Shown here in pieces: positions 1 to 35,628 of a DNA stretch of 35,628 nucleotides; position 1 is the first letter of the stretch; each line of letters begins with the position of its first letter. The notes below the pieces were generated by a model. It saw only the letters and a list, made by a program, of their open reading frames with translations, was not told the origin of the DNA and made no database searches. The stretch is from Bradymonadaceae bacterium (GTDB lineage Bacteria > Myxococcota_A > Bradymonadia > Bradymonadales > Bradymonadaceae). The stretch is taken from the NCBI GenBank assembly GCA_028274765.1, contig JAQCND010000291.1:1-35628 (forward strand), given 5' to 3'. A program made the translations under genes and the position numbers.

Positions 1-364
1 GCAGGCCCGTCGGGTCGTTGAGGACGAAGGTGCCCTGGTTCTGGGCGAGCTCCAGCAGGTGCGAGGCGTGCAGATAGTCGACATCAAAGGGCGGATCCTT
101 GCGCATGAAGATGCAATCGAGCTCGCCGAGATCGACCGTCTCGGGCTCACCGAGCTCGTAGTGATCGCCTTCGACGCGCTGCACCTCGCAGGGGTAGATG
201 GGCGCCCGTGCCGTGCTGTGGTCGGCGTACAGGTCTTCGGGGCGGATATAGAAGAGTCGATGCCCGTGTTCTTGGGCGGCGAGCATGAAGGCAAACGTGG
301 TGTCCTCGTCGAGGATGAGCCCGTCGAGGGGATCCATCACGAAGCCGAAAGTGAGCCCTCTCAT
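1..364 (-). CDS. gshB: Glutathione synthetase, N-terminal part (gene cut by window start)
   Basis: This is the first 121 codons of prokaryotic glutathione synthetase, which joins gamma-glutamylcysteine and glycine using ATP in the cytoplasm. It is absent from the ORF track because its stop lies outside the window. The minus strand from ATG at 364 reads MRGLTFGFVMDPLDGL, then DEDTTFAFMLAAQEHGH and CIFMRKDPPFDVDYLHAS. This matches the family N-terminus: a VMDP start, the LLEAQRRGHE-like helix, and the highly conserved MRKDPPFD segment. An AGGGA Shine-Dalgarno lies about 6 nt before the ATG. The upstream gene's stop ends 1 nt before this start, so translational coupling at the end of the ABC/DUF4340 operon is likely. 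The ATP-grasp domain is out of view. Confidence 0.93.
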   Translation of the reverse strand, partial: MRGLTFGFVMDPLDGLILDEDTTFAFMLAAQEHGHRLFYIRPEDLYADHSTARAPIYPCEVQRVEGDHYELGEPETVDLGELDCIFMRKDPPFDVDYLHASHLLELAQNQGTFVLNDPTGL

Positions 365-365
365 G

Positions 366-1916
366 TCACTGTCCCTGCTGGCGTCGGCGCATTTGTTGTT
401 TGAGTTTCTTCATCATCCGCATCTTTTTCATCTTACCCATGCCCTTGCCCATCCCTTTGCCCATCCCTTGACCGACCCCTTTGCCAGGGCCTCGGGTGGG
501 CTTGGAGTCGCCGGTCAGGTCATCGACCGAGGGCATCAGCTTGTCGGCCGTGTACTTGGAGACCGTAAAGAGCTCGGATCGGTCCCCGAACTTGACGTAC
601 CGGTCGTCGCTCTCCTCGACTTCGTCACCGACAATCGCCATGTAGGTGTCGTCTTCGGTCCGGGCCACGACCTTCTGCCCGCCGCGATCGAGCCCCGCCT
701 CTTCGGCCTCGATGTCGGGAAATCCCTTGACCCGAAGTTCGGCGAGGGTGTCGAGATGTTTGTCGAGTTTCGAGTCGTTGAGCTCTTTGTCGGTCTCGGG
801 GCGGGCGATCGTCCAGTTTCCGTCGTCGCCCTTCTCGACGACGATGCCCTCCTCGCCGGCGAACTCCACGCGAGTGATGCCGCTCTTGTCGAAGGTGCGA
901 GGTGTCTTCGAGCGGATATCGCTCAGACGGGCGTCGAGTTTCTTCCCGGTATACGTGCTGAGCTCGTATCGAAAGGGCTGATCGGGCTTTTTGACGTAGT
1001 AGGTTGGTTCTTTCTGCCCCTCGACGCGGCCGAGCAGGAGGGTTGATTCGCCGTCGCCCGTCGAGACCGTCACGGTCGCGGCTGGCTTGTCGAGTCCGAG
1101 CTCCGACAGTTTTGCGTCGGGGGCAAACCCCGAGGCGTTCAGCGACGCCAGCGCCCCGACGATGCTCTCGATTTCGCTACCATCGGCCTCGAAGTCGACC
1201 TCGGGTTTGCCAATCGACCACGACTTGTCGCGTTTGTCGAGGACGATGGTCGGCCCGTCGCGTTGCTCGATCTGGAGTGTGGCAATCGAGGTCTCGTCGA
1301 GGTCGAGAATAGTTTGGCTCCGGATCTCGTCGACCTTTTGACGCACGAAGTCGCCGATGGCCACTTGAGCGCGATAGATTGCATCGCGACCGGACTGTCG
1401 AATGTAAGTTCGCTCGACGCCGGTGCCCGACACGCTCATCTGTTGACCGACGACGATCTCGTGGACGGGCTTCGACGTGCTCTCTCCGTAGAGGGCGAGG
1501 GTCACGCCGGTCTCGTCGTCCACCTTGTAATCGGAAGCGTTGTCCGGGCTCAGCTCAAGATCGTCGGTGCGAATCGTGCGCCCAAACGCCTTCTGGATGG
1601 TCTCGCCCACGTCATCGGCGACGGGACTCTCGACCGGCTGGGTCAGACGCCACGCGCCGTTCCGTTTCTCGAGAGCCACGAGGGTGGGTCGAGTCCCGGA
1701 GTCCTGCTTCTGGGCTTCGTTCGCTTCGTTCGAGTCGCCGTCATCGCTGCCATTTTTCTCAGGAGCAGGCGTGATTTCGATGCGGCTCAGACCATCGACC
1801 TTGTCGAGGGTCAGCGGTGAGTCGACCGTGCGTTTGGGAGACTCACGCGTGACGAAGTAGATCCCGGTGAGTACGGTCAGTACGACGAGCGCGATGATCG
1901 TGTTGCGTTTCATCAT
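366..1916 (-). CDS. DUF4340 domain protein, membrane-anchored, with basic Met/Gly tail
   Basis: A 516-residue protein of the DUF4340 family, which commonly sits beside GldG-type ABC auxiliary proteins. A single N-terminal membrane segment (about residues 5-22, IIALVVLTVLTGIYFVT) is followed by an extracytoplasmic region. That region has repeated beta-rich segments typical of DUF4340: an ALEKRNGAWRLTQP-like unit, then KRDKSWSIGKP and EKGDDGNWTIARP. Three such K-x-x-W motifs are visible. The last 40 residues are unusual: four KGMG-type units followed by a strongly basic, Met-rich stretch ending RRRQQGQ. Start: GGAGGC directly precedes ATGATG, so the second ATG (1913) has the better spacing. It lies 99 nt downstream of the gldG-like gene and 1 nt before gshB. 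Its biochemical function is unknown. Confidence 0.85.
   Translation of the reverse strand: MMKRNTIIALVVLTVLTGIYFVTRESPKRTVDSPLTLDKVDGLSRIEITPAPEKNGSDDGDSNEANEAQKQDSGTRPTLVALEKRNGAWRLTQPVESPVADDVGETIQKAFGRTIRTDDLELSPDNASDYKVDDETGVTLALYGESTSKPVHEIVVGQQMSVSGTGVERTYIRQSGRDAIYRAQVAIGDFVRQKVDEIRSQTILDLDETSIATLQIEQRDGPTIVLDKRDKSWSIGKPEVDFEADGSEIESIVGALASLNASGFAPDAKLSELGLDKPAATVTVSTGDGESTLLLGRVEGQKEPTYYVKKPDQPFRYELSTYTGKKLDARLSDIRSKTPRTFDKSGITRVEFAGEEGIVVEKGDDGNWTIARPETDKELNDSKLDKHLDTLAELRVKGFPDIEAEEAGLDRGGQKVVARTEDDTYMAIVGDEVEESDDRYVKFGDRSELFTVSKYTADKLMPSVDDLTGDSKPTRGPGKGVGQGMGKGMGKGMGKMKKMRMMKKLKQQMRRRQQGQ
433..480 (-). repeat. 12-bp tandem repeat coding for KGMG units
   Basis: On the plus strand the units are ttacccatgccc, ttgcccatccct, ttgcccatccct and a diverged tgaccgacccct. 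There are four units of 12 bp inside the 3' end of the DUF4340 gene. They encode the Gly-Met-Gly-Lys repeats of its basic tail, and copy number could vary by slippage without shifting frame. Confidence 0.75.
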
Positions 1917-2015
1917 GCCTCCGACTGAGACAGATCTCGACGAGAGTCGTGCGATATAGCTCGAGCAAGGGGAATCCCTCGGCCACGCTGCCGGGGGGCG
2001 GTCGAGTCGCTGGGG

Positions 2016-3740
2016 TCAGGGGTCGTCCGAGTCGCGCCAGCGCAGGCTCTCGCGCCGTTTGCGACGCCGGAACATCATGAAGAGTCCAATGAGCGCAAAG
2101 AGAGCGGGGACACAGGCGATGTTGATGAACTGAATCTGCCGCTTGATGGCGGTCGGGACGTCGCCGATCAGACGGGGGCGAGACTTGCCCCGAATCTGCA
2201 TGAGCGAGCTGTCCTGGACGAGCCATTCGATGCTGCTGACAAAGAACTGCCCGCCCATCGAGGCGAGCCGCTGGCTGTACCCGACGCTCTGGACGGGTCG
2301 ATAGAAGTTGCCACTTCCGATGACCAGCAGTCGTCCATTCGAGGACGCGTCCTGTTCGACCTGGTCTTGCGAGACGCCTTGGGGCAGGGAGTGGTCGTCG
2401 TAGTAGCTCGGCAGACTCCCCTGGAGGGCGGCCGCCACCACGAAGGGGCCTTTCTTTTCATTCTCGGTGGGCTGTCGAAGCGTCTGATAGCCGAGCGAGG
2501 TCGGCGCCTCCGGTCGGCGCCGGGCCGTGTCGGCCGTCTTCATGACTTCGAAGACCTCGAGGGTCTCGTTGTCGCGAGCCGCTGCCCGAATCTGGATACT
2601 CGAGGGAGCCGGGAGAGCGAGCGTACTGAAGTCACGCGTGAAGGGGAGACTCGTGTCGAGATTCGAGATCGTGAAGGCGGCCGGATTGCTGATGCGGGCG
2701 AGTCCTCGCTGGGTCATCGTCATCCCCATCGCCAGGGCGTTTTCGCGGTCGAGGACGAGATCCTGACGGAGCTCGAGCCCGTATTCGGCGAAGAAGTCGT
2801 GCAGCCCCGGATTCAAAGGCTTGCGTACATCCGGAAGTTGCTTGTTGCGCCCCATTTGACGACGCATCTTTCGCTTCATTTGCTGATCGACTCCGGTGGC
2901 GGACTGATACCAGCCGACGCTTCCGCCCTGCTGGAGAAACTGGTCGAGGACGAACTTCGCCTTGTCCGAAAACTCTTTGTTGGGATTGAGCACGACGAGC
3001 GCCGAGACGTCCTGAGGGACCTCGGTGGTGTTCGAGAGATCGACCTTCGTGGGCTTGATCAGATCGCCGTAGAGACGCTGAAAGACTGGCGAAATTTGCC
3101 GCATGAAGCCCCGCTGGTCGGCGGGGCCCCCAAAGCCGGCGACGAAGCCGACGCGGCGCGGCTCGCGATCGGTGAGGTTCATCAGTGACTTGGTGAACTC
3201 GTACTCGAAGTTGCTCCGCGAGCGGCCCTGTCCCGTCTTGAGATCCTTGATGACCTCCTGGTTGTCGCCCTGAACGAAAGCGATGCACTTGTAGACGGCG
3301 CGGAGTGAGACCTTGTCTTCGCCGCGCTGGCCGATCCCGACCTTCTCGCAGCCGTACCCCTTGGCAGCCTTTTCGGTCTGCTTGTCGTCGCCGGGGGCGA
3401 TAACCTCGAAGGAGAGTTTGCCCCCCGACTCGGCGCGATATTCGGTGAGTAGATCCTTGAGCCGTCGGCGGAGTGTATGATGCGGTGGGGGCATGTCCGA
3501 GGAGACGAAGGCCTTGACCTGGACGGGTCGATCCAGGTTCTGGACGACCTCGCGGCTCGCCTCGGAGAGGGTGTAAATGTTGTTTTCAGTCAGATCGAGC
3601 CGCAGGGTCGACACCTGGCTCAGCATGGCGTTCGAGACGAACGCAATGCCGATGGCCGCGATCACGATGGTCACGGCGTTGGTTCCGCTGATCCATTGTC
3701 GTCTGCGACTTACGTCTCGTGATGCCGAATCGTCAGCCAT
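2016..3740 (-). CDS. GldG-like ABC transporter auxiliary protein
   Basis: A 574-residue protein of the GldG/ABC-transporter-auxiliary family. An N-terminal membrane anchor (about 18-42) follows a short cytoplasmic tail. A large extracytoplasmic domain comes next, with the family-typical LTENNIYTLSEASREVVQNLDRPVQ opening and a central GRSRSNFEYEFTKSLMNL segment. The protein ends in a second membrane segment (about 532-555) and a basic cytoplasmic tail, RRRKRRESLRW. It lies between the ABC-2 permease gene (68 nt upstream) and DUF4340 (99 nt downstream), the usual order for gldA-gldF-gldG-type loci. In Bacteroidota, GldA/F/G are tied to gliding; outside that phylum the substrate is not established, so gliding is not claimed here. 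The Shine-Dalgarno before ATG 3740 is weak. Confidence 0.88.
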   Translation of the reverse strand: MADDSASRDVSRRRQWISGTNAVTIVIAAIGIAFVSNAMLSQVSTLRLDLTENNIYTLSEASREVVQNLDRPVQVKAFVSSDMPPPHHTLRRRLKDLLTEYRAESGGKLSFEVIAPGDDKQTEKAAKGYGCEKVGIGQRGEDKVSLRAVYKCIAFVQGDNQEVIKDLKTGQGRSRSNFEYEFTKSLMNLTDREPRRVGFVAGFGGPADQRGFMRQISPVFQRLYGDLIKPTKVDLSNTTEVPQDVSALVVLNPNKEFSDKAKFVLDQFLQQGGSVGWYQSATGVDQQMKRKMRRQMGRNKQLPDVRKPLNPGLHDFFAEYGLELRQDLVLDRENALAMGMTMTQRGLARISNPAAFTISNLDTSLPFTRDFSTLALPAPSSIQIRAAARDNETLEVFEVMKTADTARRRPEAPTSLGYQTLRQPTENEKKGPFVVAAALQGSLPSYYDDHSLPQGVSQDQVEQDASSNGRLLVIGSGNFYRPVQSVGYSQRLASMGGQFFVSSIEWLVQDSSLMQIRGKSRPRLIGDVPTAIKRQIQFINIACVPALFALIGLFMMFRRRKRRESLRWRDSDDP

Positions 3741-3808
3741 GTCTCGTAGGGGTATCTCTCAGTCGAGTCGATCTGACAGAGACGAGTGCTCGGTCGGAGA
3801 CCTCGAGG

Positions 3809-4522
3809 TCACCACCGTCGCGAGGCGACACTGACCTGCGTGATCAACAGCGCGACCGCGGTCACCGAGAGGTAGTAGAAGACGTCCCGAATATCGATGA
3901 CGCCGCGAGCGAGGTTGTTGAAGTGAGAGTTGGTCGAGATGTAGTCGACTATCCGTGCCATTGCACCCGTCGGTTCGCCAACCAGCTGGTCGATCAGATA
4001 GAGGAAGAAACAGATCGAGAAGGCGACGAGAATGGAGACGACCTGGTCGCGCGTCCAGCTCGAGGCCATCAACCCGATGGCCGAGTAAGTCCCGCCCAAC
4101 AGCAGCAATCCGAGATAGCCGGAGGCGACAGCCCCCCAGTCGAGATCGCCGAGAAACGAGAGCGTGATCGGATAAGGGAGCGTCATGACGAAGACGACCG
4201 TCAGCAGCGACACGGCGGCGAGAAACTTGCCCATCACGATCTCGACATCCCGCAGGGGCATCGTCATCAAAAGCTCCAGTGTCCCCATGCGCTTCTCCTC
4301 GGCGAACAGCCGCATCGTGATGGCGGGCGCAAAAAAGGCCAAAAAGAGGGGAGCCTGCGAGAAGAAGCTCCGCAGCGAGAGGGCGTTGATCTGCTGGAAG
4401 TAATTGAGCCAGAAGAGCGCCCCCGTGATCAACAGAAAGAGAATGACCACGATGTAGGCGACAGCCGAGTTGAAGTAGCTCCCCAGCTCCTTTTTGAGCA
4501 CGTAGCCGATGTTGCTGAGCAT
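3809..4522 (-). CDS. ABC-2 type transporter permease (GldF-like)
   Basis: A 237-residue integral membrane protein with about six hydrophobic segments (near 17-40, 55-76, 100-125, 132-155, 165-185 and 210-232). The conserved loop FFAPAITMRLFAEEKRMGTLELLMTMPL is diagnostic of ABC-2 permeases of the GldF/NosY type. It would form the membrane channel with the ATPase encoded 62 nt upstream and act with the GldG-like protein encoded downstream. The start at 4522 (MLSNIGYVLKKELGSYFNS) has GGGA about 8 nt upstream. The overlapping 360-residue ORF at 3759-4841 is an Arg/Ser-rich frame shadow. Confidence 0.9.
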   Translation of the reverse strand: MLSNIGYVLKKELGSYFNSAVAYIVVILFLLITGALFWLNYFQQINALSLRSFFSQAPLFLAFFAPAITMRLFAEEKRMGTLELLMTMPLRDVEIVMGKFLAAVSLLTVVFVMTLPYPITLSFLGDLDWGAVASGYLGLLLLGGTYSAIGLMASSWTRDQVVSILVAFSICFFLYLIDQLVGEPTGAMARIVDYISTNSHFNNLARGVIDIRDVFYYLSVTAVALLITQVSVASRRW

Positions 4523-4584
4523 GTCGTCTATCCCATCGAGCTAGACAACTAGATGATCCTCGAAGACGTCCGGAGTCTCGTCCT

Positions 4585-5625
4585 CTATGAAGCCTCTCGG
4601 GCCTCTTCGGTCGAGCCCTCGGTGTAGACTCGAAAGATATCCTCGAGCGAAGGTTCGGCGCGACTGACGCCCTTGAGTCCGTAATTGTGATCGGCCTCGG
4701 CGCGAAACAGAGCTCGTCGCACGGAGGTTTCGTCGTCGGTGTCGAGGCGAAAGACGTGTGCCTGCCGACGTCCCGCCTCCTCGATGACGTCCCCGACCCC
4801 CTCGAGCTCCCCGAGAAACGACCGCAGCTTGTCCGGGTCATCCGTGTCGCCGAACGTCACACGGAGGCCGGGCTCGGAGGCGGCGACGGCCTCCTCGAGG
4901 GCCTCCAGTTGATCGTCGGCGACGATCTCCCCCTCGTTGACGATGATCACGCGGTCGCACACCGCCGAGACTTCCTGGAGGATGTGAGTCGAGAGGATGA
5001 TCGTCCGGTCTCGCCCGATGCCGGTGATGACGTCTCGGATCTCGACGATCTGGTTGGGATCCAGACCCGTGGTCGGTTCGTCGAGAATGATGACGTCGGG
5101 CTGGTGGATGATCGCCTGGGCGAGTCCGACGCGCTGGCGGTATCCCTTGGAAAGTTCCAAGATCTCGCGGTGGATGACGTCCTCGAGCCCCGTCAGCTCG
5201 ACGACACGTTCGATGTGTTCCTGACACTCACCGGCGGGCACGCCCCGAATAGAGGCGACGAACTCGAGGTAATCGTGCGTGATCATGTCCTCGTAGAGCG
5301 GGACGTTTTCGGGCAGATAGCCCGTCTCCCGCCGGACCTGCTCGGGGGATTCGTGGACGTCGTAGCCAGCGACGCGAGCCGTCCCCTCGGTCGCCGACAT
5401 GAATGAGGTGAGAATCTTCATCGTCGTCGTCTTGCCGGCCCCGTTGGGACCCAGAAACCCGACGATCTCGCCCGGTTCGACCGAAAAGTTGATGCGATCG
5501 AGGGCCCGGAAGTCGCCGTACGTCTTGGTGACATCGTCGACGACGATGCTCGACTCACCCGATGATGTCGAGGCGGACGTCGTTTTGTCGTCGGAGGAGG
5601 GCGTCGAATCGTTGTCGGATGCCAT
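4585..5625 (-). CDS. ABC transporter ATP-binding protein (GldA-like)
   Basis: A 346-residue ATPase subunit energising the permease encoded next. Visible motifs, numbered from MASDN, are Walker A GPNGAGKTT at 59-67, the ABC signature LSKGYRQR at 158-165, Walker B VIILDEPTTGLD at 178-189, and the H-loop STHILQEV with His214. A family-typical C-terminal regulatory extension covers about 235-340. A 25-residue Ser/Thr/Asp-rich leader precedes the domain. The ORF track extends to 5748, but the extra 41 residues are Cys/Arg-rich and unlike the family. The internal ATG at 5625 has AAAGAGG about 4 nt upstream, so I chose it. It is the first gene of the five-gene operon. Confidence 0.93.
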   Translation of the reverse strand: MASDNDSTPSSDDKTTSASTSSGESSIVVDDVTKTYGDFRALDRINFSVEPGEIVGFLGPNGAGKTTTMKILTSFMSATEGTARVAGYDVHESPEQVRRETGYLPENVPLYEDMITHDYLEFVASIRGVPAGECQEHIERVVELTGLEDVIHREILELSKGYRQRVGLAQAIIHQPDVIILDEPTTGLDPNQIVEIRDVITGIGRDRTIILSTHILQEVSAVCDRVIIVNEGEIVADDQLEALEEAVAASEPGLRVTFGDTDDPDKLRSFLGELEGVGDVIEEAGRRQAHVFRLDTDDETSVRRALFRAEADHNYGLKGVSRAEPSLEDIFRVYTEGSTEEAREAS

Positions 5626-5978
5626 GAGCCTCTTTGTGTGTCTCGAATCTCGAATGCACTTACACAATCGACATGATTCGTGCCGTGCTCGACGGAGATG
5701 GAGGCATGGGCACGTCGCCGTCTTGCTCGAACCGCCAAGTCTGAACATCGTCCATCCACCTCATTATTCCGATGTATGTGACATCCCCCGAGTCAGACGC
5801 TCCGCTCCATCCGAGACGGAGGGAGGAGCGTACGTGGCAGTTCGACTTCGGCGCATCTGTATGTAGTCACACGACAGGGGGCGTCAAGCTCGCGCCAAAC
5901 TCCGCTGGAGAGGGTCGGCGATCGCGAAGATCGGGGAGGCTCGAGCCCTCCGAGTGAATAGCCCTCGACGCATATCGA
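5626..5978. other. Intergenic region upstream of the ABC operon
   Basis: This 353-nt stretch lies between two minus-strand transcription units and has no credible gene. The ORFs crossing it are Arg/Ser-rich and lack ribosome sites. It should hold the promoter of the GldA-like operon, but I cannot place convincing -35/-10 boxes. Two imperfect inverted repeats are visible. One is GGAGGCTCGAGCCCTCC (about 5936-5952), just past the stop of the RCK gene, which could serve as a terminator but lacks a T-run. The other pairs ACGCTCC with GGAGCGT (about 5797-5832). Confidence 0.5.
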
Positions 5979-7322
5979 TCAGGATGACGCAAGTCCAGAC
6001 GAAGACGACACCGAACGCCGAGTGGACCGCTCGTGAGGACTCGAGCGTTCGTCGACCACGTCGGACTGTTTGCGGATGGCGTGTCGGGTGAGTTCGTCGA
6101 TGTTTTGATTGTGAAAGTGTTTCGCCTCGGCTAGCTTGTCGGCGAAATGCCAGTGATGAAGTGTTCGGGCGTAGATGCTGGCCTCGCCGTATTCACTGGT
6201 CAGCCAGAGGGCCGCCTGCATGTTGCTCGTATCCTCGTCGGAGCTGAGCACGAAGACGGGCTCGGGCTCGGGCCGGACGCGGTTTTTGACGTCGTCCCAC
6301 GTTCCGGGATCGGTGATGTCGCCCTCGACTTGCTCGAGCTCGTATTCGCGACGAGGCTCCCACTCGACGTGGCGACGGAAGCGGCGAAACGTCCGATGGA
6401 CCTCGCGATCGACCAGCACGACGCGATCGAACTCCTCGTCGACCTCTTCGTGCAGCGCCCAGAGAAGCGACTGACCGAAGCGCCCAAATCCCGCCAGCAC
6501 GAGCTGATCGACGGCCTCGGTCGACTGAAAATCCGCATCGATTTGCTGTTCGACCAGATCCTCGGCCGCCTGGCGGTGGGCGTTGAACATCGAGGCGATA
6601 TTGGTGCTCTCGATGGTTTCGCTCTTGATGTTGCGGAGCAATAGGAGATTCGAGACGTGGGTGTGAACGCGTCGATCCAACTCGGGCCTCCCGAGCTCGT
6701 CGTGAATCGTCTGCATGATCTCGAGGTTCTGGAAATCATCCCCCGTGACGAGCATGATTTCTCGGGCTCGAGGCAAATGGAGCGACTCGAGAGCCTCGGG
6801 ATTGGTCATGTCGGCCTGGAGGCACGTCACGCGATGCCGATGCTGGAGATCGGTGACAGGTTCCCGTTCCTCGTCCCGAGTCACCAGTAGAATTTGAGAC
6901 TCGACTTCGTCGGCGATGGCATTCAGGTAGATGTCCGTGAGTACCCCGCCCCCGGCGACGACGATGTGGTCCTCCATCGCCTCCTCGAAGCGTGGCACGT
7001 CGAGAAAACGAATCGCCGACTCGACGACGGCGGCGGTCGTCACAGCGGGACAGGCAAAATAGGCGACCCATAGCATGACTTGGGCAAAGAAAGGATCGCC
7101 CCGGGGAACCCCGAGGTCGAGTCCGCCGAACATGAAGAGCCCGAGCGTATAATACACCTTGGTCAGGAAACTCGCCTCCGAAATTCCGGCACGCTCCGTG
7201 ACCTCCGCTCCAGCCATGAGCGCCGTGAGTCCGATCAGAAACGATCCGATGAGCACGATACTCCGCCATCGGACGTCGAGGGCGTCGAGACGCCCTACCC
7301 ATCTTCGTAACCAGTCGCTCAT
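5979..7322 (-). CDS. Two-TM pore-loop membrane protein with two RCK/TrkA-N domains (potassium channel-like)
   Basis: A 447-residue protein with channel-like architecture. TM1 is about 20-40, a pore-helix-like hydrophobic stretch is about 52-72, TM2 is about 79-104, and two Rossmann RCK-type domains follow. The first starts HIVVAGGGVLTD (119-130) and the second LVLAGFGRFGQ (274-284), with a classical GxGxxG only in the second. Such proteins gate cation flux in response to nucleotides. The pore-loop position reads FGGLDLGVP rather than the potassium-selective TVGYG, so selectivity is uncertain. The track's TTG start at 7430 lies inside the predicted -35 box. ATG 7322 (MSDWLRRW) directly precedes TM1 and is preferred, although its Shine-Dalgarno is weak. 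It is divergent from the giant membrane protein gene. Confidence 0.8.
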   Translation of the reverse strand: MSDWLRRWVGRLDALDVRWRSIVLIGSFLIGLTALMAGAEVTERAGISEASFLTKVYYTLGLFMFGGLDLGVPRGDPFFAQVMLWVAYFACPAVTTAAVVESAIRFLDVPRFEEAMEDHIVVAGGGVLTDIYLNAIADEVESQILLVTRDEEREPVTDLQHRHRVTCLQADMTNPEALESLHLPRAREIMLVTGDDFQNLEIMQTIHDELGRPELDRRVHTHVSNLLLLRNIKSETIESTNIASMFNAHRQAAEDLVEQQIDADFQSTEAVDQLVLAGFGRFGQSLLWALHEEVDEEFDRVVLVDREVHRTFRRFRRHVEWEPRREYELEQVEGDITDPGTWDDVKNRVRPEPEPVFVLSSDEDTSNMQAALWLTSEYGEASIYARTLHHWHFADKLAEAKHFHNQNIDELTRHAIRKQSDVVDERSSPHERSTRRSVSSSSGLASS

Positions 7323-7401
7323 GAGTGTGCCATACCCATTCCGAAGATCACGAATATCCTCGAAGCCCCCCATCGAGCTCACGCCCGAAGCCCCCACAAC
7401 T

Positions 7402-7430
7402 GTTGTAGAGAAGACGCTTCGACCGGACAA
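7402..7430 (-). promoter_or_regulatory. Candidate sigma70-type promoter of the RCK gene, with overlapping palindrome
   Basis: Minus strand: TTGTCC (-35), a 17-nt spacer, and TACAAC (-10), each matching consensus at four of six positions. The leader to ATG 7322 would be about 70 nt. The interrupted palindrome ACAAC-T-GTTGT (7396-7406) overlaps the -10 box and could be an operator. The boxes are inferred by eye. Confidence 0.45.
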
Positions 7431-7539
7431 TCCTCGATATTAATCCCTCCCGGTTCCCGTGCTAACCTTCCGTCGAACCCGCCGACTCGAATGTCGCCCC
7501 ACGCTCCCTGGCTCTCTACTCCTCTGATTTCGCGCCATC

Positions 7540-10500
7540 ATGGACGACGATTCGACCTCGACCTCGCCTCCGACCCGTAGAGGAGACGCTACCGGCGAAG
7601 CATCGGATGGATGCGGCGCCTGGCTGACACTCGGGTGTCTCGGGGGACCCGGCGTGCTGCTGGCGATCGTCGGAGGGATGCTTCTGACGACCGCCTTCAT
7701 GTCCTCGGAGGCCTCCATCAACCTCTGGGTGGGAAGTGGGCTACTGTTGGCGATAGGTGCCACTCTCACCTGGGGGGCCATCGAGACGTATCGTTCGCCC
7801 TCCCGACAGGCGAGTCGTTCGGCGGTCGAAGACGCAACGGCCGAATCGGCGGACTCTCGAGAGACGTCTGCGCCGACAGCGGATGCGACCGCCTCCGAGT
7901 CGACCTCCGGACGGGCTTCTGCGCCAAACGGGCAGGCCCCTCCCTCCGACGATCCCTCCGACAACCCGTCATCGGGGGCCTCATCAACATTACCCACCTC
8001 CGAGCGCGTATCTCTGGAGCGGTGCCCGACGTGTGAGACAGTCCTCGACACTTATCGTCCCCGAGACGTCGAGTCACTCGATTATTGCCCTCGATGCGGA
8101 CATTCCCTCGCCGAAGCGCCATCGGCGGAGATGAGACGACGCGAGCTTCGCCGGGCGATCGCTAAACGGCAATATGCCATCGAGTCCTGGTTCGACTGGG
8201 CGTCCGAGCGTGAGATTGCCGACGATGAGCGCGACGCCTTTCTCGAGCCTCATTTCGATGCGATTGCCGATCTCCGACGCGAATGGTCGGCGATCGACGG
8301 TGCCGCTCCGCCGGTCGAGACGACCAAGCCCGAACGCAGGGACGAAGAGAGCCCCTCCCCGCAGCTCGAACTGCCCTGGGCCAAGGACGAGCCGAAACTC
8401 GACACCGACTCGGTCTCCCCCCGCAAGAACCATCAGGCAGAGCCGCCCGAATCCCCCGAACCGTCTCGGCACGCAGAGGCTTCGGATTCACACCGTCCTC
8501 TCTCGACGTCCAACGCCCCCCCTCCTCCCGAAGCCGAAGCGGCCGAGACCTCTCCATCCAGCCGGGACGAATTACCTGCATCGCCCTCACGGACGGAGGC
8601 GAGCCAGGAGGGGCTCGACGACGCGTCGGTCCCGTCTCGTGTCTCCGACGATCCCGAGGACGAGCCTCCATCGTCTCGAGAAAAGAATCTTTCGATGTCC
8701 TCACCATCGAATGAAACCTCCTCCTCGCGCGACGCCCTCACCGATCCGGATGCGCTGCGCTCAACCGAGGAGGGCGACTCGGAGCATGACGGCGAGGCCA
8801 CCATCGACGAGGATTCCCCGCTCGAGGCAGCCGCCGACGACGGGGGCGCTCCAACGACTCGAATGCCCGACTCGACAGACGGGGGCGACGAGGCCGACTC
8901 GCCCTCTCTGTCTTCAGAGGCCGAACCGATCTCCGATGAGGAGCTCGATCCGAGTGTCGACGCTCCCGATACCGAGGGCGCTTCCCTCTGGGCAGATGCC
9001 CTCCGTCCCTTTTTGATCGGACACTGGTATTACGTGCTCGGCGCGTTTCTGGTGCTTTCGGGCGGTATCTATCTACTCTCGACCGTCTGGGCCTCGATTT
9101 CGTCGCTCGGCCGTCACCTCGTGACGTTTGGCCTTCTGGCGAGTGCCTCGGGCGGATTCGCGAGCTTCGGGCGTTATCTCTCTCGAGCCTTTCCGGAGCA
9201 ATCCGCGGGACGCGCCTTCTGGCTCATCGGATTCGGACTCGTCGGCATTACGGCGTCGGCGTCCGGGGCCATCATCCGCGACACGCCCCTCTGGGGTGGG
9301 GCAGCCGTCGTCGGAGCAACGGCGCTCGGCTGGGGGGTACAGGTTCCACTCTCGACCGACGACGTCGATGTTCCGCTGCTCTGGAGACTCGCGCCGATGG
9401 GACTCCTGGTCGTCGTGGGTGGAATATCGGGATTGCCCTCGACGCAGTGGGCGTCTCACCTCGTCGCTCTCCACGTGGGATTCGCGCTCGTGTGGCTTCA
9501 TTGCTATCAGGTGATGGCTCGAAGCGAAGGAGAGCGAGCGTGGCCGCGTCGACTCACCCTCTGGTTCCATCATCTCGTGCCGACCGGAGTATTCGCCCTC
9601 CTCGCCCTCCTCGTCGCCGCCGTTCATTTCGATCAGTCGAACGTATGGTCGGAGGTGGTGCCCTGGCTCGGATCACTGGCCGCCCTCGCCGGGATGTCGC
9701 TCGCCGAACTCCACGCCGGAGGAGCTCGCGATCGCGGATGGGCCGCCGTCTCGGGTCTGACTCTCGGTGCCCTCGGTATCGGCGCGGGACTCGAGCCCCC
9801 GGTCGCCCACCTCGGGGCCGCTCTCTTCGCCACGATCGCCGCTCACCGGGTGCGAACGCTCGGATCACGGGCCGAGGCCGCCCTCCATATCGGCGGGGCG
9901 TTCGTCTGGGCTGGCATGTTGCGCACGCTCGACGGTCTCCTGCCCGTGGCTCTGCTCGGCCCCGACCTCGTCGCTGCCCGTCATGGACTCTGGGCCGCTC
10001 CCTACGTTGGATGGCTCGTCTATCGGCTGAACATCACGCGGGAGGAGCAACCAGCAGCGGCCGACGCTCTACGGCCGCTCGCGATGATCGGGATCGTCCT
10101 CGGAGGACTCGTGCCCCTGCTCGCGATCGGCTCGTCGACTGGCATCTGGGCAGCCGCCGCTCCGACCTACAGTTTGCTGGCTCACGGGCTCGCCGTCGTC
10201 ACCGCCTGGCCCCTCGTCGCCTATCTCGGCTCCGCCTTCGCCGTCGCCTGGGTGGGACTGACGCCCCTCTTCGTCTCGATGTCGTGGCTGGCAGTACTCG
10301 ATGGATTGCCGTCGACGCCCATCGCCATTTCGTTGGTTGCGCTCGTCGCCCTCGCAGCGACATTGCTCACCGCCAGCATGTGGGCCGAGCCGCGCAACGA
10401 CATGCTGGCGTCGGTCTGGGGCGATACCTCGCTGGCCGTCGCGCCCCTCGTGGCTCTGTGTCTGGCGAACGGTTCCGTCTGGAACCAGCTCCCCGACTGG

Positions 10501-13500
10501 TCGCCCGAGCCTCTCTGGATGGCAGCCTACGTCTCGGTCACCCTCTATGGAGGCGTGCTCCTCGTCGAGACCCGCCGCACCGGATATCGTTGGCTGAGCC
10601 ACCTCACGCCGCTGGTGCTGATCGGGTCGACGGCGCTCTGGGGATATGGCCTCAAGCAGCTCGTCTCGCCGAGCTCCAGCGATCGCGGTGTCATGGTCGG
10701 GGCGATCGGCGTGCTGGGGCTCTTCGAACTCGCCTATCGCCTCGCCGATACGGGACGAAACGTCGAATCGAGGCGCGGACGTTTCGGGCAGCCCCCCTCC
10801 GAGTCCGCCGAGCCGCTCTGGCGCGCGCCACTCCGCCGCTATGGGCTCTCGGCCGCGTGCCTGATTGTCGGCGCCGTCGCCCTCCCAACCCTGCGCCTTC
10901 CCCCTCGACTGATGGCGGGGGGCGTCATGATCATCGTCGCCATCCGGGCGCTCCAGGGGCTCGAACACTCTCGCATCGGGCCGGGCCTGCTCGCCGGAAC
11001 GCTCCTGGCGCTCGGGGCCTCTTGGATGTCGCTTCCGTACGGAGACTGGCTGTCGGAGGCGGAAGCTCTCTTACTGGCGACGACCGGCGTCGCGCTCGCG
11101 CAAGAGTCTCTCCTCGCGCTGATCCCCGATGGACCCGATGACGACGAGACGCGCTCGAAGTGGTCGATCGACGGGGAGACGTGGGGGCACCTCGAGCGCC
11201 TCTCGAGCTACGTGTTCGTCGGCACGTCGGCGCTCGCCGCCGTCATCGGCGTCATGATCGCCTGGGAAGGACTCGGCCCCCGAACGAGGGTCTGGATCGC
11301 CGTCTTCTCTCTTCTGCCGCTCGCCGTCGATCAGATACGCCGACCGGCGAAGTATTCGGCCTGGATGGCGGCACTGGCGTCGAGTGCGATCCTCGTCGCC
11401 CCGCCGCAGACGGGGGCGTTTACGGTGCCGATCATCGTGGGATGTGCAGTGGGCTGGATGGCGATCGAATGGGGGCTGGCTTCGTCGTCGACGGACTCGA
11501 TGTCGGAGCGTCGCCACCTCTACTGGCGCATCGCCGGGGGGACGGCGTCGGCGATCGCAGTCGTCTCGCTCCCGATCTGGCTCTTGATCGACACTCGGGT
11601 GTGGCTACAGACGACCTACAATCCCCCGCCCCCACTCGTCGAAGGCGTCCTCGCGGGGATTCCCCTCCTCTACGGGCTCCTCTATCTGCGACTTCGCTCC
11701 GGCTATCACTGGCTGGCGATCGTTGCCGCCGGAATTGGCTGGTCGGGCTTCGTAGTCGGCTGGACGCGCGAGACGCTCGACCTCCAGCTTTTGGCCGTCC
11801 CCACTCTCTGGGCGCTCCTGACGCTGGGCGCCGATGGCGTGGCCGGATGGCTGCGCGATCGGCACGACGCACGTCGAGACGACGACTCCGAAGACGAATC
11901 GACACGGGACGACGCCGACGAAGACTCGCCCCAGAAAAACGATTCTTCTCTCTGGGGATCGCTCTGGCCGGAGAGTCCGGGATGGGCTCTCGACGATCTG
12001 GCTCGCCATCACCGAGGACTCTGGATGGGATGGGCTCGATGGGGACTCGCCGCATCCGTCGTCTCGGCTCTGGCATGCTACGTCTTCGCCGGCACCTCCC
12101 ACGTTCCCTCGTCCGAGACGTGGCCCATGGGCCATACCCCCTGGTGGTCCGCTCACACGTTGGGGCTGATGGCGGCCGCCGTCGGGGCGATGGGCGTGCG
12201 TCGCGTCTACGACCGTCGAAGCGACCGAGTGGGACCGATCGTGTTGGTGATCGCCGTCTTCGGAGTCGCGATCTGCTGGATCGAGGTCAATAGTGCTCAC
12301 GACTGGACGTATGCTCTCGCCGCCGCCGCGCTCGGCTACGAGGGATTGCTCCTGTTCACCGACTCGATCGGCTCGTCTCGGCAGCCGCGAGAGGAGGCCT
12401 CCGAATCACTGGAGACGTCGCCCCCTCTGGCTTCACTCGCTCGCACGGCTCGCGTCGCCTTTCTCGTGGTGGCGTCGGCTGCGGCGGTCGTGAGTCTGGG
12501 GCGACTGGCGCTGTCGAGCGACATCAGCGGGCTTGGAGTCGCCGCTGCTCTCGTACCGCTCGCACTCGATCAGATTCGCCGGCCCAACGCGGCTTCGGCC
12601 GTCGTGGTGGCTTCCTTCCTGTCGATCGCCGCCTTTCCCGCCGCGGCGAGGACGATCGGCGGCGTCGAGGGATGGTGGTTGTCGGTCACCCTGGGGATCG
12701 CCACGGGATGGCTCGTCCTGCTCGGGCTGCTGGATGGCCTCGCCCGGTGGTTCGGTGGTCGCGAGCGGGAGGAGACCCTCGATTTCTATCGCCCCCTCAT
12801 CTCGACGATTGTCGCCGTCATGCTGCTCGGAACGCTTCCCCTCTGGACGGCGGCCCACGTGAGTGCATGGGCCGTCGAAGTGACGAGCTGGCGACTCTCT
12901 CTCGCCGAGCAGGCCGGGCAATGTTCGGCATTCGCGATCGTCTTGCCCCTTTATGTGGCCGGCTATCTCCGATTGCACCGCCTCCGGCACCTGGGCGCGC
13001 TTCTCGCCGTTGGGCTCACCTGGCCTCTTTGGGGGGGAGCCTGGAGTCTCAGCTGGGGCGAACCGTGGCTGTCGGCGCCCTCAATATGGGCGATGGGCGC
13101 GATTGGCTCGGGCCTCGTGCTCCTCTGGCGACTCGGCCCCGATGTCGACAAAAGTGGCCCGACTCGCGAGGCCACGACGGAGGTCGTATCGGAGGGGTGG
13201 AGTCTCCAAACACCACTCCGTCGTCACGCCGATCTCTGGAGAGCCGTCCAGATCGTCGCGATTCTCCTCGTCCTCATCACGGCGCTGACCGAGTCGATCG
13301 TAGCGGGAGGCATCGCAGTCTCGCTCGCCGCACTGGCTCTTTTGATTGCGGGGCCCTCGCCGTACGATGGCGCAGACATGTTCGTGATGACGGCAGCGTT
13401 GATGCTGATGGTGACTTCACTCCTGTCGGCTCCCCTGTCGTCGGGCGCGCTGGGGGCTCAGGTCCTCCTGCTGGCCGGGAGCGCGACGCTGGCCGCTTGT

Positions 13501-14577
13501 GGATGGAAGATCGCCGGATGGTGGACATCGGTCTCTCTCGATAACTCCGGAGCGGCTCGGGAGCCTCCGAGAGTGAGCACCATCTATCGCCGAGTCGGCT
13601 TCGTCTGGATGGTTCTTCTCGTCCCGCTGCTCGGTTTCGGGGTTCAACCCGAGTGGGCGCTCGCCTCCTCGACGCTCACGCACGGTCTGGCGATTGGCGC
13701 GCTGGGAGGCACCACGGTGCTCTGGAGCTGGGAACCCGTCGAGAGCGGGCGCGAATGGCCGGCGTATCTCGGAGCGGCCGGGCTCTTCGGGCTCTACGCC
13801 TATATTCGAGTGCGCATGGGGGTCGGGACCGTCGAGCACGACTCCTGGATGATGCTGGTACTCGGTTCGGGATTTTTGGCCTTCGAGACGGCGCTCGAGC
13901 GGGCCGGCCGGGACATCTGGCGTCGCGTGACCCTCCGCGTCGGACTCGCCCTCCCCTGGATGGCTCTTCTCTTTGGGTTCTGGCACCCTGAAGTCTTTCC
14001 GAACGGACTCCTGGCGACCTCGAGTGTCTTCTACGTCCTGCTCGGCTGGCATTTCAATCGACGCGGGCTCTACATCCCCGCAGGTATCTTCTGCAACCTC
14101 GAGGTCCTACGCGCCTGGCTCGAGTTCGGATGGATGAGTCCCCTCCTCTGGGCGCTCCCCGTCGGACTGACGCTTCTGATCTTCGCCCGCCTCTATCGCG
14201 AGGCCCTCTCGCCGACGGGGCGTAACGGCTTGCGCATCGCGGGTTGTGCGGCGATCTATCTGTCGAACGCCTGGGAGCTGGTCGCCCTCTATGAACTGAT
14301 CGACGTCCTGGCGCTGGCGGGCCTCTCGATCGCCGGGATCGTCGGCGGCATCCTCCTGCGCATCCGGAGTTATCTCTATCTCGGGACGACGTTTCTCGTC
14401 GGCGACGTTCTATTCAACATGTTTCGGCTCGGCGTCCAGGACCGGAAGTGGGCCGCCTTTTTTCTAGTGCTGGCGGGACTGATCGTGCTGGGCGGGGGAC
14501 TCTACTACAATCTCCGTCGCGAGACGGTACGAGCCCGCCTCGAGACCGTTCGAGAAGAACTCGACGACTGGGAATGA
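7540..14577 (+). CDS. Giant zinc-ribbon, acidic-linker, polytopic membrane protein (2345 aa)
   Basis: Function unknown. An N-terminal pair of membrane segments (about 29-53 and 62-84) is followed by a zinc ribbon, CPTC (162-165) and CPRC (183-186). An acidic, Ser/Pro-rich, probably disordered linker runs from about 240 to 490. From about 492 (GHWYYVLGAFLVLSGGIYLL) to the end, dozens of hydrophobic helices are separated by short loops. Opening segments of this kind, with a W followed by an aromatic/Arg-rich loop, resemble DUF2157/DUF2339-type multi-spanning proteins, but this one is two to three times longer. Internal duplication is visible (see the repeat entry). The end is a short basic amphipathic tail, LRRETVRARLETVREEL. 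The composition and frame stay clean throughout, so it is one gene and not a misassembly. It is convergent with the DUF2520 gene 15 nt away. Confidence 0.85.
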   Translation: MDDDSTSTSPPTRRGDATGEASDGCGAWLTLGCLGGPGVLLAIVGGMLLTTAFMSSEASINLWVGSGLLLAIGATLTWGAIETYRSPSRQASRSAVEDATAESADSRETSAPTADATASESTSGRASAPNGQAPPSDDPSDNPSSGASSTLPTSERVSLERCPTCETVLDTYRPRDVESLDYCPRCGHSLAEAPSAEMRRRELRRAIAKRQYAIESWFDWASEREIADDERDAFLEPHFDAIADLRREWSAIDGAAPPVETTKPERRDEESPSPQLELPWAKDEPKLDTDSVSPRKNHQAEPPESPEPSRHAEASDSHRPLSTSNAPPPPEAEAAETSPSSRDELPASPSRTEASQEGLDDASVPSRVSDDPEDEPPSSREKNLSMSSPSNETSSSRDALTDPDALRSTEEGDSEHDGEATIDEDSPLEAAADDGGAPTTRMPDSTDGGDEADSPSLSSEAEPISDEELDPSVDAPDTEGASLWADALRPFLIGHWYYVLGAFLVLSGGIYLLSTVWASISSLGRHLVTFGLLASASGGFASFGRYLSRAFPEQSAGRAFWLIGFGLVGITASASGAIIRDTPLWGGAAVVGATALGWGVQVPLSTDDVDVPLLWRLAPMGLLVVVGGISGLPSTQWASHLVALHVGFALVWLHCYQVMARSEGERAWPRRLTLWFHHLVPTGVFALLALLVAAVHFDQSNVWSEVVPWLGSLAALAGMSLAELHAGGARDRGWAAVSGLTLGALGIGAGLEPPVAHLGAALFATIAAHRVRTLGSRAEAALHIGGAFVWAGMLRTLDGLLPVALLGPDLVAARHGLWAAPYVGWLVYRLNITREEQPAAADALRPLAMIGIVLGGLVPLLAIGSSTGIWAAAAPTYSLLAHGLAVVTAWPLVAYLGSAFAVAWVGLTPLFVSMSWLAVLDGLPSTPIAISLVALVALAATLLTASMWAEPRNDMLASVWGDTSLAVAPLVALCLANGSVWNQLPDWSPEPLWMAAYVSVTLYGGVLLVETRRTGYRWLSHLTPLVLIGSTALWGYGLKQLVSPSSSDRGVMVGAIGVLGLFELAYRLADTGRNVESRRGRFGQPPSESAEPLWRAPLRRYGLSAACLIVGAVALPTLRLPPRLMAGGVMIIVAIRALQGLEHSRIGPGLLAGTLLALGASWMSLPYGDWLSEAEALLLATTGVALAQESLLALIPDGPDDDETRSKWSIDGETWGHLERLSSYVFVGTSALAAVIGVMIAWEGLGPRTRVWIAVFSLLPLAVDQIRRPAKYSAWMAALASSAILVAPPQTGAFTVPIIVGCAVGWMAIEWGLASSSTDSMSERRHLYWRIAGGTASAIAVVSLPIWLLIDTRVWLQTTYNPPPPLVEGVLAGIPLLYGLLYLRLRSGYHWLAIVAAGIGWSGFVVGWTRETLDLQLLAVPTLWALLTLGADGVAGWLRDRHDARRDDDSEDESTRDDADEDSPQKNDSSLWGSLWPESPGWALDDLARHHRGLWMGWARWGLAASVVSALACYVFAGTSHVPSSETWPMGHTPWWSAHTLGLMAAAVGAMGVRRVYDRRSDRVGPIVLVIAVFGVAICWIEVNSAHDWTYALAAAALGYEGLLLFTDSIGSSRQPREEASESLETSPPLASLARTARVAFLVVASAAAVVSLGRLALSSDISGLGVAAALVPLALDQIRRPNAASAVVVASFLSIAAFPAAARTIGGVEGWWLSVTLGIATGWLVLLGLLDGLARWFGGREREETLDFYRPLISTIVAVMLLGTLPLWTAAHVSAWAVEVTSWRLSLAEQAGQCSAFAIVLPLYVAGYLRLHRLRHLGALLAVGLTWPLWGGAWSLSWGEPWLSAPSIWAMGAIGSGLVLLWRLGPDVDKSGPTREATTEVVSEGWSLQTPLRRHADLWRAVQIVAILLVLITALTESIVAGGIAVSLAALALLIAGPSPYDGADMFVMTAALMLMVTSLLSAPLSSGALGAQVLLLAGSATLAACGWKIAGWWTSVSLDNSGAAREPPRVSTIYRRVGFVWMVLLVPLLGFGVQPEWALASSTLTHGLAIGALGGTTVLWSWEPVESGREWPAYLGAAGLFGLYAYIRVRMGVGTVEHDSWMMLVLGSGFLAFETALERAGRDIWRRVTLRVGLALPWMALLFGFWHPEVFPNGLLATSSVFYVLLGWHFNRRGLYIPAGIFCNLEVLRAWLEFGWMSPLLWALPVGLTLLIFARLYREALSPTGRNGLRIAGCAAIYLSNAWELVALYELIDVLALAGLSIAGIVGGILLRIRSYLYLGTTFLVGDVLFNMFRLGVQDRKWAAFFLVLAGLIVLGGGLYYNLRRETVRARLETVREELDDWE
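10837..13536 (+). repeat. Protein-level internal repeats of about 400 residues within the giant membrane protein
   Basis: Equivalent segments recur. LPLAVDQIRRP near residue 1264 recurs as VPLALDQIRRP near 1672. LLYLRLRSGYHWLAIVAAG near 1380 recurs as AGYLRLHRLRHLGALLAVG near 1807. Units opening with an R-x-x-LW-type segment begin near 1100, 1488 and 1892. Spacings are about 390-425 residues. The DNA itself is diverged, so this is an old tandem duplication seen by eye in the translation. Unit borders are approximate. Confidence 0.65.
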
Positions 14578-14592
14578 GCATCGCCTCGAGCC

Positions 14593-15465
14593 TCAATCCT
14601 CGTTGTCGTCGAAGGCGTCGTCGGCGAGTCGACGCCGCGTCCACGTCGTCAGCATGCGGTAGATATCGTCCGCATGTTCGGCGTCGAGCTCGTCCAGTGC
14701 CGCGAGATGCCGTTCGATAGTGGCACGATCGCCGCGGGCCAGCGGACCGCTCAACGCTTCGTCGAGCGGGTCGGCGTCGGCGTTGTGCAGCGAGGAACGA
14801 GCTAGTGGAATCAGCATCTCGCGGGCCTGGTGCCGTTCGAGCCCGGCGGATTCGGCCATCTCGATGGCCACGTCGAGGAGGCCAACCAGCAGATTGGCCG
14901 CCGTGGAGGCGCTTGCGTGGTATAGCGCACTCTCACCCGGTTCGAGTTTGACGACTCGGGCGCCGATTCCCTCAACGAGCAGCGATCGGGCGTAGTCGAC
15001 GGCCTCGTCGTCCCCCTCGATCGTCCAGGTGACCTCCTCCATCTCGTCGGCGGCTCGACGGGGTTCCGTGATCGCCAACAGAGGATGAACGCTTCCGACC
15101 GATCCGCGCCACCCTGCCTCGTGGAGCACCGAGGCCGATCGACTTCCACAGGTATGCAATCCAATGGTCTTGGGCCCAATGTGAGGGGCCATTTGCTCGG
15201 CGGTCGTCTCGAGCGCGTCATCGACGACAGTCAACCAGAGGACGGTATGTTCGAGTGACATCGACTCGAGCGCTTCCGGCAGACGGCCCCACGTGTGTTC
15301 CGTGGTCTCGGACATCTCGGGGAGATCGTCGGCTGCTTCGCGGCTGCGATTCCAGGTGGCCTCGACGGGGATGTCGAGGCGGTGAGCGAGCCATCCGAGG
15401 GCTCGCCCCATGCGACCACATCCGACGATCACCCAGGAACGAGAGGCGTAAGAGGGAGACGACAT
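14593..15465 (-). CDS. Rossmann-like and DUF2520 domain protein
   Basis: A 290-residue cytoplasmic protein with an N-terminal NAD(P)-type Rossmann domain (VIVGCGRMGRALGWLA, about residues 10-25). The C-terminal helical domain is of the DUF2520 kind, with SVHPLLAI near 125 and ALYHASASTAANLLVGLLDVA near 180. This resembles the 6-phosphogluconate/ketopantoate reductase-like fold. The family occurs next to pantothenate or cofactor genes in many genomes, but its reaction is not settled. The ATG at 15465 has AGGTGT about 8 nt upstream and is preferred over the track's GTG at 15477. It is the last gene of the likely operon, 39 nt after nadD. Confidence 0.87.
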   Translation of the reverse strand: MSSPSYASRSWVIVGCGRMGRALGWLAHRLDIPVEATWNRSREAADDLPEMSETTEHTWGRLPEALESMSLEHTVLWLTVVDDALETTAEQMAPHIGPKTIGLHTCGSRSASVLHEAGWRGSVGSVHPLLAITEPRRAADEMEEVTWTIEGDDEAVDYARSLLVEGIGARVVKLEPGESALYHASASTAANLLVGLLDVAIEMAESAGLERHQAREMLIPLARSSLHNADADPLDEALSGPLARGDRATIERHLAALDELDAEHADDIYRMLTTWTRRRLADDAFDDNED

Positions 15466-15504
15466 AACGTGAGACACCTGATATGCGACGAGATCACGGA
15501 GCGT

Positions 15505-16074
15505 TCAATCGTAGAGCCCGTGTTCGAGGGCGTAGTCGAGCACGTCGTCGGGAATCCAGTGCTCGAGCCAATCGCGATCGTCGTCCTGGAAGGCCTCTCG
15601 AGTGCGCGTGGAACTGACGTCGGGCAGCTCGAAATCGAAGGTCTTCGAGCTGCGCTCGGCGCCATTGTGGCCGGAGCGTCCGACGACGACGAGTTCCACG
15701 CGACGCTCGATCTCGTCCCAGCGTTTCCACTGATCGGTCTCCTCGAGGATGTCTGTCCCGACGACGAGATGAAATTGCGTATCGGGATGGCGACCTTCGA
15801 GGGCGTCGAGGGTATCGATGGTACGGCTCTCACCGCCGATGTCGCGCTCGATGTCCGCAATGCAAACGCGTTCCAGTTCCTCGAGCGCCAGTTCACACAT
15901 GTGCCGCCGATCGCCGTAGGGCGCGAGATCTTTGCCGAACGCATGTTGATAGGTGGGGATCCACCAGACCTCGTCGACCGGCTGGGTCTGGAGGGTCCAG
16001 AGAGTGACGATGGTGTGACACACGTGAGGAGGATTGAAACTCCCTCCGAAGAGTCCGATATCTCGCTCCGTCAC
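15505..16074 (-). CDS. nadD: Nicotinate-nucleotide adenylyltransferase
   Basis: A 189-residue cytoplasmic nucleotidyltransferase of NAD synthesis, transferring AMP from ATP to nicotinate mononucleotide. The class motif GLFGGSFNPPHVCH (about 6-19) corresponds to GxFxPxHxGH with Cys in place of the usual Gly. The late SSTRTRE motif (about 155-161) corresponds to the ISSTxIR signature. The VVGTDILEETDQWKRWDEI segment matches the family's GxD...W..W region. The track's start at 16521 adds about 149 Ser/Arg-rich residues that are the shadow of the upstream gene. The GTG at 16074 is the only start codon just before the domain, although its Shine-Dalgarno is weak. It lies 37 nt after the DUF1343 gene in the same direction. 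Confidence 0.92.
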   Translation of the reverse strand: MTERDIGLFGGSFNPPHVCHTIVTLWTLQTQPVDEVWWIPTYQHAFGKDLAPYGDRRHMCELALEELERVCIADIERDIGGESRTIDTLDALEGRHPDTQFHLVVGTDILEETDQWKRWDEIERRVELVVVGRSGHNGAERSSKTFDFELPDVSSTRTREAFQDDDRDWLEHWIPDDVLDYALEHGLYD

Positions 16075-16111
16075 AACTATTACGTCTCGTCGCAATGAGA
16101 GATGAACGCCA

Positions 16112-17302
16112 TCACTCGTAGAGAAGGCACGCCTCGCGCTTCTCTTCGAAGTCGTCGCGTGATTGGCGCATCTCCCGAGCGAGATCAACCGGCTGAGTCT
16201 CTGTTTCGATGGCGTCGCGCACGTCAGCGTCGCCGAGCAAAAGATCGATGGCGAGTCGGTCGTCGACAAACTCGTAGATGTCGTCCTGCCACTCGAAATC
16301 GTCCGTGAAGCACGTGTACGCCGCCGACAGGACGGCCAGTCCGGTCGCGAGGCTGTCGTATGCCTCCCGATCGCGGACGTGAATCTGGGCGCCGCGACAG
16401 CTTTCGCCGGCGTAGGTCTGGAACATGGGGCGAAACGACGTCGAACGGAAGCCGACCCCCGGCAGGTCGAAGCTGTCGAGCTTCGCCTTGAACCGAGGAG
16501 CATCGATCCAGGGGGCACCAAAGATCTCGAAGGGCCGCGTCGTGCCCCGACCCTCGCTCAGATTCGTCCCCTCCAGGAGACATTGGCCGGGATAAACGGT
16601 GGCCGTCTGGGGCGTCGTGAGGTTGGGACTGGGCATCACCCAGGGGAGCCCCGTCTCGTCGAACCACATCGAGCGCTCCCACCCTTCCATCTCGACGACT
16701 CGGAGGTTGCACTCCCATCCACCGTATTCGACGAAATAGCGAGTAAGCTCGCCCATCGTCATGCCGTGGCGGTTGGCGATCGGCTGGGTCCCGACAAACG
16801 AATGCCACCCCTCCTGGACGACATTGCCCTCGAGGGCCGTCCCGTTGATGGGATTGGGACGATCGAGCACCCAGACGTCGACGCCCACCTCGCCGCAGAT
16901 CTCCATGACGTAACCGATCGTCGAGGCGTACGTGTAGTAGCGGGCCCCGACGTCCTGGAGATCGGCGATCAGTACGTCGAGATCGTCGAGCTGACCGGGC
17001 TCGGGCTGGAGCGACTCGATCGAGTCACCGTAGAGGCTGACGACCGGCAGCCCCGAGATGGGATCGCGCGTCTGATCGACGGCCTCCATCTCCTGCGCTT
17101 CGCCTCGCACCCCGTGTTCGGGGGCGAAGAGACGCTCGATCTCGAGATCACGCTCGAGGAAGGCGTCGATGGCGTGTTCGAGATCACTCGTCACACTCGC
17201 TGGATTGACGATCATGCCGATGTCGGCTCCCTCGAGCCGACGCCGCTCGTCGGCGTCGTGGACTATCTGGTCGAGCCCGGTTTGAACAGTTGGTCGTGTC
17301 AT
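16112..17302 (-). CDS. DUF1343 / NamZ-like exo-beta-N-acetylmuramidase
   Basis: A 396-residue DUF1343 (YbbC/NamZ) family protein. The Bacillus subtilis member is an exo-beta-N-acetylmuramidase that releases terminal MurNAc from peptidoglycan fragments. Family motifs are all present: FAPEHGVRG (about 58-66), DLQDVGARYYTY (about 113-124), DRPNPINGT (about 147-155), MPSPNLTTPQTA, and a GTNLSEGRGTTRPFE block (about 246-260). The first residues, MTRPTVQTGLDQIVHD, show no signal peptide or membrane segment, so it may act in the cytoplasm on imported muropeptides. GAGG sits about 11 nt before ATG 17302. It lies 18 nt after the CACHE-like gene and 37 nt before nadD, consistent with one operon. Confidence 0.9.
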   Translation of the reverse strand: MTRPTVQTGLDQIVHDADERRRLEGADIGMIVNPASVTSDLEHAIDAFLERDLEIERLFAPEHGVRGEAQEMEAVDQTRDPISGLPVVSLYGDSIESLQPEPGQLDDLDVLIADLQDVGARYYTYASTIGYVMEICGEVGVDVWVLDRPNPINGTALEGNVVQEGWHSFVGTQPIANRHGMTMGELTRYFVEYGGWECNLRVVEMEGWERSMWFDETGLPWVMPSPNLTTPQTATVYPGQCLLEGTNLSEGRGTTRPFEIFGAPWIDAPRFKAKLDSFDLPGVGFRSTSFRPMFQTYAGESCRGAQIHVRDREAYDSLATGLAVLSAAYTCFTDDFEWQDDIYEFVDDRLAIDLLLGDADVRDAIETETQPVDLAREMRQSRDDFEEKREACLLYE

Positions 17303-17320
17303 CTCGGTATCTGCCTCGCG

Positions 17321-18892
17321 TTATCTCTGATCGTTTCGGTCGGTGTCGTCCTCGCCGGAGATCTCCTCGTCGTCGGCCGTGTCGTCGCCCCTGGCCATGT
17401 CAAGGCCCACGCCGTGAACATCCGGTGATTCGGTCGCCTCGGGGTCGGTCTCGGCTTCGTGGTCCCCGTCGAGATCGTCGCCCCAGCCCCAGTCCTCGTC
17501 CATCTCGTCGTCGGGCATGGGCTTGCCCTGCAGATAAGCGCTCATCCGGTTCAATTTCTCAGCGAGTTCGGAGAAGATCGGATGGTCGCCGGCGAGGACG
17601 AAGGTCGCGTCCTTGTTGCCGTCGAGGATTTCGCTGATGGTCTCCTCGATGCTCGCCAGCGGCTTCATGAACCGGTAGTACAGCAGGAGGAGGACGAGCA
17701 GCCCCATGACGAGGACGATGCCGCCGGACCAGTACATGGTGCTCATGATGGTCTCGGCAGGGGCCGTGACGTCATCGACATCCGTGAAGATGACAAATCC
17801 AGCGGGTTTATCGACGTCGAACTGGCCCGGAAAGAAGCGGACGAACGCGATATACGACTGATCCTGTACCTGGAATTCCACGAGCTGTTCGGGCTTGTCG
17901 TCCTTGAGGATGTTCAGTCCGTCAAAGAAGGCGCCCTCCAGCGCGCTCTCGCGCTCGGTACTAACCGTCGAAGCATGGAGGTTGGAACCCCGGAAGAACG
18001 CAACCTGGGGGGTGGCGCCCGACTGGGCATCTGCATTCGTATTGTTCTTGGCGGTGGTGACCCCCGAGAAGAGACGCTGGTTTTTCTCGGCCGTTCCGTC
18101 ATCGATGGAATATCCGACCACGATTGCGCCAGCGGGATCGTCCTGTTTCGAGGGACGAATCGGAGCGATCGCCACCTGGTACAGCGACCTGTCGTCGCCT
18201 TCGCCCCAGGACCACTCCCACACCTCGGTGCGCGGGACGTTGAGTTGAGGATCACTGTTGGCGTCCTCGATCGTCGAGATGACCCCCGAATGCGTCTCGG
18301 CCACGTCGCGTCCAAACCAGGAATAGCGATCTTGTCCCAGCGCCGCGACGCCGATGCCATTGCTGTCGAGTGCCATGACGAGATCGGGCTGGATGGGTTG
18401 GCGACTCAGCAGACCGCGATCGACGTTGCGTTTGCCCTGGGTGGATTTTCGCCAGTTGTCGAATCGATACTTGCCCACCAGCAGGCGTTCATAGACGGCG
18501 AGGTGTCGGATGTCCTCCGCCGAGAGCTCGAAATCATCCTGTTGTTTCCGTGCTTCGCCGAGCTTCTTCTTAATGTTCGAATCGCTGATGTCCGAGTACT
18601 TTTCTTTTTTTAGAAACTTGTACAGATCGGGGCGCGCCTGAAGGGTCATGTACCTGTATATTTTCAGATCCTCGGCGAAGACTTCGGCCTTCTCGGCCAG
18701 AGCCGCCTGATCGATTTGTTTGGCCTGCTCGGCCGTCACGGCCGCCCGCCGCAGCGATACTTCGGCTTGCGTGCGCAGCTTGTTCTCGAGGTTCTGATCA
18801 CTGACGCAGTTGTCCCGGACGAGCAGATGAGTCGTCCCCACCAAAACGAGTACAGAGAGTACGTGGGTCAGTGAGATATTCACTCGGAACAT
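17321..18892 (-). CDS. Membrane protein with CACHE-like periplasmic domain and HAMP-like region, no output domain
   Basis: A 523-residue protein built like a chemoreceptor or histidine kinase without its signalling end. TM1 is about 8-25. A periplasmic region of about 355 residues has helical then beta-rich segments, including ALDSNGIGVAALG and YQVAIAPI...AGAIVVGYSI, typical of CACHE sensors. TM2 is about 383-405 (GGIVLVMGLLVLLLLYY). A HAMP-like stretch follows, FMKPLASIEETISEILDGN to LAEKLNRMSAYLQG (about 408-455). The C-terminus is an acidic disordered tail of about 70 residues. It resembles membrane proteins annotated in myxobacteria as MXAN_5187-like, which I state from memory with low certainty. 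AAGGA lies about 10 nt before ATG 18892. It is the first gene of the operon with the NamZ-like gene and nadD. Confidence 0.75.
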   Translation of the reverse strand: MFRVNISLTHVLSVLVLVGTTHLLVRDNCVSDQNLENKLRTQAEVSLRRAAVTAEQAKQIDQAALAEKAEVFAEDLKIYRYMTLQARPDLYKFLKKEKYSDISDSNIKKKLGEARKQQDDFELSAEDIRHLAVYERLLVGKYRFDNWRKSTQGKRNVDRGLLSRQPIQPDLVMALDSNGIGVAALGQDRYSWFGRDVAETHSGVISTIEDANSDPQLNVPRTEVWEWSWGEGDDRSLYQVAIAPIRPSKQDDPAGAIVVGYSIDDGTAEKNQRLFSGVTTAKNNTNADAQSGATPQVAFFRGSNLHASTVSTERESALEGAFFDGLNILKDDKPEQLVEFQVQDQSYIAFVRFFPGQFDVDKPAGFVIFTDVDDVTAPAETIMSTMYWSGGIVLVMGLLVLLLLYYRFMKPLASIEETISEILDGNKDATFVLAGDHPIFSELAEKLNRMSAYLQGKPMPDDEMDEDWGWGDDLDGDHEAETDPEATESPDVHGVGLDMARGDDTADDEEISGEDDTDRNDQR

Positions 18893-19275
18893 GACAGGCG
18901 TATCCTTCCGGGCATCGAATCGTCTTCAGAGACGAGGCTCGACCGCGTCCAATACGTTTTCCATCGTCTTCGACACACGTTGCCTTCCCATACTACACGG
19001 CCGAAAGTAACGCGTCAATTTTGTCGGAGTCACACGAAACCGAGAAGGATACGGACACGTTCGTGGGAGCTCGAGCCCCGATACGATTCCGTGCTATCGG
19101 AACATGAAAGGAGTCAACGCTGTTCGTCTCCCCTCGAACGACCCTCGACGACGACACGTTGGCAAAGATCTGGAAGCCGATCGGGGGCGTGGAAGAGGCA
19201 CCTTCAACCCGAGTCTCGAGAGATGATGAGTGATGGTGATCAGGCAAAGGGGGAGCGCACGCGACGTCGACATGA
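18893..19275. other. Intergenic region between parA-like gene and CACHE-like operon
   Basis: 383 nt with no convincing gene. A minus-strand ORF from a TTG (18993-19247, 84 codons) has only moderate G/C at third positions and no ribosome site, and its end overlaps the promoter described separately. The region therefore reads as regulatory. Confidence 0.5.
18990..19018 (-). promoter_or_regulatory. Sigma70-type promoter of the CACHE/namZ/nadD operon
   Basis: Minus strand: TTGACG (-35, five of six), a 17-nt spacer, and TAGTAT (-10, four of six), with an A/T-rich AAAAT just upstream of the -35. Predicted transcription starts near 18983, giving a leader of about 90 nt before ATG 18892. It is the best promoter match I found in the window. 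Confidence 0.6.
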
Positions 19276-20337
19276 TCACCCGGCTCGGAGATGTTCCTCG
19301 CGCTGTTCGATCAACCACTCGACGAGTTTGCGGTAGTCCTTGGCGCCTCGGCTGTTGGGCGCGTATTCAAAGATGGTCTCGTTTTCGCCGGGCGCTTCTT
19401 TGAGACGAGTGTTGACCCGTATGGGCGGGAGAACCTTGTCGTGAAAGTGGCTCTTGAGGGTCTTGATTGACTCGTCGCTGATATTGTTGCGAATGTCGTA
19501 GAAGGTCGGGAGAATTCCGAGAATGTCGATCGAATGCACCAGCTCCCGGTTGACGCGCTTCAGGGTTTGCAGCACCTGTTTGACTCCGACGAGACTCAAA
19601 AAGTCACAGGCCACCGGAACGAGGAGGTGGTCCGCAAAGATGAGGGCGTTTTTGTTCAGCAGAGAGAGACTCGGCCCGCAGTCGATGAGAACGAACTCGT
19701 AGACGAGATTCCCGTGGAGCTTGTTGCGCAAGACCTTGTCGGCGTTGCCCTCCATGCGTGCCAGGAAGATTTCGGCCGATGCCAGGGATTCGTCGGCGAC
19801 GAGCACATCGAGATTGGGACGGGCCTGAACGACTGTCTCGTCGAGCGGCTTGTCGTCGACGATCAGGTCGTAGACGGTATCTTCGGCATCGACGCCGAGA
19901 CTGATCCCGATTTGTCCCTGACTGTCGAGATCGATCAGGAGCACGCGATGGCCCTCTTCAGCGAGGCCGGCGGCCACGGAGACACTCGTCGTCGTCTTGC
20001 CCGTGCCTCCTTTTTGGTTGAGGACGGCAATGCGCATCGGCCCCCGTTTGGCGCGAGCGTTGCGACGCCGCTGCTTGGAGGCGACGGGCCGTCGACACTC
20101 CATACTGCAAAAATACACGGCTTCGCCCTCTTTTTCGCCCTGCTGATAGGCGTATTTGGGAACGAACTCTTCGCCACAGCTCGAGCAGACGACCGCCCCC
20201 CGACGGGAGCGATCCTCCTCCCGACACGTGTCGCTGCAGAAATAGGTAACTTCCCCGTCGTCTCGCTTCACTTGATCGGGATTTTTGACGAGAAATTGTT
20301 CCTCACAAACGGAGCAGGTTTTCAGAGCCGTTGCCAT
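19276..20337 (-). CDS. ParA-family ATPase with two N-terminal zinc-finger modules
   Basis: A 353-residue fusion. Two treble-clef-like zinc modules come first: C8-x2-C11...C34-x3-C38 and C51-x2-C54...C77-x3-C81. Each carries the YFCS-x-x-C end seen in TRASH/MYM-type fingers. A basic linker (86-99) precedes a complete ParA/MinD-type ATPase opening MRIAVLNQKGGTGKTTTS. Its deviant Walker A includes the signature lysine at 109, and LLIDLDSQGQ and FVLIDCGPSLSLL follow. ParA proteins position DNA or protein clusters by ATP-dependent binding to a surface. No parB-like partner is in the window. ATG 20337 has GAGGG about 5 nt upstream. The track's extra 24 residues are not needed. Confidence 0.88.
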   Translation of the reverse strand: MATALKTCSVCEEQFLVKNPDQVKRDDGEVTYFCSDTCREEDRSRRGAVVCSSCGEEFVPKYAYQQGEKEGEAVYFCSMECRRPVASKQRRRNARAKRGPMRIAVLNQKGGTGKTTTSVSVAAGLAEEGHRVLLIDLDSQGQIGISLGVDAEDTVYDLIVDDKPLDETVVQARPNLDVLVADESLASAEIFLARMEGNADKVLRNKLHGNLVYEFVLIDCGPSLSLLNKNALIFADHLLVPVACDFLSLVGVKQVLQTLKRVNRELVHSIDILGILPTFYDIRNNISDESIKTLKSHFHDKVLPPIRVNTRLKEAPGENETIFEYAPNSRGAKDYRKLVEWLIEQREEHLRAG

Positions 20338-20475
20338 CGGTGCCCTCGTTTCGTATCGGATGATCTTTCCATCCATTAGCCGGATTCCCCCCGGTGACTC
20401 CCCCCCCATTCCGATCCGGTGCAGGTACGATGTCCTCCCGTCGTTGTAGCGGGGGTGCGGCGTCGATACCTCTGT

Positions 20476-20491
20476 TGCGCTTCGAAGCGCA
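20476..20491. promoter_or_regulatory. Perfect 16-bp palindrome TGCGCTTCGAAGCGCA
   Basis: The sequence equals its own reverse complement over 16 bp and lies about 140 nt upstream of the ParA-like start. It could be an operator or an RNA hairpin. It is not the known parS sequence. No function is shown. Confidence 0.35.
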
Positions 20492-20734
20492 TGTATCTAC
20501 AAGCCATCATACAGGTTGAGGCGCTCGACTTCCAGTCCCCGTCCAGCACGAAGTGCCTTCGTCAGCCGTGGGTTCAGCTCCGAGTGAACGGGTCGCCTCG
20601 CTTCTCCCGAAAGAGAGTCATTCGACGATGGGCCGGCGAGGCCGCTCTCATGGAAGTACGGAAGCGTTCCAAGAGACGTGATGCCGTGACAAGTTTCCTA
20701 CGGATCGCGATGATATCTCCCAGCACGGAGACAT

Positions 20735-20768
20735 CGAAAACATCAGGGGGCGCGTCGCGGATGCCCCC
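20735..20768 (-). terminator. Candidate intrinsic terminator after the LPG-synthase-TM gene
   Basis: Minus strand: GGGGGC, an 11-nt loop and GCCCCC, followed by TGATGTTTTC. It begins only 4 nt past the gene's stop. The stem is six G:C pairs; the T-tract is short and interrupted. Confidence 0.45.
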
Positions 20769-20771
20769 GCA

Positions 20772-21767
20772 TCATGCCGACGACGAGGAGGCGTCGTCCC
20801 CGTACCTCGTGCGATAGTAGACGAGGGCCACGAGCCCCAGAAGCACGCCAAACCAGAGCGTGGCGAATCGAATGACGTATGTGGCCAGTGTCGCCACCGA
20901 TTTGGAGTCGAACACGCCGAACACCCCGAACAGCAGGCCGATCATCACCGCCTCGGCCGCCCCGAGTCCGCCGGGGAGTCCGCTGACGGCTCCGGCAATC
21001 GTCGGGATGGAGTAGATGAAAAAGGCCATGTACAGATTCACATCGCCAGCGCCGAGGGTCTGCAGGATCCAGAACAATGCGACGCCCTCCATCGACCAGG
21101 CGACGACGCTCAAGATCGTCGTGCCCCCCAGAATGCGCCATCCGACCAGCTCGTACATCGACTCGTAGGCCTCCTCGAGCCCCGATCGGAACCGACCGAC
21201 AAGGGGGAGATCGCCGATCCAGTCGAGACACGCGAGCATCCAGTCGCGCTGATGCAACAGGACGAGCCCGAGGAGGATACCGATCAAAGTCAATACGAGA
21301 ACGGCGCGTCCGTAATCGAAAATCACGACTCCGACCCCGGCGATGACGATCATCCCCAACAGATCGGTGACGCGCTCGGCGATGACGATGGGCGCGGTGC
21401 GTGCAATCGAAATGTCCCGTGATTCCTTGAGCAGAAAGCTCTTGAGCACCTCCCCGACTTTGCCCGGGGTCACCGCCATGACCATGCCGGCCACGAAGGC
21501 CGTGGCACTCTCGGTCCAGGGGACGGAGATGTCGAGATATTTGAGATACCAGTGCCACTTCACAAAGCGGAGAGCATAGTTGACGAGCGTCAGTACCAGT
21601 GCCCCCAGAAAGACCCAGGGTGGAAAGTCGACCGCGTGGCCCAGCAATTTTTCGGCGTCCGACCACAGGGAGATACTGGCGTAGATGACACCGCCCAGTA
21701 CGAGGCCGATTGCGATGTTGCGTTCGAGATGTTCCAAGGTGACGTCACGTCCAGAGGGAGATACCAT
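20772..21767 (-). CDS. Lysylphosphatidylglycerol-synthase transmembrane (UPF0104/AglD-type) protein
   Basis: A 331-residue inner-membrane protein with about seven to eight hydrophobic helices. The family hallmark VAGMVMAVTPGKVGEVLKSFLL (about 86-107) and the late SGLPGGLGAAEAVMIGLLFGVFG (about 277-299) match the flippase-like half of MprF and stand-alone UPF0104 proteins. These are thought to move or bind lipids. No aminoacyl-transferase half is present, so it does not itself make lysyl-PG. The start is uncertain: ATG 21767 lies just before the first helix but has no ribosome site, while a GTG at 21854 would add 29 basic residues with a weak AGAG upstream. It is divergent from the HEAT-repeat gene. 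Confidence 0.85.
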   Translation of the reverse strand: MVSPSGRDVTLEHLERNIAIGLVLGGVIYASISLWSDAEKLLGHAVDFPPWVFLGALVLTLVNYALRFVKWHWYLKYLDISVPWTESATAFVAGMVMAVTPGKVGEVLKSFLLKESRDISIARTAPIVIAERVTDLLGMIVIAGVGVVIFDYGRAVLVLTLIGILLGLVLLHQRDWMLACLDWIGDLPLVGRFRSGLEEAYESMYELVGWRILGGTTILSVVAWSMEGVALFWILQTLGAGDVNLYMAFFIYSIPTIAGAVSGLPGGLGAAEAVMIGLLFGVFGVFDSKSVATLATYVIRFATLWFGVLLGLVALVYYRTRYGDDASSSSA

Positions 21768-22081
21768 GCTGCGTCGGCGGGCCACGGTATCGAGTGGCGA
21801 ATGGGGTTTCAACCGGCGATCCGCTCCCGGTAGATTCGGGCGCCGAGACGTCACGCTCTGTCGAGAGTTCTTGAGACACCGGGCGAACAGAGGCGATTCG
21901 TGTCGGTCCGGAGGCGGACCGATCCATTCGTCGCTCGATGTGAGGCGACGAGGAGAGATTCCAATCGGCGTCCTCCTCCTCGTGGATGTTGTCTGAACCT
22001 TTACGAGACTCCCGACCAGCCGGTAGTATCCCGATGACGCGATGCACCAGTCCCCTCGTCGAGAGAGGGGAGATACCTCTC
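21768..22081. promoter_or_regulatory. Divergent intergenic region with hairpin and weak promoter
   Basis: This 314-nt control region is shared by two divergent genes. It holds a perfect inverted repeat with 8-bp arms and a 4-nt centre, TCGGTCCG-GAGG-CGGACCGA (21903-21922). A weak plus-strand promoter-like pair also occurs, TTTACG (22000-22005), 18 nt, then TAGTAT (22024-22029), about 50 nt before the start at 22082. Confidence 0.35.
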
Positions 22082-23950
22082 ATGTCCCCACGGGGGTTTG
22101 TCATGGCCAATCGTCAGAGGCGCGACTCTCGCGATACCTCCTCGAGCGGGAAACTCAGCACCGACAAGCGCGAGCAGCTCCGGCTCGCTCGACGATGTTT
22201 CGATGCGATCGAGCGACTCGTCGACAGCTCCAGCGGATATCCTCCCGGACACCCCGTCGTCGAGGAAGCACTCGACAACGTCGAGGACGCCTTCTATTCG
22301 TTTTTCAACATGAACGACCGTCTCGCGCTCCGCATCGATGCCCACGAAGCGTATCTCATGGGGACCGACCAGGTGATCTGGGAGACCTCCCGGCCGGACG
22401 ACTACTGCTTCGCGCTCAATCGCGACGGCGTCTACATACTCTACTTCATGGCGGGTATTCACCGGCGCGAGCTGAGACACCTCGTATCGGTTCTCGAACA
22501 GATCGTCGCGGGGACGAATCTCGACGACGATGACCGTGACGATGCCGCCGCGGCCTCCGATCATCGCCCCGATGCCGCCTCGGCGCTCATCGATGCAAAC
22601 TTCGATTACATTGGATTCGAAGCTCTCGATGCGTCGCTGGCCTGGCTGGCCGGACTCGACGTCGAGCTCGGCCAGCGGGACAGTCCCGAAGAAAAAAAAG
22701 CCGTCCGCCAACTCTACGACCGGGTCTTCGATGCCTATCCCGACCTCGAAGGCGACGACGACGGAGGAGGCGAGACGCTCGATGCCAAACTCGATCTCGA
22801 CGTCGATACACACGCCGAACGACAGCGACGCATCGAGTCGGGCAGCGATCACCTCCTCAGCCTCAAACCCGCGCATCAGGATCGTCTCAACGCGGTCAAA
22901 CAGCACCTGTTGCGCGGCGACGAACTCGAAGAGCGCTACGGGGAAGCACTCGCCTCGATTTTGGCCTCGAGCCAGGCCTCGTCGACCCTCCGCGAGCGAG
23001 CGTTCGACCGCGTGGCCAATCTCCTCACCCGCCTGATCGAGGGCGATCAACCCTGGGAGTCCATCTCTTTGCTGAAGACCCTGCACCGGTGGCGAGGCAA
23101 TTTCGACTCCGAAGTCACCGATCGCCTCCGGACCATCGTCGAAGATCGCATGACCGGGCCGCGACTCGACTCGCTGGTCGAACGCATCGCTTCGGAAGAT
23201 CCCGACGTCCGTCAGTCGATCCTCCACCTCTTCGATGCACTCGCACTCGACGAAGCTTCGGCCAGTCTCGTCGAACTCCTGGCCTTCGAGATCGAGGATG
23301 AGGTCCAGCAAGATATCTTTCAGTATCTGGATCGGCGAGCCGGGAAGGCCGGACTCAATGTCATCGGGGAACACCTCGAGTCACTGACGGATACGATCAT
23401 CGATCGCATCATCGAGATCGCGATCGACAATATGCCGAGCACGCGCCTCTTTTTGCTCGACGTCCTGCGACTTCAGGTCGATCCCGATGTCAAGATACGA
23501 GTGCTCGAGGCCCTCCAGGGACACTGGGAAGAACCTCGCGAGATTCGGACGTATGTCGTGCCGCTGCTGAACCACCTGAACTCGGAGCTCCGCACCCTCG
23601 CGATCGAGAGTATCGACGAGGGAGCCCCTCAGCATGCCAGGCGCGTCCTCGAACCTCATATCGATAGAGAGCTCTCGGAGATCCCTCGAGACGAGCTCGA
23701 GACGCTCGTCACTACATTTGCTCAACACGGCGGCCAAAAGGCAGCCGAGGCGCTCGAATCGAACATTCGCATTCGCAAACGCGGATTCGTCAATCAGGAG
23801 CGCAAAGAAACGGCCGAAGCCATCGCCCGAGCCTTGCTCCAGGCGCCGACCCCGCCCATCATCGACATGTTGGATTCAGTCGCCGACGACTGGCTCGTCC
23901 CCAGCGACATCCGAGACGCCTGTGAGGAAGTAGTCGACGTCGTCGGCTGA
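22082..23950 (+). CDS. HEAT-like repeat protein with an N-terminal domain shared with the next gene
   Basis: A 622-residue soluble, acidic protein of unknown function. After a basic Ser/Arg-rich leader, residues about 28-140 form a mixed domain that seems to match the N-terminus of the downstream protein. It has a GHPVVEEALDNVEDAFYSFF helix, an ALRIDAHEAYLMGTDQVIW strand pair, then ALNRDGVYILYFMAGIHRREL. From about 330 onward, helical pairs recur in HEAT/Armadillo style, such as EDPDVRQSILHLFDALAL, DPDVKIRVLEALQGHW and LNSELRTLAIESIDEGA. This indicates a protein-binding scaffold. There is no signal peptide. ATG 22082 has GGGGAG about 9 nt upstream. ATG 22103 (MANRQRR) with GGGGG upstream is a possible alternative. 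The next gene starts 31 nt downstream. Confidence 0.78.
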   Translation: MSPRGFVMANRQRRDSRDTSSSGKLSTDKREQLRLARRCFDAIERLVDSSSGYPPGHPVVEEALDNVEDAFYSFFNMNDRLALRIDAHEAYLMGTDQVIWETSRPDDYCFALNRDGVYILYFMAGIHRRELRHLVSVLEQIVAGTNLDDDDRDDAAAASDHRPDAASALIDANFDYIGFEALDASLAWLAGLDVELGQRDSPEEKKAVRQLYDRVFDAYPDLEGDDDGGGETLDAKLDLDVDTHAERQRRIESGSDHLLSLKPAHQDRLNAVKQHLLRGDELEERYGEALASILASSQASSTLRERAFDRVANLLTRLIEGDQPWESISLLKTLHRWRGNFDSEVTDRLRTIVEDRMTGPRLDSLVERIASEDPDVRQSILHLFDALALDEASASLVELLAFEIEDEVQQDIFQYLDRRAGKAGLNVIGEHLESLTDTIIDRIIEIAIDNMPSTRLFLLDVLRLQVDPDVKIRVLEALQGHWEEPREIRTYVVPLLNHLNSELRTLAIESIDEGAPQHARRVLEPHIDRELSEIPRDELETLVTTFAQHGGQKAAEALESNIRIRKRGFVNQERKETAEAIARALLQAPTPPIIDMLDSVADDWLVPSDIRDACEEVVDVVG

Positions 23951-23981
23951 TCGGCTCGATTGACTCGCCACGTGGATCATC

Positions 23982-25436
23982 ATGAGTTCACACCATTCAT
24001 CTATCGGTCCCTCGGATTCACGACTCTCCTCCAGCCAATTCGAGGACATCGATCCGGACGACGACCAGACGTTCGGGACCACCTTCGTCGATCTCCTCTA
24101 CAAACTCTGCAAGGTGGGCTCGATCTTCGAGGTCGACCACGAGCAGACCGAGGATGCCATCGACACGTTCATGAGCTTCTTTCGCGAAGCGCTCACCCAG
24201 CGAGCCCAGGAGGCGATCTCGTTTCAGATACGCGGAGAGTTCGTGATCGTCGACGAGACCCAGATACAACTGCCTCTTCAGTCCCAGAAGCGACTGCGCG
24301 AACTTCGAGATATCTTCGAGGAGGTCCGGCTCCGCGGGGTGACGTTTCGCCGAGGCCTGACCACCGATGATCTCGAGCGCATGCTCGAGGAGATGCACCG
24401 CATCATCGAGGCGGATGACGACGAGCATATCGGGGGCGTCGACATTCTTCATATTACCCTCGAACTCGGCGAACCCAGGCGCTCGGTGTCCGAAGCGCTG
24501 GGTGATGTCACCCGAGACATGTACGTCTCTCATCTCTATGTACGATGGTTGGTCAAGGTTCGCCACGCTCAGCAGCGAATCCAGAAAGAAGACCCGTCCG
24601 ATGCCTCGGTCGATTCGCTCGAGCGCATCATTCAAAATGTCGCCAAACAACTGCGAGAGAACGATTTTACCATTCTGAGTCTCCCGCCGATCGAGGTCCT
24701 TTCGCCGAGCCTCGCGACCCATTCGGTCCATGCGTCTATCTACTCGATGTTGATCTGTGACCGGCTCGGCGTCCCAGCTCGCACGACGAGCTATCTCGGA
24801 GCTGCCGTGATTGCACAGGATTTCGACCGTCTTCGAGGGATCTCGGCCAAACGACAGGAGAGTGGTCGGAACGTCTCGGCCACCAAGATCTTCGCGGCCA
24901 ACCGACGCGACATCGCCAAGATGCTCGATCGTCTCGACGGTCGGGTTTCGTCTGCCCTTCGATCGCTTCTGACTTACGAGCGAGCGCTTCCCTGGGACGA
25001 GACCGTCGACCATCCCTTCTATCAAAAAGAACGGAACGTCCACGCGGCCAATCGCATGGTCGATCTGGCTCGTCAGTACGATCTGCTCGCCCAGGGATTG
25101 AAGGGAGAGGGCGATCGAAGCCCGAAGCGAGCTCTGGATCTCATCCGTCGACGGGCGGGCGACGATTTTGATCCAGCACTCGTCCAGCTCTTTACAGCAG
25201 TCATGGGGGCGTATCCCGTCGGCACGACCGTCGAACTCAACACGGGGGATCGCGCCGTCGTGACCTATCCTCCGTCTCCCTCCGACGACCCCACTCGCCC
25301 GGAGGTGCGTCTCGTCGAGCGCAACGGCCAGCCCAGGGCCGACCTGACGGCATCGCGCTACGACAATGTCGCGATTGCCGACGTCATCGAGCCCGACGAA
25401 CAGAGCGGAGACGACGACGTCTTCATTCTCACGTGA
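23982..25436 (+). CDS. Degenerate HD-GYP-fold protein
   Basis: A 484-residue cytoplasmic protein. Residues about 20-150 resemble the N-terminal domain of the preceding protein. From about 240 the layout follows HD-GYP phosphodiesterases. THSVHASIYSMLICDRLGVPA lines up with the HS..V...A..LA..LG helix, NRMVDLARQYDLL with the DxYDAL region, and SPKRALDLIRRRAGDDFDPALVQLF plus GAYPVGTTVELNTGDRAVV with the family's C-terminus. The catalytic parts are missing: the expected HD dyad position reads GAAVIAQDFDR, and no HHERxDGxGYP is found. It is therefore probably a non-enzymatic binding or scaffold protein. The overlapping minus-strand ORF of 485 codons is a shadow. A weak GGAT precedes the ATG. The gene converges on the acidic TPR gene. 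Confidence 0.8.
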   Translation: MSSHHSSIGPSDSRLSSSQFEDIDPDDDQTFGTTFVDLLYKLCKVGSIFEVDHEQTEDAIDTFMSFFREALTQRAQEAISFQIRGEFVIVDETQIQLPLQSQKRLRELRDIFEEVRLRGVTFRRGLTTDDLERMLEEMHRIIEADDDEHIGGVDILHITLELGEPRRSVSEALGDVTRDMYVSHLYVRWLVKVRHAQQRIQKEDPSDASVDSLERIIQNVAKQLRENDFTILSLPPIEVLSPSLATHSVHASIYSMLICDRLGVPARTTSYLGAAVIAQDFDRLRGISAKRQESGRNVSATKIFAANRRDIAKMLDRLDGRVSSALRSLLTYERALPWDETVDHPFYQKERNVHAANRMVDLARQYDLLAQGLKGEGDRSPKRALDLIRRRAGDDFDPALVQLFTAVMGAYPVGTTVELNTGDRAVVTYPPSPSDDPTRPEVRLVERNGQPRADLTASRYDNVAIADVIEPDEQSGDDDVFILT

Positions 25437-25490
25437 GCTGGTGGACGTAAGGAAAGAGGGCGAGGGGCGGGGCACGATCCGGACATGGGT

Positions 25491-28097
25491 TTACCGCACG
25501 TCGATGATGTCCTCGCGCAGCATGTCGACGAGGAGTTCGAGAGTCTCCTGGCGTCTCATCGAGCTGATTTCGAGGATGTCCTCGAAGGTGATGCGACCAT
25601 CGATCAGACTGAGGACGTAGCCACATCGGTGGTCGAGGTCGGCGCCCGAGAGATCGAGCTCGCTCATGGCGACGTTTTGGGTGGGAACGTCCTCGAGTGA
25701 CCCCAGTTGATCGGCCAGACTCGAACTCTGTACCTCTTCGATCCCCTTGAGTATCTCTTGAGCGCGATGATTATCGGGATTGCGCTCGAGCACCGACTGT
25801 ACGAGGTCGCGTGCCGACTCGTGATTGTCGGATTCGATGAGCTGCTCGGCTTCGTCGAGCAATCGAAAGGCGCCCGACTGAACATGGCTCGAGGGTTCTG
25901 AGCTGGCTTCGGGGACGTCAACGGGGTCGGCATTCAGCCCGGGGACTTGAGTGTCAGAACTGGAAGGATCGGCCTCGCTCTCCTCTGTCCCGACGTCCGC
26001 CGAGGACGCCTCCGACTCCAGCGTCCCGGACGATTCGAACGCATCACTCGAACCGTCCTCGAGGTCGTCTTCGATCTCGACGAGCGGATCTCCCTGGTAC
26101 TGGCGCTTTTGATGATCGCCCTCCTGGCTCTCGTCGGAATGTTCGGAGATCGAGTCGGCCAGATCGAAAAACTCGTTGTCGGCCGATTCGCTCGAGGGCT
26201 GTTCATTCGTCTCCTCGCGCGATCGGGCCGAGCTCGTCTCGGACGACTCCTCGAGTGAATCGTCAATCGACTCGAGGCTCGAATGGCTCGCGCGGTATCG
26301 CGCTTGTTCGTCGTCCGGTTCCTGCGTTCGCGGCTCGGAGTCTTCCGATGCCTCGAGTTCTCCATCGACGAGGTCGGCCGACGAGCCCGGTTCAAAAAGC
26401 GGAGCCGACTCTTCTTCTTGTTTGGGCTCGACGGGCCCATCCTGAACAGCTTCCCCGAGCTCGTCGTCTTCCTCGTCCTCCGGTTCGAGTCCATCGATGT
26501 CGAGGTCGATCGCCTCTCGCTCTTCGTCGTCGCTTGCTTCCCCGAGCCCCGCCGCATCTTCAGGGGGGGTCCCTCCGGGTTCGGTCCCCTCGAATTCGTC
26601 GAACGAAACGCTCATCGCCTCGTCGTCATCGGTCTCGAGGGAATCCGACTCTTCATCCGGCGCTCCTCCCTCGAAGCTCATGTCCAGATCGCCGAGGTCG
26701 TCCCCCACCGACTCCGAAGCGTCCGGCGACGCGATCGGGTCCGAGATCCCGAGATCCATGTCCTCCTCCCGGTCGGACGAGGGAACGGGTGTCTCGTCGT
26801 CGGAGGATGAAGAGGGGGGTGGGGTCCGTTCGGTGTCGTCGAATTCCTCGAACGAAAACCCCTCCTCGCCGTCGTCCGGGCGTCCCCCGTCGAATTCGGC
26901 CGATTCGGCGAAAGAATCGTCGGCATCGCCGGCGGGAACGTCGTCTTGGCCAAACGACAGGTCGAAGTCGTCGTCGGAGGCTTCTCCCTCCAGATCGTCG
27001 ATCTCTTCGAAGTCATCGAAAGAGAGCTCCATGGCCTCACCCTCCGAGGAATCGGCAGATGCCTCCTCGGAGGGAGTGGTCGAGGGGGAACTCGGAGTGG
27101 GAGTAGCGGAGCTGGACGAGGTCTTCTCGGAAGTATCGGTGGAATGGGCGTTCAGAGCATCGTCGGAGGTACCTTCGAGAAAGGCATCCCCGTCGTGGTC
27201 GGAGTCGGTTCCAAGTGCCGGTTCGTCGGACGGGGGCTCGTCCATCTCTAGGTCGTCCATGCCGCCGAGTAGTTCCTCGGCTTCGAGCGAGTCGTCGGAT
27301 GAAGACGGGGAGGGGGCACTCTCCTCTCGGTGGGGCGAATCGTCGCTCCCTGCCGGAGATCCCGAAGAGGAGGAGGGATTACTCCCCTCTCGGGGGGGCG
27401 AGTCGTCGCTTTCCTCCGGGGGGCGCGAAGACGAGGAGGGGTCGACGGGCGCCTCCGGTTGACGAGGGGGCAACTCGTGGGAGTCCGTCGAGGAAGATTC
27501 GGGAGTCGAGTCAATCGTGCCGAACTCCAGATCGTCGAGAGCAGGCGAGGAGGCTCCCGGTTCCGGCGTTTGAGTCTGGGGGAGCGACTCCGACTCGGAG
27601 GTCGGCGGTTCGTCGAGTGTCTCCTCGTCGTGAACCGACGAGGCCACTTCGATATCGGCGATCGGCTCTTCGAGCGCCTCGAGATCGTCCTCGTCGTCGA
27701 CGTCCACGGCGTCGACCTCCGACGTCTCTTGCGAGCCGGTGGCCGGCACGAGTTCGTTCGCCGAAAAATCCGTCTGCGAATCGGAGATCTCTTCCAGGTC
27801 GGCGAATACGTCGGCTCCGGAATCGGATGGGTCGTCCGTCGTACCATCGGAGTCGGTGTCGGCGCGCGTCTGCTCGGCAATGGTATCGTCGAGCCAGTTG
27901 CGAATGGCCTCTATGTTGGCCTGTCCCGGTCCGGCCCGAAGCTCCTGTACCTGGGCGTCGACGTCGGCGTCGAGCACCTCCCAGTCGCGAATACGAACCA
28001 GAAGCTGGAGCGCCTCGACGAATGCCTCTTCGTCGAGCGCCCGCCTGGTCTCTCGAAGTGTCTCGATCAGTTCCGCTTGGTCTGAGACTCCAGTCAT
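25491..28097 (-). CDS. Acidic linker protein with TPR and C-terminal LIDG domain
   Basis: An 868-residue, extremely acidic, presumably cytoplasmic protein. A helical N-terminus (about 5-75) is followed by roughly 650 residues rich in Ser, Asp and Glu that are almost certainly disordered. A TPR-like helical pair comes next (about 739-785, LLDEAEQLIESDNHESARDLVQSVLERNPDN). The C-terminal domain (about 815-868) contains YVLSLIDGRITFEDILEISSM and ends LREDIIDVR. The same small domain opens the J-domain protein of this cluster. Short SF[DE][DE]F motifs recur in the linker. ATG 28097 has GGGAGAG about 6 nt upstream; the six extra residues of the track are dropped. It overlaps the stop of the preceding small ORF by ATGA. 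Function unknown; an Hsp70-linked adaptor is an inference. Confidence 0.85.
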   Translation of the reverse strand: MTGVSDQAELIETLRETRRALDEEAFVEALQLLVRIRDWEVLDADVDAQVQELRAGPGQANIEAIRNWLDDTIAEQTRADTDSDGTTDDPSDSGADVFADLEEISDSQTDFSANELVPATGSQETSEVDAVDVDDEDDLEALEEPIADIEVASSVHDEETLDEPPTSESESLPQTQTPEPGASSPALDDLEFGTIDSTPESSSTDSHELPPRQPEAPVDPSSSSRPPEESDDSPPREGSNPSSSSGSPAGSDDSPHREESAPSPSSSDDSLEAEELLGGMDDLEMDEPPSDEPALGTDSDHDGDAFLEGTSDDALNAHSTDTSEKTSSSSATPTPSSPSTTPSEEASADSSEGEAMELSFDDFEEIDDLEGEASDDDFDLSFGQDDVPAGDADDSFAESAEFDGGRPDDGEEGFSFEEFDDTERTPPPSSSSDDETPVPSSDREEDMDLGISDPIASPDASESVGDDLGDLDMSFEGGAPDEESDSLETDDDEAMSVSFDEFEGTEPGGTPPEDAAGLGEASDDEEREAIDLDIDGLEPEDEEDDELGEAVQDGPVEPKQEEESAPLFEPGSSADLVDGELEASEDSEPRTQEPDDEQARYRASHSSLESIDDSLEESSETSSARSREETNEQPSSESADNEFFDLADSISEHSDESQEGDHQKRQYQGDPLVEIEDDLEDGSSDAFESSGTLESEASSADVGTEESEADPSSSDTQVPGLNADPVDVPEASSEPSSHVQSGAFRLLDEAEQLIESDNHESARDLVQSVLERNPDNHRAQEILKGIEEVQSSSLADQLGSLEDVPTQNVAMSELDLSGADLDHRCGYVLSLIDGRITFEDILEISSMRRQETLELLVDMLREDIIDVR
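27301..27426 (-). repeat. 63-bp tandem repeat in the acidic linker gene
   Basis: Two imperfect units of 63 bp (27301-27363 and 27364-27426) lie head to tail, and the start of a third follows. Both contain CTCTCGG-x-GGGGCGA-x-TCGTCGCT on the plus strand. They encode 21-residue units of the type SDDSPxRExSxPSSSS. I estimate about 70 percent identity by eye. Confidence 0.65.
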
Positions 28098-28336
28098 AGC
28101 GTTCTCTCCCGGCACGTCGACGAGGATACATCGAGCGAGGACCTCTCTACGAGAAATGACGAATCATCCTCGTACACGAGGTGGAGCGACCCGATCCGAT
28201 TGTCGGGGTCTAGAGAAACCCGGAAGTGCAGGTGCTCGCTCACGACCTCGCCTTCAGTATACCAGTAGACGGACGAGCTCCGGGGCGCTCCTTCGACGTC
28301 GGGACGACACCAGACGTCAAGTGCGCTGAAACACAC
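28094..28336 (-). CDS. Possible small protein between dnaK-like gene and acidic TPR gene
   Basis: An 80-residue reading frame that starts at a GTG inside the last codons of the dnaK-like gene. It ends in a TGA overlapping the next ATG as ATGA. The track shows only a longer version (28094-28522) whose first part is a dnaK shadow. Beyond the dnaK stop the frame reads SSVYWYTEGEVVSEHLHF, then IGSLHLVYEDDSSFLVE. It looks protein-like, with alternating hydrophobic residues and mostly G/C third positions. There is no good ribosome site for the GTG, but coupling to dnaK is possible. If it is not a gene, this is a 219-nt spacer inside an operon. I recognise no family. Confidence 0.42.
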   Translation of the reverse strand: MCFSALDVWCRPDVEGAPRSSSVYWYTEGEVVSEHLHFRVSLDPDNRIGSLHLVYEDDSSFLVERSSLDVSSSTCRERTL

Positions 28337-30143
28337 CTCGAAAGGCTTCGAGGGCTCGACTGAGTTTCTCGTCGGTCTCCTCGAGTTCCTCGAGGCTGGC
28401 GTCATCGATGGTGTCCTCGGCCGTCTGCACGGCTTCCACCGCGCGTTCTTTGGCCTCTCGTAGCAATTCCGAATTCGATCCCTCGATGTCATCGACCTCC
28501 GAGACGAGCTTGTTGATCTCACGGATGGTCCGACGAATCTGCGTGCGGAGTTCCTCGATCTCTTCGCTCCGCTTGACCTCCATCAGATAGTCTTCGTTCT
28601 CTTCGATCATGCGGTCGATCTCTTCTTCGGTGAGGTTGCTCGAAGCCGTCACCGTGATCGACTGCTCTTTGCCGGTCTCGAGATCGGTCGCCGAGACGCT
28701 GACGATGCCGTCGGCGCTGATGGAAAATTCGACTTCGATCTCGACCTCGCCGGCGGAGGCACTCCGGAGCCCGCTGAGTACGAATTCGCCGAGCAGTTCG
28801 TTGTCTTCGGTCTCCTCTTCGTCCCCCTGCAGGACCACGATTTTCACGGAGGTCTGATGGTCGCGAACGGTTGTAAAGATGTGGCTCTCGCTGGTCGGGA
28901 TCGTCGAGTTTTTCTTGATGAGCTTCTCGTAGCCTCCACCGTGGACCATGATCCCGAGGCTGTGAGGGGTCACGTCCAGCAGCAGGACGTCCTCCTCGTC
29001 CTCGTTGACGAGGGCGTCGCCCTGGATGGCCGCTCCGATGCCGACCACCTCGTCGGGATGGACCTTTTTGGAGGGTTTAGTGCCGAAGAACTCCTCGACC
29101 TCCTCCTGGATGCGCGGCATGCGGGTCATGCCGCCGACGAGGATGACGTCGTCGATTGCCTCCGGGCCCAACCCGGCCTCCTGGAGGGTGGCGTCACAGA
29201 TCTTGGTCGTGCGCTGAATGAGATCGATTACCAGCTCCTCGAGCTTCTCGCGTGTCAGCGTCGTCTGCAGATGCAACGCCTCTCCGTCATCCTGCGTATA
29301 GAGGAACGGGAGACTGATTTCGGTCTCCTCGACCGACGAGAGTTCAATTTTGGCTTGTTCGGCGGCGTCTCGGAGCCGCTGCAGCGCCATCTCGTCTTTG
29401 CGGAGGTCGATCTGATGGTCGCGAGCGAACTCGTAAGCCAGGTGTTCGATGATGCGGGCATCGAAGTCTTCGCCCCCGAGAAAGGTATCGCCCGCGGTCG
29501 AGAGGACGTCGAAGACGCCGTGGCCGATGTCGAGAATCGAAATGTCGAAGGTCCCTCCCCCGAGGTCGTAGATGGCGACGGTAGCCTCGACGTCCTCGTC
29601 GTAACCGTAAGCCAGGGCAGCAGCAGTCGGCTCGTTGATGATGCGAATGATGTCGAGACCGGCGATCTTGCCGGCGTCTTTGGTGGCCTGACGCTGGGAG
29701 TCGTTGAAGTACGCCGGGACCGTCACGACGGTCTGCTCGGGGTCGTCGCCCAGATGCTCCTCGGCGACGAGTTTCATCTCCTGGAGGATGATGCTCGAAA
29801 TTTCGGGGAGACTGTATTCTTTGCCTCGCAGCTTGACGCGGACATCGTCGTGGGGGCCGGGGACGATCTCGTAGGGACACGTCTCGATACAGTGACGGAC
29901 GGCCGACGAGCCCCATTGGCGTCCGATCAGACGCTTGGAGGCGTAGATCGTGTGTTGGGCGTTGGTGATGGCCTGGCGCTTGGCCATCTGCCCGACGAGG
30001 CGCCGGCCCGATTCGGTGATGGCTACGATGCTGGGCGTCGTCTTGTAGCCTCCCTTGTTGGGAATGACCTTCGGGGTTCCGTTTTCGACGACGGCCACAC
30101 ACGAGTTCGTCGTTCCGAGATCGATACCGATGCATTTGTCCAT
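28317..30143 (-). CDS. DnaK/Hsp70 paralogue
   Basis: A 608-residue Hsp70 with a complete ATPase domain ([19 protein letters not shown] at the start, [47 protein letters not shown]). The interdomain linker VLLLDVTP lies at about 385-392, followed by a beta-type substrate domain (about 393-505) and a helical lid to the end. It deviates from housekeeping DnaK: after the linker it reads [16 protein letters not shown] in place of the usual LSLGIETLGG, and the lid is short, without the usual disordered tail. No grpE or canonical dnaJ is nearby, so this is likely a specialised copy like the extra DnaKs of myxobacteria. AGGAG lies 6 nt before ATG 30143; the track's eight extra residues are unneeded. 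It is 77 nt downstream of the J-domain gene. Confidence 0.93.
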
Positions 30144-30166
30144 GAGGGCTCCTTCGTCACAGATCA

Positions 30167-30192
30167 TGGATGGACGGACCTCGTCCGATCCA
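30167..30192. other. Hairpin between J-domain gene and dnaK paralogue
   Basis: Plus strand: TGGAT-gga-CGGAC, loop CTC, GTCCG-ATCCA. The two 5-bp arms would form one stem with a 3-nt bulge. It lies about 15 nt upstream of the dnaK Shine-Dalgarno. It could be an RNA processing or translation-control element. No T-run follows, so termination is unlikely. Confidence 0.35.
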
Positions 30193-30220
30193 TACGCGGA
30201 TGCCGGGGGGACGGGCTCGA

Positions 30221-31492
30221 CTACGAGTCGAGAAGCTCATTTCGTCTACGTCGAGCCATCTCGTCCTCCCGGATGTCGAGAACCTGGTTGTAATGTTCGA
30301 GCGCCCGTTCGCGCTCCTCGAGTTTGTCGAAGATACGAGCCATCAGGAGGTGAGCGTCCGGGTGTTTGTCGTCGATGCGGAGCGCGGCCCGAGCGAAAAG
30401 CTGAGCTTGCTCGAGGCGCAGATCGGCCTCGACTAGCATGTCTGCCGCTTCGAGGGCCACCTCGACGTCTCGTTGAATGCGGAGGGCCTTGCGGAACTGC
30501 TCGGCGGCCTGGACGATCTGCTCCTTCTGACGTGCCTGTGTACCCCGATTGACGAGAACCCGAAAGGCTGCCTCTCGTTTGTCGGGATCCGAATTGTCGT
30601 CTCCGATATCGGTCGAGGCATCCTGTTTTCGAGCCATATCGATCGAGGAGGGTTGATTCATCGGGGTCGGGACATCCTCCTCGTCATCGACGATCTCCTG
30701 CTCTTCGAGCTGTGCGTCGTACTCGTCTCGCTGTTCGGGGTCCGACAGAATGCGATGCCCCCGAGTGACGTGCTGAAAGACGTCCTCGATGATCTCGGCA
30801 AACGGGCCGAGATCGTTCTGAAAATAACGATCCGGGTGGTAGCGCTTCGAGAGTTTGAAGTAGGCATGTTTGATGTCGCGGGCCGACGCGTCGCGATCGA
30901 TATCGAAAAACTGATAGTAATTGACCTCATCGAGCTGACCGTGGAGACAGAGCAGCTCGCGTCGCTTCGGCCGTTCGATGGGAAGATCGTCGCGTTCGAG
31001 GAGCCTGTCGTCGAACTCGAAGGCACTCGGAGGCACGGGAAGATGAGACAGATCGAGCCCCGTCGACTCGTTCGAAGCGGAATCGCCGGTCGAGGCCTCG
31101 TCGTCGCCCCTCGTCTCCCCACGTCGTGAGGATTCGAGGTCGTTCGCGCCCGACGACGAAGTGCGGGGTCTCCGAGTCTCGCGCCGCGAGGAGGTCGCAT
31201 CGGAGCTCGTGGGGGCGGAGCTCGCCTCTTCGCGCTCGACTCCGGGCATGTCGATCAGCCCGACCTCGAGCAGACGCTGGAGCGCCTCGAGCGTACTCTC
31301 ACGTCCCAACCCGCTGGTCGAACAGAGTTCGCCGACGGTCGTGCTGCCGTCGATTCGCGAGTACAGGAAGAAATCATCGGGGGAGGGTGTCTCCGAGAGT
31401 TCGTCGATGTCGACGCCCGACACTTGGGTTGGTGTAGCGTTGTCGTCGAACAAAGGCTCGTGGGTCGCGTTGAGGAGTCGCGATTCGATCAT
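30221..31492 (-). CDS. J-domain protein with N-terminal LIDG domain and C-terminal TPRs
   Basis: A 423-residue class C (type III) DnaJ-like co-chaperone. Residues about 28-85 form a small domain with LYSRIDGSTTVGEL and ending LLEVGLIDMPG. It matches the C-terminal domain of the acidic protein in this cluster. A Ser/Arg/Asp linker follows. The J domain is at about 190-258 (NYYQFFDIDRDASARDIKHAYFKLSKRYHPDR), with the HPD tripeptide needed to stimulate Hsp70 ATPase and an ILSDPEQRDEYD end. TPR-like helices span about 300-415, including VNRGTQARQKEQIVQAAEQFRKAL and RALEHYNQVLDI. There are no Gly/Phe or CxxCxGxG zinc regions. It lies upstream of the dnaK paralogue in the same direction, so it is the likely dedicated partner. 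The ribosome site is weak. Confidence 0.9.
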   Translation of the reverse strand: MIESRLLNATHEPLFDDNATPTQVSGVDIDELSETPSPDDFFLYSRIDGSTTVGELCSTSGLGRESTLEALQRLLEVGLIDMPGVEREEASSAPTSSDATSSRRETRRPRTSSSGANDLESSRRGETRGDDEASTGDSASNESTGLDLSHLPVPPSAFEFDDRLLERDDLPIERPKRRELLCLHGQLDEVNYYQFFDIDRDASARDIKHAYFKLSKRYHPDRYFQNDLGPFAEIIEDVFQHVTRGHRILSDPEQRDEYDAQLEEQEIVDDEEDVPTPMNQPSSIDMARKQDASTDIGDDNSDPDKREAAFRVLVNRGTQARQKEQIVQAAEQFRKALRIQRDVEVALEAADMLVEADLRLEQAQLFARAALRIDDKHPDAHLLMARIFDKLEERERALEHYNQVLDIREDEMARRRRNELLDS

Positions 31493-32090
31493 CCACGGGG
31501 CACGAGCACTCTCTAAAAGCCCGATGTCCCGCTATATTCATCTCAACTACCTTATCATGGTGTCGCTCATTGACAAGATGTCCCGTACTCCGAGTGCCGT
31601 CCGCTCGCAAGCTACCTCCGCGTTGCGACCCGGGCGATCGCATCGGGATGTGTTCCATGCAGAGGTGAGCCAGCTGGACGCCGGCACTCCGGAGCTAGAC
31701 CTTCCGCACAGACTCGAGAGAGGCTCGGAGCGCCTTTGTACGTCTCCGACGTGAGCCTCCTGGCTGGGATGTCGCGTCAGCGACTCCTCGTGGGCGAGAG
31801 GTGAGGTGACCTGACGGAGGTCGAACCGCGAGTGTATGCTCGGGTCACTCTAATGCGACAGCTCCGGCGTCGCGACCGGTTCGGTGGGGACATGTAGAGA
31901 GCACGCATTCGAGCCCGCTCTCTTGTCGGCGCCCCGAACGGAAGAACGACGAGCAATGGGTCCGCCAGCAGCTCGACGTTGCGCGACCGCCCCGAACACC
32001 ACGACGAGCGGTGGCCCGAGCGAGCTTGTCGAACAGGCTCGGCGGATCGAAGCGTGTCGAGTCGCTGGCATTCGCCTCGATGGCGCTCTT
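31493..32090. other. 598-nt region without a recognised gene
   Basis: It lies between the J-domain gene start and the MFS gene stop, both minus strand. I see no tRNA or convincing ORF; the frames here are Arg/Ser-rich. Visible elements are a minus-strand promoter-like TTGTCA-16 nt-TAAGGT about 80 nt before the J-domain ATG, a direct repeat GATGTCCCG (about 31522 and 31579), and an inverted repeat AGAGAGC...GCTCTCT (31896-31923) with a 14-nt loop. No heat-shock CIRCE or sigma32 pattern is present. Confidence 0.45.
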
Positions 32091-33284
32091 TCAATCCGTT
32101 CGACTGGCGTTCCCCGGCCAGAACGTGCCGATCAGCGGCACGAAGCTGAGCGCCGCCAGTCCCGAAGCGGCCCAGTAGACGACATCGATCCCGCCCTGTC
32201 GATAGACGATGGCTGCGAGCACCGGGCCGACCGTCTGGCCGATGCGATAGACCAGGCTGTTGAGCGACATGAAGGCCGCGCGTTGATCCTGGGGCGCCAG
32301 ACCGGCGAGCATCGACTGGAGCGTAGGGATGTTGAGAGCCTGGGCCACGCCGTAGGTCAATGTCGGGAGAAGCATCCACCAGAGCGAAGGCATCCAGGGG
32401 ATGGCGGCGAGGCTGAGCGTATACAGCGTAAAGGCGATGGTCAGGAGCTGATGTTCGTCGACGTACTGGACGAGCCACCCCAGTCGAGAGGAGGTCAGGC
32501 CGCTGGCGATCGAGACCGTCGAGAGGACGAGCCCGATGCGAAAAGACGACGCCTCGAATCGGGATCCGAGGAGGATGGGAAAGTACGTCAGGTAGGGGCC
32601 GAACAGGAGCGCGAAGGTCACGACGGTCAGCGCAAAGATGCCAAAGACTCGTCGACTCCAGAGGACCTCTCGGAGGCGGGCGAGATACGAGCCGATGGGC
32701 TCGACGCCATCGGGCTCGGGATTGTCGAGCTGAACGATGACGAGTCCCCCGATCGGAAGCGCCAACACGGGAAGCGCGAAGGGGTAGTGCCACCCGAAGA
32801 GGGCGAGTGCGCCCCCGATGATCGGATACGATGCCGTGCCGATGCTCAGGACGCTGGCGTTGTACCCCATGGCGGCGGTGCGTCGATCGCCGGTGAAGAG
32901 ATCGCCGATGATGGTGAGGTTCATCGAGGCCAGCGACGAGGAGCCCATCCCCTGGACGAAACGCAGCACCAACAGCCACTCGAACGTCGGTGCCAGGGCA
33001 CAAGCCCCGCCGGCGATGGCAAAGAGCAGCAGCGAGGGGGCGAGCACTCGCTTGCGTCCCCATCGATCGGCAGCGTATCCGAGTACGGGGGCCAGCACCA
33101 GACCCGGCAGGTAAAAGACCGTGACCAGCCATCCGATGCGATCTTTCGAGACGTCCAACGCCTCGGCGACGTCGGGAAACGCCGGGGTGACACTGGCGAC
33201 GCCCATGACGGCCGAGAGCGTCACGGCAAAGATGATCAGGAGGTTGGGATCGCGGTAGACGGGTTGTGAGGAAGAAGTACTCAC
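32091..33284 (-). CDS. MFS transporter
   Basis: A 397-residue major facilitator with about twelve hydrophobic helices in two bundles. The loop 2-3 signature GYAADRWGRKRVLAP (about 63-77) is motif A of drug:H+ antiporter-type and related MFS exporters. The VQGMGSSSLASMNLTIIGDLF region matches the TM4-5 face. The substrate cannot be told from sequence, although a drug/metabolite exporter is the usual assignment. The track begins at 33659, but the extra N-terminus lies antisense to the DUF2804 gene. The GTG at 33284 (VSTSSSQPVYRDPNLL) just before TM1 is the only reasonable start, with no clear ribosome site. It is divergent from DUF2804 with 87 nt between. Confidence 0.88.
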   Translation of the reverse strand: MSTSSSQPVYRDPNLLIIFAVTLSAVMGVASVTPAFPDVAEALDVSKDRIGWLVTVFYLPGLVLAPVLGYAADRWGRKRVLAPSLLLFAIAGGACALAPTFEWLLVLRFVQGMGSSSLASMNLTIIGDLFTGDRRTAAMGYNASVLSIGTASYPIIGGALALFGWHYPFALPVLALPIGGLVIVQLDNPEPDGVEPIGSYLARLREVLWSRRVFGIFALTVVTFALLFGPYLTYFPILLGSRFEASSFRIGLVLSTVSIASGLTSSRLGWLVQYVDEHQLLTIAFTLYTLSLAAIPWMPSLWWMLLPTLTYGVAQALNIPTLQSMLAGLAPQDQRAAFMSLNSLVYRIGQTVGPVLAAIVYRQGGIDVVYWAASGLAALSFVPLIGTFWPGNASRTD

Positions 33285-33371
33285 GGGTGCTCGGAGGGAG
33301 AAGGTTGCATGCGAAGGGCGAACCGGCCAACATGCATACTGAGACGCGCCCCCCAAACGTCTGACCGAACT

Positions 33372-34382
33372 ATGAGCTGTCTTCTCGACGCGCCTTCGAG
33401 TCTTCTCGACGCCCGGGGACGTCCCCGCACCGGGACGTATCGCGGTTACGGCAGAGATACGGATCTGACAAACGACGAAGTCGAGGGGGAGCGACAGGCC
33501 CCCGCCGGTCATCAACTCTTGCGCGAGAAGCGCTGGCAGCGGTTCACTGCCGCCGGACCCGAGGTGGCCTGCGGGGGCACGCTGTTCGATGCGGGTTATG
33601 CGACGACGGTCTTCGCCTGGGTGTTCGATCGCGGGGCGGGGCGCATGCTCGCCGATCACGCCGACATCCTTCCTCCCTTCATGGCCGACATCGGTGACGA
33701 TCCCGCCTCGGGGACGATCGCGTCACTGCGAGGATTCGAGCGCACCTTCGACTTCTCGCGCGAATCGGGGCTCGCCATGCTCGAGATGGCCGTCGCATCC
33801 ATCGACCTGGAGTTGAACTTCGAACTCGAGACACTCGCCCCCGTTACGGCCATTGGCACCGCTCGCGACGAGAGCGGCGGACTCGGCATGACGCAGAAGG
33901 AGACGGGGCTCCCGGTACGGGGACGACTCGACGTCGAGAGCCGGAGCTTTACACTCGGCGCGGGGTCGCACGCGCGGGACATGCTCGATGATACGCATGG
34001 TCTCCTGCCTCGCGAAGCTCAGTGGACATGGGGCATGGCGGGGGGCACCCTCGAGGACGGCACGTCCGTGGGGTTCAATCTCTCGGAGGACTGGAACGAG
34101 ACGCGCGAGAACGTCGTCTGGCTCGGCGACGAGATTCATACGCTCGACGACGTCCATGTCGAGTGTTCGTCCGAACGCCCCGGACGCCCCTGGCATCTCT
34201 ACTCCGAAGATGGTTCGATCAATCTGACGTTGTCAGTGGAGGGACTTCGACGGCACGAGACCAACTTCCACGTCGTCGCCTCGCAGTATCTCCAGCCGCT
34301 CGGATACTGGCACGGTCGTCTGATCGACCGCGAAGCCCACGACCTGTTCGGCGTGGCCGAAGATCACGAGGCGCGATGGTAG
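33372..34382 (+). CDS. DUF2804 family protein
   Basis: A 336-residue protein that I assign to DUF2804, a family of unknown reaction with a beta-rich, lipocalin- or tocopherol-cyclase-like shape. Family-like features are a paired CGGTLFDAGYATTVFAWVFDR segment (about 78-98), a central FELETLAPVTAIGTAR, and FTLGAGSHARDMLDDTHG. WTWGMAGGTLEDGTSVGFNLSEDW follows (about 219-242), and a conserved-looking YLQPLGYWHGRL comes near the end. There is no signal peptide or membrane helix, so it is probably cytoplasmic. ATG 33372 (MSCLLDAPS) was chosen over the track's 33309 because the earlier part is Arg-rich and overlaps the promoter region; the ribosome site is weak. It is convergent with the SpoIID-like gene. 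Confidence 0.82.
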   Translation: MSCLLDAPSSLLDARGRPRTGTYRGYGRDTDLTNDEVEGERQAPAGHQLLREKRWQRFTAAGPEVACGGTLFDAGYATTVFAWVFDRGAGRMLADHADILPPFMADIGDDPASGTIASLRGFERTFDFSRESGLAMLEMAVASIDLELNFELETLAPVTAIGTARDESGGLGMTQKETGLPVRGRLDVESRSFTLGAGSHARDMLDDTHGLLPREAQWTWGMAGGTLEDGTSVGFNLSEDWNETRENVVWLGDEIHTLDDVHVECSSERPGRPWHLYSEDGSINLTLSVEGLRRHETNFHVVASQYLQPLGYWHGRLIDREAHDLFGVAEDHEARW

Positions 34383-34422
34383 CCTTCACGCTCTCTGCTT
34401 CGGTCACCTCGAGCATCCCCGT

Positions 34423-35628
34423 TCAGTAGAGGCTCTTGATGTCGATATCCCGATAATAGTGGTTGAGAATCTCACGGTAGCTCCGATCGCGGTCGGCCAT
34501 GCCGATCGCGCCCGTCTGGCACATGCCGACGCCGTGGCCGTAGCCGGCTCCCCGGAACGAAAAGGTCTCGATGGTCCCGTTCTCGTCGGTCTCGGTCTCC
34601 ATGACAAAAAGCCCACTCTTGAGGTGGTCGAAGAGCCGTCGGATGTTGAGCTCGCGTTCGACCGTCGTCGAGCGCCCCTCGGTGCCGGTCAGCTTGAGAC
34701 GAATGGCGCGCCCGCTGACCCCTCGACTCAGCACTTCGGCCTCCTGGAGTGGCCCCACGTCGCGATCGTTCGTCTGCAACCACTCCCGGACGGCGTCGGC
34801 GTCGACGCGCTTGTCCCAGCGGTAGTAATCACTCGACGACACGGAGGCCGATCGGCTGTATGCCGGAAAATCGCTCTCGAGGAATTGCTCCAGTTCCTCG
34901 TCGTCGTCGAGGCCGTCCCGGAAGGACGCCGGGATGGAGGTCTCGGGCGCATCGGGTTGCCCCCGGAGATACGAGAGGGGTTCGGCGTTCCAGACATTTT
35001 CGTTGCTTTCGGTAAAGCCGCCAGCATTGGCGCTGTAGACGGCCTCGATGATGCGTTTGCCGTGAAACATCACTTCTCCCCGGGTCGCTTCGACCGCTTT
35101 CGAGGTCCGGGGATGCTGAGCGTCGAGTCCCTTGTAGACCTGATCGTAGATGTCGGAGCGCAACATGTACGGCGAGGCGAGGTTGCGCACGCCGATCGAT
35201 GAGAAGATGGTGTTGCGAGCGGCGATCGCCTGGGCTCGAAGAGCGTCACGGGGGGCGCTGGGCTGAATCTCGGAGGGCACGACTCCCTTGAGGAGGCGTT
35301 CGGCACTCAACTCGTTGACGACCGATATCTCTCCGTCCGGGTCGGGGGCAAAGATGAGTCGTCCTGTGTACGTGCGGGTCTCGGTGGTCGCCCCCCGTCC
35401 GACGGGAATCTCGGGGATGCGGTATTCGATCTCGCCGCGGTGTTCGGAGGCGGAGCCAATCCAGAGGACGTTGCGATGGCGAATGCGCACCTCGCTCTCC
35501 TCGGCCGTCAGCGTCAAGGTCCCCGCCGGTCGGTCGGTGACATCGCTGTGGACACGAGCGCTGATTCCGTGTTTGCGCTCCAGTTCGTCGCGAAGTTGAT
35601 AGGCGTCCTCCCGATCGGTCGTCCCGCC
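34423..35628 (-). CDS. SpoIID/LytB domain protein (5' end beyond window)
   Basis: The visible 401 residues are the C-terminal part; the frame is open to the window edge, and the track's start at 35517 is an internal TTG. The first visible residues, TTDREDAYQLRDELERKHGI, look like the end of a SPOR-type repeat. The SpoIID domain follows: ELSAERLLKGVVPSEIQPSAP, then ALRAQAIAARNTIFSSIG (about 95-130), and IIEAVYSANAGGFTE (about 200-215). The terminal GYGHGVGMCQTGA (about 360-372) is the family's diagnostic motif. SpoIID proteins are lytic transglycosylases or amidase activators acting on denuded peptidoglycan outside the cytoplasm. A signal peptide would be in the missing part. In a non-sporulating lineage a role in septal or general wall turnover is likely. 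Confidence 0.88.
   Translation of the reverse strand, partial: GGTTDREDAYQLRDELERKHGISARVHSDVTDRPAGTLTLTAEESEVRIRHRNVLWIGSASEHRGEIEYRIPEIPVGRGATTETRTYTGRLIFAPDPDGEISVVNELSAERLLKGVVPSEIQPSAPRDALRAQAIAARNTIFSSIGVRNLASPYMLRSDIYDQVYKGLDAQHPRTSKAVEATRGEVMFHGKRIIEAVYSANAGGFTESNENVWNAEPLSYLRGQPDAPETSIPASFRDGLDDDEELEQFLESDFPAYSRSASVSSSDYYRWDKRVDADAVREWLQTNDRDVGPLQEAEVLSRGVSGRAIRLKLTGTEGRSTTVERELNIRRLFDHLKSGLFVMETETDENGTIETFSFRGAGYGHGVGMCQTGAIGMADRDRSYREILNHYYRDIDIKSLY

Follow-up and report, generated by a model that had tools for sequence, protein, structure and literature searches.

The window analyzed here, a 35,628-nucleotide stretch of DNA from a Bradymonadaceae bacterium, belongs to contig C640 of a 4.77-Mb assembly (667 contigs, 88% complete) and carries two genes in tandem on the forward strand, separated by a 31-bp spacer (positions 23951..23981). 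The upstream open reading frame (22082..23950) encodes a 622-aa protein in which an N-terminal domain (copy 1, residues 28-150; 22163..22531) precedes a region of HEAT repeats (residues 255-620; 22844..23941), the latter delimited by matches of this protein and its homologues to a family profile and to Pfam HEAT_2. The downstream open reading frame (23982..25436) encodes a 484-aa protein composed of a second copy of the N-terminal domain (residues 27-148; 24060..24425), a degenerate HD-GYP domain (residues 226-408; 24657..25205), and a C-terminal extension starting with YPVGTTVEL (residues 409-484; 25206..25433) that alignment revealed to be conserved in homologues. Neither protein contains a transmembrane-like stretch. 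Named relatives of the HD protein include Lujinxingia vulgaris and one Lujinxingiaceae genome (closer alignment, 9 named loci), which places the host near the Bradymonadales.

An earlier note, made from the DNA letters, had claimed that both proteins open with a similar unit. Profile-profile comparison (hhalign) of the HEAT- and HD-protein N termini bore this out, yielding P = 6.2e-12 (113 columns) once the alignments had been rebuilt and P = 3.9e-11 over 118 columns in a first comparison with ∼25 homologues per profile, other families included. Ten unrelated pairs of segments from the same two families, used as controls, gave P values of 0.07-0.55. The motif pairs singled out in that note (DAFYSFF/DTFMSFF, GVYILYFMAGI/GVTFRRGLTT, and LEQI/MHRI) fall in register. 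Direct comparison was far less telling: BLASTP of the two window proteins returned fragments only (best E, 0.083; SFF segment, 0.42), the Smith-Waterman score of the two N termini was reached by 30 of 2000 shuffles, and profiles built from the window's own family did not match (P 0.096). The domain match thus relies on divergent homologues, and the comparison became decisive once those from other families were included. Similarity between the two N-domains within most genomes is very low (median Z 1.3), whereas cognate domains match directly in some relatives (Z = 8.0 in G058 and 6.0 in G057). Structure prediction of each N terminus pointed the same way, with confident AlphaFold models of copies 1 and 2 (pLDDT 92.4 and 95.1) that display the element order H-H-E-E-E-H-E-H at nearly equal positions; the likeness consists of this order and these positions. 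We regard it as practically certain that the two N termini are one homologous domain of ∼120 residues.

This shared domain is undescribed, with no counterpart among Pfam families or solved folds. A Pfam scan of 35 domain members rendered scattered single-member matches only (best E, 0.003), and the domain sequence profile found no credible match among solved chains. Foldseek searches of the PDB at E <= 0.001 retrieved no matches, the best E values of the two models being 0.31 and 0.19, and nothing was found when one domain model was compared with viral fold models. The pair would add a domain with neither a described family nor a solved fold.

The assignments of the remaining parts of both proteins made in the earlier note also hold. 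The window HEAT protein scored 22.6 bits against Pfam HEAT_2 (E 1.3e-4; curated cutoff, 27.7), but its relatives match this family strongly, with E values of 1e-15 to 5e-20 and homologous partners reaching 57.9 and 72 bits. The HD-protein profile matched solved HD-GYP domains with E values of 9.5e-20 (4mcw), 3.9e-17 (5z7c), and 1.7e-12 (4r8z), and by this sequence measure the window protein belongs to the HD-GYP fold family. Seven metal ligands are shared by the family, which in PmGH numbering are H189, H221, D222, H250, H276, H277, and D305 (PMC4159591). The corresponding residues of the window protein are H, Q, D, N, R, A, and R, so that only two of the seven are kept, namely, H247 and D280 (equivalents of H189 and D222). 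The GYP motif, present in relatives at L076, L121, and L137, is also missing, and the window protein is thus probably not an active HD-GYP phosphodiesterase. Across 58 family proteins, ligand retention is bimodal (6-7 in 14 proteins and 0-3 in 44), and some members retain all seven shared ligands. Most simply, the ancestor would have been an enzyme, and several lineages would have lost catalysis while retaining the domain and its partner. The family would thereby supply a naturally graded set of proteins, ranging from active enzymes to dead relatives, that all have the same partner.

To assess conservation of the pair, we searched 239 genomes of the phylum, which includes Myxococcus, with the domain alone. 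The domain was found in 119 of them. Within the phylum-wide sample, it occurs in no more than two architectures, domain-HEAT and domain-HD. Among the domain matches listed, 78 of 150 already stood in tandem. A full reading of 20 seemingly unpaired matches revealed 17 with an adjoining partner below the listing threshold, one fusion, one that ran off the contig end, and one that stood alone. This lone member (L132) is a HEAT protein, and the pair is thus not absolutely obligatory. Neither is it indispensable, since neither gene is present in the sole congener sampled (G001; 93% complete, 10 contigs). The HEAT gene precedes the HD gene in tandem on the same strand in all 56 two-gene loci analyzed, and in 44 of these the downstream frame is already open within the upstream gene. 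Where a genome carries a second or third pair, these obey the same order and strand rule. In the window's own genome, there are exactly two detectable copies of the domain, i.e., the N termini of the HEAT and HD genes. The HEAT and HD trees agree, with a distance correlation of 0.90 compared with a mean of 0.76 when paralogues were swapped within genomes; 23 of 2000 swaps reached the observed value, identity swaps among them. Significantly matching N termini are therefore accompanied by a pair that is conserved in related genomes across the phylum, as the earlier note had anticipated, and the two genes almost certainly constitute a functional unit.

Natural fusions reinforce this picture. At L114 (genome G122), a single 1182-aa open frame joins both genes in the usual order (N1-HEAT-N2-HD), with domain copy 1 at residues 147-260, HEAT repeats at 326-673, copy 2 at 744-863, and the HD domain at 893-1178. 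At 11 other loci, a Ser/Thr kinase domain is fused in frame to the N terminus of the HEAT partner; the DFG motif occurs in nine of the 10 examined and HRDLKPxN in six. An Hsp70 domain takes the place of the kinase at a further locus (L130). These 12 loci form a single clade in both trees (support 1.0), indicating one acquisition and one replacement rather than 12 events, and their HD partners keep at most two metal ligands in all 12 cases. The window HEAT protein has no kinase domain. As the kinase or Hsp70 domain precedes the shared domain in this clade, the latter may be a connector. The earlier note was thus right in recognizing a shared domain with two outputs and a real two-part system (56 of 56 loci and one natural fusion), but the input role, the sensing, and the heterodimers that it proposed are hypothetical, and it overlooked the attached kinase and Hsp70 domains, the fused L114 protein, and the relatives with an intact catalytic site. 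Kinase and Hsp70 fusions provide a concrete link from cyclic-dinucleotide-type proteins to Ser/Thr kinase or chaperone signaling. At L067, L079, and L148, a separate kinase gene immediately follows the pair, which is weak evidence because kinase genes are common in this phylum. In two kinase-fused loci (L117:1020-5318 and L115:1944-5420), the frame of the HD partner runs several hundred residues past the HD domain; the extension in L117 holds a DUF4388 domain. Pair conservation, fusion, and the varying retention of metal ligands together point to an ancient two-subunit module whose function outlived the loss of its phosphodiesterase site.

The pair is very probably an uncharacterized two-part signaling complex. 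Judging from their sequences and inheritance, the HEAT and HD proteins probably form a physical complex, and there is about an even chance that the contact between the subunits is made through the shared domains. In the mechanism that we propose, the two genes would encode subunits of one soluble signaling complex, with the shared domain either joining them as an N-N heterodimer or docking each of them on a common partner. A client would be bound by the HEAT repeats. The HD-GYP-like subunit, putatively a former cyclic-dinucleotide phosphodiesterase that is dead in the window copy, would work by binding a nucleotide or a protein, thereby gating what the HEAT subunit holds. Energy for switching could come from the kinase or from Hsp70/DnaJ, through covalent attachment in the fused clade and, in the window's family, perhaps through the neighboring Hsp70/DnaJ genes acting in trans. 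Taken as a whole, this kinase/chaperone-linked scaffold, held by the shared domain and with a dead HD-GYP acting by binding, is our best explanation, to which we give a somewhat better than even chance. A wider generalization is tentative: it envisages a phylum-wide, hitherto undescribed complex of myxobacteria and their predatory relatives in which a domain of unknown fold would bring together a HEAT scaffold, in some cases a Ser/Thr kinase or Hsp70 in its own right, and an HD-GYP subunit in which catalysis has been lost repeatedly, so that cyclic-dinucleotide signaling would meet Ser/Thr phosphorylation in one heteromeric machine.

Two other readings were weighed and appear unlikely to a similar degree. 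The shared domain could be a ligand sensor through which both proteins answer one signal separately, without forming a heterodimer. It lies at or near the N terminus of both proteins, as sensor domains often do, and sensory domains are a usual component of HD-GYP proteins (PMC4159591). Strict co-inheritance, the fixed gene order, and the L114 fusion favor joint action instead, and the domain, which is preceded by a kinase or Hsp70 in the fused clade, shows no obvious ligand-binding signature and has no PDB relative. Alternatively, the pseudo-HD-GYP could be a c-di-GMP or cGAMP effector that binds the nucleotide uncut and alters the grip of the HEAT subunit. Its clear descent from HD-GYP phosphodiesterases, with intact relatives, would agree with this, and inactive EAL and HD-GYP proteins acting via nucleotide or protein binding have been discussed (PMC4159591). 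However, with two of seven metal ligands and no GYP, the pocket of the window protein may be gone, the pocket of the inactive HD-GYP protein Bd1817 is closed (PMC4159591), and no linkage of the window pair to a diguanylate cyclase was detected. We consider it doubtful that the window protein has a cyclic-dinucleotide ligand. Mere ancestry, i.e., tandem duplication of the N-domain followed by hitchhiking of genes encoding independent proteins, is compatible with the unrelated HEAT and HD parts and with the very low N-domain similarity in most genomes, but it is highly improbable given that order is conserved in 56 of 56 loci across many families whose other neighbors differ, and that co-duplication and fusion are hard to obtain by hitchhiking.

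Comparison with known systems sets the pair apart from each of them. HD-GYP phosphodiesterases (PmGH, 4mcw; cGAMP phosphodiesterase, 5z7c) have a fold in common with the window protein over a profile of ∼180 residues, but the latter differs in its two ligands, the lack of GYP, the undescribed N-domain, and the HEAT partner. Bd1817 of Bdellovibrio (3tm8), like the window protein, is an inactive HD-GYP relative; it is unconventional, has a closed pocket, and still binds a di-iron center (PMC4159591). Its match to the window-protein profile is weak and restricted to the HD part (E 7e-4). PomY of Myxococcus xanthus, a component of the PomX/Y/Z division-site system, consists of a coiled-coil start, a disordered region, HEAT repeats, and, at the C terminus, another disordered region that includes a globular domain (PMC13170346). 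It resembles the window system in having HEAT repeats in a myxobacterial scaffold, and a ParA-type ATPase gene lies near the window pair; however, no HD partner of PomY is described in that paper, and the window ParA gene is on the other strand from the pair. The window HEAT protein was rejected as a PomY, since its globular shared domain comes first and its HEAT region runs to the C terminus. MasAB was likewise ruled out as an identity for the pair (PMC3546991). The Hanks-type Ser/Thr kinases of myxobacteria have a counterpart in the one clade whose HEAT subunit contains a Ser/Thr kinase domain, unlike the window protein, which has no kinase. Full-text searches of the open-access literature for HD-GYP proteins or kinases with HEAT repeats in myxobacteria revealed no description of this pair, nor of a pseudo-HD-GYP with a kinase-domain-HEAT partner. 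The findings reported here would provide a common frame for a two-gene family whose members are now probably annotated separately as "HEAT repeat" and "HD domain" proteins.

Several genes around the pair recur in relatives. The ParA-type ATPase (19276-20409), with N-terminal MYM/FCS-type zinc-finger motifs, is a conserved feature of the pair's surroundings in the window's family. Downstream, on the minus strand, lies a conserved gene (25491..28115) whose long, acidic product is of low complexity, contains a TPR-like stretch, and ends in a conserved tail (LDHRAGFLLSQIDGM-type in relatives). The gene is convergent with the HD gene in most own-family loci and adjoins it in family loci L061 and L063-L066 as well as in the named homologues. 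It is followed on the same strand by genes for an Hsp70 paralogue (28317..30167) and a protein with an internal J (DnaJ) domain and TPR (30221..31492). All three are conserved neighbors in the window's family and only putative members of the module. The Hsp70 is of a non-housekeeping type; it is one of several in the genome and its fourth-best Hsp70 match, and is possibly a signaling Hsp70 of the SglK kind. Proximity alone is weak, but that of Hsp70/DnaJ to the pair may be meaningful in view of the L130 fusion; it may also be positional, as these genes are convergent and not co-transcribed with the pair.

Other features of the surroundings vary among loci. Lipoprotein genes (F14, F16) upstream of the pair in several relatives were dismissed as a third component, being absent from the window and not conserved across families. 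In some class-level relatives (L074:12932-19631, L068, L073, and L133), a ybaB-recR-mglB-mglA cluster (cell-polarity GTPase genes) occurs a few genes away from the pair; this neighborhood is confined to a few loci and was therefore set aside as functional evidence. A GGDEF gene also occurs near the pair in L074. In L072, L077, and L070, a diverged second pair of the family adjoins an N6-type DNA methyltransferase-like gene. Finally, the window contains an open reading frame of 2345 codons on the plus strand (7540-14577).
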